Part shown: one piece after another, positions 1 to 64,000 of the stretch
How the letters are laid out: every line of letters starts with the position of its first letter
How positions within the stretch are numbered: position 1 is the first letter of the stretch
DNA from: Usitatibacter rugosus
GTDB lineage: Bacteria; Pseudomonadota; Gammaproteobacteria; Burkholderiales; Usitatibacteraceae
Assembly (NCBI RefSeq): GCF_013003965.1
Contig: NZ_CP053069.1
Location: forward strand, 4,371,419-4,435,418
DNA length: 64,000 nucleotides
Direction: 5' to 3'
Program-made: the position numbers and the translations under genes
Notes under the pieces: model-generated
Databases searched by the model: none
What the model saw: the letters and a program-made list of their open reading frames with translations, nothing else
What the model was told of the DNA's origin: nothing

Positions 1-786
1 TACGAGGCGACGCAGGATCCGTATTCCGTCGAGCGCCTGGGGCTCCTCACCGAGCTGGGCGGCGCGATGGGCCGCGGCGAGATGCGCGTGCACTACCAGC
101 CCCGCCGCAACCTCCTGAACGGCGAGCTCTCCGGATTCGAGGCGCTGGCGCGTTGGGAGCATCCACGCCTGGGCCTGCTCGGGCCGGGACGGTTCGTGCC
201 GCTCGCCGAGCTCTCCGACGTGATCCGCCCGCTCACGCTGTGGGTGCTGGGGACCGCGTTGAAGCAGCGCTGCGCCTGGAACAAGGGCGGAGTGATGGCC
301 GTGAACCTCTCCGCGCGCCACCTGATGGACGACAGCTGCCCGGAGCAGATCGCCCGCGTGATCTCGGAGAGCGGCGCGGAGCCTTCGATGCTGGAGCTCG
401 AGATCACCGAGAGCAGCCTGATCGGCGATCCCGATCGCGCGCAGGCCATCCTCGAGCGCATCTGCAACCTCGGCGTGTGCATCGCGATCGACGACTTCGG
501 CACCGGCTACTCGTCGCTCTCGCACCTGAAGCGCCTGCCGCTGCACAAGCTCAAGATCGACGTGTCGTTCGTGCGGCAGATGCTCGCCAGCCCCGCGGAC
601 GGCGCGATCGTCGACAGCACCATCGGCCTCGCCCACCAGCTCGGCCTCTCGGTCGCCGCCGAGGGGATCGAGGATGCCGCGACGCTCGACGCGCTCCGTG
701 TGCACGGCTGCGACGAGGGGCAGGGGTATTTCATCGGTTACCCCATGCCCGCGGCGGATGCCACTGCGTGGATGGCTTCTCACTGA
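1..786 (+). CDS. EAL-domain cyclic-di-GMP phosphodiesterase, 3' part
   Basis: The reading frame is open from the first base of the window, so this is the C-terminal 261 residues of a longer protein. The EAL domain is complete: the signature FEALARW lies near residue 47, the substrate/metal motifs ELEITES and DDFGTGYSSL follow, and AAEGIE and the YFIGYPMP end close the fold. EAL domains hydrolyse c-di-GMP to pGpG. The residues before the domain (ending LTELGGAM) look like the usual linker that follows a GGDEF or receiver domain, so the missing part probably carries one of those. No downstream partner is obvious, because 151 bases separate it from the next gene. Confidence 0.9.
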   Translation, partial: YEATQDPYSVERLGLLTELGGAMGRGEMRVHYQPRRNLLNGELSGFEALARWEHPRLGLLGPGRFVPLAELSDVIRPLTLWVLGTALKQRCAWNKGGVMAVNLSARHLMDDSCPEQIARVISESGAEPSMLELEITESSLIGDPDRAQAILERICNLGVCIAIDDFGTGYSSLSHLKRLPLHKLKIDVSFVRQMLASPADGAIVDSTIGLAHQLGLSVAAEGIEDAATLDALRVHGCDEGQGYFIGYPMPAADATAWMASH

Positions 787-937
787 CGTTGCTGTAGCAC
801 CAGCCGCGCCAGCGGCTGCAATCGCGTTGCCACAATTGAGCGCCGCCTCTCCATAGCTCGCGCAGCACCGCATCTCCTCCGGACGTTGCAATGCCTCTAC
901 CGGCCCATCGGGGCCGGCCTACCTGGAGGCCAGAGCG

Positions 938-2089
938 ATGTTGCCGCGCGTGAAGGAGATGGTGCAGTCGATCCGCAAGCAGTTTCCCTGGGGGCTCGTG
1001 GTCCCCGTCGCGATCGTGGGCGCGGTCGCCTACGTGATCCTGAGCCACCCGCCGGTGCAGACGGTCGGCACCGGCGAAGCGGGTGTCCGTGAGAACCGCT
1101 TCAACGGCGAAGTCACGCAGTGGCGCGACGGCAGTGTCCTCGTGTTGCCGGGGCTGCACGAGATGCGCGTCTTCTCGCTGCGCGACCGCAACTACCGTCC
1201 TACCGAGATGGCGCGTTCCGACGGGCCCGCGCCGCTGCAGTCGCGCGAGGGACTCTCGCTCGGCGTCGACCTCTCGGTGCGCTATGCGCTCGACCCCGCG
1301 CGCCTTCGCGACGTGGCCTCGCGGCTTCCCGAAGACCTCGACAAGCAGATCGTCGAGCCGGCGATCCGCGGCGCCATCTACAAGGAGTTCGCCAAGTACA
1401 CGGTGCGCGAGATCTTCTCGACGCAGCGCCCGGAGATCCTGAAGACGGTCGAGGCCGACCTGAAGGCGAAGCTCGCCGCCGACGGCGTGTTGCTGCGCTC
1501 GATCGTGATCGGCAAGGTGGACCTGCCCGCCGACTACCGCCGCGGCATGGACCAGCTCCTGGCCGAGGAGCTCGCCTCCGAGAAGATGCGCTACACGCTG
1601 GAGCTGAAGGACAAGCGCGTGAAGGAAGTGGCGCTGGACGGCGAGGCGGAGAAGACCCGGCGCGAGAAGACGGCCGAGGCGCATGCGCGCGAGCAGGTGA
1701 TCGCCGCCCGCGGCCAGGAAGAAGCGATGAAGCATGTGTTGCCGTTGAAGGAGCGGCAGATCGAACAACGCAAGCTGGAGGCCGAGGCGGACAAGCAGAC
1801 TCGGATCCGCGGTGCCGAGGCTAGTGCCGCCGCCCGGAAGATCGAAGCCAATGGCGAGGCCGACGCGCGCCAGAAGCTTGCCGACGCGGAGGCGTACCGC
1901 CTCGAGAAGGTGGGCAAGGCCAATGCCGACCAGATGTCGCGCGAAGGCCTCATCGTCACGGCGCATCCGCTGCTGATCCAGAAGGCGATGGCCGAGAAGC
2001 TCTCCGACAAGGTGCAGGTGATCATCGCGCCGCCCGGCGGGGACGGCGACATCGTGAGCGCGGCGCTGCTCGGAAGGCCGCGGAAATGA
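938..2089 (+). CDS. SPFH/Band-7 (prohibitin-like) membrane protein
   Basis: This is a 383-residue protein. A short basic N-terminus is followed by one membrane segment (about residues 18-37), then a Band-7 domain (about 45-210). A long charged, probably coiled-coil stretch (about 215-330), rich in Ala, Glu, Lys and Arg, follows. The layout is that of prohibitin/stomatin-type SPFH proteins, which form large rings on membranes and often hold proteases. The ATG at 938 has a good GGAGG at 924-928. Upstream, a CCGGCCC/GGGCCGG hairpin lies at about 900-917. The stop overlaps the start of the next gene by four bases (ATGA), so the two are co-translated. The substrate and partner are unknown. Confidence 0.8.
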   Translation: MLPRVKEMVQSIRKQFPWGLVVPVAIVGAVAYVILSHPPVQTVGTGEAGVRENRFNGEVTQWRDGSVLVLPGLHEMRVFSLRDRNYRPTEMARSDGPAPLQSREGLSLGVDLSVRYALDPARLRDVASRLPEDLDKQIVEPAIRGAIYKEFAKYTVREIFSTQRPEILKTVEADLKAKLAADGVLLRSIVIGKVDLPADYRRGMDQLLAEELASEKMRYTLELKDKRVKEVALDGEAEKTRREKTAEAHAREQVIAARGQEEAMKHVLPLKERQIEQRKLEAEADKQTRIRGAEASAAARKIEANGEADARQKLADAEAYRLEKVGKANADQMSREGLIVTAHPLLIQKAMAEKLSDKVQVIIAPPGGDGDIVSAALLGRPRK

Positions 2090-3603
2090 ACACGCGCCTG
2101 CTCTTCGTCTTCGCGCTGGCGGCGCTGGCCCTCGCCGCGACCGCGATGGCCGAGCCCCCGGCCGTGAAGACCGGGATATCCGGCGACCGGGGCATCGCGA
2201 TCGTCACGCAGGAGCCCGCGGGCCTTCGCGCGGCGCCGAAGGAATCGAGCAAGCCGCACACGCTGCTCTCCCAGGGCGAGGCTCTCGAGGTGCGCGGCGA
2301 GAAGCTCGAGTTCGTGCAGGTCTACGACTACCGCCGCGAGCGCGGCGGCTGGGTCGCGGCGCGCCTCGTGCAGCGCTTCCGCCTCGACGCGGCCGAGGCC
2401 CCGGAGCTTCTCGCGGTGATCCGGTTCCTGCGGGAGATGCCCGGGCGCGAGGCGCTCGGCATCGGGTTCGCGGCCGCGTACATCCAGGCCGCGCCGAAGG
2501 AAGTCATGAACGGGCCGAACGGCGTGGAGGCGTTGGATGCCCTCGGGACGTTCGCCGAGCGGCTCGCGCGCCGTGCAAGCGCCGGCACGCTGGGCAAGGC
2601 CGAGCAGGCCGAGGTCTCGGCGCACCTCGACGTGGCGCTGCGCCACGGTGTGCGATTTACCTCGCGGGAGGCCGAAGGCCGCGTGCTCCTCTGCTACGAC
2701 GGCGACGCATTCAAGCGCGTGCTGGCGATGGCCGCGACCCCCGAGCAGCGCGCCCGTGCCGCCCTCGCCGTGACGCGTAGCGACTGCATCGACGCGGGCC
2801 TCCGTCCCGGCGAGCGCCAGGCCCTCGACGCGTGGCGCTCGGAGATGCTCGACCGCGTGACGGTGGCCGACCTGCCGCCCGCGATGAAGAATCGCGTGCA
2901 CATGCGCCGTGCCGCGGTGTGGTCCGGGCTCGCCTACCACCAGGCGCGCCGCGGCGAGGCCACGACGGACGCGGCACAACGCGCACTCGCGGAGCTGGCT
3001 TCCGTACGCAAGGAAGATCTCACCGAGAGCGACACGCGGGCCTACAGCGACGCGGTGATGCGTGTCGGTGCCTCGCGGTGGGCGACGATCCCGGCGAAGC
3101 CCGCGCCGAAGCAGCCCGACTCGCGCCCGCGGCTGGTCGCGGTCTCGGGCAACGTGGGCGAGACGTGCCTGCTGCTGGTCGACGCGAAGAACGACGTCCT
3201 GGCACCCCTCGCGCGCCGCTGCACCTACGGGCTGCCGTGGATGGAATCCGCGACGCTGAATCGCGAGTCGAATGCGGTCGCCGTGGCCGTGCAGCAGACC
3301 GACACGTGGCGCGAGGCCTGGGTCTTCCGCAAGGCCGGGGCCGCATGGACCGTGCGCGTGCTGCCGCCGGCGACGTTCGCGCCGGGGGTCGGCTACGCGG
3401 AAGTCGCGGGCTGGGTGCCGGGCGGCTCGCAGATGCTCGTGGCGCGCGAAGCCTCGGGCGACGGACGCTACCAGCGCGCGTTCGAGCTGATCCGCCTCGA
3501 CACGCTCGCGACGGTGCGCACGGCCGAGGAACCTTCGCACCTCTCCGCGTTCCAGCGCTGGCAGGATCCGGCGTGGAAGCAGAACACGGTGAGCCTCCGG
3601 TGA
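2086..3603 (+). CDS. exported protein with an N-terminal SH3-like domain
   Basis: This is a 505-residue protein with a clear signal peptide (hydrophobic residues 5-20, cleavage after TAMA). Residues about 30-95 resemble a bacterial SH3 domain, with the pattern LRAAPKESSKPHTLLSQGE, then VRGEKLEFVQV and GGWVAARLV. The rest (about 100-505) is helical and then beta-rich, and I do not recognise it. It overlaps the SPFH gene by four bases and probably forms a two-gene unit with it. It likely acts in the periplasm, where bacterial SH3 domains commonly bind cell wall or proteins. The function is unknown. Confidence 0.65.
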   Translation: MNTRLLFVFALAALALAATAMAEPPAVKTGISGDRGIAIVTQEPAGLRAAPKESSKPHTLLSQGEALEVRGEKLEFVQVYDYRRERGGWVAARLVQRFRLDAAEAPELLAVIRFLREMPGREALGIGFAAAYIQAAPKEVMNGPNGVEALDALGTFAERLARRASAGTLGKAEQAEVSAHLDVALRHGVRFTSREAEGRVLLCYDGDAFKRVLAMAATPEQRARAALAVTRSDCIDAGLRPGERQALDAWRSEMLDRVTVADLPPAMKNRVHMRRAAVWSGLAYHQARRGEATTDAAQRALAELASVRKEDLTESDTRAYSDAVMRVGASRWATIPAKPAPKQPDSRPRLVAVSGNVGETCLLLVDAKNDVLAPLARRCTYGLPWMESATLNRESNAVAVAVQQTDTWREAWVFRKAGAAWTVRVLPPATFAPGVGYAEVAGWVPGGSQMLVAREASGDGRYQRAFELIRLDTLATVRTAEEPSHLSAFQRWQDPAWKQNTVSLR

Positions 3604-3618
3604 CCTATAGTCTCGGCC

Positions 3619-4737
3619 ATGCAAGCTTATTCGTGCGCCTGCGGGCAGCCGATCTTCTTCGACAACACGCGCTGCGTGGGCTGCGGCGCCGACATCGGGT
3701 TCGATCCCTACGTGGCGCGCCTGGGCCCCATCGATTCCGCTTCCGACGGCACGTGGACCTTTCGCGGCGCGGGCACCAACGTGGAGCGCTTCCGTCTTTG
3801 CGCGCATCGCGCCACCGAGGTGGCCTGCAACTGGATGGTGCCCGCGCACGAGCCGTTCGCCGATTGCCTCTCGTGCCGCACGACACGGATGATCCCGATC
3901 CTCTCGCGCCCGCGTAACCCGCAACGCCTGCGCGAGCTGGAAGGGGCCAAGCGGCGCGTGCTCTTCAACATCCTCGGCATGGGCCTTCCCGTAGTGCCGC
4001 AGGAGGAAGACCCCGAGCGCGGCGTCGCCTTCGACTTCCTCGAGACGCTCGAAGGCGAGCCGCCGGTGATGACGGGCCACGCCGCGGGCGTGATCACGCT
4101 CAACGTCGCCGAAGCCGATGACGACTACCGCGAGCGCAATCGCGACAGCCTCTCGGAACCGTATCGCACCCTGGTGGGCCACTTGCGCCACGAGCTGGGC
4201 CACTACTATTGGGACCGGCTGCTGCGCGACGGGCCGTGGCTGCGGCCATTTCGCGGCTTGTTCGGCGACGAGCGCGCCGACTACGGTGCCGCGCTGCAGA
4301 ATCACTACGCGAACGGCCCGCCGCCCGACTGGCGACAACGCTTCATCAGCAGCTATGCCGCCTCGCACCCATGGGAGGACTGGGCGGAGAGCTGGGCGCA
4401 TTACCTCCACTTGCGATCGACGCTCGAGACCGTGGCGAGCTACCGGCTGGACACCAACTCCGTGCCGCTCAAGATCACGCCCTTCGGCCCGGAGACACTC
4501 TATGGCCACGCGCCGCGCGAGGCGGGCGAGGCCTTCCTCGCGTGGATCAACGCGTGGGTGGTGCTCACCACGGTGCTGAACGAGACGGCGCGCAGCATGG
4601 GCCAGCCCGACATCTATCCGTTCGTGCTCAACGCTCCGGCCGTCGCCAAGCTCCACTTCGTGCATCGCGTCGTCACTCGCGACGACGTGGATGCGATGGA
4701 GCCGCCGCCGGGAACCCTGCAGGTGCCCGCCCCTTAA
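3619..4737 (+). CDS. zinc-ribbon putative zinc metallopeptidase (Mx family)
   Basis: This is a 372-residue cytoplasmic protein. The N-terminus carries a zinc ribbon with paired cysteines (CACG near residues 6-9 and CVGCG near 19-23) and two further cysteines in AHRATEVACNW and CLSCRTT. The metallopeptidase motif HELGHYYWDRLL lies near residue 193, and a later conserved aspartate/glutamate pair falls in PWEDWAESWAHYLH. This is the pattern of the putative zinc-binding metallopeptidase family with an N-terminal ribbon, whose substrates are not established. The start lies 15 bases after the previous stop, suggesting continuation of the same transcript. Confidence 0.75.
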   Translation: MQAYSCACGQPIFFDNTRCVGCGADIGFDPYVARLGPIDSASDGTWTFRGAGTNVERFRLCAHRATEVACNWMVPAHEPFADCLSCRTTRMIPILSRPRNPQRLRELEGAKRRVLFNILGMGLPVVPQEEDPERGVAFDFLETLEGEPPVMTGHAAGVITLNVAEADDDYRERNRDSLSEPYRTLVGHLRHELGHYYWDRLLRDGPWLRPFRGLFGDERADYGAALQNHYANGPPPDWRQRFISSYAASHPWEDWAESWAHYLHLRSTLETVASYRLDTNSVPLKITPFGPETLYGHAPREAGEAFLAWINAWVVLTTVLNETARSMGQPDIYPFVLNAPAVAKLHFVHRVVTRDDVDAMEPPPGTLQVPAP

Positions 4738-4834
4738 GACCTTAGGGCAATGCCCTCCGGGGCGCTCGGGGCGCACAATCATCCTGCGGCCTTCCGTCCG
4801 CCCAAAGCCCAACAAGAACCGGAGCCCCCCCGAA

Positions 4835-6097
4835 ATGAACCGCCTCTTCGTCACCCAGGTCGCGCTTTGCGCCGGCCTCGCCACCGCGGTGACTGCCGCA
4901 CTGGCCCAGTCCGTCACCCTCTCCGGCGCCGAGCTCGCACCGGCCACGCTGTTGAAGAGTCCCCGCCACACGGTCGCCGAGCCCGTCACCGTCGAGGGCC
5001 ACCTCGGCGTCTTCGTGATCGAGTCGAAGTTCGGCAAGTTCACCGTGCGCGGCACGAACCTCCTCGCCGCGCGCGTCCAGGAGCTGCAGGCGATCGAGGA
5101 GCTGCAGAAGGTGCAGAAGGATTCCGCGTTCACCGAAGCGCTCGGCAAGTCCGCTTCCGGGATCGCCAAGTTCGCCGTGAACACCGTCGACGATCCTGGC
5201 AAGACGGCCGAGAGCATCGGCAAGGGCGTGGGCACCGTCTTCGGCCGCATGGGCTACATGGCGAAATCGGGAGCCAGCTACGTGGGAGACAAGGCGGTCG
5301 ATGCGACGACGGGCGCCTCGAAGGGGGCCGGTGGCAGCGCCCCTGCGGGCGACCCCGCGCCGCCGTCCTTCACGGGCGATCCCTTCGGCTACAACAAGGC
5401 CCGGCGCGAATGGGCGAAGAAACTGAACATCGACCCGTACACCTCGAACCCCGTGCTGCGTCCGCTGCTCGACAGCGCCGCACAGGCGAGCTTCGCCGGC
5501 AACTTCGCCGTGAACCTCACGCTGGGCGCGGCGATGGCGCCGATCTCGTACGCCTACTCGTTCGACGAGACGGTGCGCGACTCGGTGTGGAACAAGGCGC
5601 CGGTGGACCTCGAGAAGGAGAACCTCGAGAAGCTGCTCGCACTGGGCGTGAAGGACCGCACCGCACGGGATTTCGCACGCAACAAGTGGTTCACGCCCTC
5701 GCTGCAGACCGCGCTCGTGGCACGCCTCGGTGCCCTCGGCAGGATCGACGGAATGGATTCGGTCATCGCGACGGCCGCCAACACGCAGGGTGAAGTCCGC
5801 GCGCGCTTCCTGCTCGAGTCGCTGGCGATGCTGGCCGCCTTCCACGAGAAGGACGGCAAGCTCACGCGCATCCGCATGAGCAACCTCGTGCCGGTGGGCA
5901 GCACCGCGGACGGTCGCGTGGTCGCGGCCCTCGCGATCGACTACGCCCTGTGGGACGCGGATGCGAAGGCCTTCACGCAGAGGAAGGAGCTCACTGCGAA
6001 GAGCCGCACGCTCCTCATCGCCGGCAAGGCGAGCCCCGAAGCGAAGGCCGGCCTCGAGAAAGCGGGCTGGATCGTGAAGCCGGGGCTGCGCGCCTAG
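4835..6097 (+). CDS. exported protein of unknown function
   Basis: The start ATG at 4835 gives a standard signal peptide (MNRLFV, a hydrophobic run, then TAALAQ) and a 420-residue product. An upstream in-frame ATG at 4691 would overlap the preceding gene and bury the signal, so it was not used. After the signal comes a beta-rich section, then a Gly/Ala-rich stretch (about residues 130-185) with repeated KxGxGxVFGRMGY-like segments. A helical C-terminal half ends in LEKAGWIVKPGLRA. I do not recognise the family. The next short gene follows two bases after its stop. Confidence 0.55.
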   Translation: MNRLFVTQVALCAGLATAVTAALAQSVTLSGAELAPATLLKSPRHTVAEPVTVEGHLGVFVIESKFGKFTVRGTNLLAARVQELQAIEELQKVQKDSAFTEALGKSASGIAKFAVNTVDDPGKTAESIGKGVGTVFGRMGYMAKSGASYVGDKAVDATTGASKGAGGSAPAGDPAPPSFTGDPFGYNKARREWAKKLNIDPYTSNPVLRPLLDSAAQASFAGNFAVNLTLGAAMAPISYAYSFDETVRDSVWNKAPVDLEKENLEKLLALGVKDRTARDFARNKWFTPSLQTALVARLGALGRIDGMDSVIATAANTQGEVRARFLLESLAMLAAFHEKDGKLTRIRMSNLVPVGSTADGRVVAALAIDYALWDADAKAFTQRKELTAKSRTLLIAGKASPEAKAGLEKAGWIVKPGLRA

Positions 6098-6099
6098 GC

Positions 6100-6480
6100 A
6101 TGCTGCGCGAGATTCCCCACGTCCGGCAGGACAACGTCGCGGTGAAGCGGCGCTGGTTCCAGGACGACTACTTCGACCTGTGGACGTGGCAGGAGCTGGG
6201 CGACGGGAAGACCGTCGCCTTCCAGCTCTGCTACGACAAGCGCAATGACGAGCGAGCGCTCTCGTGGCGCCGCGACCACGGCTTCGATCACCTCCGTGTG
6301 CTCACGGGCCGTGCCACCGACGACAGCGCGGCGCTGCTGCAGGGCGACGCCGGCGTGTTCCCCGCGGTGATCGTCTCGCGCAAGCTCAAGGTGGCCGGCG
6401 AGAGCCTCCCCGCGGACCTGAAGAAGTTCGTCTTCCACAAGGTGAAGGCCTACGTGAAAGGCATCAAGGAATTGCGGTAA
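6100..6480 (+). CDS. small hypothetical protein
   Basis: This is a 126-residue soluble protein starting at ATG 6100, two bases after the previous stop (6095-6097), so it is probably translationally coupled. It is rich in aromatic and charged residues (RRWFQDDYFDLWTWQELG near residues 14-31). It contains FQLCYDKRNDERALSW and ends in a basic segment KKFVFHKVKAYVKGIKELR. There is no signal peptide, membrane segment or recognised motif. A longer reading frame from 5950 merely overlaps the upstream gene in another frame. Confidence 0.55.
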   Translation: MLREIPHVRQDNVAVKRRWFQDDYFDLWTWQELGDGKTVAFQLCYDKRNDERALSWRRDHGFDHLRVLTGRATDDSAALLQGDAGVFPAVIVSRKLKVAGESLPADLKKFVFHKVKAYVKGIKELR

Positions 6481-6490
6481 CATGTAGTTT

Positions 6491-6546
6491 GTCAGCGCCG
6501 ATTTGAAACTCAGATTGCGGGCGCTCAATAAATGCGGCTAAACGAG
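6491..6546 (+). promoter_or_regulatory. SAM-II-type riboswitch aptamer upstream of metX
   Basis: The sequence matches the SAM-II (metA/metX) aptamer layout. P1 is AGCGCC at 6494-6499 paired with GGCGCT at 6520-6525. The first loop holds GATTTGAAA and the second part of the loop holds ATTGC. The 3' strand AATAAATGCGGCTAAA includes AAAT at 6530-6533, which can pair with ATTT at 6501-6504 to form the H-type pseudoknot. The conserved AATAAATG and GCTAAA blocks are in the right order. The aptamer lies just before a methionine-biosynthesis gene, as expected for a switch that senses S-adenosylmethionine. The assignment is from memory of the consensus, with no covariance search. Confidence 0.8.
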
Positions 6547-6557
6547 TGACGTCCCGG

Positions 6558-6597
6558 AAAACCCGACGCCCCTTGTTTCAGGCCGTCGGGTTTTTTC
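6558..6597 (+). terminator. intrinsic terminator between the SAM-II aptamer and metX
   Basis: An 11-bp stem (AAAACCCGACG at 6558-6568 with CGTCGGGTTTT at 6584-6594) is followed by a six-T tract at 6591-6596. It ends five bases before the metX ATG. It is probably the expression platform of the riboswitch, acting by transcription attenuation. I could not see a Shine-Dalgarno sequence between it and the start codon. Confidence 0.8.
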
Positions 6598-6601
6598 ATT
6601 C

Positions 6602-7831
6602 ATGGGCACTTCGGAACAGCGATCGGTCGGGGCCGTCACGCCGCAGAAGGCGGGATTCCTCGAGCCGTTGATCCTGAAGGCGGGCAAGACGCTCGCCGCG
6701 TACGAGCTCGTCTACGAGACCTACGGGACGCTGAACGCCGATCGCTCGAACGCGATCCTCGTCTGCCACGCGCTCTCCGGCGGCCACCACGTCGCCGGCC
6801 ACTACGTCGACGATCCGAAGAAGATCGGCTGGTGGGACAACATGATCGGCCCGGGCAAGGCGATCGACACCGACCGCTTCTTCGTGATCGGCGTGAACAA
6901 CCTCGGCGGCTGCCACGGCTCGACCGGCCCCACCTCGATCGACCGCGCGACGGGCCAGCCGTACGGCGCGGGCTTCCCGCTGGTGACCGTGGAGGACTGG
7001 GTCGCTTCGCAGGCGCGGCTGATGGACCGCCTCGGCATCGAGAAGCTCGCCGGCGTGATCGGCGGCTCGCTGGGCGGAATGCAGGCGCTGCAGTGGACGA
7101 TCACGTATCCCGAGCGCATCCGCCACGCGTTCGTGATCGCCGCGGCGCCCAAGCTCTCGACGCAGAACATCGCCTTCAACGACGTCGCGCGCCAGGCGAT
7201 CGTGCAGGACCCGGACTTCCACGGCGGGAATTTCTACGCGCACGGCAAGGTGCCGGCCCGCGGGTTGAAGCTCGCGCGGATGCTGGGCCACATCACCTAT
7301 CTTTCCGAAGACCTGCTGGGCGAGAAGTTCGGTCGCGAGACGAAGGGCGAGGGCTACGCGTTCAACTACGACGTGGAGTTCGAGATCGAGTCGTACCTGC
7401 GCTACCAGGGCGACAAGTTCGCGCAGGTCTTCGACGCGAACACGTACCTCATCATGACCAAGGCGCTCGACTACTTCGATCCCGCGAAGGAGTCGGGCGG
7501 CGACCTCGCGAAGGCGCTGGCGCCGGCGAAGGCGGGATTCTTCGTCGCCTCGTTCAGCAGCGACTGGCGCTTTCCGGCGGCTCGCTCGCGCGAGATCGTT
7601 CGCGCGCTCGTGGCGGGCAAGAAGCGCGTCACGTACGCGGAGATCGACGCGCCGCACGGGCACGACGCCTTCCTGCTCGACGACGTCCACTACCACAAGA
7701 TCGTCGCCGCCTATGCGGACAACGTGGCCGCGGAGATCGGGCTGGGGTCGCGTGCGGGCGCCCTCGTGATCGGCGGCACGGAGCTCGAAGAGATGAAGGG
7801 CTACGGCGGGAAAGAGGGAGGCGGCGAATGA
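6602..7831 (+). CDS. metX: homoserine O-acyltransferase
   Basis: This 409-residue alpha/beta-hydrolase-type acyltransferase acylates L-homoserine, the first committed step to methionine. The nucleophile elbow [12 protein letters not shown] is near residue 157, the substrate loop [12 protein letters not shown] is near 100, and the C-terminal catalytic Asp/His segment is [14 protein letters not shown] near 347-360. Acetyl-CoA versus succinyl-CoA use cannot be told from sequence family alone, since many proteobacterial MetX proteins use succinyl-CoA. It is preceded by a SAM-II aptamer and a terminator. Its stop overlaps metW by four bases, giving the usual metXW operon. Confidence 0.95.
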
Positions 7832-8421
7832 GTCCCTCCCAACAGCGCTACGACTTCGAGCTCATCTCCTCGTGGATTCCCGAGAACGCACGCGTGCTCG
7901 ACTTGGGCTGCGGCGACGGCACGCTGCTGGCCGGCCTCGCCGCCACGCAGCGCGTCGTGGGCTACGGCGTGGAGATCGATCCGGCCGGCGTGCTCGCGAG
8001 CGTGGCCAACGGCGTGGACGTGATCCAGCTCGACCTCGAGACGGGGCTCTCCACGTTCGGCGACGGCGAGTTCGACTTCGTGATCCTGTCGCAGACGCTG
8101 CAGGCGATGAAGAACACCGAGAAGGTGCTGCACGAGATGCTGCGCGTGGGCCGCCAGGGGATCGTCACGTTCCCGAACTTCGGCTACTGGAAGCATCGCC
8201 TCGACATCGCGATGGGGCACATGCCCGTCTCGAAGACGCTGCCCTACCAGTGGTACGACACGCCCAACATCCACTTGTGCACGGTGAAGGACTTCGAGGA
8301 CCTGTGCGTGAAGGTCGGGGCGGAGATCCTGGACGAGCGGGTGATCACCGGGGGGCGGCAGGTGAACTTCATGCCCAACCTGCTTGGAGACCTCGCGGTC
8401 TTTCGGTTCAAGAGGAAATGA
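7828..8421 (+). CDS. metW: MetW methyltransferase-like protein
   Basis: This is a 197-residue protein with a class I SAM-dependent methyltransferase fold. The SAM motif [12 protein letters not shown] is near residues 21-32, and there is an acidic EIDP at the end of strand 2. The conserved MetW segments [11 protein letters not shown] and [12 protein letters not shown] are present. It starts at ATG 7828, overlapping the metX stop. MetW is nearly always paired with metX in proteobacteria and is needed for full methionine synthesis, though its exact chemistry is less clear. A large inverted repeat follows eight bases downstream. Confidence 0.93.
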
Positions 8422-8428
8422 CTCGGGA

Positions 8429-8591
8429 CCCCTTGAACCACGGAGGCACGGAGACACGGAGGGCCACGGAGGAATTCTTCAAGGGATTGCAGTTGCGGGC
8501 AGTCGCGATTCGCCGACGACCGAATCCTTCACGTTCATTCAAGGATTACTCCGTGGCCCTCCGTGTCTCCGTGCCTCCGTGGTTCAAGGGG
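8429..8591. repeat. perfect 43-bp inverted repeat with CACGGAG tandem units
   Basis: The arms at 8429-8471 and 8549-8591 are perfect reverse complements, separated by 77 bases. Each arm is built from repeated CACGGAG-type units (ACGGAGGCACGGAGACACGG). It fills the gap between the convergent metW and ampG-like genes. Such CACGGAG palindromes are found dispersed in many environmental bacteria. It could serve as a bidirectional terminator or be a non-autonomous palindromic element, but no target-site duplication was identified. Confidence 0.9.
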
Positions 8592-8608
8592 GCCCGAGAG
8601 ATCTTGAA

Positions 8609-9883
8609 TCAAGAGGTGGAAGCGTCCAGCGCGACCACCGTCTTCTTCTTCCACCAGAGCAGCACCAGGCCCGGCAGGGCCGCGAGGAAGGTGACGAAGA
8701 AGAACGTCGACCAAGGCAACCCCATGTACTGCGGATCGGTCATGTACCCGGCAGCCGGCCCGACGTAGACGCGGCCCAGGGCAGCCAGCGCGGAGATGAG
8801 CGCGTACTGGAAGGCGGTGAAGCGCGGATTGCACAGCGCCATCTGCAGCGCCACGAAGGACGCCGTGCCCATGCCGCCGGCGAGCTGGTCGAAGCCGATG
8901 ACGGCGTAGAGCACCGCGTAGTCCTTGCCCGCGACGGCCAGCACCATGTAGCCCAGGTTGGAGATGGCCTGCAGGATGCCGAAGACCATCAGCGACTTGA
9001 AGAGACCCCAGCGCAGCATCAGCACGCCGCCCAGGACCACGCCGACCAGCGCGGCGATGAGCGCCATCACCTTGTTCGCGTAGGCCACGTCCTCGAGCGA
9101 GAAACCCACGCCGCGGATGAGGAAGGGCGTGGTGAGCGAGAGCGCGAAGGCGTCGCCCACCTTGTAGAGGATCACCATCGCCAGGAGGATCAGCGCGCCC
9201 GGGCGGCGGACGAACTCGAAGAGCGGCGCGAACACGGCCTCCTGCAGGTTGCGGGGCGGCGTGACGCCTTGCGGCTCCTTCGCCCAGAACACGCCGATGA
9301 TGCCGATGCCCATCAGGGCCGCCATCACGAAGTACGTGTTCTGCCAGCCGATCGCCGGAAGCCATGAGGTGCCCGAGGCCATCAGGAGCGCGAGCGCACC
9401 TGCAACCAGCAGCGCCATGCGATAGCCGACGACGAAGAACGCGCTGATGAGGCCGCGCTCCCGGGGGCTGGTCACCATATCCGTCCGGTAGGCGTCCGAG
9501 ACGACGTCCTGCGACGCGGAGGCGAAGGCGACGAACACGGCGATCAGCGCCATCGTCGTGATGTCCACGCCCGGCGAGTACATCGCCATCCAAACGATGC
9601 CGCCGATGAGGGCCACCTGCGTGATGAGGAGCCATCCGCGGCGACGGCCGAGGAAGGGCGGCGCGTAGCGGTCCATGAATGGCGCCCAGAGGAATTTGTA
9701 CGTGTAGGGCTGCTGGACCAGCGTGATCATGCCGAGCGCGACCAGGCTCACGCCCTCCACCGTGGCCCACGCCTGGAAGGTGGAGGTGACCAGCGAAATT
9801 GGAAGGCCCGAGGCGTAGCCGAGGAGGAGCAGGACCGCGAGCTTGCGATCGCGGAAAACGGCGGCATATGCGTTGGTGGCCAA
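8609..9883 (-). CDS. ampG: AmpG-like MFS permease
   Basis: This 424-residue, very hydrophobic protein has about 12 predicted membrane segments. The N-terminal pattern RDRKLAVLLLLGYASGLPI is followed by QPYTYKFLWAPFMDRYAPP. These match AmpG muropeptide permeases, which import anhydro-muropeptides for cell-wall recycling. The C-terminus ends in a short basic/acidic tail after LVLLWWKKK. It is convergent with metW and divergent from msrB. Some AmpG-like proteins have other or unknown substrates, and no recycling enzymes lie adjacent, so the substrate is inferred from family only. Confidence 0.85.
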   Translation of the reverse strand: MATNAYAAVFRDRKLAVLLLLGYASGLPISLVTSTFQAWATVEGVSLVALGMITLVQQPYTYKFLWAPFMDRYAPPFLGRRRGWLLITQVALIGGIVWMAMYSPGVDITTMALIAVFVAFASASQDVVSDAYRTDMVTSPRERGLISAFFVVGYRMALLVAGALALLMASGTSWLPAIGWQNTYFVMAALMGIGIIGVFWAKEPQGVTPPRNLQEAVFAPLFEFVRRPGALILLAMVILYKVGDAFALSLTTPFLIRGVGFSLEDVAYANKVMALIAALVGVVLGGVLMLRWGLFKSLMVFGILQAISNLGYMVLAVAGKDYAVLYAVIGFDQLAGGMGTASFVALQMALCNPRFTAFQYALISALAALGRVYVGPAAGYMTDPQYMGLPWSTFFFVTFLAALPGLVLLWWKKKTVVALDASTS

Positions 9884-9929
9884 GGTGGCGCAAGGATACC
9901 GGACGTAAGGTTTGGAGCAGCGCCCCGAC

Positions 9930-9935
9930 TATAAT
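9930..9935 (+). promoter_or_regulatory. possible -10 element for msrB
   Basis: A perfect TATAAT hexamer lies in the 130-base gap between the divergent ampG-like gene and msrB, about 79 bases before the msrB start. No good -35 match is seen at a 16-18 base spacing, so this is tentative. Confidence 0.35.
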
Positions 9936-9949
9936 TTCCCGACTGATTC

Positions 9950-9990
9950 CCCGCCCCCCGATTGAAGCGCTCGGGGGCAGGCTCCGCGGG
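9950..9990 (+). repeat. 41-nt stem-loop repeat, copy 1 (upstream of msrB)
   Basis: The outer stem is CCCGC (9950-9954) with GCGGG (9986-9990). The inner stem CCCCCGA pairs with TCGGGGG, followed by a CAGGCTCC spacer. It is a near copy, in the same orientation, of 10410-10450 on the other side of msrB. If the TATAAT at 9930 is used, this element lies in the msrB 5' leader. Confidence 0.8.
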
Positions 9991-10013
9991 GATGACCTGA
10001 CACGAGGATCGAC

Positions 10014-10406
10014 ATGGACAAGATCGTCAAGACCGAGGAGGAGTGGAAGAAGCTCCTCACGCCCGAGCAATACACGATCGCGCGCAAGCACGGCACCGAG
10101 CGCGCCTTCACCGGCCCGAACCACGACAGCAAGGAGCCGGGCGTCTATCACTGCGTGGCGTGCGACCTGCCGCTCTTCAACGCCAACACGAAGTTCGATT
10201 CCGGCACCGGATGGCCGAGCTTCTTCGCGCCCATCAGCCGGGAGAACGTGGGCGAGACGGTGGACAAGAGCTGGTTCATGACGCGAACCGAGGTGCACTG
10301 CGGGCGCTGCGGAGCGCACCTCGGCCACGTGTTCGACGACGGCCCCCAGCCCACGGGCCTGCGCTACTGCATGAACGGCACGGTGATGAAACTCGAGAAG
10401 GACTAG
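10014..10406 (+). CDS. msrB: peptide-methionine (R)-S-oxide reductase
   Basis: This is a 130-residue complete MsrB domain. The zinc-binding CxxC pairs are HCVACD (near residues 45-48) and [16 protein letters not shown] (near 94-97). The conserved GTGWPSFF is present, and the catalytic cysteine falls in LRYCMNG near residue 119. It reduces methionine-R-sulfoxide in proteins using thioredoxin. There is no signal peptide, so it is cytoplasmic. It is monocistronic and flanked by two copies of the same 41-nt stem-loop. Confidence 0.97.
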
Positions 10407-10409
10407 GCT

Positions 10410-10450
10410 CCCGCCCCCCGATAGATTCACTCGGGGGCATGCTTCGCGGG
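10410..10450 (+). repeat. 41-nt stem-loop repeat, copy 2 (downstream of msrB)
   Basis: The outer stem is CCCGC (10410-10414) with GCGGG (10446-10450), and the inner stem is CCCCCGA with TCGGGGG. It has the same length and orientation as copy 1, differing mainly in loop bases. It begins four bases after the msrB stop and could also act as a 3' hairpin for msrB. Confidence 0.8.
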
Positions 10451-10458
10451 AGCGACGG

Positions 10459-10809
10459 TCAGGCCGCGGGCTGGGCCTCGATCTTCCCGAGCTTCTCCAG
10501 CCGCAGGCGGATGGAGCTCACGGTGCGCGCGTGCTTGCGCGCGATCTCGAGCAGGGCGTGGCCGGCGTCGAAAGAGCCGGCCAGCGCCTGGTCCTCACCC
10601 TCCGTCCACGGCTTGCCGAAGTTGGCGGGCAAGCGCTCGCGGCGCTTCTCGCGCTCGACCTCCCGCTCCATCAGCTCCACGGCGGAGAAAAGCGCACGCA
10701 ACGTGCGCGGCTCGGAATACGGGCTTTCGTCGTTGAACGTTTCGCCGGTGAGCGGGTTGATGCCGTCGGCGAGCGCGCGGACGATGGGCAGTGCGGACTG
10801 CAGTTGCAT
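10459..10809 (-). CDS. small HTH/Myb-like hypothetical protein
   Basis: This is a 116-residue protein. The start at 10809 (MQLQSALPIV) was chosen because GGGAGG precedes it at good spacing; an upstream ATG at 10875 lacks this. Residues 1-25 include LADGINPLTGE. The C-terminal half carries KPWTEGEDQALAGSFDAG followed by LLEIARKHARTVSSIRLRLEKLG, a Myb/HTH-like pattern also seen at the ends of some helicases and in stand-alone proteins. Nucleic-acid binding is likely by inference, but the role is unknown. It lies downstream of the ABC-F gene on the same strand. Confidence 0.65.
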   Translation of the reverse strand: MQLQSALPIVRALADGINPLTGETFNDESPYSEPRTLRALFSAVELMEREVEREKRRERLPANFGKPWTEGEDQALAGSFDAGHALLEIARKHARTVSSIRLRLEKLGKIEAQPAA

Positions 10810-10878
10810 GGGAACCTCCCTGGTTGAGATGGATGGGCCCATCGCATGCAGGGGGGCGAGTGGCTCCCCGAACAACGC

Positions 10879-12789
10879 CTACTCGCGGACGCGGTTGACC
10901 TCGGCATCGAGGGCGGCCTGCTGCCACAGCCAGTCCTCCTCCAGCGTGGCGATGCGGGTCGCGACCTCGCCGCGGCGCTGCAGCACGGTCTTCAGCCGGT
11001 CCTTGTGGGCTTCCTCGTAGGCCTCGCCGGATGCGAGCCACGCCTCGGCCTCCGCGCTTTCCTTCTGCAGCACCTCGAGCTCGGTCTCGATGGCGCGGAT
11101 CTTCTTCTCGAAGGGCTTCCTGACATCCGCGGTCCGCTGCCGGGCTTCGGCTTGCGAGCGGCGCTCGGCCTTCCGGTCGACAACACCGGCCTTCTCTTCG
11201 CGCTGCGTGCCGCGCGCGTGATAGGCCTTGGCCCACTCCTTGTAGTCGTCGAGATCGCCATCGAACGGGACCACCGCACCGTCCGCCACGAGCAGCCACT
11301 GGTCCGTGGCGGCGGCGAGCAGCGCACGGTCGTGCGCGACGACCACGAGGGCGCCTTCGAAATCCGTGAGCGCCTGCGCCAGCGACTCGCGCATCTCGAT
11401 GTCGAGGTGGTTCGTGGGCTCGTCGAGCAGCAGCAGGTTGGGACGCTGCCAGACGATGAGCGCCAATGCCAGGCGCGCCTTCTCGCCGCCGGAGAGGCTC
11501 GCGGAGGCCTGCATGACCTGGTCGCCGCGGAAATCGAAGCCCCCGAGGAAGTCGCGCAGCTCCTGCTCGCGTACGCCCGGCGCGATGTGGCCGAGGTGCC
11601 AGAGCGCGCTTTCTTCCAGGCGCAACTGGTCGACCTGGTGCTGCGCGAAGTAACCCACGCGAAGGCCCTGCGCGCGTTGCAGCTCGCCCGAGAGCAGCGG
11701 GAGGTTGCCGACCACCGATTTCAGCAGCGTCGACTTGCCTGCGCCGTTCGGCCCCAGCAAACCGATCGCATCGCCCAGCATCACGCTCCACTCGATGCCC
11801 GAGAGGACCGCCTTCGTGCCGTAGCCGAGGTTCGCCTCCTCCAGGCGGAAGAGCGTCCTCGGTTTTTCCGCCGGCTCGCGGAAGGTGAAGGTGAATGGCG
11901 AGTCCACGTGCGCGGCCGCGATGCGCTCCAGCTTCTCCAGCGCCTTGATGCGGCTTTGCGCCTGGGCGGCCTTGGTCGCCTTCGCCCGGAAGCGCGCGAT
12001 GAAGGCCTCCAGGTGCGCGATGGACTTCTGCTGCTTCTCGTACGACGCCTGCTGGAGTGCCAAGCGATCGGCGCGCTGCGTCTCGAACGCCGAGTAGTTG
12101 CCCGCGTAGGTGTTCAACTTGCGGTTCTCGATGTGCACGATGGATTGCGCCACCGTGTCGAGGAACTCGCGGTCGTGGGTGATCAGGAGCACGGCACCCG
12201 CGTAGGCCTTGAGCCAGTCCTCCAGCCACATCACGGCATCGAGGTCGAGGTGGTTCGTGGGCTCGTCCAGCAGCAGCAGGTCCGCCCGGCACATGAGCGC
12301 ACGCGCGAGGTTCAACCGCATGCGCCAGCCCCCGGAGAACGATGCAACGGGGCGTGCTTGCGCTTCGGCATCGAAGCCGAGACCGCCCAGCATGCTCTGC
12401 GCACGCGACCGCGCCTGGTAGCCGCCGATCTCCTCGAAGCGCGAATGCAGGTGGGCGAGCTCCTCGCCTTCCTCGTGCGAAGCCTCGGCAGCGGCGATCG
12501 CGGCTTCGATCTCGCGCAGCTCCACGTCGCCATCGAGCGCGAACTCGATCGCGGGGCGGTCGACCGCCGGCGTTTCCTGCGAGACGTGCGAGAGCACCCA
12601 GCGCGGCGGGTAAGCGACTTCGCCCGAGTCCGCGTGCAGCTCGTTCAGCACAAGAGCGAACACGCTCGACTTGCCGGCGCCGTTGGGCCCGACGAAGCCC
12701 ACCTTGTGGCCCGGGTGCACGTTCATCGAGGCGTCGTCGAGAAGCACCCTCGCGCCGCGGCGCAGCGTTACGTTGGAGATGCGAAGCAA
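10879..12789 (-). CDS. yheS: ABC-F family ATPase (YheS-like)
   Basis: This 636-residue protein has two ABC ATPase domains and no membrane part. Walker A motifs are GPNGAGKSS (near residue 35) and GPNGAGKST (near 350). Signatures ASFSGGWRMRL and ASLSGGEKARL, and Walker B LLLDEPTNHLD, each occur. The interdomain linker is followed by a charged C-terminal coiled coil (about 535-636). The N-terminal pattern with VLSHVSQETPAVD matches YheS rather than EttA or Uup. ABC-F proteins act on the ribosome. It lies three bases from exonuclease III on the same strand. Confidence 0.9.
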   Translation of the reverse strand: MLRISNVTLRRGARVLLDDASMNVHPGHKVGFVGPNGAGKSSVFALVLNELHADSGEVAYPPRWVLSHVSQETPAVDRPAIEFALDGDVELREIEAAIAAAEASHEEGEELAHLHSRFEEIGGYQARSRAQSMLGGLGFDAEAQARPVASFSGGWRMRLNLARALMCRADLLLLDEPTNHLDLDAVMWLEDWLKAYAGAVLLITHDREFLDTVAQSIVHIENRKLNTYAGNYSAFETQRADRLALQQASYEKQQKSIAHLEAFIARFRAKATKAAQAQSRIKALEKLERIAAAHVDSPFTFTFREPAEKPRTLFRLEEANLGYGTKAVLSGIEWSVMLGDAIGLLGPNGAGKSTLLKSVVGNLPLLSGELQRAQGLRVGYFAQHQVDQLRLEESALWHLGHIAPGVREQELRDFLGGFDFRGDQVMQASASLSGGEKARLALALIVWQRPNLLLLDEPTNHLDIEMRESLAQALTDFEGALVVVAHDRALLAAATDQWLLVADGAVVPFDGDLDDYKEWAKAYHARGTQREEKAGVVDRKAERRSQAEARQRTADVRKPFEKKIRAIETELEVLQKESAEAEAWLASGEAYEEAHKDRLKTVLQRRGEVATRIATLEEDWLWQQAALDAEVNRVRE

Positions 12790-12792
12790 GGT

Positions 12793-13566
12793 CTAGATCT
12801 TGTAGTCGTAGTCGATGGTGAGCGGCGCGTGGTCGGAGAAGCGCTTCGTCTTGTAGATCGAAGCCTTGCGCGCGAGCTTGCCGATCCCGGGGGTGGCGAC
12901 CTGGTAGTCGATGCGCCAACCGACATTCTTGTTATACGCGTCGCCGCGGTTCGACCAGAACGTGTAGTGGTCGGGGCCCTGCTCGACGACGCGGAAGGCA
13001 TCGACCCAGCCCACGCGCTCGAAGATCTCCGTCATCCACTTCCGCTCCTCGGGGAGGAAGCCCGAGTTCTTCTGGTTCGAGCGCCAGTTGCGCAGATCGA
13101 TCTCCTTGTGCGCGATGTTCCAGTCGCCGCACAGCACGATCTCGCGTCCGCATTTGTGCATCTGCTCCAGGCGCGGCAGGAAGCGCTCCATGAAGGAGAA
13201 CTTGCGCGCCTGCGCTTCCTCGCCGCTGGAGCCCGATGGAAGATAGAGCGAGATCACCGAGAGCTTGCCGATATCCACCTGCAGGAAACGGCCCTGTTGA
13301 TCGATGTCCTTGATGCCGAGTCCGATGACGACCTTGTCGGGCTCGTACTTCGTGTAGATGGCCACGCCCGCATAGCCCTTCTTCTCGGCCGGATGGAAGA
13401 AGGCGTGAAAGCCCGGCGGCGCGAGGAGCTCCTTCGAAAGGTCGGCTTCCTGCGCCTTGATCTCCTGCAGGCACACGATGTCGGGCTTCTGGCGCTTCAT
13501 CCAGGGCAGGAAGCCCTTGGCGGCCGCGGAGCGCAGCCCGTTCACATTTAACGTCACGATACGCAT
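12793..13566 (-). CDS. xth: exodeoxyribonuclease III
   Basis: This is a 257-residue protein of the endonuclease/exonuclease/phosphatase fold. Active-site segments are [19 protein letters not shown] (metal Glu), [14 protein letters not shown] and the C-terminal [11 protein letters not shown]. It acts on AP sites and 3' blocks in base-excision repair. It is divergent from pyrE, an arrangement seen in many betaproteobacteria. A second member of the family is at 51317-52096; the two differ clearly in sequence. Confidence 0.93.
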
Positions 13567-13630
13567 GGATTACCGGCAGTTCCCGCCGGATCGAGGCAAA
13601 ATAGCGCGTATCGTACCTGCCCGGACCCCG

Positions 13631-14308
13631 ATGAGCGCCGCTTCCGCCGCCGCGAACCCCGATCCCCGAGCCTTCCGGCGAGAGTTTGTCGACTTCGCCA
13701 TCCGTGTCGGGGTGCTGCGCTTCGGCGAGTTCAAGACCAAGGCGGGCCGCCTGTCCCCCTACTTCTTCAACGCCGGCCTTTTCAACGACGGCGCCAGCCT
13801 GGGCGAGCTGTCCCGTTTCTACGCCCAGGCCGCCCTGGCGTCGGGAATCCGGTTTGACCTCCTGTTCGGACCCGCATACAAAGGCATCACGCTCGCTGCC
13901 GGCACGGCCATGGCGCTTGCCGCGTTGGGTCACAATGTGCCGTACAGCTTCAACCGCAAGGAGGCGAAGGACCATGGGGAAGGGGGCAACATCGTCGGAG
14001 CACCCCTGTCGGGCCGGGTCCTGGTCGTGGACGACGTGATTTCAGCGGGGACATCGGTGCGGGAGTCGATGGAGCTGATCCGCCAGGCGGGAGCGGCCGC
14101 CGCTGGCGTGCTAATTGCTGTCGATCGTCAGGAGAAGGGTCAGGGCGAGCTCTCGGCCACGCAGGAAGTCGGCCGGGATTTCGGCGTGCCCGTCGCGGCC
14201 ATCGCCACCCTGGACGACATCCTGGCGACCCTGCGGAGCCGGCCGGACCAGAAGTCGAACATCGAGAACATCGAGGATTACCGGCGGCGCTACGGCGTCG
14301 CCGCCTGA
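13631..14308 (+). CDS. pyrE: orotate phosphoribosyltransferase
   Basis: This 225-residue enzyme converts orotate and PRPP to OMP in pyrimidine synthesis. The PRPP-binding motif [13 protein letters not shown] is near residues 132-144. The conserved [12 protein letters not shown] and [10 protein letters not shown] segments are present, and the C-terminus [11 protein letters not shown] is typical. The ATG at 13631 was chosen over earlier in-frame ATGs, which overlap the divergent exonuclease III gene. The other pyrimidine genes of this window are far away, at 54.8-57.5 kb. Confidence 0.96.
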
Positions 14309-14369
14309 ACGAAGTGTCGGAACGGGCGGCCCATGCCGCTGCCCGCCGATGGCGCACATAGGGATGACA

Positions 14370-15161
14370 ATGAGAAAGGTGCTTTTCCTGGTGGTGGCGG
14401 CACTCGCGGCGGGCAGCTCGCACGCGGCGTACCGTTGCGTGGATGAAAAAGGCGTAACCCACATCGGCGACACGCCTCCGGCCGCTTGCGCCAAGGTGCC
14501 GCTGTTCGAGATCTCCACCTCCGGCACGGTGCTGCGCAAGATCGACCCCACGCCCACCGCCGAGGAAGCCAAGAGCCGCGAGGCCGAGGCCGCGGACCGC
14601 AAGGAGAAGGAAAAGCAGGCCGCCGAGCAGCGCCGCAAGGACATCGCGCTGATGGCCACCTACAGCAGTCCCGCCGAGCTGGACATGGCCCGCGACCGCA
14701 ACGTCGAGCCGGTGCAGGCGCGCATCCGCCTCACCCAGGAACGCATTACCGCCGTCGACAAGCGCGCCCAGGAGCTCTCCGACGAGATGGAGTTCTACAA
14801 GGCCGGCAAGAGCAAGGCGGCGAAGAAGGCCGAGATGCCCGCCCAGCTCTCCGCCGACCACGAACGCGTCCAGGCGGAGAAGGTGTCGCTGCAGAAGAGC
14901 ATCGCCCAGTACGAGAAGGAAATCGCCGACATCCGCGCCAAGTACGACGGGGACAAGAAGCGCTGGGCCGAGCTCAAGACCAATCCCGGTCTGGTGCGCA
15001 ACGACGCCAACGCGCCGTCCACCGCGGTGCCGCTCAACTGGTCCCGGGGCAGCGCCAAGTGCGGCGACAAGACCCTCTCCTGCCGCCGCGGCGAGTCGTT
15101 CCTGTGCCTGAAGACCGACGGCACGTGGCAGACCGTCGCCTGCGAAGCGCCCCGCCTCTAG
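14370..15161 (+). CDS. exported DUF4124-domain protein with coiled coil
   Basis: This is a 263-residue protein. A signal peptide (MRKVLFLVVAALAAGSSHA) is followed at once by a DUF4124 motif (AYRCVDEKGVTHIGDTPP, about residues 20-38). A long charged coiled-coil region (about 60-205) follows, then a small Cys-containing C-terminal part with four cysteines. The ATG at 14370 has AGGG six bases upstream; an ATG two codons earlier is also possible. DUF4124 proteins are common envelope proteins of betaproteobacteria with no agreed function. It is convergent with gatB, three bases away. Confidence 0.75.
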   Translation: MRKVLFLVVAALAAGSSHAAYRCVDEKGVTHIGDTPPAACAKVPLFEISTSGTVLRKIDPTPTAEEAKSREAEAADRKEKEKQAAEQRRKDIALMATYSSPAELDMARDRNVEPVQARIRLTQERITAVDKRAQELSDEMEFYKAGKSKAAKKAEMPAQLSADHERVQAEKVSLQKSIAQYEKEIADIRAKYDGDKKRWAELKTNPGLVRNDANAPSTAVPLNWSRGSAKCGDKTLSCRRGESFLCLKTDGTWQTVACEAPRL

Positions 15162-15164
15162 ACG

Positions 15165-16709
15165 CTAGCCCAGCTTCGCCCGGAGGATCGCGTTCACCTG
15201 CGCGGGGTTGGCTTTGCCCTGCGTGGCTTTCATCACCTGGCCCACGAGCGCGTTGAAGGCCTTCTCCTTGCCGGAGCGGAAGTCCTCGACCAGCTTCGGG
15301 TTGGCGGCCATCACCTGGTCGACCGCGGCCTCGACCGCGCCCGAATCCGAGATCTGCTTGAGTCCTCGCATTTCGACAATGGCATCCACTGCATCCGTCG
15401 CATTCGCGTGCTCATGAACTGAGACGTTGATAACTCGCCCGCCTGTCGGTGGATCTCCTTGCGGGCCCCAAAGCACCTCAAAAACGTCTTTCGCTGTTCG
15501 GCTGCTGAGCGTTTGGTCGAATACGCGATGTATCAATCCAGCTATGGCCATTGGACGCACTGGCGACTGGTCAATGGTCAGGGCCGTTTCGTTCAGCTTC
15601 GCGGACATCGCACCTACAAGCCAATTGCACACAGCTCTTGCGACACCCGTTTCTCTCGTATCGACAAAACGTACATCAGCCTCAAGAGTTCGCAAAGTTG
15701 CCGAAACCGACTCCTCAAAGAACTCTGCCATCTCTCTCGACGAGGTTAGAAAGCTAGCTTCGGCAGCTCCCAGCTTGTAGTGCTCGACGTAGTGGCGCTT
15801 TCGCTCTGCTGGTAGCGGAGGGAGATTCGACTCGATCTCAGCGATCCAGTCAGCACCGATCGCGAGCGGCAGCAGGTCGGGGTCGGGGAAGTAGCGGTAG
15901 TCCTGCGCGTCTTCCTTCGAGCGCATCGAGCGCGTCTCGTCGCGGTCGGCGTCGTAGAGGCGCGTCTCCTGCACGATCTTGCCGCCGTCCTCGATCACCT
16001 CGATCTGGCGGCGGATCTCGAACTCGATCGCCTTCTCGAGGAAGCGGAAGGAGTTCACGTTCTTGATCTCGCAGCGCGTGCCCAGCTTGGGATCGCCGAC
16101 CTTGCGCACCGAGACGTTGGCGTCGCAGCGGAACGAGCCCTCCTGCATGTTGCCGTCGCAGATGCCGATCCAGCGCACGAGCGAATGCAGCGCCTTCGCG
16201 TACGCCACCGCCTCGGCCGAGGAGCGCATGTCGGGCTCGGTCACGATCTCCAGCAGCGGCGTGCCGGCGCGGTTCAGGTCCACGCCCGAGGTGCCGGGCA
16301 CCGCGTCGTGCAGCAGCTTGCCCGCGTCCTCCTCGAGGTGGGCGCGCGTGAGGTGGACGACCTTCTCCTCGCCATCCAGCAGGAACGCGAGCGTGCCGCC
16401 GGCGACGACGGGCTGCTCGTACTGGCTGATCTGGTAGCCCTTCGGGAGGTCGGGGTAGAAGTAGTTCTTGCGCGCGAAGATGCAGCGCGGCGCGATGGTG
16501 CCGCCGACCGCGAGGCCGAAGCGGATCGCGCGCTCGACGGCACCCTTGTTCAACACCGGCAGCGTCCCCGGCAGCGCGATATCCACGGCCGAGGCCTGCG
16601 TGTTGGGCTCGGCACCGAACGTCGTAGCCGCGCCCGAGAAGATCTTCGATGCCGTCGTGAGCTGCGCGTGCGTCTCGAGGCCGATGACGACTTCCCAGCC
16701 GGCTTTCAT
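15165..16709 (-). CDS. gatB: Asp/Glu-tRNA amidotransferase subunit B
   Basis: GatB activates misacylated Glu-tRNA(Gln) or Asp-tRNA(Asn) for amidation with GatA and GatC. The product is 514 residues, longer than the usual 475-490. The start [13 protein letters not shown] and the motifs [18 protein letters not shown] and EDAGKLLHD are canonical, as is the C-terminal [17 protein letters not shown]. About residues 290-448 (15360-15845) differ: base composition falls sharply, and the protein carries extra stretches such as [20 protein letters not shown]. The frame stays open, so the gene is probably functional. It overlaps gatA by four bases. Confidence 0.95.
15360..15845. other. low-GC atypical patch inside gatB
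   Basis: By hand count 158 of 300 bases are G or C at 15481-15780 (about 53%), against about 67% at 15241-15300 and 65-70% at 16081-16200. Codon choice also shifts to A/T-ending codons. The patch encodes the helical linker and the start of the tail domain of GatB. It looks like replacement by recombination with a lower-GC donor, though a diverged lineage-specific segment is possible. Confidence 0.65.
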
Positions 16710-18163
16710 GCCGCGCCTTTCGGCTCGCGCTGGTGCCAGTCGGTCGCCTGCTGGAAGGCGTGCGCCACGGCGAGCATCCTCGCCTCGTCGAAGTAGTTGC
16801 CGACGATCTGCAGGCCGACGGGCCGCCCCTTGTTGCCGAAGCCGCACGGGATCGACATCCCCGGCAACCCCGCGAGGTTGATGGGGATCGTGTAGAGGTC
16901 GTCCAGGTACATCTGCACCGGGTCCGTGACCTTCGAGCCGATGTCGTAGGCGACCGTCGGCGCGGCCGGGCCCATGATGACGTCGCATTTCGCGAAGGCT
17001 TCGGTGAAGTCGCGCGCGATGAGGCGGCGGATCTTCTGCGCCTGCAGGTAGTAAGCGTCGTAGTAGCCGTGCGAGAGCACGTACGTGCCGATCATGATCC
17101 TGCGCTTCACCTCGGGGCCGAAGCCCTCGGCGCGCGACTTCTTGTAGAGGTCCATCAGGTCGGTGTACTTCTCCGCGCGGTGGCCGTAGCGCACGCCGTC
17201 GAATCGCGAGAGATTGGACGATGCCTCGGCCGGCGCCAGCACGTAGTACACGGGCACCGAGAGGCCCTGGTTCGGCAGGCTCACGTCCACGACCGTGGCG
17301 CCGAGCTTCTTGTATTCCTCGACGGCGGCGAGGATCGGATCGGTCACGTCTCGCGCCACGTCCTTCGTGAAGTACTCCTTCGGCAGGCCGATCCGCAGGC
17401 CCTTCACGCCGCGCGCGAGGCCGCCGACGTAGTCGTCCTTCGGATGGTCCAGGCATGTCGAATCGCGCGGATCGTACGAGGCCATCACGTCGAGCAGCAT
17501 CGCGAGGTCTTCGGCGCTCTTGGCGATGCAGCCTGCCTGGTCGAGCGACGAAGCGAACGCCACCATCCCGAAACGGGAGACGCGCCCATACGTGGGACGC
17601 AGGCCGCTCACTCCGGTGAACGACGCAGGCTGGCGGATCGAGCCGCCGGTATCGGTGGCGGTGGCTGCCGGCGCGATGCGCGCGGCGACGGCGGCGGCGG
17701 AACCGCCGGAGCTGCCGCCAGGCACCGCGTTCGTGTCCCAGGGGTTGCGCACGCACCCGTAGGCGGAGTTCTCGCAGGACGAGCCCATCGCGAATTCGTC
17801 CATGTTCGCCTTGCCGAGGATGACGGCGCCGGCGCGGTCGAACTGCTCGATCACGTGGGCGTCGTAGGGCGAGACGAAGTTGGAGAGGATCTTCGAGCCG
17901 CTCGTGGTGCGCCATCCCTTCGCGCAGAAGAGATCCTTGTGCGCGACGGGAATGCCGGTGAGCGGGGCCACGTCGCCCTTCGCGATGCGGGCGTCGGCGG
18001 CGCGCGCCTGTACCAGGCTCTTCTCGCGATCGACGGTGATGAACGCGTTCAGCACCGGCTGCGCGCGCTCGATGCGGTCGAGGAAATGCGTGGTGAGCTC
18101 CACGCTGGAAACCTTGCGTGCGGCCAGTTGCGCCGAGAGCGCCTTCAGGGTGTCGCGATGCAC
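16706..18163 (-). CDS. gatA: Asp/Glu-tRNA amidotransferase subunit A
   Basis: This 485-residue amidase-signature enzyme releases ammonia from glutamine for the GatCAB complex. The catalytic Lys is in PVAHKDLF (near residue 76). The Ser-rich loop is [15 protein letters not shown] (near 148-162), and the nucleophile Ser lies in [13 protein letters not shown] (near 170-182). The length is normal. It sits between gatC (two bases upstream) and gatB (overlap ATGA). The operon is divergent from mreB. Confidence 0.96.
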
Positions 18164-18165
18164 GG

Positions 18166-18450
18166 CTACTCGATCACTTTCGGGACGAGATAGAGGCCGT
18201 CTTCGGCTTGCGGGGCGAGGGCCAGGAAATCGTCGCGCCGGTCCGGCTCGGTGACCACGTCATCGCGCAGGCGCTGCGTGACTTCCTGGGGATGCGACAT
18301 CGGCTCGACGCCCTTCGTGTCGACCGCGGACATCTGGTCGACCATCGCGAGGATCGAGTTCATCTGCGCCTGCATGGCTTCCGCCTCGGCCGCGGAGAGC
18401 TCGAGCCGGGCGAGGTGGGCAATGCGCTGGACGTCCTGGAGGGAAAGCAT
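18166..18450 (-). CDS. gatC: Asp/Glu-tRNA amidotransferase subunit C
   Basis: This 94-residue small subunit stabilises GatA. The N-terminal [13 protein letters not shown] and the middle [25 protein letters not shown] are the conserved GatC features. It is first in the gatCAB operon, with its start 107 bases from the divergent mreB start. The organism therefore probably makes Gln-tRNA and/or Asn-tRNA by the indirect route. Confidence 0.95.
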
Positions 18451-18466
18451 GCAAAAAATCGCCTAA

Positions 18467-19600
<1,134 letters not shown>

Positions 19601-19607
19601 TGCAGCG

Positions 19608-19670
19608 GGGGTCAGACTCGAATTCGCGCTTCTGTCCGGTTCACGGGACTGCGAATTCGAGTCTGACCCC
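19608..19670. repeat. 20-bp perfect inverted repeat between mreB and mreC
   Basis: The arms at 19608-19627 and 19651-19670 are exact reverse complements (core GGGGTCAGACTCGAATT) around a 23-base loop. The GGGTCAGAC end resembles dispersed palindromes in other proteobacteria, and the core recurs at 48615-48629. The hairpin may attenuate or process the mreB-mreC transcript. No transposase is adjacent. Confidence 0.88.
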
Positions 19671-19694
19671 TGATTACGTGGGCAGCAGCCCCCC

Positions 19695-20609
19695 GTGATT
19701 CACGATCCGCCTCCATTCTTCCACCGCGGTCCCTCCCCCCTAGCGCGACTCACGTTCTTCGGGTTGGTGGCGATCGGCCTGATGATCGCCGACCACCGCT
19801 TCCAGGCCCTCGAGGCCGTGCGCCTCTCGATCTCCGTCCTCGCCCAGCCCGCGCAGCGCGCGGCCTCCCTCCCGGGCGAGGTGGTCAGCCGCGTGAGCGA
19901 CTACTTCGCGAACCAGGACCGCCTGATGCGGGACAACCAGGCGCTCAAGTCCCAGCTCCTCGAGCAATCCGCCGCCGCGCAGCAGGCGAAGCTGCTGGTG
20001 AAGGAGCAGGAGCTGCTGCTCGGCATGGCGCCGGGCAAGTCCAAGTACGCATCGGAGGGCATGGTCGCCGAGGTCCTCTACAACGCCCGCAACCCCTTCA
20101 TCCGCAAGATCGTGATCGACAAGGGCCTCACGCAGGGCGTGCGCGCCGGCATGCCGGTGATCGACGGCAGCGGCGTCGTGGGCCAGGTCACCAACGTCGG
20201 CACGTTCACGAGCGAGGTCACGCTGCTCACCGAGAAGGGCCAGTCGGTGCCGGTGATGCTGGTGCGGAACGGCGTGCGCGCGATCATCTCCGGCTCGGGC
20301 AAGGACGGCTCCCTCGAAGTCCCGTTCATGCCGGTCTCCGCCGACATCCAGAACGGCGACCTCTTCGTGACCTCCGGCATCGACGGCACGTATCCGCCCG
20401 GGCTCGTCGTCGCGAAGGTCACCACGGTCGAGAAGAACGCGGCGTTCGTGTTCGCGCGCATCGTCGCGAAGCCGGCCGCCGGCGTCGACAGCAACCGCTA
20501 CGTGATGGTGCTGCCCATGCCGCCCGCCTCGCCGCCCGCCCCGGAAGCGAAGGCCGAGGAGCGCAAGCGCGCCACCAATCCCAAGGGAAGCCGCCGTGAG
20601 AGCCGCTGA
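19695..20609 (+). CDS. mreC: rod shape-determining protein MreC
   Basis: This is a 304-residue periplasmic scaffold of the elongasome. One N-terminal membrane helix (about residues 17-38) is followed by a coiled coil (about 65-110) and the beta-barrel domain with VIDGSGVVGQV and LLTEKGQSVPVML. A Pro/Ala/Lys-rich C-terminal tail (about 270-304) follows. The start at 19695 is GTG. It overlaps mreD by 14 bases. Confidence 0.94.
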   Translation: MIHDPPPFFHRGPSPLARLTFFGLVAIGLMIADHRFQALEAVRLSISVLAQPAQRAASLPGEVVSRVSDYFANQDRLMRDNQALKSQLLEQSAAAQQAKLLVKEQELLLGMAPGKSKYASEGMVAEVLYNARNPFIRKIVIDKGLTQGVRAGMPVIDGSGVVGQVTNVGTFTSEVTLLTEKGQSVPVMLVRNGVRAIISGSGKDGSLEVPFMPVSADIQNGDLFVTSGIDGTYPPGLVVAKVTTVEKNAAFVFARIVAKPAAGVDSNRYVMVLPMPPASPPAPEAKAEERKRATNPKGSRRESR

Positions 20610-21129
20610 CCTCACGCCCGTCGCACGCGACGTGATGAAGCGCCCCGCGGGGCTGGGCTTCGTCTTCGTGTCCTTTGCCGTCGCCTACCTGCTCTGCGCC
20701 ATGCCGTGGTCGGGGTGGCTGCTCCTCGCGCGCCCGGACTTCGTGCTGCTCGCCCTGCTCTTCTGGACGCTGCACGAGCCGCGCATGGTCGGCCAGGGCG
20801 TGGCCTTCGCGCTCGGCCTGCTGATGGACGTCGGCGACTCGATGCTGCTGGGCGAGCACGCGCTGGAATACGTGCTCGCGGTGTACCTCGCGCAGTCACT
20901 GCGCGTGCGCATCCTCGCCTTCTACTTGCCGGAGCAGACGCTGCACGTGGCCGGCATCCTCGTCCTTTCCTCCGTGGTGCTGGTGGTGCTGAACCTCGTG
21001 CTCGGCGCCGACTTCCCGGGCTTCGCGTTCCTGCTGTCGCCCCTGCTCACCGCCATCCTGTGGGCGCCGGCCACGTGGGTGCTCTACCACCCGGCGGTGC
21101 GGCGGCGCCGCACGGAGTCGCACTCGTGA
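20596..21129 (+). CDS. mreD: rod shape-determining protein MreD
   Basis: This is a 177-residue inner-membrane protein with about five to six membrane segments. The conserved RPDFVLLALLFW lies early, and GLLMDVGDSMLLGEHALEYV is near residues 75-94. It is part of the MreBCD elongation complex. The start is GTG at 20596, inside the end of mreC. Its stop overlaps the start of the PBP2 gene (GTGA). Confidence 0.93.
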   Translation: MRAADLTPVARDVMKRPAGLGFVFVSFAVAYLLCAMPWSGWLLLARPDFVLLALLFWTLHEPRMVGQGVAFALGLLMDVGDSMLLGEHALEYVLAVYLAQSLRVRILAFYLPEQTLHVAGILVLSSVVLVVLNLVLGADFPGFAFLLSPLLTAILWAPATWVLYHPAVRRRRTESHS

Positions 21130-23030
21130 GCGCCGCACTCGGCCACGCGCTGCGCGACCAGCGCCGCGAGATGCGGGTCTTCCAGAGCCGCATCGTGCTC
21201 TCGGGCCTGTTCATCCTCATCGCCTTCGGCCTGCTGGTGGCGCGCTTCACCTGGCTGCAGGTCGTGCAGCGCGAGTACTACCACACGCTCGCCGAGCAGA
21301 ACCGCATCTCCGTCGTGCCCGTGGTTCCCAACCGCGGCATCATCACCGACCGCAACGGCGAGATCCTCGCGGCCAACTTCTCGGCCTACACGCTGGAGAT
21401 CACGCCGAGCAAGGTGTCCAACGTCGAGCGCGCCATCGACGATCTCTCCGAAGTGATCGAGGTGAGCCCGCGCGACCGCCGCCGCTTCAAGAAGCTGCAG
21501 GAGGAGAGCAAGAACTTCGAGAGCCTGCCGATCCGCACGCGGTTGACCGAGGAGGAGGTGGCGCGCTTCGCCGTGAGCCGCTTCCGCTTCCCCGGCTTCG
21601 AGATCAAGGCGCGGCTCTTCCGCTCGTACCCCCAGGGAGAGGTCGCCTCGCACGCGATCGGCTACATCGGCCGCATCAACGACGCCGACGTGAAGCGCAT
21701 CGACTCGCAGGGCAACACCACGAACTACAAGGGCACCGACCACATCGGCAAGCTCGGCATCGAGGGCGCCTACGAGCGCGAGCTCCACGGCCTGACCGGC
21801 AGCGAACAGGTGGAGATCGACGCCGGCGGCCGCGCCATCCGCTCGCTCTCGCGCAACGAGCCGCACTCCGGCAACAACCTCGTCGTGACGCTCGACCTGC
21901 AGCTGCAGAAGGTCGCCGAGGCCGCCTTCCAGGACTACCGCGGAGCGCTGGTCGCGATCGATCCCACCAACGGCGACGTGCTGGCCCTGGTGAGCAAGCC
22001 CGGCTTCGACCCGAACCTGTTCGTCGACGGCATCGACCCGGTGAACTGGGACGCGCTCAACAACTCGCCCGACAAGCCGCTCAACAACCGGGCGCTGCGC
22101 GGCCAGTACCCGCCCGGCTCGACGATCAAGCCGTTCCTCGGGCTCGCGGCGCTGGAGACGAAGAAGCGCACGCCCGAGTTCTCGATCTCCGACCCGGGCT
22201 TCTTCGCGCTGCCGGGCGTGACTCACCGCTACCGCGACCACAAGCCCGACGGCCACGGCAGCGTGAACCTGCACAAGGCCATCGTCGTCTCCTGCGACAC
22301 CTACTTCTACGGCCTCGCCAACGACATGGGCGTGGACGCGATCCACCGCTTCCTCACGCCCTTCGGCTTCGGCGCGCGCACCGGCATCGACATCGAAGGC
22401 GAGCTGGGCGGGCTCCAGCCGTCGAGCGACTGGAAATGGCAGCGCTACAAGCAGAAGTGGTACGCGGGCGACACGGTGAGCGTGGGCATCGGCCAGGGCT
22501 ACTGGCTCGTGACGCCGCTGCAGCTCGCCGCGGCCACCGCGACGCTCGCCAACGGCGGCACCGTCGTGCACCCGCGGCTGCTGAAGGCGGTGCAGGACTC
22601 CAAGACGCTCGAGACGCGCGAGCTCGCCGCACCCACCGGCGAGACGATCCCGCTCAAGCCCGAATACCTGCAGCTCATCCGCAACGCGATGGTCGACGTC
22701 ACCAAGCCCGGCGGCACGGCCGCGCGCGCGGGCGCGAACGCCCCGTACACGATCGCCGCCAAGACCGGCACCGCGCAGGTGATCGGCATGAAGCAGGGCG
22801 AGAAGTACGACGAGAAGCGCGTGAAGGAGGCGCACCGCGACCACGCGGTGTTCATCGCCTACGCGCCGGCCGACAACCCGAAGATCGCGATCGCGCTCCT
22901 GGTGGAGAACGGCGGCCACGGCGGATCGACCGCGGCGCCGATCGCGCGCGAGGTCTTCGACTTCCACCTGCTGAAGAAGAAGCCCGCCGTGAAGCAGAAG
23001 CTGGGCGACGACGAGACCGCCAGTGATTGA
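21126..23030 (+). CDS. mrdA: penicillin-binding protein 2 (transpeptidase)
   Basis: This 634-residue class B PBP crosslinks peptidoglycan during elongation. A membrane anchor (about residues 22-42) is followed by the pedestal (VVPNRGIITDRNGEILA). The transpeptidase motifs are PGSTIKPF (SxxK), VVSCDTYFYG (SxD in place of SxN, as in other PBP2s) and AAKTGTAQV (KTG). I used GTG 21126, overlapping the mreD stop; ATG 21171 is an alternative. It overlaps rodA by eight bases. Confidence 0.96.
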   Translation: MSAALGHALRDQRREMRVFQSRIVLSGLFILIAFGLLVARFTWLQVVQREYYHTLAEQNRISVVPVVPNRGIITDRNGEILAANFSAYTLEITPSKVSNVERAIDDLSEVIEVSPRDRRRFKKLQEESKNFESLPIRTRLTEEEVARFAVSRFRFPGFEIKARLFRSYPQGEVASHAIGYIGRINDADVKRIDSQGNTTNYKGTDHIGKLGIEGAYERELHGLTGSEQVEIDAGGRAIRSLSRNEPHSGNNLVVTLDLQLQKVAEAAFQDYRGALVAIDPTNGDVLALVSKPGFDPNLFVDGIDPVNWDALNNSPDKPLNNRALRGQYPPGSTIKPFLGLAALETKKRTPEFSISDPGFFALPGVTHRYRDHKPDGHGSVNLHKAIVVSCDTYFYGLANDMGVDAIHRFLTPFGFGARTGIDIEGELGGLQPSSDWKWQRYKQKWYAGDTVSVGIGQGYWLVTPLQLAAATATLANGGTVVHPRLLKAVQDSKTLETRELAAPTGETIPLKPEYLQLIRNAMVDVTKPGGTAARAGANAPYTIAAKTGTAQVIGMKQGEKYDEKRVKEAHRDHAVFIAYAPADNPKIAIALLVENGGHGGSTAAPIAREVFDFHLLKKKPAVKQKLGDDETASD

Positions 23031-24120
23031 GCGCCTCTTCAACCTGGTCGCCCGCCGCATCGACGGGCCGCTCATGGCGGCGCTGATGCTCGCCATCGCG
23101 CTCGGCCTCACGGTGATCTACTCGGCCTCGGGCGGCCAGTCGTTCGACCGCGTCGGCGGCCAGGTGCGCAACGTCCTCGTGGCCCTGGGCGCCCTGTGGA
23201 TCGCCGCCAACGTGCCGCCGCAGACGCTGATGCGCCTCGCGGTCCCGGTCTACGTCGTGGGCATGGCGCTGCTGGTGGGCGTGGCGGTCTTCGGCGATGT
23301 GCGCAACGGCGCCCGCCGCTGGCTGAACCTCGGCTTCGGCTCGGTGCAGCCCTCCGAGATCATGAAGATTGCCGTGCCGCTGGTGCTCGCGTGGTACTTC
23401 CACCGCCACGAGGAAGGGCTGCGCATCCGCGACTACGCCGTCGCCACGATCATCCTCGCCCTGCCCGTGGGCCTCATCGCGCGCCAGCCGGACCTGGGCA
23501 CCGCGCTGCTCATCTTCGCCTCCGGGTTCTTCGTGATCTTCCTCGCCGGCCTGTCGTGGAAGCTCATCGTCGGCATGGGCACGGCGGGCCTGGCCGCGCT
23601 GCCGTTCCTTTGGTCCGTGCTCCACGACTACCAGAGGAAGCGAATCCTCACGCTGCTGGACCCGATGACGGACCCGCTCGGCGCCGGCTACCACATCATC
23701 CAGTCGACGATCGCCATCGGCTCGGGCGGCCTGCTCGGCAAGGGGTGGTTGAACGGAACGCAGGCGCAGCTCGACTTCCTGCCCGAGCGCTCGACGGACT
23801 TCATCTTCGCCGTCTTCGGCGAGGAGTTCGGGCTCGCGGGCATCGCGGTGCTGATCGCGCTCTACGTGCTCATCATCGCGCGCGGCCTCATGATCGCGGC
23901 GAGCGCTTCCACCACCTTCTCGCGCCTGCTGGCGGGCGCCGTGACGCTCACGTTCTTCACGTATGCATTCGTGAACATGGGCATGGTCACCGGCATCCTC
24001 CCGGTGGTGGGCGTGCCGCTGCCGCTCATCAGCTATGGCGGGACGGCGCTGCTGTCGATGCTGATCGGGTTCGGGATCCTCATGTCCGTCGCCACCCACA
24101 AGCAGCTGGTTCAGAGTTGA
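23023..24120 (+). CDS. rodA: SEDS peptidoglycan polymerase RodA
   Basis: This is a 365-residue SEDS glycosyltransferase with about ten membrane segments. It polymerises lipid II together with PBP2. Conserved parts include RRWLNLGFGSVQPSEIMKIA, RQPDLGTALL, the large extracellular loop ending LPERSTDFIFAVFGEEFG, and GVPLPLISYGGTALLS. It starts within mrdA, so the two are coupled, as is typical. Confidence 0.97.
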   Translation: MIERLFNLVARRIDGPLMAALMLAIALGLTVIYSASGGQSFDRVGGQVRNVLVALGALWIAANVPPQTLMRLAVPVYVVGMALLVGVAVFGDVRNGARRWLNLGFGSVQPSEIMKIAVPLVLAWYFHRHEEGLRIRDYAVATIILALPVGLIARQPDLGTALLIFASGFFVIFLAGLSWKLIVGMGTAGLAALPFLWSVLHDYQRKRILTLLDPMTDPLGAGYHIIQSTIAIGSGGLLGKGWLNGTQAQLDFLPERSTDFIFAVFGEEFGLAGIAVLIALYVLIIARGLMIAASASTTFSRLLAGAVTLTFFTYAFVNMGMVTGILPVVGVPLPLISYGGTALLSMLIGFGILMSVATHKQLVQS

Positions 24121-24176
24121 ATGCGTCGATGGCGGGCATGGTCGAAGCGATGGACGCCGGATTGGGAAAGGGAAGG

Positions 24177-25226
24177 ATGGGAAGGAAAAGCGGAGGAAGG
24201 GAAGGAAATCCATTCGTCGTCCCTTGCGAAGGCCGTCGATGTGACTCGACCCGCTTTCCTTCCCTTCCTCCGCTTTTCCTTCCCTTCCTTCCCCCTAAAC
24301 ACGGCGCATTCACCTTCACCCGCCTCTCCCTTGTCGTGGTCGCCCTGGTGCTAGCCGCGTGCGGAAGCGCACCGAAGAAGGCCGAAGACGCCCCGAAAGG
24401 CACCAGCCCCAAGTACTACTCCGACGACGGCCCGCCCACCTCGGTGCCCGACAACCTCGCCTCGATCCCCGATGCGGTGCCGATCGACGAGCCGTTCCAC
24501 CGCTTCGCGAACCGCCCTTACGTCGTCTTCGGGCGCAGCTACGTGCCGGCGGTGAACAAGGACGCGTACCGCGAACGCGGCGTCGCCTCGTGGTACGGCA
24601 AGAAATTCCACGGTCAGAAGACGTCGTCGGGCGAGGTCTACGACATGTTCGCGATGACGGCCGCGCACAAGACGCTGCCGATCCCCAGCTATGCGAAGGT
24701 CACCAACGTGCGCACCGGCGCCTCGGTGGTCGTGCGCGTGAACGACCGCGGGCCGTTCCACGGGGATCGCATCATCGACCTCTCGTACGCCGCGGCGTCG
24801 CGCATTGGCATCGCCTCGGCCGGCAGCGGCCTCGTGGAAGTGGAGCGCGTGTTCGGCGGCCAAGCCGTTGTCGCGAGCGCGTCGCCGGTCGCGACGCCCG
24901 TGAATTCCGCACCGGTGGCCACCGCGCTCGCGCCGACACCGCCGATCATGGCCATCGCGACGACGATCGAGACGCCGGTCGTCTCCTCGGACGCGGGCAG
25001 CCTCTACCTCCAGCTCGGGGCCTTCTCGGCCGCCGAGAACGCCGAGCTCTTCCGCAATCGCATGCAGGGCGAGCTGGGCTGGAACCTCGAGCCCATCGAC
25101 ATCGCGCAGCGCGATGGCCTGCATCGCGTGCGCCTCGGCCCGTACCGCAACCGCGACGAGGCGCTCGCCATCGCCGAGAAGGTGCGCTCCACGCTCGGAT
25201 ATTCCCCCGCCCTCACGAACCGCTGA
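24177..25226 (+). CDS. rlpA: RlpA-like septal ring lipoprotein, abnormal 5' end
   Basis: The protein core is standard. There is a lipobox (LVLAAC), a double-psi beta-barrel with GVASWYGKKFHGQKTSSGE and VRVNDRGPFHGDRIIDLSYAAA, and a C-terminal SPOR domain that binds denuded glycan. RlpA acts as a lytic transglycosylase or envelope factor. The start is the problem. Just before the signal peptide the frame reads PKHGAFTFTRLSLVVVALV with no start codon, and an inverted repeat ends there. A normal start would have been at about 24297, where CCT now stands before AAA CAC GGC. I list ATG 24177, which has purine-rich sequence upstream; ATGs at 24129, 24138 and 24150 are alternatives. All give an odd 40-60 residue extension before the lipobox. 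Confidence 0.8.
   Translation: MGRKSGGREGNPFVVPCEGRRCDSTRFPSLPPLFLPFLPPKHGAFTFTRLSLVVVALVLAACGSAPKKAEDAPKGTSPKYYSDDGPPTSVPDNLASIPDAVPIDEPFHRFANRPYVVFGRSYVPAVNKDAYRERGVASWYGKKFHGQKTSSGEVYDMFAMTAAHKTLPIPSYAKVTNVRTGASVVVRVNDRGPFHGDRIIDLSYAAASRIGIASAGSGLVEVERVFGGQAVVASASPVATPVNSAPVATALAPTPPIMAIATTIETPVVSSDAGSLYLQLGAFSAAENAELFRNRMQGELGWNLEPIDIAQRDGLHRVRLGPYRNRDEALAIAEKVRSTLGYSPALTNR
24179..24284. repeat. 30-bp perfect inverted repeat (GGAAGG-rich) at the rlpA 5' end
   Basis: The arms at 24179-24208 and 24255-24284 are exact reverse complements, purine-rich on one side and pyrimidine-rich on the other, with a 46-base spacer. The right arm is followed by further TTCCTTCCCCC and then by the codons of the rlpA signal peptide. 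The element lies between the rodA stop and the rlpA lipobox and appears to have displaced the original start. Confidence 0.88.
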
Positions 25227-25237
25227 AGAAACCCGCA

Positions 25238-26362
25238 ATGCTGAAACGCCTTGCCGTACTCCTGGCCGGCCTCGTCGCCCTCTCCTCGCAAGCCCAGGGC
25301 GTGGCGCCGCCGCCGATCGCCGCTCGCGCCTTCGTCCTGCTCGATGTCCAGAGCGGGCAAGTGCTCTCCGCCACCGCCGGCGACGACCGCTTCGAGCCCG
25401 CATCGCTCACCAAGCTGATGAGCGCCTACCTCGTGTTCTCGGCAATCCGCGACCGCAAGCTCGACCCCGCCGCGACGGTGAACGTGTCCGAGCGCGCCTG
25501 GAAGGCGAGCGGCTCGCGCATGTTCATCGAGCCCAATAAGCCCGTCACCACCGAGGACCTCCTGCGCGGCATGGTCGTCCAGTCGGGCAACGACGCGACG
25601 ATCGCGCTCGCCGAAGCGGTCGCCGGCACCGAGGAAGCGTTCGTCGCGCTCATGAACAAGCAGGCCCAGAAGATGGGCCTCACCAGCACGGCCTTCATGA
25701 ATTCCACCGGCATGCCCGCCGCCGGCCACCACGCCTCGGCGCGCGACCTCGCGACGCTCGCCGCCGCGCTGATCCGCGATTTCCCCGACCGCTATCCGCT
25801 CTATTCGCAGAAGGACTACACGTGGAACCGCATCACGCAGGCGAACCGCAACCGCCTGCTGTGGATCGACCCCACCGTGGACGGCATGAAGAGCGGCTTC
25901 ACGGAGGCCGCGGGCTATTGCCTGGTGGCGAGCGCCAAGCGTGGCGAGCGGCGCCTGATCAGCGTGGTGATGGGCGCGCAGTCCGACGTGCTGCGCATGA
26001 CGGAGAGCCAGAAGCTGCTCAACTTCGGCTTCCAGGCGTACGAGACGCGGCTCCTCTACAAGAAGAACGCCGCGGTGGGCACGCCCGAGATCTTCAAGGG
26101 CACGAAGTCGACGCTTTCCGTGGGCTTCAAGGACGACGTATGGCTCTCGCTGCCGCGCGACAAGTTCACCGGCCTGCAGTCCACGCTCGAGACGAAGCAG
26201 CCCTTCGTGGCGCCTTTTGCCGCCGGAGAAAAAGCGGGGATAATGAAGCTCACCCGGGACAACGCGAAGGTCGCGGACCTTCCCGTGGTCGCCCTGGAGG
26301 ACGTGCCCGTCGCGGGCTTCCTCTCGCGGGGCTGGGACACCCTCCGACTCCTCCTGCGCTGA
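25238..26362 (+). CDS. dacC: D-alanyl-D-alanine carboxypeptidase (PBP5/6 type)
   Basis: This is a 374-residue class C PBP. It has a signal peptide (residues 1-20). The catalytic SxxK is PASLTKLMS (near residue 53), followed by VVQSGNDA (SxN) and DGMKSGFTEAAGYC (KSG). A C-terminal beta domain and an amphipathic end (GFLSRGWDTLRLLLR) anchor it to the membrane. It trims the terminal D-Ala of pentapeptides. It follows rlpA by 11 bases, in the order rlpA-dacC-dat usual in these bacteria. Confidence 0.93.
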   Translation: MLKRLAVLLAGLVALSSQAQGVAPPPIAARAFVLLDVQSGQVLSATAGDDRFEPASLTKLMSAYLVFSAIRDRKLDPAATVNVSERAWKASGSRMFIEPNKPVTTEDLLRGMVVQSGNDATIALAEAVAGTEEAFVALMNKQAQKMGLTSTAFMNSTGMPAAGHHASARDLATLAAALIRDFPDRYPLYSQKDYTWNRITQANRNRLLWIDPTVDGMKSGFTEAAGYCLVASAKRGERRLISVVMGAQSDVLRMTESQKLLNFGFQAYETRLLYKKNAAVGTPEIFKGTKSTLSVGFKDDVWLSLPRDKFTGLQSTLETKQPFVAPFAAGEKAGIMKLTRDNAKVADLPVVALEDVPVAGFLSRGWDTLRLLLR

Positions 26363-26367
26363 CCGCC

Positions 26368-27240
26368 ATGACCTCCGACATCGCGTACTTCAACGGGAAA
26401 TTCCTCCCCCTCGACGAGATCCGCATCTCGCCCCTCGACCGCGGCTTCATCTTCGGCGACGGGATCTACGAGGTGGTGCCCGTATACAACGGCGTGCCGC
26501 TGCACGGCCGCGAGCATTTCGACCGCCTGCAGCGCTCGTGCGACGAGATCCTCATGAAGAACCCGCACACCACCGACGAGTGGATGGCGATCACGATGGA
26601 TCTCCTGAAGCACCATCCGGGCAACCAGTCGGTCTACATCCACGTGACGCGAGGCGTGCAGTCGAAGCGCGACCACGTGATCCCGAAGGGCCTGCCGAAC
26701 ACCGTGATGATGTTCTGCTACCCGCTCGCGTCCCCGTCGAAGGAGAGCGTGGAGAACGGCGTTGCCTGCGTCACGGCCGAGGACTTCCGCTGGAAGAAGA
26801 ACCACGTGAAGTCGATCTCGCTGCTGGGCAACGTGCTGGCTCGCCAGGTGTCCGTGGACGCGGGCGCGGTCGAGACGATCATGTTCCGGGATGGCTTCAT
26901 GACCGAGGCCTCGGCCTCGAACGCGTTCGTGGTGAAGGGCGGCACCGTGCTCGCCGCACCGCAGGACAATCTCATCCTGCTCGGCATCACCTACCAGCTG
27001 CTGGAGAAGCTCGCGAAGGACGGCACGCTCAAGCTGGAAGTGCGGCCGATCTCGCGCGCCGAGGTGCTGGCCGCCGACGAAGTGTGGCTCTCCTCGTCCA
27101 CCAAGGAGGTGCTGGCGGTCACGACGCTGGACGGCAAGCCGGTTGGAAACGGCCAGCCCGGCCCCATGTTCCGCAAGATGCACGCCCTCTACCAGGACTA
27201 CAAATCGCGACTGGGCCGCAAGGACGCCGTCGCCGCGTAG
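26368..27240 (+). CDS. dat: D-amino-acid aminotransferase (class IV)
   Basis: This is a 290-residue PLP enzyme of fold type IV. The N-terminal YFNGKFLPLDEIRISPLDRGFIFGDGIYE is typical. The PLP-binding Lys is in HVKSISLLGNVLA near residue 148, and the phosphate-binding segment is LLGITYQLL. It is likely to interconvert D-alanine and D-glutamate for cell-wall synthesis, fitting its place after dacC. Branched-chain aminotransferases share the fold, but the context and length favour Dat. Confidence 0.88.
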   Translation: MTSDIAYFNGKFLPLDEIRISPLDRGFIFGDGIYEVVPVYNGVPLHGREHFDRLQRSCDEILMKNPHTTDEWMAITMDLLKHHPGNQSVYIHVTRGVQSKRDHVIPKGLPNTVMMFCYPLASPSKESVENGVACVTAEDFRWKKNHVKSISLLGNVLARQVSVDAGAVETIMFRDGFMTEASASNAFVVKGGTVLAAPQDNLILLGITYQLLEKLAKDGTLKLEVRPISRAEVLAADEVWLSSSTKEVLAVTTLDGKPVGNGQPGPMFRKMHALYQDYKSRLGRKDAVAA

Positions 27241-27546
27241 ATGCCGACCGACACCCCGGACGACGACTTCGAGAAGCCCGAGATCGCTCGGGAGTCGCTG
27301 CTCACCTTCCCGACGGTGTTCCCCATGAAGATCATGGGGCGCCGTGAAGATGGGTTCGCCCAGGTCGTCTCCGAAGTGGTGCAGAAGCACGCGCCCGATT
27401 TCCACCCCTCCACGATCGAGATGCGCACGTCCAAGAACGGACGCTATATCTCCATCACCGTGGAGATCAACGCCAGGTCCCGCGAGCAGCTGGACGCCCT
27501 CTACTCGGAGCTCTCGAAGCATCCGATGGTGATGATGGTGCTGTGA
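27241..27546 (+). CDS. DUF493 (YbeD-like) protein
   Basis: This is a 101-residue small alpha/beta protein with the DUF493 pattern: LTFPTVFPMKIMGRRE near residues 20-35, then YISITVEINARSREQLDALYSELSKHPMVMMVL. It is thought to have an ACT-like regulatory fold. It starts directly after the dat stop and ends overlapping the GTG of lipB, as YbeD-type genes do in many proteobacteria. The exact role is unknown. Confidence 0.9.
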   Translation: MPTDTPDDDFEKPEIARESLLTFPTVFPMKIMGRREDGFAQVVSEVVQKHAPDFHPSTIEMRTSKNGRYISITVEINARSREQLDALYSELSKHPMVMMVL

Positions 27547-28139
27547 TCCGCGATCGCGGCCGGCTGGAGTACATGCCCGCCTGGCACGAGATGCAGGCGT
27601 TCAACCGCGCCCGCGGCGCGGACACACCCGACGAAATCTGGCTGGTGGAGCATCCCCCGGTGTACACCCTCGGCCTCGCCGGACGCGCCGAGCACGTGCT
27701 CGCCCCGGGCGACATCCCCGTCGTGAAGACGGACCGTGGCGGACAGGTGACTTACCACGGCCCCGGCCAGGCGATCGCCTACGTGCTGCTCGACCTGAAG
27801 CGCCTGGGCATCGGAGCGAAGGAGCTCGTGCGCCGCCTCGAAGCCTCCGCCATCGACGTGCTGGGAAGCTACGGCCTGCGCGGCCACCGGCGCGACGGAA
27901 TGCCCGGTGTCTACGTCGAAGACGCGAAGGTCTGCGCGATCGGCCTGCGCATCTCGCGCGGCTGCAGCTACCACGGCCTCGCGATAAACGTGGACCTGGA
28001 CCTGGAGCCCTTCTCGCGCATAGACCCTTGCGGCTATCCGGGATTGGCGGCCACCCGGCTGGCCGACCTCGGGGTCGGTGATAAAATTGACGCCGTGCAG
28101 CACCGATTGGGCGAGTCCCTCGCCCGCACCCTCGCCTAA
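27543..28139 (+). CDS. lipB: lipoyl(octanoyl) transferase
   Basis: This is a 198-residue enzyme that moves octanoate from acyl-carrier protein to lipoyl domains. Conserved parts are VEHPPVYTLG, the RGGQVTYHGPGQ motif, the catalytic Lys in DAKVCAIGLRISRGCSYHG, and the catalytic Cys in DPCGYPG (near residue 162). It starts at GTG 27543, overlapping the previous stop by one codon shift. It is followed by lipA. Confidence 0.95.
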   Translation: MIRDRGRLEYMPAWHEMQAFNRARGADTPDEIWLVEHPPVYTLGLAGRAEHVLAPGDIPVVKTDRGGQVTYHGPGQAIAYVLLDLKRLGIGAKELVRRLEASAIDVLGSYGLRGHRRDGMPGVYVEDAKVCAIGLRISRGCSYHGLAINVDLDLEPFSRIDPCGYPGLAATRLADLGVGDKIDAVQHRLGESLARTLA

Positions 28140-28145
28140 GGGCCC

Positions 28146-29090
28146 ATGCCCGACAACATCCTCAAGACGCAGCAGAAGCGCGAGCTGAAGACCGCTCGGA
28201 TCCCCATCAAGATCGTGCCTTCGGAGCCGCTCCGCAAGCCCGACTGGATCCGCGCGCGCGCCGGCGGCGGGGAGCGCTTCTTCGAGATCAAGAAGATCCT
28301 GCGCGAGGCCAAGCTGCACACCGTTTGCGAGGAAGCGTCCTGCCCGAACATCGGCGAGTGCTTCGGACACGGCACGGCCACGTTCATGATCATGGGCGAC
28401 CTCTGCACGCGCCGCTGCCCGTTCTGCGACGTGGCCCACGGCCGGCCGCAGCCCCTCGATGCCGACGAGCCCCGCCACCTGGGCGAGACCATCGCGGCGA
28501 TGAAATTGAAGTACGTCGTGATCACGAGCGTGGACCGCGACGATCTGCGCGACGGCGGTGCCCAGCATTTCGTCGATTGCATCCGCGCCGTGCGCGAGCT
28601 CTCGCCCGCCACGAAGATCGAGATCCTCACGCCGGATTTCCGCGGGCGGCTGGACCGCGCGCTGGAAATCCTGAACGCCTCGCCGCCCGATGTGATGAAC
28701 CACAACCTCGAGACCGTGCCGCGCCTCTACAAGGCCGCGCGCCCGGGCTCGGACTACGCGCATTCGATGAAGCTCCTGAAGGACTTCAAGGCGGCGCATC
28801 CGCAGGTGCCGACCAAGTCCGGGATCATGGTCGGCCTGGGCGAGACCAACGAGGAGATCCTCGGCGTGATGCGCGACCTTCGCGCCCACGACGTGGACAT
28901 GCTCACCGTGGGCCAGTACCTCCAGCCCTCGAAGCACCATTTGCCGGTGCTCCGCTTCGTGCATCCCGACGATTTCGCGATGTTCCAGCGCGAGGGCGAA
29001 GCGATGGGCTTCACCAACGCCGCGTGCGGGCCGATGGTGCGTTCCTCGTATCACGCCGATCGCCAAGCGATGGACGCCGGCGCCGCCTGA
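28146..29090 (+). CDS. lipA: lipoyl synthase
   Basis: This is a 314-residue radical-SAM enzyme that inserts two sulfurs into octanoyl chains. The auxiliary cluster motif [12 protein letters not shown] is near residues 60-71. The radical-SAM cluster is CTRRCPFC near 86-93, and the terminal conserved Ser motif is [11 protein letters not shown]. It lies six bases after lipB. The full length and intact ligands suggest an active enzyme. Confidence 0.97.
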
Positions 29091-29127
29091 GAGACATCCG
29101 GCGCTTTTGGGCCGGCGTATCCACTCC

Positions 29128-29553
29128 ATGGATCCCGTCGCCACGATCCGCCGCATCGGATTCCGCAAGTGGTACGAGCGGCAGCTCATCGAATCGCACG
29201 CCTCGCTGGTCACCCTCCTGCTCTGCGGCCTCACCTTCGCCATCCTCCTGGACGAAGTGGTCGTGGCGACCCGCGCGGGCGGCATCCCGGTGACGGCCCT
29301 CGCGATCGTCGCAGCCGCGGGGGTGATCGGGACGTTCGCATGGCGCCACTACATCACCGTGCTCGAACGCGCCGAGCGCTACGGCGAGCGCTCGACATGC
29401 GCGACGTGCACAACCTATGGGCGCTTCGTGGTCACTGAGTCAGGCATCGACTCGATCCCCGGCCCGACGGCCGAGGCGGTGGCCCCATTGCAGGTCGCGT
29501 GGATGCGCGTAAGGTGCAAGCAATGTGGCGCGACGTGGCGAATGCCGGAATGA
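29128..29553 (+). CDS. small membrane protein with C-terminal zinc-ribbon cysteines
   Basis: This is a 141-residue protein from ATG 29128; a TTG at 29107 is also in frame. Two membrane helices (about residues 26-48 and 52-72) are followed by a soluble tail with two CxxC pairs (CATC near 92-95 and CKQC near 132-135). The tail may bind zinc. I do not recognise the family. It follows lipA by 37 bases and overlaps the next gene's start. Confidence 0.6.
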   Translation: MDPVATIRRIGFRKWYERQLIESHASLVTLLLCGLTFAILLDEVVVATRAGGIPVTALAIVAAAGVIGTFAWRHYITVLERAERYGERSTCATCTTYGRFVVTESGIDSIPGPTAEAVAPLQVAWMRVRCKQCGATWRMPE

Positions 29554-29990
29554 GGATGCGACTGCTGGGGGCGCTTGGCCTTGCGCTCGCGGCTTCGCCG
29601 TCCTGGGCGCAGGAGGTTTTCCGCTGCACGGCAGCCGACGGCAAGGTGACCTACCAGCAGTCGCCCTGCCCGAAGACGGACGAGGCGCGAAAAGTCGACA
29701 CCACGCCGGCCAACAGCGACTACGATCCCGCGCAACGCGAGCGGCTGCTGAAGGCCGGGGATGAAGCCGGCAAACGGCTCGAGGCCCGCGCCGCCGCGGA
29801 GGAAGCGGATCGCAAGCGCCGCGAGGAACAGCGGGAACGCGACGAACAGCGCGAGCGGGAGGCCCGGGCGCGCGAGGAAGCGCGCGAGCCGCAGTACATC
29901 TATGCCGGCCCGCCGGGTTGGCGTCCGCCGTATCCGCCGCCGGGCCCGCGGCCGCAGCCCCGCCCCGTTCCGCTGCCATCCGGGCGCTAG
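29550..29990 (+). CDS. exported DUF4124-domain protein
   Basis: This is a 146-residue protein. A signal peptide (MRMRLLGALGLALAASPSWA) leads directly into DUF4124 (EVFRCTAADGKVTYQQSPCP, two cysteines). A highly charged Arg/Glu helix (about residues 75-115) and a Pro-rich end (YPPPGPRPQPRP) follow. The start codon overlaps the preceding stop. The next gene encodes a close architectural relative, suggesting local duplication. Confidence 0.7.
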   Translation: MRMRLLGALGLALAASPSWAQEVFRCTAADGKVTYQQSPCPKTDEARKVDTTPANSDYDPAQRERLLKAGDEAGKRLEARAAAEEADRKRREEQRERDEQREREARAREEAREPQYIYAGPPGWRPPYPPPGPRPQPRPVPLPSGR

Positions 29991-30038
29991 CGAAAGGCGT
30001 AGAGTATTTGTCGTGGGTTCCGCGGGAAGGAGATCGCA

Positions 30039-30458
30039 ATGAAGATTCGCCACATCTTGCTGGCCGGTACGATCTCCGCATTGTTCGCGCCTGCCGTGCC
30101 GGCCGCGGTCTACAAGTGCCGCGACTCCGGCGGATCGCTCACCTACCAGGAGTTTCCCTGCCCCGGCGCCGACCAGACGCTCAAGTCGGACATCGCGTCG
30201 GACTATCCCGCGCCCAATGTCGTCGAGCGCGAGCGCCTGTTGCTGCGCGAGCAGGAGCTCTACAAGCGGCTGGAAGCGCAGCGCGACCGGCTGAGCGCGG
30301 AAGCGGTGGCGCGCATTACGCGGCCGGATCCCGAGCCGGTTCCGGTGAGCGAGCCTTCCGTGTACTGGCCCGCATTTGGCGGAGCCCTGCGGTGGCCGAA
30401 CCGGCCGCACCAACCGCGCAACGCCATGCGCGCATGGGCCAACGGCCAGCTGCGCTAG
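30039..30458 (+). CDS. exported DUF4124-domain protein
   Basis: This is a 139-residue protein. A signal peptide (residues 1-23, ending VPAA) is followed by DUF4124 (VYKCRDSGGSLTYQEFPCPG), the same Cys pattern as the gene just upstream. A charged helix rich in Glu/Arg (about 60-95) and a basic, Pro-rich tail complete it. AAGGAG precedes the ATG. It is convergent with malate synthase, with adjacent stops. Confidence 0.7.
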   Translation: MKIRHILLAGTISALFAPAVPAAVYKCRDSGGSLTYQEFPCPGADQTLKSDIASDYPAPNVVERERLLLREQELYKRLEAQRDRLSAEAVARITRPDPEPVPVSEPSVYWPAFGGALRWPNRPHQPRNAMRAWANGQLR

Positions 30459-32054
30459 TCAATCGATCGCGCGGTACGCCGGCAACGTGAGGAACTCCAC
30501 GTAGTCGTCCGACGTGGTGATCGCCTCGAAGAGCTTCGCGCCCTCCTCGTACTTGCCCTGCGCATAAGCCTCGGCGCCGACGATCGCCGGCGTCTTCGCG
30601 AGCTCGTCCACCAGGATCTCGTGGAAGAGCGCCTTCGTGACCTTGCGCCCGTCGTCGAGCTTCCCCTTGGGCGAACGCATCCATTGCCAGACCTGCGAGC
30701 GCGAGATCTCGGCGGTGGCCGCGTCTTCCATCAGGTTGAAGATCGGGACGCACCCATTGCCTCCCAGCCAGGCGCCGCAGTACTGGATGCCCACCTGCAC
30801 GTTGTTGCGCAGGCCCGCCTCGGTGATCGGGGTCTCGGGCGTGAAGGCCATCAGGTCCTTCGCGGCCACGTTCACGTCCGGGCGCTGCTTGCCGTACTGG
30901 TTGGGCTGCGGCATGTGCTTGTCGAACACTTCCTTGGCGATCGGCACCAGCCCCGGATGCGCGACCCAGGTTCCGTCGCAGCCGTCGGTGGCTTCGCGCT
31001 CCTTGTCGGCGCGCACCTTGGCCATCGCCGCCTCGTTCGCGGCGGGGTCGTTCTTGATCGGGATCTGCGCCGCCATGCCGCCCATCGCGGGAGCGTTCCT
31101 GCGGTGGCAGGTCTTCACGAGCAGCAGCGCATAGGCACGCATGAACGGCGCCGTCATCGTGACCTGCGAGCGGTCGGCGAGGCAGAAGTCCGGATGGGAG
31201 CGCATCTTCTTGATGCAGGAAAAGATGTAGTCCCAGCGGCCGATGTTGAGCCCGGAGGAGTGCTCGCGCAGCTCCCAGAGGATCTCGTCCATCTCGAAGG
31301 CCGCGGGGAACGTCTCGATCAGGACCGTGGCGCGCACGCTGCCGTGCGGGACGCCGAGCTCCCGCTGCGCGAGGGTGAAGACGTCGTTCCAGAGCCGCGC
31401 CTCGAGGTGCGACTCCATCTTCGGCAGGTAGTAGTAGGGACCGGAGCCTCGCGACAGCAGCTCCTTCGCGTTGTGGAAGAAGAGCAGGCCGAAGTCGAAG
31501 AGCGCGCCGGACACGGGGGCGCCATCGATGCTCACGTGCTTCTCGTCCAGGTGCCAGCCGCGCGGCCGCGGGATCAGCACCGCCGTCCTTGCATTGAGCC
31601 GATAGTCCTTGCCGCCCTGCGCGAACGTGATCGTCCTTCGCACCGCATCGGCGATGTTGGCCTGGCCCTCGATCATGTTGGCCCACGTCGGGCAGTTGGC
31701 GTCCTCGAAATCCGCCATGAAGGTGGACGCGCCGCAGTTCAGCGCGTTGATCACCATCTTGCGGTCGGTCGGGCCGGTGATCTCGACACGCCGGTCGAGG
31801 AGGTCGGAAGGCTGGGCGGCGATGGTCCAGGAGCCGTCGCGCACCGACTTCGTCGCGGGGAGAAAATCGGGAAGCGCGCCGGCGTCGAACTGTGCCTGGC
31901 GCGCGGCCCGCGCCGCGAGCAACTCCAGCCGGCGTGCATCGAACGTGCGATGGAGCTTCGCGACGAACTCCAACGCTTCGGGGGTCAGGATGCGTGCGGC
32001 ATCCGGATGGGCCGGCGCTTCGACGCGGATTCCCGCGGGTCTGGAAGAGGGCAT
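30459..32054 (-). CDS. aceB: malate synthase A
   Basis: This is a 531-residue glyoxylate-shunt enzyme that condenses glyoxylate and acetyl-CoA. Signature segments are [57 protein letters not shown] and [10 protein letters not shown]. The catalytic Asp falls near [11 protein letters not shown]. The length fits the A isoform. Isocitrate lyase is not in the window. It is divergent from a LysR-type gene, which is a likely regulator. Confidence 0.95.
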
Positions 32055-32076
32055 ACAATACTCGCGTGTTGGTAAT

Positions 32077-32092
32077 CCCCGCTCAGACGGGG
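32077..32092 (+). promoter_or_regulatory. small hairpin in the aceB-LysR divergent gap
   Basis: CCCCG (32077-32081) and CGGGG (32088-32092) form a five-pair stem with a six-base loop. Loosely mirrored AT-rich flanks (TAAT, ATTTA) lie either side in the 65-base gap. It may be part of the regulator's binding region, but no clear LysR T-N11-A box is proven. Confidence 0.3.
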
Positions 32093-32119
32093 AGCATTTA
32101 TTACTTCGGAGGATTGCAC

Positions 32120-33022
32120 ATGGACCGCTTCAAGGAGCTCACGACCTTCGTCGAAGTCGCGCAGCGCGGCAGCCTTTCCGCCGCGGCACGAGAGGAAGGT
32201 ATCACGCCCGCGATGGTGGGCCGGCGCATCGACCAGCTCGAGGAGCGCCTCGGCGTAAAGCTTTTCAAGCGCTCGACGCGCAAGGTCACGCTGACGCCGG
32301 AAGGCTCGACGTTCTACGAGGATTGCCACCGGCTGCTGGCGGAGCTGCGCGGCGCGGAAGAGGCGTTGTCGGTGGGGGCGAAGAGCGCTTCGGGCCGGCT
32401 CATCGTCACGGCGCCCACGGCCTTCGGCCGCAAGCACATCGCGCCGCACCTGGCCGCGTTCATCGCGCTCCACCCGAGCCTCGCGATCACGCTGCACCTG
32501 TCCGAGCGGATGGTGGACCTCAAGAACGAGCGCTTCGACCTCGCGATCCGCATCGCCGATCTCAAGAGCGCGGACCTGATCGCCGCCAAGCTCGCGGAGA
32601 ACCACCGCGTGGTGTGCGGCTCGCCCGCCTACTTCAAGCGCGCCGGCAAGCCCAAGACGCTGGCGGACCTCGCGAAGCACAACTGCCTCGTCACCAGCAC
32701 CGAAGACGGAACCGCCGACCACTGGCACTTCCAGGACAAGGGGAAGGCGGTCACCGTGAAAGTCGCGGGCAACCTGCAATGCAACGACGGCGAGGTGCTC
32801 ACGCGCTGGTCACTCGCCGGCGAGGGCCTCGCGTGGCGCAGCGCCTGGGAAGTGAGCGAGGAGATCAAGAAGGGCCGGCTCGCCTCGGTGCTCGACGAGT
32901 TCGCGATGCCCGGCAACAACATCTACGCCGTCTACCCGGAGCGCCACCTGCTCCCGGCGAAGGTGAAGCTGTTCATCGAGTTCCTGCGCAAGACCTTCGG
33001 CGACCCCCCGCACTGGGAGTAG
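32120..33022 (+). CDS. LysR-type transcriptional regulator
   Basis: This is a 300-residue protein from ATG 32120, with GGAGGA at 32108-32113. The N-terminal winged HTH is [34 protein letters not shown], followed by [20 protein letters not shown]. The effector-binding domain spans about residues 90-295 and resembles the CrgA/DmlR branch. It is divergent from malate synthase, so control of aceB is the simplest guess. The effector is unknown. Confidence 0.9.
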
Positions 33023-33025
33023 CGG

Positions 33026-33799
33026 CTAGAAGCGTCCCAGCACCTTCGCCGCGATCCTGTCGACGCCCTGGTCGGACAGCGTCTTCAGCGCCGCGACCTT
33101 CTCCGTGGCCGAGAGGTAGTCCCAGGGATCGCGCGCCTCGCGCACGTTCGCCGCGGGATAGAGCGCCTTGGCCTGGTGCGAAATTTCCTCGCCGATGATC
33201 TTGAGGCCGTCGAGATCCACCACCACCGCCTTGAAGTAGGCGAACGGGGCGAGGATACCGACTTCGGCTTCGCCTTCGTGGGTCTGTTGCTTCCGCAGCC
33301 AGCGGTCGACGTAGAAGCCCACGCCGTCCACGTAGCCCGTGCCGATGGAACCGTCGCCCATGTCGATCTTCGTCTCGCCGCGCGATTTCGCGAACAGCAC
33401 GAGATGGGTGGCGCCGGCCCGGCGGGCCAGGGGCGCCACGGCGGAGAGCAGCTCGCGGAAATCGCGCTTGCCGGCGACCACGTCGTCCTGGAGCTGGTGG
33501 ATCGACGGATCCTTCGCGCGCAGCAGCACGACCTCGAGCTGCGGCCGCACGGCGTTCGCGCGCTTCTCGAAGGCGAGGACCGTGGCCACGTCGATCTCGT
33601 CCGTGGCGAGCGGCAGGATGGTCTTCGCGTTCTTGTCGATGCGGCTGCCCGTGGAGATGGTGCTGCCCACGACCAGCAGGCGGTCGCCGATCAGCGAAAG
33701 GGCGGCGACCTTGGTGGCCACGGGCGGTGCCACGGGGGACTGCGCGGCGGCGGCGGTGAAGCCGAGGGCCAGGAACCAGGCTGCGAACGCGTATCTCAT
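33026..33799 (-). CDS. exported protein of unknown function
   Basis: This is a 257-residue protein with a signal peptide (hydrophobic residues 5-19, ending AAAA). The mature part has a mixed alpha/beta look with SLIGDRLLVVGSTISTGSRIDKNA near 36-56 and GYVDGVGFYVDRW near 150. I do not recognise it. Its start overlaps the algR stop by four bases, so it is probably translated with the AlgZ/AlgR pair. Confidence 0.65.
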   Translation of the reverse strand: MRYAFAAWFLALGFTAAAAQSPVAPPVATKVAALSLIGDRLLVVGSTISTGSRIDKNAKTILPLATDEIDVATVLAFEKRANAVRPQLEVVLLRAKDPSIHQLQDDVVAGKRDFRELLSAVAPLARRAGATHLVLFAKSRGETKIDMGDGSIGTGYVDGVGFYVDRWLRKQQTHEGEAEVGILAPFAYFKAVVVDLDGLKIIGEEISHQAKALYPAANVREARDPWDYLSATEKVAALKTLSDQGVDRIAAKVLGRF

Positions 33800-34560
33800 C
33801 GGAACTCCTTCACGATGTGTTGCTGGCGGCGGCTCACCGGCAACCGTTCGTCGGTATCGCGGATCACCACCGCCCAGCCGGATTCACTCTCCGCGACGTT
33901 CTTCTCGAACCCCGCAATGGCTATTCGATGCACCAGGCAGTTCCGGTGGATTCGCACGAAGGCGGCGCCGAACTCCTCTTCCAGGCGCGTGAGGGACTCC
34001 TCGACGATGAATTCGCGTCCCGCCGTGCGCACCGTCACGTACTTGAGCTCGGCCCGAAGGTAGAGCACGTCGGAGACCGGGACAAGGTGAATTTTCCCGC
34101 GCTCGTGGACCGACAGGTGGCGGCGCGGCTGGTTGGCGGCGGCATCGAGGGCGGCGCGCGAAACCGCGCCTCCGGCGGCCTGGGTCTTGCGAAGCGCCGC
34201 GAGCAGGCGTTCCTGGCGGATCGGCTTCAGCAGGTAGTCGATCGCGTTCACCTCGAAGGCCTTCAGGGCGTAGGTGTCGAACGCGGTGGTGAAGATGATC
34301 GCGGGCGGCGCGGCCATGCCCGCCAGGTGGCGCGCGGCCTCCAGGCCATCCATGTCGGGCATGCGGATGTCGAGCAGCACGATGTCGATCTTCTCCCGGT
34401 TCACCACGTCGAGCACCTCGCGCCCGGTCTTCGCCTCGTCGACGATGGCGAGCGGGAACTCCGGCCGGCATTCGTCGAGCAGGTCCCGCAACCGCGAGCG
34501 GGCAGGCGCCTCGTCGTCGGCGATCAGGATGCGCGGGACTTCCGCCTGGGCGAGGGTCAT
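33796..34560 (-). CDS. algR: LytTR-type response regulator (AlgR-like)
   Basis: This is a 254-residue protein. The receiver domain (about residues 10-125) has acidic DDE, the phosphorylation Asp in VLLDIRMPDMDG near 62, and the conserved Lys in YLLKPI. A LytTR DNA-binding domain (about 150-250) follows, with FVRIHRNCLVHR. It matches AlgR-type regulators. It overlaps the histidine kinase gene by four bases. Confidence 0.92.
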   Translation of the reverse strand: MTLAQAEVPRILIADDEAPARSRLRDLLDECRPEFPLAIVDEAKTGREVLDVVNREKIDIVLLDIRMPDMDGLEAARHLAGMAAPPAIIFTTAFDTYALKAFEVNAIDYLLKPIRQERLLAALRKTQAAGGAVSRAALDAAANQPRRHLSVHERGKIHLVPVSDVLYLRAELKYVTVRTAGREFIVEESLTRLEEEFGAAFVRIHRNCLVHRIAIAGFEKNVAESESGWAVVIRDTDERLPVSRRQQHIVKEFR

Positions 34561-35576
34561 GTGGATTCCCCCGTTATATAAGGAACGCGGATCGTCACGC
34601 GATACTGCCCGTCGACCACCTCGGAGCGCATGGCCGCCTCCACGTCGAAATGAAGCTGGAGGCGCTCGCGAATGTTGGCTATTGCCATCTTGTTGCCTCC
34701 GGGATGCCCATTGGTTCCCGAAAAAGGATTGGTGAGCACCATCAGGACCCGTTCGCCCTCGCGGCGGATGTCGATCTTGATCTCGCCGCCGCCGTCCGCC
34801 GGCTCGATGCCGTGGTACACGGCGTTCTCGACCAGGGGCTGGAGGATGAGCGGCGGGACGAGCGCCTCGGCGGGCATCGCATCGACATTCCAGGTGATCC
34901 GCAGCCGCTCGCCGAGGCGAAGCTGCTCGATGGCGAGGTATTGGCGGGCGAGGTCGACTTCCTTGCCCAGCGGGGCGAGCGTCCGGTTGTCGGCCATGAG
35001 GACGCGGAAGAGGTCGGCCAGGTCCTCCAGCACCCTTTCGGCCTTGCGCGGCTCGGAGCGGATGAAGGAGAGCGCGGCGTTGATGCTGTTATAGAGGAAG
35101 TGGGGGCGGATCCGGGCCTGGAGCGCCTGGATGCGCGCCTCGGCGATGGCGGGCGAGAGCGCCCGGGCCCGCATGTCGAAGTAGAGGAGCGTGCAGAGGG
35201 TGGCGAAGAGCGCGAGGAAGGCCACGAGCGTGAACGGCAGCGGCGGCACGTCGGGGAAGAACGCCTGGAACGCCTCGGACATGCCCCAAGCCAGGACGAC
35301 TTCGAAGAGCGAGATCGCGAAGATCGCCGGGACGTAGCCCATTGCGTGCAGCGGACGGCGCGCGGCACACAGCACCACCAGCGAGAGGATCAGCACCGGC
35401 TCCACGAAGGCGGCGAGGAGCAGGAACTCGTACCAGTAGCCCTCGAGCGTGCGCGTGCGCATGGCCGCGGCGGCGAACACGAAGAGGTTCACCACGACGA
35501 GCGCGCGCAGCATCACGCCGAGGTTGCAGAAGTTCGGCAGCCGGATGCCCGTACCTGTCTGATTTATACTGGCCAC
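34557..35576 (-). CDS. algZ: sensor histidine kinase of the LytS/AlgZ type
   Basis: This is a 339-residue protein. Four to five membrane helices span about residues 17-135. The His box [15 protein letters not shown] is near 155-169, followed by a HATPase with [16 protein letters not shown] and a C-terminal G-box region. It likely pairs with the downstream LytTR regulator. It is divergent from argH, a common betaproteobacterial order. The signal sensed is unknown. Confidence 0.92.
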
Positions 35577-35605
35577 GACTCATTCTCGCCATTGCCGCCA
35601 CCACC

Positions 35606-36994
35606 ATGCAACAAGACGACAAGGCGGCCAAGGCCTGGTCCGGCCGTTTCAACGAGCCCCTGGACCGACTCGCCCAGCGATTCAACGCCTCGGTCGACTT
35701 CGACAAGCGCCTGGCCGCCTTCGACATCGAAGGGTCCCTCGCGCACGCGCGCATGCTGGCCCGCGTGGGCATCCTGCCCGCCGCGGACCTGGCCGACATC
35801 GAGCGCGGCATGGGCCAGATCGCCAAGGAAGTCCACGACGGCACCTTCCCCTGGACGATCGAGCGCGAGGACGTCCACCTCAACATCGAGGCGCGCCTCA
35901 CCGACCTGGTGGGCGATGCGGGCAAGCGCCTCCACACCGCCCGTTCGCGCAACGACCAGGTCGCCACCGACATCCGGCTGTGGCTGCGCTCCGAGATCGA
36001 CGCGCTCACCGGCGTGCTGAAGACGCTTCGCGGGCGGCTGCTGGACTCGGCCGAGGCCGACGCCTCGACGCTGATGCCGGGCTTCACCCACCTGCAAGTA
36101 GCCCAGCCGGTGACGTTCGGCCACCACCTCATGGCCTACTACGAGATGTTCACGCGCGACGCCGCGCGGCTGGCCGATTGCCGCAAGCGCGTGAACCGCC
36201 TGCCGCTGGGCGCCTCCGCGCTCGCCGGCACGAGCTACCCGATCGACCGGGAGAGTGTCGCAAAGGAGCTCGGCTTCGACGGCGTGTGCGAGAACTCGTT
36301 GGATGCGGTCTCCGATCGGGACTTCGCGGTGGAATTCCTGGCGGCGGCGGCGCTGATGCAGGCGCACGTGTCGCGCTTTGCCGAAGAGCTGATCCTCTGG
36401 TCGAACCCGCGCTTCGGCTTCGTCGAGCTCGCCGACCGGTTCTGCACCGGCTCCTCGATCATGCCCCAGAAGAAGAATCCGGACGTGCCCGAGCTGATGC
36501 GCGGCAAGACCGGCCGGGTCTACGGCTCGCTCTTCGCGATGCTCACGATCATCAAGGGGCAGCCCCTGGCCTACAACAAGGACAACCAGGAGGACAAGGA
36601 GCCGCTCTTCGACACGGCCGATACGCTGCGCGATGTCCTCACGCTGCTGGCGGAGCTGCTGGGGGGACTGAAGGCGCGTCCCGACCGCATGATGGCCGCG
36701 CTGGCCGAAGGCCACGCGACAGCTACGGACCTCGCCGACTACCTCGTCCGCAAGGGCCTGCCGTTCCGCGACGCCCATGAAGTGGTGGCGCGCGCCGTTC
36801 GCGAGGCCGTGAAGCTCGGCAAGGAGCTGCCGGCGTTGCCGCTCGCGACGCTGAAGTCGTTTTCTCCGCTGGTGGGCGACGATGTCTTTGCCGTGCTGAC
36901 GCCCGAAGGCTCGGTCGCCTCGCGCAGCCACATCGGCGGCACGGCGCCCTCGGCGGTGAAAGCCGCGATCGCGCGCGCTCGGAAAGCGCTCTAG
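35606..36994 (+). CDS. argH: argininosuccinate lyase
   Basis: This 462-residue enzyme cleaves argininosuccinate to arginine and fumarate. The signature [20 protein letters not shown] is near residues 284-303, with [14 protein letters not shown] and [14 protein letters not shown] also intact. The start at 35606 is only 30 bases from the divergent algZ start; a TATACT at 35565-35570, inside the algZ start region, could serve as its -10. Its end overlaps the MarR gene on the other strand by four bases. Confidence 0.97.
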
Positions 36995-37557
36995 GCCGAC
37001 TCTTCGGTCTTCGGCTCGAAGAACCAGCAGATCTTGCGGGTCTCGGGCCCGGAAATCCGGTCGCCCATCAGGCCGCAGCGCGACGCGCGCTGCGAGAGGC
37101 GCTGGCACTGCTTGCAGTTATTGCACGCCCCGAAGGTGGATCCCTCGTTGTCGATCTGGAGCTGCGTGAGCGCCTCGCGCAGCGCCGAGACGGCGTTGCG
37201 GATGCGGTTGGGGCTGATGTTGCGCGTGGCGTTGGTCCAGGCGAGCGTGGGCTGCGACTCGTAGAGGAACTGGTCGCCGGCCGAGGAAAGGCGCAGGCGG
37301 ACCACGCGGCGGTCGATGTCGTCCTCGAATCGCTCGATCAGGCCGCGCCGGTCGAGCAGCAGGAGCGTCTGCGACACCGTGCCCTTGGTGAGGCCGAGGT
37401 AGTCGGCGAGGGCTTGCGGGGTGTTGGAGTAGCGGTTGGCCTTGCTGAGGTACACCAGCGCCTGGAGGTGCACGGGCTGGAGGCTCTCGTCGGTGCCGGA
37501 CTTGCGGTGCTCCGTGCGCATCAGGTTGCCGAGGCGCTCGACCAGCTCCAGGAGCAC
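36991..37557 (-). CDS. MarR-family regulator with Cys-rich C-terminus
   Basis: This is a 188-residue protein starting at GTG 37557, the only usual start after the in-frame stop upstream. The winged HTH has [28 protein letters not shown] near residues 48-75 and the basic wing [13 protein letters not shown]. The C-terminal 50 residues carry five cysteines in the spacing CX2CX2CX9CX15C (GACNNCKQC, then ASRCG and KICWFF), which could hold an Fe-S cluster or zinc. It is convergent with argH. Two similar palindromes lie 58 and 106 bases upstream, probably autoregulatory sites. Confidence 0.85.
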
Positions 37558-37614
37558 GATCGGATTCTTGTCCAGGGCTCATTCTCCCCGCGGATCGCCC
37601 GCGTGACGCCATTA

Positions 37615-37629
37615 GTATCGGGTCGACAC
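37615..37629 (-). promoter_or_regulatory. putative MarR operator 1 (GTATCGGGTCGACAC)
   Basis: A 15-bp imperfect palindrome, extended by a matching A/T pair on each side, lies 58 bases upstream of the MarR start. It shares the pattern GTRTCG-N3-CGAYAC with sites at 37663 and 39438. Confidence 0.6.
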
Positions 37630-37662
37630 TAAAAAGTCAAGGGATTGAATCTCCGAAAATTC

Positions 37663-37677
37663 GTGTCGGATCGACAC
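37663..37677 (-). promoter_or_regulatory. putative MarR operator 2 (GTGTCGGATCGACAC)
   Basis: A perfect 6-3-6 palindrome lies 48 bases from operator 1, in the gap between the cyaY stop and the MarR start. The similar sequence and position suggest cooperative autoregulation. Confidence 0.6.
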
Positions 37678-37721
37678 CTTCTCGGGAAGAGGCCTTTTTC
37701 GCGCGTTTTGCGCGCGATTTT

Positions 37722-38033
37722 TCAGCCGAACGCGACGCTTTCGCCGCCCTGCGACGCGATGATCGACGCGAGGGACGCGAAGAGCTCCGCTCCGGAGCGC
37801 GTGTCGCGCCACTCGCCTTCGCGCGAGGTGAAGTGGAAGCCTCCGGAGCGCGCCGCGACCCAGATCTCGCGGTTCGGCGTCTGGCGATTGACGATGACCT
37901 TCGTGCCGTCGGGGCACGTGACGGTGAGGATGCCCGCCTCGAGGTCGACGTCGAGCGTGTCGCTCGCCTCGACGGCGTTCTCGATCCGCGCGAGCACGGC
38001 ATCGACGGCGCTGTGGAATTCGGTTTCGGTCAT
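37722..38033 (-). CDS. cyaY: iron donor protein CyaY (frataxin)
   Basis: This is a 103-residue frataxin homolog. The acidic first helix ETEFHSAVDAVLARIENAVE, the DVDLEAGILTVTCPDGTKVIVNRQ strands and REIWVAARSGGFHF match CyaY. Frataxin binds iron and modulates Fe-S cluster assembly. I chose the second ATG (38033); an ATG two codons earlier (38039) is equally possible. It is divergent from lptM-lysA, a conserved arrangement. Confidence 0.94.
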   Translation of the reverse strand: MTETEFHSAVDAVLARIENAVEASDTLDVDLEAGILTVTCPDGTKVIVNRQTPNREIWVAARSGGFHFTSREGEWRDTRSGAELFASLASIIASQGGESVAFG

Positions 38034-38049
38034 CGTCATAATCCCGGGG

Positions 38050-38175
38050 ATGATACGCGCCCTCGCCGCAGCCCTGATCCTCGCATTCGCCTGCGCCGCG
38101 TGCGGCCAGAAGGGTCCCCTCAAGCTTCCGACGCCCGAGCCGGCGAAGGACAAGCCCGTCTCGGGCACTCCATGA
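38050..38175 (+). CDS. lptM: small lipoprotein LptM (YifL-like)
   Basis: This is a 41-residue lipoprotein. The signal peptide MIRALAAALILAFACAACGQ has its lipobox at FACAAC, and the mature part begins GQKGPLKLP, the hallmark of LptM. LptM helps LptD assembly in the LPS translocon. It lies between divergent cyaY and lysA and overlaps the lysA start (ATGA), as in most proteobacteria. It is easy to miss because of its size. Confidence 0.9.
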   Translation: MIRALAAALILAFACAACGQKGPLKLPTPEPAKDKPVSGTP

Positions 38176-39428
38176 GCACGCTGCAAAGGAAGGACGGCGC
38201 GCTCGCGATGGAAGGCGTGCCGCTCGAGGAGGTTGCAAGGCGCTTCGGCACGCCCTGCTACGTCTATTCGCGCTCGATGATCGAGGCGGCGTACCGGGAG
38301 TTCGACGAAGGCCTGGCGGGCGTGGACCACCTCGTCTGCTATGCGGTGAAGGCGAACTCCAACCTCGCCATCCTCGACGTGCTGCGCAGGCTCGGCAGCG
38401 GCTTCGACATCGTCTCGGGCGGCGAGCTCTCGCGCGTGCGCGCCGCGGGCGGCGAGAGCTCGAAGATCCTCTTCTCCGGCGTCGGCAAGTCCGAGGCCGA
38501 GATCCGCTTCGCGCTGGGCGAGCGCATCCGCTGCTTCAACGTGGAGAGCGAGCCGGAGCTGGAGCGGCTGAACGCGCTCGCCGGCGCGGCAGGGACGAAG
38601 GCCGCGGTGTCGCTGCGCGTGAATCCCGACGTCGACGCGAAGACGCATCCCTATATCTCCACGGGCCTCGCGGGAAACAAGTTCGGCATCCCGTACGGGC
38701 GGTCGCTCGAGGTCTACCGGCACGCCGCACGGCTTCCGCACCTGGTGGTCTCGGGGATCGATTGCCACATCGGCTCGCAGATCCTCGAGGCCTCTCCGCT
38801 CGAGGAGGCGGTCGATCGCGTGCTGGAGCTCGCCGACGCCGTGATCGCCGCGGGCATCCCGCTGCACCACGTCGACTTCGGCGGCGGCTTCGGCATCCGC
38901 TACCGCGAAGGCGACCGCACCATGGACGTCGGGCACTACACGCGCAAGCTCGCCCAGCGCATGCAGGGGCGCGGGCTGCAGGTGCTGCTGGAGCCCGGGC
39001 GCTACATCGTGGGCAACGCGGGCGTGCTGCTCACGCGCGTGGAGTACCTGAAGCTCGACAAGGCGAAGCGCTTCGCCGTGGTCGACGCCTCCATGAGCGA
39101 GCTGATCCGCCCCGCGCTCTACGAGGCGTGGCACGAGATCGTCCCCGTGACCGAGGCGCCCCGGGAGCGTGCGACCTACGACGTGGTGGGCCCGATCTGC
39201 GAATCGTCCGACGTGCTGGGCACCGGGCGCGAGCTCGCGATCGCCGAAGGCGATCTCCTCGCCATCCTCTCCGCCGGGGCCTATGCGATGGCGATGGCGT
39301 CGAACTACAATACGCGCCCGCGCCCTCCCGAGGCGCTCGTCGACGGCGATCGCATCCTCGCGATCCGTGCGCGCGAAAGCGTCGAATCCCTCTACGCCGG
39401 CGAATCGACGCTCGATAAGGCGGAGTAG
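38172..39428 (+). CDS. lysA: diaminopimelate decarboxylase
   Basis: This is a 418-residue PLP enzyme that makes lysine from meso-diaminopimelate. The PLP Lys is in CYAVKANSNLAIL (near residue 60). The glycine-rich DFGGGFGI, EPGRYIVGNAG, the CESSDVLG motif of the second subunit, and AGAYAMAMASNYN are all present. It overlaps lptM by four bases. Confidence 0.97.
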   Translation: MSTLQRKDGALAMEGVPLEEVARRFGTPCYVYSRSMIEAAYREFDEGLAGVDHLVCYAVKANSNLAILDVLRRLGSGFDIVSGGELSRVRAAGGESSKILFSGVGKSEAEIRFALGERIRCFNVESEPELERLNALAGAAGTKAAVSLRVNPDVDAKTHPYISTGLAGNKFGIPYGRSLEVYRHAARLPHLVVSGIDCHIGSQILEASPLEEAVDRVLELADAVIAAGIPLHHVDFGGGFGIRYREGDRTMDVGHYTRKLAQRMQGRGLQVLLEPGRYIVGNAGVLLTRVEYLKLDKAKRFAVVDASMSELIRPALYEAWHEIVPVTEAPRERATYDVVGPICESSDVLGTGRELAIAEGDLLAILSAGAYAMAMASNYNTRPRPPEALVDGDRILAIRARESVESLYAGESTLDKAE

Positions 39429-39434
39429 ACGTGA

Positions 39435-39455
39435 TTGGTATCGACTCGATACCAA
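39435..39455 (+). promoter_or_regulatory. 21-bp perfect palindrome, putative MarR operator 3
   Basis: TTGGTATCG-ACT-CGATACCAA is a perfect 9-3-9 inverted repeat, six bases after the lysA stop and upstream of the histone-like gene. Its core GTATCGACTCGATAC matches the pattern of the two palindromes before the MarR gene. Confidence 0.6.
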
Positions 39456-39485
39456 AATGCGGCGAGTCCGCTCAAATCGTCACGC

Positions 39486-39511
39486 TTGACATCGCCAGTC
39501 GCATCTAGAAT
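39486..39511 (+). promoter_or_regulatory. possible promoter of the histone-like gene
   Basis: A perfect TTGACA (39486-39491) is followed by TAGAAT (39506-39511), but the spacing is only 14 bases, so it is weak evidence. The 256-base gap here otherwise holds a palindrome, a small CACCA/TGGTG hairpin near 39518-39532 and no open gene. Confidence 0.3.
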
Positions 39512-39684
39512 CCAACTCACCAAGCTGGTGCGTGCGTTGAAGGACCCGAAGCACGACGCACGAAGTAGCGCAGCAGAGCTACCAGGCACCGTTCGATGCG
39601 ATTTTCCGGACGCTTGGAGATGCGGTAACGGTTCCTTACGGGGCTGGCCGCGATACTTAGTCCACCATTGAAAGGAGCAACACC

Positions 39685-39996
39685 ATGGCAACGAAGAAAA
39701 AAGCTGCGAAGAAGAAAACCGCGAAAAAAGCCAAAAAGGCCAAGAAAGCGAAGAAACGGTCAACTAAAAAGTCGACCAAGAAGAAAGCTGCAAAGAAGAA
39801 GGCTGCGAAGAAACGCAAACCAGCCAAGAAGGCAGCCAAGAAAGCTAAGAAGAAGGCCGGAAAGAAAAAGCCGGCCAAGAAGCGCAAAGCGGCGAAGCCG
39901 GCCATGAAGAAGATGGCGGCTCCGGTAGCGATGAAGCCGATGATGGCTCCGGCCGTCACCCCGGTCATCACGCCGCTGATCAAGCCGATGAGCTAG
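39685..39996 (+). CDS. histone H1-like Lys/Ala-rich DNA-binding protein
   Basis: This is a 103-residue protein in which 43 residues are lysine. Residues 1-75 are repeated AKK/AAKKK units like the C-terminal tails of eukaryotic H1 and bacterial HctB/BpH1-type proteins, which bind and compact DNA. The last 30 residues are quite different, rich in Met, Pro, Val and Ile. AAAGGAG lies seven bases before the ATG, a strong ribosome site. A long hairpin follows the gene. A palindrome resembling the MarR operators lies upstream. Confidence 0.85.
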   Translation: MATKKKAAKKKTAKKAKKAKKAKKRSTKKSTKKKAAKKKAAKKRKPAKKAAKKAKKKAGKKKPAKKRKAAKPAMKKMAAPVAMKPMMAPAVTPVITPLIKPMS

Positions 39997-40013
39997 GCGG
40001 CTTGACCCGGAAA

Positions 40014-40071
40014 CGAGGCGCTAACCGACCCCCCGCGCAAGCGGAACCACCCCCGGTCGATTAGCGCCTCG
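40014..40071 (+). terminator. long hairpin after the histone-like gene
   Basis: A 17-bp stem with one mismatch (CGAGGCGCTAACCGACC at 40014-40030 and its partner at 40055-40071) encloses a 24-base loop. It lacks a U-tract but sits between convergent genes and may end both transcripts or protect a 3' end. Confidence 0.55.
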
Positions 40072-40575
40072 CTAGCGGGTTTCCCAACTCCCGATCGTTT
40101 CGTAGCGTCCCGCTTCCGAGCGGACCAGCGCCAATGCGCTCGCTCTCCATGGGATGGGCGCAATGGGCGTGCGCGCCACCGCCGAACGGATGCGGCGGGC
40201 CAGCGTGACGTGCGGCGCGAACGGCCGCTCCTCCAGCACGAATCCCGCGTCCTTCAACGCCTGGCCCAACTGCGCGGCGAGATCGATGAGGCCCGGCGCC
40301 GGCGACTCGCAGCCCGCCCAACCCACGCGAGCACCCCGGAACGATCCGGTGCGGTCGAGCCGCACCTCGAAGGCCGTTGCACGAATAGCGCCGGCCACCC
40401 CGCGCGCACGCTCGACGGCTTCGGGATCGATCTCGCCCAGGAAAGCCAGCGTGAGGTGGATCTTCTCGCGGGGGACGGGCTTGCCGCCCGACTGCTCCGC
40501 CAGCTCTCGTGCCAGCGCGGCGAGCGCGGCCGCGGCGGCGGCATCCGGCCAGAGCGCGAAGAAATGGCGCGCCAC
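40072..40575 (-). CDS. thpR: RNA 2',3'-cyclic phosphodiesterase
   Basis: This is a 167-residue 2H phosphoesterase. The two HxTx motifs are KIHLTLAFLG (near residue 38) and APHVTLARR (near 122). The start at GTG 40575 gives ARHFFALWPD, the typical N-terminus, two bases after the mgtE stop. The enzyme opens 2',3'-cyclic phosphates and can ligate tRNA halves in vitro; its physiological role is unsettled. It is last in aroE-mtgA-mgtE-thpR. Confidence 0.9.
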   Translation of the reverse strand: MARHFFALWPDAAAAAALAALARELAEQSGGKPVPREKIHLTLAFLGEIDPEAVERARGVAGAIRATAFEVRLDRTGSFRGARVGWAGCESPAPGLIDLAAQLGQALKDAGFVLEERPFAPHVTLARRIRSAVARTPIAPIPWRASALALVRSEAGRYETIGSWETR

Positions 40576-40577
40576 GG

Positions 40578-42044
40578 CTAGATGAGGAAGATCGTCGCGA
40601 GCCCGAGGAAGACGAAGAAGCCCATGCTGTCGGTGATGAACGTGAGGAATACGCTCGAGCCGACGGCCGGATCGCGGCCGAAGCGCTCCATGGTGAGCGG
40701 GATGAAGAGGCCCGCGAGGGCGGCCACGATCATGTTCAGCATCATCGCCATCGCCATCACGCCACCCAGCGCGACGTTGCGGTAGAGCATCCACGCGACA
40801 ACACCCAGGACGCTCCCCCAGATCACGCCGCTGGTGACCGCCACGCCCAGCTCGCGGGCCAGCAGCCGGCGCGCGTTGCTGGCGCTCACCTGGCCCAGCG
40901 CGAGGGAGCGCACGATGAGCGTGGCCGTCTGGTTGCCCGTGTTGCCGCCGATGCCGGCGACGATCGGCATCAACGCCGCCAGCGCCGCCAGCTTCTCGAT
41001 CGACCCCTCGAACGCACCGACCACGCGGGAAGCGATGAAGGCCGTGCAGAGGTTGAGCGCGATCCACGGGCCGCGGTTCTTCACCGACGCCCACACCGTG
41101 GAGAAGATGTCCTCCTCTTCGCGCAGACCCACCTTGGCCAGCTCCTGCTGCTCCTGGCGCTCGCGCACGTAGTCGAGGACCGCCTGCACCGGCACGCGAC
41201 CGGTCACCTTGCCGTCGGCGCTCACGACCGGCGCGCTCACGAGCTCGTAGCGCTCGAACGCCCGGGCGGCCTCCTCGGCGTCGCTGTCGGCGGCGAAGGA
41301 GACGACGTTCTGCTGGTAGATCGACGCCACTTCCACGTCGGGATCGGTCACCAGCAGCTTGTTCAGCGGGAGGACACCCAGGAGGCGATCGTCCCGGTCC
41401 ACGATGAAGATGGCGTCGGTCTGCGCCGGCAGCTCGTCGTAGCGCCGGAGGTAGCGCAGCGCCACTTCGACGGTGACGTCGTCGCGGATGCTCACCACTT
41501 CGAAGTCCATCAGCGCGCCGACCGTGCCTTCCGGATACGACAGGGCCGATTGCAGCTCGGCGCGCTCGTCGACGTCCTGCGCCTCGATGATGTCCTGGAC
41601 GATCTCTTCCGACAGGTCGGGCGCGAGGTCGGCGATCTCGTCGGCATCGAGGTGCTGGGCCGCGGCGACGATCTCCGCGCTGTCCATGTCCGCGAGGAGC
41701 GTCTCGCGCACCGCATCCGACACCTCGAGGAGGATCTCGCCGTCGCGGTCGCTGCGGACCAGGCCCCAGACCGCGATGCGGTCCAGCGGCGGCAAGCCCT
41801 CCAGCACGTAGGCCACGTCCGCGGGGTGAAGGCCATCGAGGCGCTTCTGCAGCTCGGCGAGGTTCTGCTTGTGCACCAGGCCTTCGACGAGCGCGGGCTT
41901 GCGCCCGTCCTGCTCGCCCTGGCGATGGACGAGGTCCTCGACCAGCTTCTGCTTCGCGATCAGGCGCGTCACCGCCTCCAGGTGATCCTGGGGCGATTCC
42001 GAACGCGGGATGTCTTCGGGACGGCGGGCCATGAGCCCGCCCAT
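40578..42044 (-). CDS. mgtE: magnesium transporter MgtE
   Basis: This is a 488-residue protein. An N-terminal helical MgtE domain (about residues 40-165) is followed by paired CBS domains (about 170-295), a plug helix, and five membrane helices (about 320-488) with GIGGNTGNQTATLIVRSLALGQ. The CBS part senses Mg2+ and gates the channel. ATG 42032 is an alternative start. No Mg2+ riboswitch was seen, since only nine bases separate it from mtgA. Confidence 0.94.
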   Translation of the reverse strand: MGGLMARRPEDIPRSESPQDHLEAVTRLIAKQKLVEDLVHRQGEQDGRKPALVEGLVHKQNLAELQKRLDGLHPADVAYVLEGLPPLDRIAVWGLVRSDRDGEILLEVSDAVRETLLADMDSAEIVAAAQHLDADEIADLAPDLSEEIVQDIIEAQDVDERAELQSALSYPEGTVGALMDFEVVSIRDDVTVEVALRYLRRYDELPAQTDAIFIVDRDDRLLGVLPLNKLLVTDPDVEVASIYQQNVVSFAADSDAEEAARAFERYELVSAPVVSADGKVTGRVPVQAVLDYVRERQEQQELAKVGLREEEDIFSTVWASVKNRGPWIALNLCTAFIASRVVGAFEGSIEKLAALAALMPIVAGIGGNTGNQTATLIVRSLALGQVSASNARRLLARELGVAVTSGVIWGSVLGVVAWMLYRNVALGGVMAMAMMLNMIVAALAGLFIPLTMERFGRDPAVGSSVFLTFITDSMGFFVFLGLATIFLI

Positions 42045-42053
42045 TGTAAGCGG

Positions 42054-42749
42054 CTAGGGCAGCTCGGCCGCGGGCATTCTCGCGAGGATGATCCCGGTCT
42101 TGCGCTCGAGCCACGCGGTGTTGCGGTTGCGGTCGTAGAAGCGCGGGTTGGGAACGATGGCGGCAAGGCGCGCGGAGCCCTCGGGGCCGAGCGCAGAGGC
42201 GCTGGTGCCGTAGTAGTGGCGCGCGGCCGCCTCGGCGCCGAAGACGCCGTCGCCCCACTCGATCACGTTCAGGTACACCTCGAGGATGCGGCGCTTGGGC
42301 CACAGCTTCTCGATCATCACCGTGATCAGTGCCTCCTGCCCCTTGCGCCACAGCGTGCGGTTGCCGGAGAGGAAGAGGTTCTTCGCGAGCTGCTGCGAGA
42401 TGGTCGAGCCGCCGCGGACCACCTTGCCCTTCTGCTTGTTCTTCTCCATCGCCTTCTCGATCGCCTCCCAGTCGAAGCCCTCGTGGTCGACGAACTTCGC
42501 GTCCTCCGCGGCGACGATGGCGCGCTTGAGGCTGGGCGAGATCTTCTCGTAGGGCACCCACTGCTGCTTCAGCTTCGCGTCGGGCTTCTTCTCGCGCAGG
42601 CGCTCGAGCTGCGCTTCCATGAAGGCCGTCGACTGCGGGTTGTGGTCCTTCCACCACCACACGCGCGCGAGGAACGTGAGCTCGTAGGCGATCAGCAGCG
42701 CCGCGAGGCCGGCCAGCAGCCACGCGAAGTAGCGCGCGAAGGTCTTCAT
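42054..42749 (-). CDS. mtgA: monofunctional peptidoglycan glycosyltransferase
   Basis: This is a 231-residue GT51 enzyme that polymerises glycan strands. A membrane anchor (about residues 8-28) is followed by the catalytic EDAKFVDHEGFDWEAIEKAME (catalytic Glu near 82), then RGGSTISQQLAKNLFLS and KRRILEVYLNVIEWGDGVFG. It overlaps aroE by four bases, a common pairing in proteobacteria. Confidence 0.95.
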   Translation of the reverse strand: MKTFARYFAWLLAGLAALLIAYELTFLARVWWWKDHNPQSTAFMEAQLERLREKKPDAKLKQQWVPYEKISPSLKRAIVAAEDAKFVDHEGFDWEAIEKAMEKNKQKGKVVRGGSTISQQLAKNLFLSGNRTLWRKGQEALITVMIEKLWPKRRILEVYLNVIEWGDGVFGAEAAARHYYGTSASALGPEGSARLAAIVPNPRFYDRNRNTAWLERKTGIILARMPAAELP

Positions 42750-43570
42750 GGGCGAGCGCGCATCGTCGCCAGCACCGCCGCCGTCGCGGGCCGCGTCCCG
42801 TGCCAGACAAGGAATGCCTCGGCCGCCTGCTCCACCAGCATGCCGAGCCCGTCGCTGCCGCGCGCACCCAGCGCACGCGCGTGCTCGACGAACGGCTTCG
42901 CGGCCGGTCCGTAGGCCATGTCGTAGGCGAGCGCGCCGCGCGCGAGGCAGCCTGGCGCCAGCGCGAGCGGCGTGCCCTTCGTCGACGTGGACGTCGCGTT
43001 GATGAGCACGTCGAAGCTTCCGTCCGCGACCCCGGCGAGAGTCCGCGCTTCGATCGGGCCGAGCGACGCGAACTCCTTCGCCAGGGCTTCGGCGCGATCG
43101 AGCGTCCGGTTCGCGATCACGAGAGCCGCGGGCCGCGATTCCAGCAAGGGCGCGATCACACCCCGCGCTGCACCGCCTGCGCCCAGCAATGCGATGCGCG
43201 CGCCCGCGAGCGACACGCCGAGATTGCGCGTGAGGTCGGCGATGAGCCCGGCGCCGTCGGTGTTGTCCGCCGCGATGCGTCCGCCCGTCGAGGTGAGCAC
43301 GTTCGCCGCACCCGCGAGGCGCGCGCGATCGGTGGCGCTCGCCGCGAACCGCAACGCCTCGATCTTGAACGGCAGCGTCACGTTGGCGCCGCGCCCGCCG
43401 CCTTCGAAGAACGCGCTCGCCGAACCGGCGAAATCCTCCATCGGCGCGAGGAGCGTCGCGTACTCCAGGGCGGTGCCGGTCTCCATCGCGAACTGCGCGT
43501 GGATCGCCGGCGAGAGGCTGTGGCCGACGGGATTGCCGATGACCACGAAGCGCGGGGGCGTTGCCATCAT
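42746..43570 (-). CDS. aroE: shikimate dehydrogenase
   Basis: This is a 274-residue NADP-dependent enzyme of the aromatic pathway. Substrate motifs are GNPVGHSLSPAIH and NVTLPFK (catalytic Lys near residue 71). NTDG carries the catalytic Asp, and the nucleotide loop is LLGAGGAARGV. It starts next to the glnA control region, and a second ATG lies one codon in. It is first in aroE-mtgA-mgtE-thpR. Confidence 0.96.
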   Translation of the reverse strand: MMATPPRFVVIGNPVGHSLSPAIHAQFAMETGTALEYATLLAPMEDFAGSASAFFEGGGRGANVTLPFKIEALRFAASATDRARLAGAANVLTSTGGRIAADNTDGAGLIADLTRNLGVSLAGARIALLGAGGAARGVIAPLLESRPAALVIANRTLDRAEALAKEFASLGPIEARTLAGVADGSFDVLINATSTSTKGTPLALAPGCLARGALAYDMAYGPAAKPFVEHARALGARGSDGLGMLVEQAAEAFLVWHGTRPATAAVLATMRARP

Positions 43571-43612
43571 TTAATAGGTATGGGGGTGACGAGCGTTGAG
43601 TTTTTGTGTTGA

Positions 43613-43659
43613 TGCTCTATGATGGTGCGTGCGGCCAAAATTGGCACCATGTTCGTGCG
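43613..43659 (+). promoter_or_regulatory. two NtrC-type enhancer sites upstream of glnA
   Basis: Site 1 (43613-43629, GCTC-N7-GTGC) and site 2 (43643-43659, GCAC-N7-GTGC) match the NtrC pattern GCAC-N7-GTGC, site 1 with a changed base. Their centres are 30 bases apart, near three helical turns. They lie about 60-110 bases upstream of the predicted -24/-12 promoter. The glnA and ntrBC genes nearby support this. Confidence 0.7.
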
Positions 43660-43719
43660 TCGCGGCCAAAAATCGACGAAGTACGCATTGGCGTTCAATG
43701 CCTTACGTACAATCGCCAG

Positions 43720-43735
43720 TGGCATGTTTTTCGCT
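43720..43735 (+). promoter_or_regulatory. sigma-54 promoter of glnA
   Basis: TGGCATGTTTTTCGCT has GG and GC exactly ten bases apart, the invariant -24/-12 geometry. It is close to TGGCAC-N5-TTGCA. Transcription would begin near 43746, about 67 bases before the glnA ATG. Confidence 0.65.
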
Positions 43736-43812
43736 ATTCAGAGGCCTCGACCGGGTCATTTCGGCCGCTCGTTTACCATTTCTGTGCATTCACCACCCCT
43801 CAGGAGAACTCC

Positions 43813-45222
43813 ATGGCAGTCGGCGACGTATTCAAGACGATCAAGGAAAACGAGGTCAAGTTCGTCGACCTCCGTTTTACCGACACGAAAGGAAAAGAAC
43901 AGCACGTAAGCGTCCCGACCAAGTTCTTCGGGGAAGACAAGTTCACCGACGGCCACGCCTTCGACGGATCGTCCATCGCCGGTTGGAAGGGTATCGAAGC
44001 TTCGGACATGTTGCTCATGCCGGATCCGGATTCGATGCGCATGGACCCGTTCTTCGACGAGCCGACCCTCGTCCTGTCGTGCGACGTGCTCGAGCCCTCC
44101 ACGGGCAAGGGCTACGAGCGCGACCCGCGCACCATCGGCAAGAAGGCCGAGGCCTACCTCAAGAGCTCCGGCCTCGGCGACACGGCGTACTTCGGCCCGG
44201 AGCCCGAGTTCTTCGTGTTCGACGCGGTGGAGTGGAAGGTCGACATGTCGGGCTCCAGCGTGAAGATCTACTCGGAAGAAGCGCCCTGGTCCACCGATGG
44301 CAAGTTCGAGGGCGGCAACCTCGGCCACCGTCCGCCGGTGAAGGGCGGCTACTTCCCCGTGCCGCCGGTCGATTCGCTGCAGGACATGCGCTCGGCCATG
44401 TGCCTGGCACTCGAGGAGCAGGGCGTCGAGGTGGAAGTGCATCACCACGAAGTCGCGGCGCCGGGCCAGTGCGAGATCGGCACGAAGTTCAACACGCTCG
44501 TGAAGCGCGCCGACTGGCTGCAGATCCTCAAGTACACCGTGTGGAATGTCGCGCGCTCGTACGGCAAGACGGCCACCTTCATGCCGAAGCCGGTCGTGGG
44601 CGACAACGGCTCGGGCATGCACGTGCACCAGTCGGTGTGGAAGGGCGGCAAGAACCTCTTCGCCGGCGAGGGCTACGCAGGCCTCTCCGACTTCGCGCTC
44701 TATTACATCGGCGGCGTCATCAAGCACGCGAAGGCGCTGAACGCGATCACCAACCCGGGCACCAACTCGTACAAGCGTCTCGTGCCGGGCTTCGAGGCTC
44801 CGATCAACCTCGCGTACTCGGCTCGCAACCGCTCGGCCTCGTGCCGCATCCCGTTCGTGTCGAGCCCGAAGGGCCGCCGCGTCGAGGTGCGCTTCCCGGA
44901 TCCGACGGCGAATCCGTATCTCGCCTTCGCCGCGCTGCTGATGGCGGGCCTGGACGGCGTGCAGAACAAGATCCACCCCGGCGATCCGCTCGACAAGAAC
45001 CTCTACGACCTCGAGCCCGAAGAGGCCGCGAAGGTGCCGCATCCGTGCGCGTCGCTCGACGAGGCGCTGGAGAGCCTGGACAAGGACCGCGGCTTCCTCA
45101 AGGCGGGCGGCGTGTTCACCGACGACATGATCGATGCGTACATCGCGCTCAAGTACGAGGAGGTGCAGCGCTTCCGCATGACGACGCACCCGGTCGAGTT
45201 CGACATGTACTACTCGTCCTGA
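43813..45222 (+). CDS. glnA: glutamine synthetase type I
   Basis: This is a 469-residue enzyme that joins ammonia and glutamate. Conserved segments are [39 protein letters not shown] (ammonia and metal sites), [17 protein letters not shown] and [13 protein letters not shown]. The adenylylation Tyr falls in [11 protein letters not shown] (near residue 398), so activity is probably controlled by GlnE. GGAG lies before the ATG at 43813. Upstream are NtrC sites and a -24/-12 promoter, and a strong terminator follows. Confidence 0.98.
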
Positions 45223-45242
45223 CGGATTCGCGAATGGACGCG

Positions 45243-45280
45243 ACAAAGGGGGCGGGCGACCGCCCCCTTTGTGTTTTTTT
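45243..45280 (+). terminator. intrinsic terminator of glnA
   Basis: A 13-bp stem (ACAAAGGGGGCGG at 45243-45255 with CCGCCCCCTTTGT at 45260-45272), a GCGA tetraloop and a run of seven T follow the glnA stop by 20 bases. A second small hairpin (CACCCCC/GGGGGTG) follows at 45282-45308. Confidence 0.9.
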
Positions 45281-45393
45281 CCACCCCCGACCACAAGCTA
45301 TGGGGGTGTCACACAACTATCTCATTGATCTAGTTGCTTTTTTCATGACGCCATCGCATCCTTTCCTTCCCGTTTCGCGAATGGGAGCGCGAG

Positions 45394-46020
45394 ATGAAGA
45401 AGCTCTGGATTGCAACGTTCCTGGCAGTGACGAGCGCAAGCGCGCTCGCGCAGTCCACGATCTACAAGCACGTGGACGCGAACGGCCGGGTGACGTACAC
45501 GAACAAGCCGATGAAAGATGCCGCGGTGGTGGAGCTCGAGCCGCTCACGCTGATCCCGGCCACGCCCACCGGCATGCTGCAGCCGCAGGGCGTCGCGGCG
45601 AAGCCGCCGGCCGCACCCACGCCGGCACCGGCTTCGGCCGAAGCGAACATCAAGCCCGCGGTCGCGATCGTGACGGCAATGCCGTCGGCGAGCGCGGTGA
45701 GCTTCCCGAAGGTGGACACGTCGCTGCAGAAGAAGCGCGACGAGGAGCGCCGCCGCATCCTCGAGGAAGAGCTGAAGGGCGAGGAAGACCAGCTCTCGAA
45801 CGTGCGCCGCAACCTCGGCGAAGAGCAACGCAACCCCGAATTGGTCGCCGTGGTGCGCATGGCGCAGGCCACGGCCGATCCGACGCCGTCCCAGCAGGTC
45901 GAGCTTCGCAACAAGCTCGAGAAGGCCTCCGGCCGCATTCGCGGCCTGCAAGCTACCGCAGCCGAGCACGAGAAGAACATCGAGGCGCTCAAGAAAGAGC
46001 TCGGCGCCTTGAAGCCCTAG
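45394..46020 (+). CDS. exported DUF4124-domain protein with coiled coil
   Basis: This is a 208-residue protein. A signal peptide (MKKLWIATFLAVTSASALA) precedes a DUF4124 strand motif (TIYKHVDANGRVTYTNKP). A Pro/Ala-rich linker (about residues 65-85) and a long charged coiled coil (about 110-208) with KKRDEERRRILEEELK follow. It lies between the glnA terminator and ntrB. No evidence ties it to nitrogen control beyond position. Confidence 0.7.
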   Translation: MKKLWIATFLAVTSASALAQSTIYKHVDANGRVTYTNKPMKDAAVVELEPLTLIPATPTGMLQPQGVAAKPPAAPTPAPASAEANIKPAVAIVTAMPSASAVSFPKVDTSLQKKRDEERRRILEEELKGEEDQLSNVRRNLGEEQRNPELVAVVRMAQATADPTPSQQVELRNKLEKASGRIRGLQATAAEHEKNIEALKKELGALKP

Positions 46021-46111
46021 CCTCGACCAGTCCCCCTTTCCGGCGTCCTGCCGACGCGCCGGCCCCCGTGGCTGGCGCGCTAATTGCTTTTTGTTCGTCT
46101 GAACGCCGGCC

Positions 46112-47173
46112 ATGAGCGTGCTCTCCGGATTGGAGCTGCTCTCGGCCGCCGTGCTCCTGCTCGACGACGAACTCCACGTGACCTACGCCAACCCCGCTGC
46201 CGAAACCCTGCTCGCCCATGGGCGCAAGCACCTGCTCGGCGCCGGCATCGACAAGGTGCTGCCGGGCAACGACGCTTTCGTCGGGCGCCTGCAGCAATCG
46301 CTCGAGTCGGAGGCCGGGTTCAACGACAACGACCTGGTGCTGGACGTCGCGGGCGAGGCGGTGCACCTGCACTGCGTGATCAGCCCCACCGAGGCGGGCG
46401 ATGGCGTCCTGCTGCTGGAATTCCGCGAGCTCGAGCAGCAGCTGAAGATCGCGCGCGAGGCGCGCATCCTCGAGCAGCAGCAGGCCAACCGCGAGCTGCT
46501 GCGAAACCTCGCGCACGAGATCAAGAATCCCCTGGGCGGGATCCGCGGCGCCGCGCAGCTGCTCGAGCGCGAGCTGTCCGATCCGGAGCTGCGCGAGTTC
46601 ACGCAGGTGATCGTGAAGGAAGCCGACCGCCTGCAGTCGCTCATGAACCGGCTGCTCACGCCGAACCGCCTGCCGCGCATCGAGCCGGTGAACATCCACG
46701 AGGTGACCGAGCGCGTGCGCGCGGTGCTCCTCGCCGAGTTCCCCGAAGGCCTGTCGATCCGCCGCGACTACGACACCAGCCTTCCGGATCTCGTCGGCGA
46801 CAAGGAAAGCCTGATCCAGGCGGTGCTCAACGTCGCGCGCAACGCCGCGCAGGCCACGAGCGGCAAGGGCGAGATCGCCATCATCACGCGCATCGAGCGG
46901 CAGGTGACCGTCGCACGCCGCCGGCATCGCCTCGCGATCGCCGTCACGATCGAGGACGACGGTCCCGGCGTGCCTCCGGAGCTGGCCGAGCTGATTTTCT
47001 ATCCCATGGTGAGCGGGCGCGAGGGCGGCACGGGCCTCGGCCTGTCGCTGGCGCAGAGCTTCGTCGGCCGCCACCAGGGGATGATCGAATACGAGAGCGT
47101 GCCGGGCCGCACGCGCTTCACCCTGCTGCTGCCCGTGCGAGCGCGCGAAGCGGCGATCGCGGAGTTCCGATGA
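46112..47173 (+). CDS. glnL: nitrogen regulation histidine kinase NtrB
   Basis: This is a 353-residue protein. The N-terminal PAS domain (about residues 5-115) begins LELLSAAVLLLDDELHVTYANPAAE. The His box NLAHEIKNPLGGIRGAAQLL has its phospho-His near residue 134. The HATPase has NVARNAAQAT, DDGPGVPP and GGTGLGLSLAQ. It phosphorylates NtrC under nitrogen shortage and is normally controlled by PII protein. It overlaps ntrC by four bases. Confidence 0.95.
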   Translation: MSVLSGLELLSAAVLLLDDELHVTYANPAAETLLAHGRKHLLGAGIDKVLPGNDAFVGRLQQSLESEAGFNDNDLVLDVAGEAVHLHCVISPTEAGDGVLLLEFRELEQQLKIAREARILEQQQANRELLRNLAHEIKNPLGGIRGAAQLLERELSDPELREFTQVIVKEADRLQSLMNRLLTPNRLPRIEPVNIHEVTERVRAVLLAEFPEGLSIRRDYDTSLPDLVGDKESLIQAVLNVARNAAQATSGKGEIAIITRIERQVTVARRRHRLAIAVTIEDDGPGVPPELAELIFYPMVSGREGGTGLGLSLAQSFVGRHQGMIEYESVPGRTRFTLLLPVRAREAAIAEFR

Positions 47174-48609
47174 ACGCTGTCCCCATTTCCCTGCCCGACC
47201 CCGCCGTCTCGTCCGTCTGGATCATCGACGACGACCGGTCCATCCGCTGGGTGTTCGAGAAGGCGCTCGCGCGCGAGGGCATCGCACACCGCACCTTCGG
47301 CACCGCGCAGGAAGCGCTCGACTACCTCGACGACGAGCTCCCGCAGGTCGTCGTGAGCGACATCCGCATGCCGGGGCTCTCGGGCCTCGAGCTGATGCAG
47401 CGCTTCAAGGAACGCCTGCCCGCCACGCCCGTGATCATCATGACGGCGTATTCCGACCTCGAGAGCGCCGTCGCCGCGTTCCAGGGCGGCGCCTTCGAGT
47501 ACCTTCCCAAGCCCTTCGACGTGGATCACGCCGTGGACCTCGTGCGCCGCGCGATCGAGGAGAGCCGCCGCCAGCAGGTCGAGGCTCCGCCGGAAAATGC
47601 GGAGACGCCCGAGATCCTCGGCCAGGCACCGGCGATGCAGGAAGTCTTCCGCGCCATCGGCCGCCTCGCGCACTCGCATGCGACGGTCCTGATCACCGGC
47701 GAGTCGGGCACCGGCAAGGAGCTTGTCGCCCGGGCGCTGCACCGCCACAGCCCACGCGCCGGGCGCGCCTTCATCGCCATCAATACGGCCGCGATTCCCA
47801 AGGACCTCCTCGAAAGCGAGCTCTTCGGCCATGAGCGCGGAGCCTTCACCGGAGCGCAGACGATGCGCCGCGGCCGCTTCGAGCAGGCCGAGGGCGGCAC
47901 GCTGTTCCTGGACGAGATCGGCGACATGCCGCCCGATCTCCAGACTCGACTGCTGCGCGTGCTCTCCGACGGGCAGTTCTACCGCGTGGGCGGCCACACG
48001 CCGCTCACCGCGAACGTGCGCGTGATCGCGGCCACGCACCAGGACCTGGAGGCGCGCGTGCGCCAGGGGCTCTTCCGCGAAGATCTCTACCACCGGCTGA
48101 ACGTGATTCGCCTGCGCCTGCCGCCGATGCGCGAGCGCCGCGAGGACATCCCGATGCTCGCGCGCCATTTCCTGGCGAAGAGCGCCCGCGACCTCGGCGT
48201 CGAGGGCAAGCGCCTCACCGATGCCGCGCTCGCCTTCCTCGCCGCGCAGGACTGGGCGGGCAACGTGCGCCAGCTGGAGAACCTCTGCCACTGGATGACG
48301 GTGATGGCCCCGGGGCAGGTCGTCGACGTGAAGGACCTGCCGCCGGAAGTGCGCGGCGATTCGCCCTCGTCCGCGGCGAGCCCGGAATCCGATTGGCGCC
48401 GCGCGCTGGAGCGCGAAGTCGCCGCTCGGCTGGCCCGCGGGGAATCCGGCGTGGCCGATCCGCTCACGCGCGACTTCGAGACCGCGCTCATCGTGAAGGC
48501 ACTGGCGCACACCGGGGGACGGCGCATCGAGGCCGCGACGCTCCTGGGCATCGGGCGCAACACGCTCACCCGAAAAATCCAGGAACTGAAGATCGACACG
48601 AAGGAATAG
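47170..48609 (+). CDS. glnG: nitrogen regulation response regulator NtrC
   Basis: This is a 479-residue sigma-54 activator. The receiver domain (about residues 15-130) has the phospho-Asp in VVSDIRMPGLSG. The AAA+ domain has Walker A TGESGTGKE, the sigma-54 contact GAFTGA and Walker B LFLDEIGDMP. The C-terminal Fis-type HTH is AATLLGIGRNTLTRKIQEL. It is expected to act on the two sites upstream of glnA. It is the last gene of the module. Confidence 0.96.
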   Translation: MNAVPISLPDPAVSSVWIIDDDRSIRWVFEKALAREGIAHRTFGTAQEALDYLDDELPQVVVSDIRMPGLSGLELMQRFKERLPATPVIIMTAYSDLESAVAAFQGGAFEYLPKPFDVDHAVDLVRRAIEESRRQQVEAPPENAETPEILGQAPAMQEVFRAIGRLAHSHATVLITGESGTGKELVARALHRHSPRAGRAFIAINTAAIPKDLLESELFGHERGAFTGAQTMRRGRFEQAEGGTLFLDEIGDMPPDLQTRLLRVLSDGQFYRVGGHTPLTANVRVIAATHQDLEARVRQGLFREDLYHRLNVIRLRLPPMRERREDIPMLARHFLAKSARDLGVEGKRLTDAALAFLAAQDWAGNVRQLENLCHWMTVMAPGQVVDVKDLPPEVRGDSPSSAASPESDWRRALEREVAARLARGESGVADPLTRDFETALIVKALAHTGGRRIEAATLLGIGRNTLTRKIQELKIDTKE

Positions 48610-48614
48610 GTAAT

Positions 48615-48629
48615 TAGGGTCTGACCCTA
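48615..48629. repeat. 15-bp palindrome TAGGGTCTGACCCTA
   Basis: The perfect 7-1-7 palindrome overlaps the stop codon of the minus-strand GGDEF/EAL gene and lies just after ntrC. Its GGGTCAGA core (minus strand) is shared with the repeat at 19608-19670. Confidence 0.6.
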
Positions 48630-51320
48630 TTTGTTTCCGTACTTGCGTTCGAATTCGGCTGCTGGCAACGCTGCGCTCGCGTAGTACCCCTGGTATTCGT
48701 CGCAGCCGAGATCGCGCAACGCGTTGAACTGCGCTTCCGTCTCCACGCCCTCGGCCACCACCGAGAGACGCAGCGAGTGCGCCATGGCGAGGATCGCCTT
48801 GATGATGGCGAGGTCGTCCGGATCGCTGTGGATGTCGCGCACGAACGAGCTGTCGATCTTGATGGAATCGACCGGCAGCGTCTTCAGGTACGAGAGCGAC
48901 GAGTAGCCCGTGCCGAAGTCGTCGATCGCGAGGCCCACGCCCAGCTCGCCCAGGCGGTTCAGCAGCGCCGCCTTCTCCGCGATGTTCTGCATGAGGATCG
49001 ATTCGGTGAGCTCCAGCTCGAGCGTCGCGGGATCGATGCCGCTGATGGTGAGCGCCTGGCTCACCGCCTTGTAGAGGCGTTCGCCGTCCACGACCTGGCC
49101 CACCGAGAGGTTCACCGAGAGGCGCAGCCCCGGCTTCAGGCGCTTCTGCCAATCCGCGATCAACGCGCAGGCGTGCTCGAGCACCCATTCGCCGATGGGC
49201 ACGATGAGGCCTGAGTCTTCCGCCACCTCGATGAAGCGCCCGGGCGGCAGCAGGCCGCGGCGCGGGTGCTGCCAGCGGATCAACGCTTCCACGCCGACCA
49301 GCTCGCCGGTGGCCACCGAGATGCGCGGCTGGTAGTGGATCACGAGCTCGTTCCTGCGAAGCGCCAGGCGCAGGTAATTCTCGACCGAGAGCCGCTCCTG
49401 GGCGCGCGCGTTCATCTCCGCGCCGAAGAACTGGTAGTTGTTGCGGCCCTTCTCCTTCGCGAAGTACATCGCCACGTCCGCGTGCTTCATGAGCGTGGCC
49501 GAATCCTTGCCGTCGTTGGGATAGAGGCTGATGCCGATCGAGCACGACGTGTTCAGGTGCTGGTTGTTGATCAGCATCGGAGCGCCCATGGCCGCGATCA
49601 TCTTCTCCGCGACCGCCTGCGCACCCTCGTCGCCCACGTCGCCGTCGCCGAGGTTCTCGAGGATGACGGCGAACTCGTCGCCGCCCAGGCGCGCCACGGT
49701 GTCCGAGGCGCGCACGCACGCGGTGAGGCGAGCGGCCACGCGCTTCAGCAACTCGTCGCCCACCTGGTGGCCGAGCGAGTCGTTGATGGTCTTGAAGCGG
49801 TCGAGGTCGATGAACATGAACGCGAAGCCGGCGTGGTTGCGCGCGGCGTTCACGATGCCCTGCTCGAGGCGGTCGTGCAGCAGCACGCGATTGGGCAGGC
49901 CGGTCAGCGCATCGCGGGTGGCGAGGTACTCGGCGCGTTCCTCCGCGGCCTTCCGCTTGGTCACGTTGGTCGACGTGCCCGTGAGTCGCACGGCGCGCCC
50001 CGCTTCGTCGCGGTGCGTCACCTTGCCGCGCGAATGGATCCAGATCCATTCACCCGCCGCGTTCGGGACCCGGTACTCGCAGTCGAATTCCTCGCTCACC
50101 CCCTTGATCGCGTTGGCGATGGCCACGCGGAAGACGTCGCGGTCCTCGGGGTGGTTCCACTCCTGCACTTCCTCGCCCGAGAACGTGGACTCGCGCGGCG
50201 CGTCGCCCAGCAGCCAGGCCCAGCTCTCGTTGAAGTAGACACGGTTGGCCGCGAGGTCCCAGTCCCACAGCGCGAGGCTGGAGCTGGTGAGCGCCAGGTC
50301 GAGGCGCTCCTTCGCGCGCGCCATCTGCTGCTCGGCACGCTTGCGGAGCGTTATGTCGCGGCCGATGCCGATCATGTAGTGCCGCCCGCCCATGCGCAGC
50401 GGCTTGCCGGTGAAGGCGTAGGGGCGGACGTTGCCCGCGCGGTCCACGACCTCGGCCTCGATCGACGTTTCCTTGCCGTGCTCCAGCACCTCGCGCACGG
50501 CGTGCTCGACGAGCGAGCGGTCCTTCGGCGAGATGAAGTCCTGCGGCTTCATGGCACCGATCTCCGCGGACGTGTAGCCCGTGGCGACCAGGAGGTTCGC
50601 GTTCCAGCGCAGCAGCTCCCACTGCGGGCTCACGAGGTAGAAGGCGCCGGGCAGGCTCTGGATCACGGCGTCGGAGAACTCCTTCTCGACGCGCAGGCCC
50701 TCCTCCGTCACGCGGCGCAGGCCGATCTCCTCTTCGAGGAGCTCGGTGAGGCGCTGGTACTCGCGAGCGAGCTGCTCCACGCGCACCTCGGCTTCGGGCG
50801 CGGCCTTCGTGCCACGCAGCGCGCTCATGGCCGCGGGCGCGCCTTCCAGGCGCGACTCGAGGCGCGCCACTGCGAGCGCGGCCAGGTTCTCGAGCGCGGA
50901 CCGCTCCGAAGCGGTGAGCCGGCGCGGAATGCGGTCGAGGATGGTGAGCGTGCCCACGACCGTGCCGTCGGGGCAGGCGAGCGGCATGGCGCAGAAGAAG
51001 CGCGCGCGAATGTCACCGCCGAAGAACGGATGGGCGCGGAGCTGCGCCGGGTCCTCGATCAGCAGCGGGGCGCTCGGGTCTCCGTGGCCGAAGGCGAGCG
51101 ACTGCTCGCGCGGCAGCTCCGCGAGCGCCACGCCGGAGCGCGCCTTGATCCATTCGCGCTCGCCGTCGAAGAAAGACAGCCACGCCATCGGCACGCGCGC
51201 GGCCTCGCGGGCGCGGCGCACCAGCTCCTCGAACGCGGGCTCCGGAGGCGCGTCGAGCACGCGGTACGCACGCAGGCGCGCAAGGCGCTCTTCCGAACCG
51301 GCGGGATGGACGGTGCTCAC
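48627..51320 (-). CDS. GAF-PAS-PAS-GGDEF-EAL cyclic-di-GMP protein
   Basis: This is an 897-residue cytoplasmic protein starting at GTG 51320, overlapping the upstream exonuclease gene. Order: GAF (about residues 15-150), a short coiled coil, PAS (about 205-320), PAS/PAC (about 335-455), GGDEF (about 465-630) with an intact RLGGDEFAVIL, and EAL (about 640-890) with VEALIRW, ELELTES and DDFGTGYSSL. Both catalytic motifs are intact, so it could make and degrade c-di-GMP. No membrane segments are seen. It is a different protein from the EAL fragment at 1-786. Confidence 0.92.
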   Translation of the reverse strand: MSTVHPAGSEERLARLRAYRVLDAPPEPAFEELVRRAREAARVPMAWLSFFDGEREWIKARSGVALAELPREQSLAFGHGDPSAPLLIEDPAQLRAHPFFGGDIRARFFCAMPLACPDGTVVGTLTILDRIPRRLTASERSALENLAALAVARLESRLEGAPAAMSALRGTKAAPEAEVRVEQLAREYQRLTELLEEEIGLRRVTEEGLRVEKEFSDAVIQSLPGAFYLVSPQWELLRWNANLLVATGYTSAEIGAMKPQDFISPKDRSLVEHAVREVLEHGKETSIEAEVVDRAGNVRPYAFTGKPLRMGGRHYMIGIGRDITLRKRAEQQMARAKERLDLALTSSSLALWDWDLAANRVYFNESWAWLLGDAPRESTFSGEEVQEWNHPEDRDVFRVAIANAIKGVSEEFDCEYRVPNAAGEWIWIHSRGKVTHRDEAGRAVRLTGTSTNVTKRKAAEERAEYLATRDALTGLPNRVLLHDRLEQGIVNAARNHAGFAFMFIDLDRFKTINDSLGHQVGDELLKRVAARLTACVRASDTVARLGGDEFAVILENLGDGDVGDEGAQAVAEKMIAAMGAPMLINNQHLNTSCSIGISLYPNDGKDSATLMKHADVAMYFAKEKGRNNYQFFGAEMNARAQERLSVENYLRLALRRNELVIHYQPRISVATGELVGVEALIRWQHPRRGLLPPGRFIEVAEDSGLIVPIGEWVLEHACALIADWQKRLKPGLRLSVNLSVGQVVDGERLYKAVSQALTISGIDPATLELELTESILMQNIAEKAALLNRLGELGVGLAIDDFGTGYSSLSYLKTLPVDSIKIDSSFVRDIHSDPDDLAIIKAILAMAHSLRLSVVAEGVETEAQFNALRDLGCDEYQGYYASAALPAAEFERKYGNK

Positions 51321-52096
51321 AGGCTCAGCTCGCAGAGGACGGGCGCATGGTCGGAGGGGCGCTCGAGCCCCCGCGGCCCCGTGTCGATGGTGCACGCGGT
51401 GCAGGCCTTCGCGAGCGCGGTGGAGAGCAGCACGTGGTCGATGCGCAGGCCCATCTTCCGCTTGAAGGCGTTCAGGCGGTAGTCCCACCACGTGAACGAT
51501 TTCTCGGGTTGCTCGAAGAGGCGAAACGCATCGACGAAGCCCGTGGCGATCAGCCCCTTCAACGCGGCGCGCTCGGGCTCGCTGAAGAGCACGCGGCCCT
51601 CCCATGCGAGTGGATCGTGGACGTCGCGCGCCTCGGGGGCGATGTTGTAGTCGCCCAGCACCGCCATCTTCGGATGCGCCACGAGCTCGGCGGCGAGCCA
51701 CGCGCGGAGCGCCGTGAGCCAGCGCAGCTTGTACTCGTACTTGTCCGAGCCCACGCTCTGGCCGTTGGGCACGTAGACGCAGACGATCCGCACGTCGCCC
51801 ACATCGCCGGCGATGACGCGGCTCTGCTCGTCCGCGAACTCCGGAATGCCGCTGCCCACGTTGCCGCACCCCGCCTTGGCGAGGATGGCAACGCCGTTAT
51901 AGGTTTTCTGGCCGTTGTGGACCCAGCGATAGCCCATCGCCTCGATCTCGGCGCCGGGAAACTTCGATTCCTCGCACTTGGTTTCCTGCAGGCAGACGAC
52001 ATCGGGCGACTGGTCGCGCAGGAACGCCTCGAGGTGCGGCAGGCGCACGTTGAGGGAGTTGACGTTCCAGGTGGCGATGCGCACGCGGCTATCCAC
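51317..52096 (-). CDS. xthA: exodeoxyribonuclease III family protein
   Basis: This is a 259-residue protein of the exonuclease III/AP endonuclease family. Motifs: IATWNVNSLNVRLPHL, CLQETKCEESKFP, YNGVAILAK, GDYNIAPEARDVHDP and the C-terminal RPSDHAPVLCELSL. The start at GTG 52096 precedes an alternative GTG four codons in. It is the second family member in the window (the other is at 12793-13566) and is closer to the ExoA-type branch. Confidence 0.92.
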   Translation of the reverse strand: MDSRVRIATWNVNSLNVRLPHLEAFLRDQSPDVVCLQETKCEESKFPGAEIEAMGYRWVHNGQKTYNGVAILAKAGCGNVGSGIPEFADEQSRVIAGDVGDVRIVCVYVPNGQSVGSDKYEYKLRWLTALRAWLAAELVAHPKMAVLGDYNIAPEARDVHDPLAWEGRVLFSEPERAALKGLIATGFVDAFRLFEQPEKSFTWWDYRLNAFKRKMGLRIDHVLLSTALAKACTACTIDTGPRGLERPSDHAPVLCELSL

Positions 52097-52129
52097 GCCG
52101 CGAGAGCGCGTGTCGTCGTCGCACGAAGG

Positions 52130-52720
52130 CTATTTGGGCTCGGGCGCGGGCTCGGCCGGCGCGGCTTCGGGCTCCGCCGGCTTCGGGGCGGGCTTGGGCG
52201 GGGCAGGCGGCGTGGCGCGCGGGTTGACCTGGTTCGGCAGCGCCGTGCGGGGATAGCCCGCGCCATCGAGGGCGGACGTCCATTGCGATTCGTCGAATCC
52301 CTTGATCGTGCTCCCGCCGATCACGAGCACGGGCACGATGAGCGAGCCGGCGACCTTCTCGAGCGCGGCACCGGCGCCGGGATCGGTGGTGGCATTACGC
52401 TCGCTGTACGGGATGCCGCGTTGCGACAGCAGCGTGCGGCCGCGATCGCAGAACGAGCCGCAGTCGGTGGAGGTGTAGAAGGTGACGGGGTTGCGCTCCA
52501 TCGCCATCTGCGTGGCATACGGCAGGCTCGAAGCCGAGGGCGCCCCGGAGCTCACCGTCCGCTGGCTCGTCGAGGTGGCGTCCTTCGGCGGCGGCGAGTC
52601 GGAGAAGACGGTCTTGCCGTCCTTGTCGACCCACTTGTAGATGGTCTGCTGCGCGCAGACGAACGTGGGCGCCGCCAGGAGCGCGGCGGCGATGCAGGAG
52701 AGCAGCCTTTTCGCGTACAT
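52130..52720 (-). CDS. exported DUF4124 plus glutaredoxin-like protein
   Basis: This is a 196-residue protein starting at ATG 52720, which has GGAGG at good spacing; an ATG four codons earlier was rejected. A signal peptide ends FVCA. DUF4124 follows (TIYKWVDKDGKTVFSDSPPP), then a glutaredoxin/thioredoxin-like domain (about residues 78-150). Its redox centre is STDCGSFCDRGRTLL, a CxxxC rather than CxxC, and the cis-Pro region is IVPVLVIGG. A Pro/Ala/Glu tail ends it. It probably acts on periplasmic thiols. Confidence 0.75.
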   Translation of the reverse strand: MYAKRLLSCIAAALLAAPTFVCAQQTIYKWVDKDGKTVFSDSPPPKDATSTSQRTVSSGAPSASSLPYATQMAMERNPVTFYTSTDCGSFCDRGRTLLSQRGIPYSERNATTDPGAGAALEKVAGSLIVPVLVIGGSTIKGFDESQWTSALDGAGYPRTALPNQVNPRATPPAPPKPAPKPAEPEAAPAEPAPEPK

Positions 52721-52735
52721 CGGGTCCTCCACCCT

Positions 52736-54769
52736 TCAGGCCGTTGCCGTCATTCCATTATGCCGCAGGAGCGCGTCGATCTGCGGCTTGCGGCCGCGGA
52801 ATGCGACGAAGGACTCCAGTGCCGGGCGGCTGCCGCCCGCGGCGAGGATCTCGCGCCGGAACCGGGCGCCGGCCTCGGCCGAGAGGACGCCCGCCTCCTC
52901 GAACGCACCGTAGGCATCCGCGGAGAGCACCTCGGCCCACTTGTAGCTGTAGTAGCCGGCCGCGTAGCCCCCCGCGAAGATGTGCGAGAACTGGTGCGGA
53001 AAGCGGTTGAACTCCGGGGGCCGCAGCACCGAGACCTCCGAGCGCACGCGGTCCAAGAGCTCCATCACCGTGCCGCCCGCCGGATCGAAGTCCGCGTGCA
53101 CTCGCATGTCGAACAGCGCGAACTCGAGCTGGCGCATGAAGCCCAGGCCGGTCTGGAAGTTCTTCGCGGCGATCATCTTGTCGAAGAGCGCGCGCGGGAT
53201 GGGCTCGCCCGTCTCGACGTGGCGCGTCATGTGGCGCACGACGTCCCATTCCCAGCAGAAGTTCTCCATGAACTGGCTCGGGAGCTCGACCGCATCCCAC
53301 TCGACGCCGTTCAGCCCCGACACGCCCAGCTCATCGACCTGCGTGAGCAGCAGGTGAAGCCCGTGGCCGAACTCGTGGAAGAGCGTGGTGACCTCGTTGT
53401 GCGTGAAGAGCGCGGGCTTGCCGTCGACCGGGCCCGAGAAATTGCAGGTGAGGTAGGTGACCGGCGTCTGCACGCCCGAGGAGAGGCGACGGCGGTTGAT
53501 CGCGTCGTCCATCCACGCTCCGCCGCGCTTGCCTTCGCGCGCATAGAGGTCGAGGTAGAAGCGGCCCACGAGGCCGCCCGAGGCATCGGTGAGCGTGTAG
53601 AGGCCGACGTCCTTGTGCCAGGTCTCGCCCTCGGAGCGGCGCACGGTGAGGCCGTAGAGCGTCTCGATCACGCGGAAGAGGCCGCCCAGCGCGGCGTCCT
53701 CCGGGAAGTACTGCTTCACTTCCTGGTCGGAGAAGGCGTAGCGCTTCTGGCGGAGCTTCTCGCTCACATAGCCCAGGTCGGGTGTCTCGACGTCGGCCAT
53801 GCCGAGCTCGGCCCGCGCGAATTCACGCACCTCGGCCATGTCGCGTTCGGCGAACGGCTTGGCGCGGCGGGCGAGGTCCTCCAGGAACGCGATCGCCTCC
53901 TGCGGCTTCGCGGCCATCTTGGTGGCGAGGGAGACTTCGGCGTAGTCGCCGAAGCCGAGCAACTGCGCGCTTTCGCGGCGCAATTCCAGCAGGCGCGTGA
54001 TGATCGCGGAGTTGTCCCACTCGGGCTTGCCCATCTCGGAGGAGCGCGTGACGTAGGCGCGATACAGGTCGCGACGAAGCTTCGCGTCGTCGGCGTATTG
54101 CATCACCGGCATGTACGAAGGCATGTGCAGGGTGAGCTTCCAGCCCTCCTTGCCGTCCTTCTGCGCGGCCTGCTTCGCGGTGGCGAGCACATCGGCCGGG
54201 ATGCCGGAGAGCCGCGCCTCGTCGGTGACGTACAGCGCGAAGTCGTTGGTGGCGTCCAACACATTGTCCTGGAAACGAGACGAAAGCTTCGCCAGCTCCT
54301 CCTGCACTTCCATGAAGCGCTTCTTCTGTTCGGGCGGGAGCTCGGCGCCGCCCAGGCGGAAGTCGCGGAGCTCGTTTTCCACCAGGCGCTTTCTCGCGAC
54401 GGTCATCGCTTCGAAACCCGGGGAGGCGCGCAGCGCCTTGAAGCGTGCGTGCAGGCGCTGGTCCTGGCCCTGCTCGGCGAAGAACTGCGTGACGACGGGA
54501 AGGACCGCGTTGTAGGCGTCGCGGAGCTCCGGCGTGTTCACGACGACGTTCAGGTGGCTCACTTGCGACCACGCGCGCGCGAGGCGCTCGTTCGCGTCGT
54601 CGAGCGGCTCCACGAAGTTCTCCCACGTGGGCGGAGCATCCCCGGCGACGAGGCGGTCGATCGTGGCGCGACCCTCGGCGATCAGCGTGTCGATCGCGGG
54701 GGCGACGTGTTCGGGACGGATCTCGGCGAAGCGCGGCAATCCGGAAAAATCGAGGAGCGGGTTCGGCAT
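52736..54769 (-). CDS. prlC: oligopeptidase A (M3 family)
   Basis: This is a 677-residue zinc metallopeptidase. The active site TTLFHEFGHGLHLLL (HExxH) is near residue 465, with the third ligand Glu in the following helix. The conserved AYYSYKWAEVLSADAY-like end is present (GYYSYKWAEVLSADAY). It has no signal peptide and acts in the cytosol on signal peptides and other short peptides. It lies downstream of the pyrimidine genes on the same strand, 14 bases after pyrC'. Confidence 0.95.
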   Translation of the reverse strand: MPNPLLDFSGLPRFAEIRPEHVAPAIDTLIAEGRATIDRLVAGDAPPTWENFVEPLDDANERLARAWSQVSHLNVVVNTPELRDAYNAVLPVVTQFFAEQGQDQRLHARFKALRASPGFEAMTVARKRLVENELRDFRLGGAELPPEQKKRFMEVQEELAKLSSRFQDNVLDATNDFALYVTDEARLSGIPADVLATAKQAAQKDGKEGWKLTLHMPSYMPVMQYADDAKLRRDLYRAYVTRSSEMGKPEWDNSAIITRLLELRRESAQLLGFGDYAEVSLATKMAAKPQEAIAFLEDLARRAKPFAERDMAEVREFARAELGMADVETPDLGYVSEKLRQKRYAFSDQEVKQYFPEDAALGGLFRVIETLYGLTVRRSEGETWHKDVGLYTLTDASGGLVGRFYLDLYAREGKRGGAWMDDAINRRRLSSGVQTPVTYLTCNFSGPVDGKPALFTHNEVTTLFHEFGHGLHLLLTQVDELGVSGLNGVEWDAVELPSQFMENFCWEWDVVRHMTRHVETGEPIPRALFDKMIAAKNFQTGLGFMRQLEFALFDMRVHADFDPAGGTVMELLDRVRSEVSVLRPPEFNRFPHQFSHIFAGGYAAGYYSYKWAEVLSADAYGAFEEAGVLSAEAGARFRREILAAGGSRPALESFVAFRGRKPQIDALLRHNGMTATA

Positions 54770-54783
54770 GGTCGTTGAAGTCT

Positions 54784-56058
54784 TCAGGCGAGGTGAACGG
54801 TACGCCCCCCGACCAGCGTCCTCGCGACGCGGCCGGAGAGCTCGAGACCCATGAAGGGCGTGTTCTTGCCCTGGCTTGCCAGCGCGAGCGGCGAGACGAT
54901 CCAGGGCGATTTCGGATCGAAGAGGCAGAGGTCGGCCGCCGCCCCGGGGGCGAGCGTGCCCGCTTCCGCGCCGAGGATGCGCGCGGGGCGGTGCGTCACC
55001 GCACCCAGCGTGGCCGGAAGCTTCAGCCCCGACTCCGATCCCCATTGGAGTACCAGGGGCAGCAGCAGTTCCAGCCCCGTGGCGCCCGGCGTGGCCTCGG
55101 CGAACGGCACCAGCTTCTCGTCGTCGTCGACGGGCGTGTGGTCGGAGCAGATCGCGTCGATCGTGCCGTCGGCCACGCCCTTGCGGAGCGCATCGCGGTC
55201 GCGCGGATCGCGCAGCGGCGGCACGAAGTTGGCCAGGGGATCGAACTCACCGATGTCGCGGTCGCTGAGATGCAAATGGTAGATGCCGACGTCGCAGGTG
55301 AGGGGCAGGCCTTTCGCTTTCGCTTCCGCCACCAGCGCCACCGAGCGCGCGGACGAAAGGCGCGCGAGATGCACGCGGGCTCCGGTCACACCCATCAGCT
55401 CGACGATGGCGCGCACGGCGATGGTCTCGGCGATCGCTGGGATCGGCGCCAGGCCCAGGCGCGTGGCGACCTCGCCTTCGTGCGCGACGCCGTCCCTCGC
55501 GAGATCGGCCACTTGCGGACGCAGCCACACGGTGAAGCCGAACGTCGAGGCGTAACGCATCGCCTGCAGCAGGACGGAGAGGTCCCGGATGGGCGCGTTC
55601 GCCTGGAAGAAGCCCACGCAGCCGGCCTCGGTGAGCTCGAGCATTTCGGCGAGCTTCTCGCCCTTCAGTCCCACGGTGAGCGCGCCCAGCGGATGGACGC
55701 GCGCCTGGTGCAGCGAGGCCGCGCGGCGCGTGAGCATCTCTACCAACCCGGGCTCATCGAGCGGCGGGTCGGTATCCGGCGGGCAAGCGAGCGTGGTGAC
55801 GCCGCCGGCGACCGCCGCGCGCATCTCCGATTCGAGCGTGGCCTTGTATTCGAACCCGGGCTCGCGAAGGCGCGCCGCGAGATCGACCAGGCCGGGGCAG
55901 AGCACCAAACCGCCGGCCTCGATCACCTCGTCGGGCTTGAAGCCGTCGGGCGCCTTCCCGGTCGAGGCGATGCGGCCCTCGGCGATGAAGAGCGAGGCGT
56001 TGGCCTCGGTGTTGGCGGCGGGGTCGACCAGGCGGGCGCCGCGGATCTCGATCTTCAT
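54784..56058 (-). CDS. pyrX: dihydroorotase-like protein, probably inactive (PyrC')
   Basis: This is a 424-residue amidohydrolase-fold protein. The first metal motif, normally DxHxHLREPG, reads [10 protein letters not shown] (near residue 60), so both metal-binding histidines are missing. Other landmarks remain: [10 protein letters not shown] with the usual Lys, [12 protein letters not shown], and [12 protein letters not shown]. This is the pattern of PyrC', the non-catalytic partner that pairs with aspartate carbamoyltransferase in Pseudomonas and relatives. It overlaps pyrB by four bases, as expected. A catalytic PyrC must be elsewhere. Confidence 0.9.
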
Positions 56059-57023
56059 GCGCTGCCCCCCGGGGCCTGGCCCGCGAGGATCGACATCACC
56101 GCCATGCGCACCGCGATGCCGAAGGTCACCTGCGGCAGGATCACGCTCTGGTGTCCGTCGGCGACGCTCGATTCGATCTCCACGCCGCGGTTCATCGGGC
56201 CGGGGTGCATCACGATCGCGTCGGGCTTCGCCTTCGCGAGCTTCGACGCGTTGAGCCCGTAGGCCTTGTAGAACTCGCCCGCCGAGGGCAGCAGCGCGCC
56301 GTTCATGCGCTCGTTCTGCAGGCGAAGCATGATCACGACATCGCAATCCTTGATGCCGGCGTCCATGTCGTGGAACACGCGCACACCCATGCGTTCGACG
56401 TCGGCCGGGATGAGCGTTTTCGGCCCGACCACGCGAAGCTCCGGCACACCGAGCGTTTTCAGCGCGTGGATCTGCGAGCGCGCGACGCGCGAGTGCAGCA
56501 CGTCGCCCACGATCGCCACCGTGAGGCCGGAGAAGTCCTTCTTGTAGTGGCGGATGGTGTACATGTCGAGCAGGCCCTGCGTCGGGTGCGCGTGGCGGCC
56601 GTCGCCCGCGTTGATCACCGCGACACCGGGCTTCACGTGCCGTGCGATCAGGTGCGGGGCACCGGACTGCGCGTGGCGGACCACGAACATGTCCGCGTCC
56701 ATCGCCTGCAGGTTGTAGACGGTGTCCAGCAGCGTTTCGCCCTTCGACGTGGACGACGCGCCGATGTTGAGGTTGATCACGTCGGCCGAGAGGCGCTTGG
56801 CGGCGATCTCGAACGTCGTGCGCGTACGGGTGGAATTCTCGAAGAAGACGTTGAAGATCGCCTTGCCGCGCAGCAGCGGCAGCTTCTTCACCTCGCGCTC
56901 GTTCACCGAGACGAACTGGTCGGCGGTGTCGAGGATGTGGCGGATCATCGCCGCGGGCAGGCCCTCGGTCGTGAGGAGATGGCGCAGGCGCCCCTGCGCG
57001 TCCAGCTGCAGGCTCGCGTTCAT
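56055..57023 (-). CDS. pyrB: aspartate carbamoyltransferase catalytic subunit
   Basis: This is a 322-residue enzyme that makes carbamoyl-aspartate. The carbamoyl-phosphate loop [16 protein letters not shown] is near residues 60-75. The 80s loop [29 protein letters not shown] and the C-terminal [13 protein letters not shown] are intact. It lies between pyrR (overlap ATGA) and pyrC'. No PyrI regulatory subunit is present, which fits the PyrB-PyrC' class. Confidence 0.96.
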
Positions 57024-57520
57024 GGCCGCTTCACCGCCGCGAAGCGCAGCTTGCCGCCGTCGTTGGAGAGCACCAGCTCCTCCTCGCGGTCCACCTCGAC
57101 GTCGGCGCCGAGCCAGTCCGGCGAGACGGGCAGCTCGCGCCCGCCGCGATTGGCGAGCACCGCGAGGCGCACCGCCATCGGGCGGCCGAAGTCGAAGAGC
57201 TCGTTCAGCGCGGCGCGGATCGTGCGACCCGTGTGCAGCACGTCGTCGACGAGGATGATCTCGCGCCCGTCGACGGGAAACGGGATCTGGCTGCGCCGCG
57301 ATTCGCGATGCAGCCCGATGCGGCCGAAGTCGTCTCGATGCAGCGTGACGGCGAGCGTGCCCAGCGGCACCTTGCAGCCGAGGGCGCGGTGCAGCCTTTC
57401 GGCGACCCACGCACCGCCGGTGTAGATGCCGACCATGCCGGCGTCGGGCGTGATGACGTCCTTCATCTTGGCCGCGAGGGCTTCGACGAGGCGCTCGGGA
57501 TCAGGTAGCGAGGCGCTCAT
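57020..57520 (-). CDS. pyrR: PyrR uracil phosphoribosyltransferase / regulator
   Basis: This is a 166-residue protein. The PRPP motif [19 protein letters not shown] is near residues 90-108, with [13 protein letters not shown] near 36. In Gram-positive bacteria PyrR attenuates pyr transcripts; in proteobacteria its role is mainly UMP formation, with regulation less clear. It overlaps the ruvX end by 20 bases and the pyrB start by four. Confidence 0.92.
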
Positions 57521-57950
57521 GCGCGTTGGGATCGTCCAGGTAGCTTTGGAGAATGACGGCTGCGGCGAGCGCGTCCACGTCCTGCTTGGCACGGATGCGC
57601 GCGTGCTGCTCGCGCATCTGCGCTTCGGCCTCGGCGGAGGAGAGCGTCTCGTCGACGAAGGTGACCGGCAGGTTGAAGCGGCCCGCGAGGCGGCGGCCGA
57701 ATTTCTCGGCGAGCTTCGCGATCGGATGCTCGCCGCCGTCGGCGTGGCGCGGCCGGCCGACGACGAAGGCCTGGGGCTTCCAGTCGAGCACCAGCTTCTC
57801 GATCAATGCGAAGCGGCGGTCGTTGGCTTCGGAATCGAGACCCATCAGCGGATGCGCGATGCCGGTCAATGTCTCGCCGACCGCGATGCCGATGCGCTTC
57901 TCGCCGAAATCGAAGCCGAGGAGGGTCGAGGACGGCTCGGGTTGCGTCAC
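57501..57950 (-). CDS. ruvX: Holliday junction resolvase-like RuvX (YqgF)
   Basis: This is a 149-residue RNase H-like nuclease. The motifs are [15 protein letters not shown] (first Asp), the [13 protein letters not shown] loop, [13 protein letters not shown], and [18 protein letters not shown] with the last acidic residues. RuvX also takes part in 16S rRNA maturation. It starts at GTG 57950, overlapping yqgE by four bases. Confidence 0.94.
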
Positions 57951-58504
57951 GCGTGCCCGGCCTCGTCGGAGAGGTTGGCCGCGTTGATGCCGAGCATCTT
58001 CATCGCCGCATCGTAGCGATCCTCGGGCGGCACGTCGAAGACGACGCCCAGGTCGGCGGCGACGGTGAGCCAGCCGTTGCGCTGGATCTCGTCCTCGAGC
58101 TGGCCCGCGGCCCAGCCGGCGTAACCCAGGGCCACGAGCTGCTCGCGCGGACCCTTGCCGCCGGCCATCGCCTCGAGGATGTCGATGGAGGTGGTGAGCC
58201 CCGTGTCGCCGACGGGCAACGTGGATTTCCACGCGCCCAGCGGGCGGTGGAGCACGAAGCCGTGGTCGAACTGGACCGGTCCCCCGTAGAAGACCGGCTG
58301 GTCGGCGAGGTCGGTGGCGCCGAGCGGGATCTCGACCTGCTTGAAGAGCGCTCCGAGGGTCACGTCGATGGGCCTGTTCACGACGATGCCGAGCGCACCG
58401 CGTTCGTTGTGCTCGCACACGAAGGTGAGCGTGCGGGAAAAATTCGGGTCCGCCATGGCGGGCATGGCGATCAGGAAATGCCGGGTGAGGTTGATCGTTT
58501 GCAT
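57947..58504 (-). CDS. yqgE: YqgE/AlgH family protein
   Basis: This is a 185-residue DUF179 protein. Typical segments: [40 protein letters not shown] near the N-terminus, [16 protein letters not shown], and [14 protein letters not shown]. The function is unknown in general, although it is highly conserved. It heads yqgE-ruvX-pyrR-pyrB-pyrC', each overlapping the next. It is divergent from the photolyase gene, 46 bases away. Confidence 0.94.
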
Positions 58505-58550
58505 CGACAGGCCGTCGCGTATTCTAGCCTTTCCGACCCCCCAGCGAAAA

Positions 58551-59984
58551 ATGAAGCCTTATCCGGCCGCCCTGTTCTGGTTCCGCCGCGACCTGCGCGT
58601 CGAGGACAATGCCGGGCTCTACTACGCGCTCACCTCGGCCCGCCGGGTCCACTGCGTCTTCGTCTTCGACCGCGAGATCCTCGACGCGTTGCCGACGCGA
58701 TCGGACCGGCGGGTGGAGTTCATCCATGCCTCGGTCGTGGAGCTGCGCGAAGCCTTGCGATCCCACGGCGGGGACCTGCACATCCTGCACGACCGCGCAC
58801 GCGAAGCCATTCCACGCCTTGCCGCGGAGCTCGGTGTCGATGCGGTCTTCGCCAACGAGGACTACGAACCGGATGCCATCGCGAGGGATGCCGCCGTGGA
58901 CAAGCTGCTGGCCGCGGCGGGCCGGCGGATGCACCGCGCCAAGGACCAGGCCGTGTTCGACAAGGACGAGGTGCTGACCCGCGCGAGCCAGCCGTTCTCC
59001 GTCTTCACGCCCTACAAGAACGCCTGGCTCGAGAAGGTGGATGACTTCTTCCTGGGTGCCTATCCGGTTGCGAAGCATGCCGGCGCTCTCGCCCCTTCAC
59101 CTCTTCCCGCTTCGATGCCCTCGCTCGAGGACCTCGGCTTCGAGGCCACGAACCTCTCCACGGTGGGCGTGGTTCCGGGCACGGCGGGTGCCCGCGCGTT
59201 GCTCGCGAATTTCGAGCCGCGCATGCACGACTATCACAAGGCCCGCGACTTCCCCGGCGTGAAGGGCGTGTCGTATCTCTCGGTGCACAACCGCTTCGGC
59301 ACGGTGTCGATCCGCGAGCTGGCGCGGCGTGCCCGCGCAGCGAAGGGGCTCGGGCCGGCGACATGGCTCTCGGAGCTGGTGTGGCGCGACTTCTACTTCC
59401 AGGTGTTGTGGCACCACCCGCATGCCGCCGAGGGGCCGTTCCGCCGCGAGTACGAGGCGATCCGCTGGCCCGACGATCCCGCGCTCTTCGCCGCGTGGTG
59501 CGAAGGCAACACGGGCTATCCGCTCGTGGACGCCGCGATGCGCCAGATCAACACGACGGGCTATATGCACAACCGCCTGCGGATGGTCGTCGCGTCGTTC
59601 CTGGCCAAGGACCTGCTCGTCGACTGGCGAAAGGGGGAGCGCTATTTCGCCGAGAACCTGAACGACTTCGACCTCGCGCAGAACAACGGCGGCTGGCAGT
59701 GGGCCGCATCGACGGGATGCGATGCGCAGCCTTACTTCCGCATCTTCAATCCGGTCACGCAATCGGAGCGCTTCGACCCGAAGGGCCGCTTCATCCGCCG
59801 CTACCTGCCGGAGCTCGCGAACGTGCCCGACGCATTCATCCACGCGCCGTGGACGATGGATGCCGTGAAGCAGGCGGCTTCGGGATGCGTCATCGGGCAG
59901 GACTATCCCGCGCCGGTGGTGGATCACGCCGTGCAGCGCGAGAAAGCCCTCGCGCTGTACGGCAAGGTGAAGGGCGCGACCTAG
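58551..59984 (+). CDS. phrB: deoxyribodipyrimidine photolyase (class I CPD)
   Basis: This is a 477-residue flavoprotein that repairs UV dimers with light. The N-terminal Rossmann part is [20 protein letters not shown]. The FAD domain has [51 protein letters not shown], the Trp/Asn-rich [30 protein letters not shown] and the tail [18 protein letters not shown]. It fits the class I photolyases, rather than cryptochromes. It is convergent with the next gene, overlapping by four bases. Confidence 0.95.
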
Positions 59985-60772
59985 CGTCGAACGGCGCCGA
60001 AGCGGCCGCGGCCCAGGCCGTCGCGGCCCGCCAGGTTCAGCGTGCCGGTCACGCCGCCGTCGGTGAACTCGAGCTGCGCCACCTGGAACTGGCCCGAGTC
60101 TCCCGTCAGGCAGGTGTAGCTCCCGGCGAACGATCCGTAACGGCCGGCCTGCGTGTACGGGCCGCGGTAATCGCAGAGCCCGCCGATGGGTTCCTCGACG
60201 CGCAGCACCGCCTGGTCTCCTTCACCGATGATCAGAAGGAAATCGGCGTTGTATTCCCGTGTTCCGTACGGGGGCGACGTGTCGTTGGGCGACAGGCGCA
60301 GCGTGAACGAGCCGATGTAGTTCCCGGCGCCGCCCGTGCGCGAGAAGGTGAGGCGCTCCAGCTGCTTCGCCACCGTGATGTTGTTCACCGTGTACTGGAT
60401 GGCCAGCGCGTTGTCGTCGGTCGCGGTGAGGAAGATCTCGCCGACGGGGATCGTCTGCGTATCGGCGTTGCGGTGCGTGTCGCTGAAGGGTGTGCCCCGC
60501 GTGCGGTAGAGCGTGCCGCGGAAGGCCGGCCGTCCGGAAGACGTGTACGCATAGACGCGCGCGTCCGAAGCGACGAGCCAGAGCGGCTCGTTGTTGCTGC
60601 CGTAGGTATAGAGCGTGACGAAGGCGGTCTCGCCCTGCTGGACCATCTGCAGGCCGGTGCCGACTTCCTGCGGATTCCACCAGGTATCGGAGTAGTTGGC
60701 GGCCGCGGCGGCGGCGTTGAGCGAGCCCAGCATCAGGCCCGCGGCGGCGAGGAGCGCGAGGATTTTTTTCAA
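59981..60772 (-). CDS. secreted protein with 'DTWWNP' domain
   Basis: This is a 263-residue protein from TTG 60772, which gives a clean signal peptide (MKKILALLAAAGLMLG, ending AAAA). An earlier TTG at 60823 adds a basic extension. The mature part opens with YSDTWWNPQEVGTGLQMVQQ, then FVTLYTYGSNNEPLWLVAS, a motif seen in exported proteins of soil betaproteobacteria and xanthomonads. The rest is beta-rich with few cysteines. The function is unknown. Confidence 0.6.
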   Translation of the reverse strand: MKKILALLAAAGLMLGSLNAAAAAANYSDTWWNPQEVGTGLQMVQQGETAFVTLYTYGSNNEPLWLVASDARVYAYTSSGRPAFRGTLYRTRGTPFSDTHRNADTQTIPVGEIFLTATDDNALAIQYTVNNITVAKQLERLTFSRTGGAGNYIGSFTLRLSPNDTSPPYGTREYNADFLLIIGEGDQAVLRVEEPIGGLCDYRGPYTQAGRYGSFAGSYTCLTGDSGQFQVAQLEFTDGGVTGTLNLAGRDGLGRGRFGAVRR

Positions 60773-60890
60773 GGTCGGACGCGGTGTTGGATTGGGGAAA
60801 CGGCAGGCTACAGATCCGCGCAAGGAACCGGGTAATGGTTTGTGACGAAATACGGCTGGCGTGGAGCGAAGCGTTGCCGTGCGGGGGTTT

Positions 60891-61655
60891 TCAGGCGGGC
60901 GCGGGTTTCTCCTTGCGCGACTTGAGGCCCGTGACCCACGACATCGTCCAGGGCCGGATGCCGAGGGCCATGCCGATGGTCGTGCGCTGGTCCGAAGGGA
61001 GGTAGCTGTCCAGCTCCGCGAGCTCGTTGAATTCCGCGGCCACGCGGTTCAGGCGCCGCTGCAGCAGCTCGAAGGAAGCGCGCGAGAGCTCGCGGAACTC
61101 GAAGCGGAAGAGTCCGCCGGCCTCGACGAAGTCGGCGAGGATGAAGCTCGTCACCACGCTCTTGCCGTGCGCCTTGCGGATCGGCCCGTCGTGGCGCAGC
61201 CGCACGGTCTTCGGCACCTTGAGGCGGACCGCGTCACCCGGCTGCAGCTCGATCAGGCCGACCTTGTCCAGCTTCAGCAGCAGCTTCAGCGCCTCCGGGC
61301 GCGTGAGGTGGTAGCCCTCGAGCATGTCGGCGAGCTGCCAGTCGTTGTAGCAGAGGTAGAACATGCCCAGCAGCTTCGGATCGGCCGCGAGCGCCGTCTC
61401 CTGCGCGATCGTCATCTGGTCGGAGCCCGCGGTGGCACCGCGCGCGAGCTTCGCCACCTCGAAGAAATCCACCTCCAGGAACGCGCACACCTGCTCCAGC
61501 CGCTGGAGCGTGAAGGTGCGCTCGGAGAAGAGCCGCTTCACGCTGGGCTCGGAGAGCTCCAGGGCGCGTGCGAGGTCGCGGTACGTGGCGCCACGGGCCT
61601 TGAGGAGCTTCTTCAGGACCTCGACGAGGCCGGATGTCTGGGGGTCTTCTCGCAT
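60891..61655 (-). CDS. XRE/HTH-type transcriptional regulator
   Basis: This is a 254-residue protein. An N-terminal XRE-like HTH (about residues 8-60) reads EVLKKLLKARGATYRDLARALELSEPSVKRLFSERTFTLQRLEQV. The remainder (about 80-240) is helical with GKSVVTSFILADFVEAGGLFRFEFRELS and no known ligand motif. It is divergent from an exported protein and a ferritin-like gene. A partial palindrome in the gap (61676-61701) could be its site. The regulated function is unknown. Confidence 0.8.
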   Translation of the reverse strand: MREDPQTSGLVEVLKKLLKARGATYRDLARALELSEPSVKRLFSERTFTLQRLEQVCAFLEVDFFEVAKLARGATAGSDQMTIAQETALAADPKLLGMFYLCYNDWQLADMLEGYHLTRPEALKLLLKLDKVGLIELQPGDAVRLKVPKTVRLRHDGPIRKAHGKSVVTSFILADFVEAGGLFRFEFRELSRASFELLQRRLNRVAAEFNELAELDSYLPSDQRTTIGMALGIRPWTMSWVTGLKSRKEKPAPA

Positions 61656-61675
61656 GGGTATCAGGGGGTCGAGAC

Positions 61676-61701
61676 AGTAGGTATTGATTTACGATACTAC
61701 T
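61676..61701. promoter_or_regulatory. candidate operator in the HTH divergent gap
   Basis: AGTAGGTAT and ATACTACT form an imperfect inverted repeat, with a one-base bulge, around a nine-base centre. It lies 20 bases upstream of the HTH gene and about 82 before the exported gene, in the AT-richer part of a 127-base gap. Confidence 0.4.
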
Positions 61702-61782
61702 GCATGTTCGTCTTGTTATCCAATCCCGCCCCGCCATACTCCGCTCCACGTGCATGTGCACGGAACCGCAAGGAAGCCGAAC

Positions 61783-62199
61783 ATGAACCGCACCCTGATC
61801 GCCGCCCTGCTCGTTTCCGCCGCCCCCGCCCTCGCGATGGCCGAAGAAGAGGGCACGGAAACTTCCCCCGCCATCGATCTCTGCCGCCACGAGGCGGTCC
61901 GCGAGATCACCCGCATCGAGCACGACCTCCGCCCGGTGAAGCGCGTATACGACATCGCGATGAACCCCACCGGCTTCGTGATCGAGAAGGTGAGCGAGGA
62001 AGCCGGCGTGAAGATCCCGAAATGGGTGGGCTTCGCGCTCGACCCGAAGGGCTATGCGCGCAACTACGTGATGAAGCGCGTGCGTGAGGAAGCGAAGCAG
62101 CGCGTCGGCCTCGCCAACGACTGCCGCGTGGAAGAAACGGCGGACGACGATTCCGAAGGTCCGTTCCCGACGCCCGAAGCCGATTCGGCCGAAGCCTGA
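61783..62199 (+). CDS. small exported protein
   Basis: This is a 138-residue protein. The signal peptide MNRTLIAALLVSAAPALAMA is followed by an acidic stretch, two cysteines (DLCRHE and NDCRVEE) and a helical middle with IDLCRHEAVREITRIEHDLRPVKRV-like charge. The segment FVIEKVSEEAGVKIPKWVGFALDPKG is followed by an acidic tail. It is probably periplasmic. It is followed by the ferritin-like gene after ten bases, so the two are likely co-transcribed. Confidence 0.6.
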   Translation: MNRTLIAALLVSAAPALAMAEEEGTETSPAIDLCRHEAVREITRIEHDLRPVKRVYDIAMNPTGFVIEKVSEEAGVKIPKWVGFALDPKGYARNYVMKRVREEAKQRVGLANDCRVEETADDDSEGPFPTPEADSAEA

Positions 62200-62209
62200 G
62201 GGGACATCC

Positions 62210-62989
62210 ATGACGACGACGCACGAACGCGAGCGGTGCGACCGCGTGGTGTTCTACGCGGCGGCAGTCTCCTCCTTCCTGGAATCCAGCGTCCCGCTCT
62301 ACACGCGGGAGCTGCGCACGATGTTCGCCGGCGACCCGGCTTTCCTGGAGTGGCTCGATGCCACCTGGGAGCCCGAGGAATCCGGCCACGGGCGCGCGAT
62401 GCGCGAGCTGCTCGCGCGGCGCTGGCCCGAGTACCGCTGGGAGGACGCGTACGACGCCTTCCTGCGCGAGTACACGACGTATTGCGGCCCGCACCTGCTG
62501 CGGCCCACGCCCGCCCGCGAGATGCTTTCGCGCTGCGTGACCGAATGCCAGGCGGCGATGCTCTATCGCGCGCTCTCCGCGTACTCGACCGACGCGGGCG
62601 ACGCCGCCCTCTTCCGCTCGATGTACGAGGACGAGGTGCGCCACTACAAGGTCTTCTTCCGCGAGTTCCGCCGCTATCGCGCCTCCGAACGGCTCGGTGC
62701 GCTCGAGGTCTGCGGCGCGCTCTTCGGCCGGCGCGACAAGGCGCAGGTCGAGGACGCCGGTACGGCGCTTCGCTACGTGAACTACGGCTACAGCCGCGAG
62801 CTGCCCTTCGCGCCCCTCGAGGTCGAAGGCGCGACGGCCCTCGCCCGGGAGGCGCTACGCGCGCATTTCCCGAGCGAATCGGCGCGGCTGATGATGCTGA
62901 AGCCCCTCGCCGAGACCTCGGCCGCCGGGCGCTGGATCGCGCGCGGCGTGGGTCTCGCGATGAAGTTCGAGATGCAGGTCGTGGTCTAG
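62210..62989 (+). CDS. ferritin-like diiron protein
   Basis: This is a 259-residue mostly helical protein. Two ferritin-type motifs are spaced for a di-iron site: WEPEESGHGRAM near residues 57-68 (ExxH in EESGH), and YEDEVRHYKVFF near 139-150 (ExxH in EVRH). The first recalls acyl-ACP desaturases (EENRHG), the second general ferritin-like enzymes. There is no signal peptide. Oxidase, desaturase or storage roles cannot be told apart. GGGGACA precedes ATG 62210. It overlaps the next gene on the other strand by four bases. Confidence 0.7.
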   Translation: MTTTHERERCDRVVFYAAAVSSFLESSVPLYTRELRTMFAGDPAFLEWLDATWEPEESGHGRAMRELLARRWPEYRWEDAYDAFLREYTTYCGPHLLRPTPAREMLSRCVTECQAAMLYRALSAYSTDAGDAALFRSMYEDEVRHYKVFFREFRRYRASERLGALEVCGALFGRRDKAQVEDAGTALRYVNYGYSRELPFAPLEVEGATALAREALRAHFPSESARLMMLKPLAETSAAGRWIARGVGLAMKFEMQVVV

Positions 62990-63297
62990 CGCTGCGCGAG
63001 GGCGGCCGAGCCCTCACGGCACTGGTAGCGCACGGTGTCGAACGGGCTCGAAGGCTGGAACTCCGTGAACGTGTAGCCGGTGATGGTGTTCATCCGCTTC
63101 ACGAACGCGGCGTAGGCCTCGGGGCCTTCGCGCAGCTTGTCGCAATAGCGCTGGTAGAGGCGGGCCATGTGGCCCGTCTCACCGGCCTGGGTCGCGATGA
63201 CGGTGGAAGCCGCTGCGATGGGCTGGGTAGTGACGGCATCGGCGAACGCGGCGCCCGAGGCGAGGACGAGGGCGGTGGTGACGAGGAGGTTTCTCAT
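62986..63297 (-). CDS. small exported hypothetical protein
   Basis: This is a 103-residue protein with a signal peptide (MRNLLVTTALVLASGAAFA). The mature part is about 84 residues with two cysteines (YQRYCDKL and RYQCREG), probably one disulfide. It contains MARLYQRYCDKLREGPEAY and NTITGYTFTEFQP. I do not recognise it. It is convergent with the ferritin-like gene. Confidence 0.6.
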   Translation of the reverse strand: MRNLLVTTALVLASGAAFADAVTTQPIAAASTVIATQAGETGHMARLYQRYCDKLREGPEAYAAFVKRMNTITGYTFTEFQPSSPFDTVRYQCREGSAALAQR

Positions 63298-63420
63298 GGG
63301 GATCTCCAGTCTCGTTGGAAGGCGCCCCCAGCTTGATCCCGCTGCGACCGGCCTGTCCGTAACGGTTTGTCCCGTTGCCTTGCGGCGGTCGCGAGGCGTG
63401 ACCGCGGCGTGACGGTGTCG

Positions 63421-64000
63421 CTATTCGGCGACCACCTGGTCACCGCGTGTGAAGGTCCACGTGCGGGTGATGTACAGGATGTCGGTGTCGGCCCGGATGT
63501 TGTCGGGGAAGCGGTCGAAGGGCGCGGCCAGGCGGACGATGCGGATCGCGGCTTGGTCCAGCACCTTGTTCTTCGAGCTCTTGTTCACCTCGATCGATTC
63601 CACCTCGCCGTTCGCCTTGATGCCCACCGTGAGCTGCAGCGATCCGTAGAGCTTGTTCCGGCGCGCCTCTTCCGGATAGTTGAGGTTGCCGATGCGCTCG
63701 ATCTTGAGCCGCCAGTTGTCCACGTACACGGCGAAGCGGTATTCCGATGCGCGAGCGCCGACGAATTTCTTCTTCGGCCGCTCCTGGTAGGCCTGGTGCT
63801 CGCGGCGGATCTGCGCCTCCAGGCGCTCGATCTCGAGGCGCTTCTCGACGAGATCGCGCGCCGTGTCGTCGGCCTTCACGTCGCCTTGCGGCGAGGGCGT
63901 GGGCACCGTCACCTGCACTGCGGAGGCGAGGCGCGTCATCAGCTCCTTCTGCTCCTGCTCCAGCTGCTTCACGCGCGCCTGGGCATCGCGCATGTCCTGC
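63421..64000 (-). CDS. tonB: TonB C-terminal domain protein, 5' part missing
   Basis: The reading frame runs off the right end of the window, so the N-terminal membrane anchor is not seen. Visible parts are a coiled coil (EQEQKELMTRL..EKRLEIERLEAQIRREHQAY) and the TonB fold: YVDNWRLKIERIGNLNYPEEARRNKLYGSLQLTVGIKANGEVESIEV, ending in the strand YITRTWTFTRGD. It couples the proton motive force to outer-membrane transport. The IGNLNYP pattern is typical of betaproteobacterial TonB-family proteins. Confidence 0.85.
   Translation of the reverse strand, partial: QDMRDAQARVKQLEQEQKELMTRLASAVQVTVPTPSPQGDVKADDTARDLVEKRLEIERLEAQIRREHQAYQERPKKKFVGARASEYRFAVYVDNWRLKIERIGNLNYPEEARRNKLYGSLQLTVGIKANGEVESIEVNKSSKNKVLDQAAIRIVRLAAPFDRFPDNIRADTDILYITRTWTFTRGDQVVAE

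Follow-up and report, generated by a model that had tools for sequence, protein, structure and literature searches.

How is rlpA started when what immediately precedes its signal peptide is not a start codon but instead the end of a long inverted repeat? This question is raised by the rodA-rlpA junction of the window, that is, of the whole 64,000-nucleotide stretch of DNA that was analysed. The answer which I consider likely is that the inverted repeat is a gene-less miniature of a dispersed palindromic element, one that inserted behind the old rlpA start. The locus thus would be a natural case of a hairpin separating a start codon that overlaps an upstream stop from the lipoprotein signal peptide.

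Upstream at this junction, where all features except the hairpin loop are given on the + strand, is rodA (23023..24120), an ORF of the FtsW/RodA/SpoVE family (PF01098, E 3.1e-109) which ends with a TGA at 24118-24120. Downstream is an ORF that is RlpA-like (DPBB_1, E 6.9e-26; SPOR, E 1.2e-12). Its signal-peptide end and lipobox, RLSLVVVALVLAAC, are placed at 24321..24362 by comparison with the sister species (G004), and its mature part, carrying the DPBB_1 and SPOR domains as profile matches, spans 24360..25226, with its stop at 25224-25226. Between these genes, as seen both by inverted-repeat search and by comparison of copies, are a left polypurine arm (24170..24208) and a right polypyrimidine arm (24255..24293), each 39 nt in length and together complementary at 38 of 39 positions (97%), which enclose a 46-nt loop (24209..24254). 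The single mismatch sits at a distance of 9 nt from the outer end and leaves the inner 30 bp fully paired; it is these that an earlier note had reported as a perfect 30-bp inverted repeat just upstream of rlpA. A comparison of 40 element ends adds a left terminus (24153..24169; GACGCCGGATTGGGAAA), which is an inverted match of the right terminus (24294..24307; CCTAAACACGGCGC), the latter having earlier been taken for the start of the signal peptide. As RNA, the region 24160-24306 is predicted to fold with -89.7 kcal/mol versus -50.4 +/- 3.8 for shuffled sequences (z -10.5), none of 200 of which does as well, and the hairpin is one of four inverted repeats in the 64-kb window (length at least 20, seed 14, distance at most 1000).

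Relatives provide a view of this junction as it is found without the repeat. The rlpA locus was fetched for 23 relatives of the family; in 18 of them a start codon overlaps the rodA stop and leads, in frame and without a stop, to the lipobox. Thirteen of these were found by script and the other five (G001, G005, G009, G014, G020) were read by eye, because in these the lipobox or the end of rodA had escaped the script; G006, G011, G013, and G021 are not placed among the 23, their rodA end not having been found. In the congener G003, rodA and rlpA overlap. Twelve of the 18 reach the lipobox Cys after 15-19 residues. The other six, all of one further genus, have stretches of 38-59 residues (G009, G015, G017, G019, G023) or 184 residues (G024) between start and Cys, and an extended RlpA is for that reason not unusual. 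An (E/D)RHL motif, always encoded by CGCCATTTGG, is common to four of these six. The stretch of G017 contains a perfect 13-nt inverted repeat; the long stretches of that genus are possibly another coding repeat at the rodA-rlpA junction. Counted by locus, the motif is shared by four of the five with 38-59 residues before the lipobox (L038, L039, L041, L042, L044). None of the relatives has the same extension as that predicted for the window's RlpA.

That the rlpA hairpin is an insertion is supported by these comparisons, since a search of 27 further genomes from the family, among which are several drafts, yields no match to the polypurine palindrome, and since rodA and rlpA overlap in G003. 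The sister species nonetheless is not simply a repeat-free version of the window, as its rodA-rlpA junction (L109, G004:C1:1211600-1216500) is filled by a different palindrome, with CACAGAGG arms. There, an ATG on the rodA stop is in frame over 213 nt, with one stop between, and the signal peptide has a new ATG in front of it. An insertion shared by descent with G004 was considered; the arms there are of the CACAGAGG rather than the polypurine type, which implies either separate insertions or replacement of one palindrome by another.

What, then, became of the start codon? The earlier note held that the repeat had removed it. Of that claim, the insertion stands, as does the absence of a start beside the signal peptide; the old start, however, has probably been separated from the signal peptide rather than deleted, because the TTG on the rodA stop (TTGA; 24117..24119) survives exactly where 18 of 23 relatives start, and is likely the ancestral rlpA start. 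From this TTG to the AAA at 24297 are 60 codons, i.e., 180 nt, in the same frame and open. The CCT (24294-24296) which precedes AAA CAC GGC is indeed present in the sequence. The suggestion that an ATG once stood directly before AAA CAC GGC is not supported, and a lost ATG at 24294 is rejected: those bases fit the element's own terminus and, as they match the terminus of other copies, no bases need be missing after the arm.

In the frame of the lipobox (Cys codon 24360-24362), the only ATG, GTG, or TTG codons from 24297 on are GTG 24336 and GTG 24348, which are eight and four codons before the Cys, respectively. A frame scan finds upstream, besides TTG 24117 and with no stop intervening, the candidates ATG 24129, ATG 24138, ATG 24150, TTG 24162, and ATG 24177 (24129..24179), the last of which lies inside the left hairpin arm. 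These upstream starts are 61-81 residues before the Cys (81 for TTG 24117) versus a signal peptide of about 21, which bears out the expectation that an upstream start would add roughly 40-60 residues. Shine-Dalgarno (SD)-like pairing 5' of these candidates is modest, with a computed duplex of -5.3 kcal/mol for both ATG 24150 and ATG 24177.

The open, in-frame path through the hairpin is suggestive only as support for translation. Across 19 copies of the element, 22 of 114 frames are open, four of these 22 in the rlpA copy, and the chance of a path that is both open and in frame is about 6% (1/3 x 22/114). At 22/114, open frames are too common by chance to be accepted as proof of coding. Among the other copies that are found upstream of a co-oriented gene, the predicted ATG is beyond the hairpin in 13 of 14, as called by a start-picking script that slightly favours ATG. 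I regard it as somewhat probable that RlpA begins at one of the upstream codons, giving rise to an N-terminal extension of about 40-60 residues that would be partly element-encoded. It is more doubtful that RNase III cuts the hairpin once this is transcribed, with rlpA as a result poorly expressed. The extension is favoured over poor expression because relatives show open extensions behind the same start.

Loss of rlpA function is the alternative which survives best, though it too is unlikely. Here the hairpin would block translation, or RNase III would cut it, with GTG 24336 leaving an eight-residue and probably unusable signal peptide. GTG 24336 is the rlpA start preferred by codon usage alone, as in the script's gene calls, and it has no SD-like pairing (computed +1.9 kcal/mol). 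Similar stem-loops are described as RNase III substrates in 23S IVS, and as proposed ones in NEMIS/Correia transcripts (PMC4990558, PMC2229807, PMC10969869). The body of RlpA is nevertheless intact, and open stretches of similar length precede the lipobox in relatives. Nor is RlpA clearly changing faster than in the sister species: dN for the window versus G004 is 0.236 versus 0.278 to G003, 0.247 versus 0.246 to G005, 0.276 versus 0.331 to G012, and 0.304 versus 0.332 to G007. With no clear acceleration against these four outgroups, rlpA as an old pseudogene is rejected, while a recent loss would not show in such values.

To return to the preferred reading, of an inserted miniature of a dispersed element, the genome does hold further copies of the repeat. 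The 151-nt hairpin region has 46 matches in its own genome (one contig, 4,563,145 bases). An arm pattern with up to three mismatches allowed finds 38 arms, 19 forward and 19 reverse (versus 0 with a reversed control), which by position pair into 19 inverted pairs; together with L025, a copy with an indel, there thus are 20 elements, the rlpA copy included. The exact 23-nt arm pattern has 0 occurrences in an 84,980-species contig collection, from which this genome itself is perhaps excluded, and also 0 in viral contigs. Stem plus loop amount to 122-160 nt in 19 copies and 452 nt in one. Among 18 copies, stems are 24-51 bp with 0-5 mismatches and loops are 43-74 nt. Arms differ within one element by 1.58 mismatches per 30, versus 3.75 between elements (19 elements; 0 of 100,000 permutations). 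As to loops, L009 serves as the reference among the 17 copies besides rlpA, and for nine of them none of 500 shuffles matches it equally well. The rlpA loop as a derivative of this majority loop was rejected, with 44 of 500 shuffles as good, i.e., it has no recognisable kinship to the majority, which counts against the preferred reading.

Element ends consist of an A-rich stretch and then (C/A)(G/A)GC(G/C) in 23 of 40 cases, or 21 of 38 without the rlpA copy, versus 3% of shuffles and 5% of 1,456 nearby 22-mers, this pattern having been written after inspection of the ends. The inverted terminus beyond the arms is close to CCTTTAAAATCGGCG and at rlpA is CCTAAACACGGCG. By the script's codon-usage gene calls, none of the 20 elements overlaps a gene, with neighbours co-oriented for 15, convergent for five, and divergent for none; the caller begins rlpA at GTG 24336.

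The window contains as well a second miniature palindrome (8422..8598, strand not assigned), found by inverted-repeat search and assigned to the same class as the rlpA hairpin, with CCACGGAG arms of 61 nt (93%) and a 55-nt loop. In the genome the CCACGGAG family has 36 arms in 18 inverted pairs, which is to say one copy carrying a gene of the GxxExxY family (1770587-1771130) and 17 miniatures, and there are 0 in five congeners. Both arms at 8422-8598 match one arm of that carrier (G000:C1:1770587-1771130) over 35 of 35 nt. Left arms of the 17 miniatures are 98.0% identical, while their loops, of length 72-78, are 65% identical (shuffled, 51%). Such uniform arms with drifting loops imply either arm homogenisation or sequence-specific selection. 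No clear target-site duplication was seen by eye in the flanks of the 20 polypurine and 18 CCACGGAG copies, for which there is no same-species empty site, and no transposition product was identified. Palindromes can also be nested, as a composite of a CACAGAGG palindrome enclosing a polypurine palindrome occurs at two sites 34 kb apart. At these sites (L007 1449-1738 and L015 1455-1740) the inner loop is oppositely oriented, i.e., there is a loop inversion across the arms.

The polypurine family likewise has a gene-carrying copy. The 452-nt element, at G000:C1:2753563-2754018, holds in its loop an ORF that is a clear member of the GxxExxY family (TIGR04256, E 3.9e-37; PF13366 PDDEXK_3, E 2.3e-36), and elsewhere in the genus GxxExxY genes have palindromic arms of different kinds on either side. 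For a flank test, 250 nt were taken on each side of a gene and the best inverted repeat between the flanks was scored, with a threshold of 15 that was chosen after the background was seen. Scores of at least 15 are found for GxxExxY loci in 10 of 11 from the genus, 11 of 14 from the order, and 22 of 28 from the phylum (43 of 53), versus 0 of 24 PIN control loci; the PIN cross-pair background (n=552) has its 99% point at 12 and a maximum, an outlier, of 39. Three of the 10 GxxExxY loci (of 53) that are below threshold are fragments under the family cut-off, and the phylum loci are not independent because they come largely from one family (f74). A wider set of 80 named loci, drawn from many phyla and with Methanosarcinales among them, has 76 that could be tested; of these, 50 score at least 15 and 26 are below, versus 4.5% of cross-locus pairs scoring at least 15, a figure that is inflated by arm motifs in common. 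The GxxExxY loci tested are those fetched from among the matches, and they are phylogenetically not independent.

The arms of these loci are made of units of about 8-11 nt, e.g., ACCGCAGAGGACGCAGAGG, and the arms of the rlpA copy are of this kind. In CACAGAGG arms, AGG recurs in steps of 9, 11, and 9, and the polypurine arm has the same steps with one extra AGG within the last. As to the protein, a GxGxxExxY motif, D62, E72xK74, and Q86 are invariant in 28 aligned GxxExxY sequences, and such invariant residues are as in PD-(D/E)XK nucleases. An AlphaFold2 model of a relative's GxxExxY protein (L226; pLDDT 96) has PD-(D/E)XK nucleases as its best matches in the PDB, namely SSO0001 of the Cas4 family (prob 0.99), and lambda exonuclease and related exonucleases, with Hjc further down; the best match has E 0.0038, with none below 0.001. 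TIGR02436 genes of the order (L146-L166), presumably the same family as the S23 or four-helix-bundle ORF of IVS, have inverted arms, mostly of short tandem units, in 16 of 21 cases, two identical copies among them.

Two GxxExxY loci are of separate interest. In the sister species, L119 (G004:C1:2927020-2927367) has a GxxExxY gene with, by eye, the same neighbours as the polypurine carrier and no paired left arm; 3' of the gene is a pyrimidine-rich stretch, and this locus looks like a decayed carrier. At L115 (1866-2003) a miniature palindrome adjoins a GxxExxY carrier, with arms that are near-identical. The GxxExxY family has been defined by its protein alone, and papers naming it appear, in the portions available, not to treat flanking palindromes. 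Among the matches listed, which are mainly from outside of subscription journals, no paper was found on an association of GxxExxY with palindromes.

In my reading, the rlpA hairpin is a miniature belonging to a REPIN-like, nuclease-linked class of palindromes. Members of this class would have two long inverted arms of ~8-11-nt units, with a loop that holds either a GxxExxY gene, in carriers, or 43-78 nt of weakly conserved filler, in miniatures, the carrier gene product being predicted to have a PD-(D/E)XK nuclease fold. At rlpA, such an element would have inserted directly after the old start overlapping the rodA stop, which is where the start is in most relatives, thereby moving the signal peptide 180 nt downstream. 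I infer in addition both that the class is mobile and that its arms are a substrate of the GxxExxY nuclease, which could act on them in trans, as a cruciform or single-stranded DNA hairpin, spreading or homogenising those arms.

A still broader proposal is offered as tentative, plausible rather than probable: GxxExxY genes may serve as partners in a REPIN-like system that is very widespread in bacteria and archaea. Each nuclease would recognise the arms on either side of its own gene, cut or resolve the cruciform or hairpin that they form, and in so doing spread and homogenise them by copying, which would leave arms near-identical throughout a genome as loops drift. The rlpA miniature would be a by-product of that system, one now forming part of the N-terminus of a lipoprotein, and TIGR02436 would be a second, parallel partner family. 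The larger result, beyond rlpA, would be this widespread, nuclease-linked class of palindromes, with the rlpA hairpin as its miniature. Widespread but unnamed intergenic repeats (with units such as ACCRCRGAGG) would gain thereby a testable origin and a candidate enzyme, and GxxExxY and TIGR02436, both families of proteins with unknown function, a role to test. A nuclease-based counterpart to REPIN/RAYT is thus what is being offered.

REPIN/RAYT systems, as described by Bertels and Rainey (2011; PMC3116915), are alike in having inverted doublets which give rise to hairpins, conserved ends, an extragenic location, a spacer with its length kept more than its sequence, and one partner gene per family. 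The layout here, of two inverted conserved ends, a spacer of kept length, and a hairpin, is indeed of that type. In that same text, however, REPINs consist of REP sequences with an invariant 16-mer, whereas here each arm consists of phased ~8-11-nt units over 35-50 nt, and the REPIN partner is a Y1 transposase (RAYT), whereas here it is a loop gene whose product is predicted to have a PD-(D/E)XK fold.

Bacterial MITEs (NEMIS/Correia, ERIC, YPAL), going by PMC2229807 and PMC10969869, are alike in being short, palindromic, dispersed, and non-autonomous, and the present family, with 20 copies of a short dispersed element with terminal inverted repeats, has that layout. The same sources have MITEs sometimes fused in frame to genes, and NEMIS/Correia transcripts as forming stem-loops proposed to be RNase III substrates. 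The rlpA case resembles a 168-bp Yersinia element which is part of a predicted signal peptide (YPO1552; PMC2229807). The parents of MITEs, in these texts, are mainly IS with a transposase, whereas here GxxExxY, with its predicted PD-(D/E)XK fold, is the sole gene found within any copy, and no target duplication was seen. Rickettsia palindromic elements are described in PMC2229807 and PMC10969869 as palindromes of ~105-150 nt that are translatable within host genes. By contrast, gene calling puts the present copies between genes, with translation proposed for the rlpA copy only. I know of no Rickettsia palindromic element which carries a gene. The 23S IVS of Coxiella, as described in PMC4990558, have terminal inverted repeats as a stem and a small ORF of unknown function in the loop, with the IVS RNA removed by RNase III. 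In that source IVS are found in 23S rRNA genes, whereas the sites here are between protein genes, with GxxExxY as the ORF, and the rlpA hairpin in particular lies between rodA and rlpA rather than in a 23S rRNA gene. I assign the element to none of these three kinds, REPIN, MITE, or IVS, as no target duplication was seen and it does not lie in 23S rRNA.

These likenesses bear on a further alternative, that the palindrome is an ordinary IS-derived MITE, or else a REPIN moved by a RAYT, with the GxxExxY gene as a passenger in one copy. Size, intergenic siting, and miniature form fit both MITEs and REPINs as characterised in PMC10969869, PMC2229807, and PMC3116915, and REPINs there likewise combine conserved ends with less conserved spacers and compensatory changes. 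Arms differing in sequence nonetheless flank most of the tested GxxExxY loci of many phyla, versus none of the 24 PIN loci, and one GxxExxY carrier is likewise present in this genome's second arm family, such that a mere passenger seems rather improbable.

Less probable again is that the hairpins are regulatory or terminator structures selected by the host, with arm pairing kept by selection on RNA structure rather than by mobility. All 20 copies are downstream of at least one gene, never between divergent genes, and the strong RNA fold at rlpA and the paired changes within elements would also fit such a role. This explanation must however contend with the absence of any match in 27 relatives and of the second family from five congeners, with left arms of that second family being 98% identical in 17 miniatures, which is more than pairing alone requires, and with one copy being nested within another palindrome. 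An assembly or sequencing error that removed a genuine ATG at the repeat is very improbable, for while long palindromes are hard to sequence and only one genome is at hand, the sequence that follows the arm agrees with the terminus seen in other copies and the genome is a single contig with an estimated completeness of 100%.

Two other repeats of the window may be noted. One, at 19608-19670, has perfect 20-bp inverted arms (GGGGTCAGACTCGAATTCGC) around a 23-nt loop, and these arms are its only two matches within the window. The other is a 23-nt inverted repeat (91%) with its arms, at 36730-36752 and 37389-37411, 636 nt apart.
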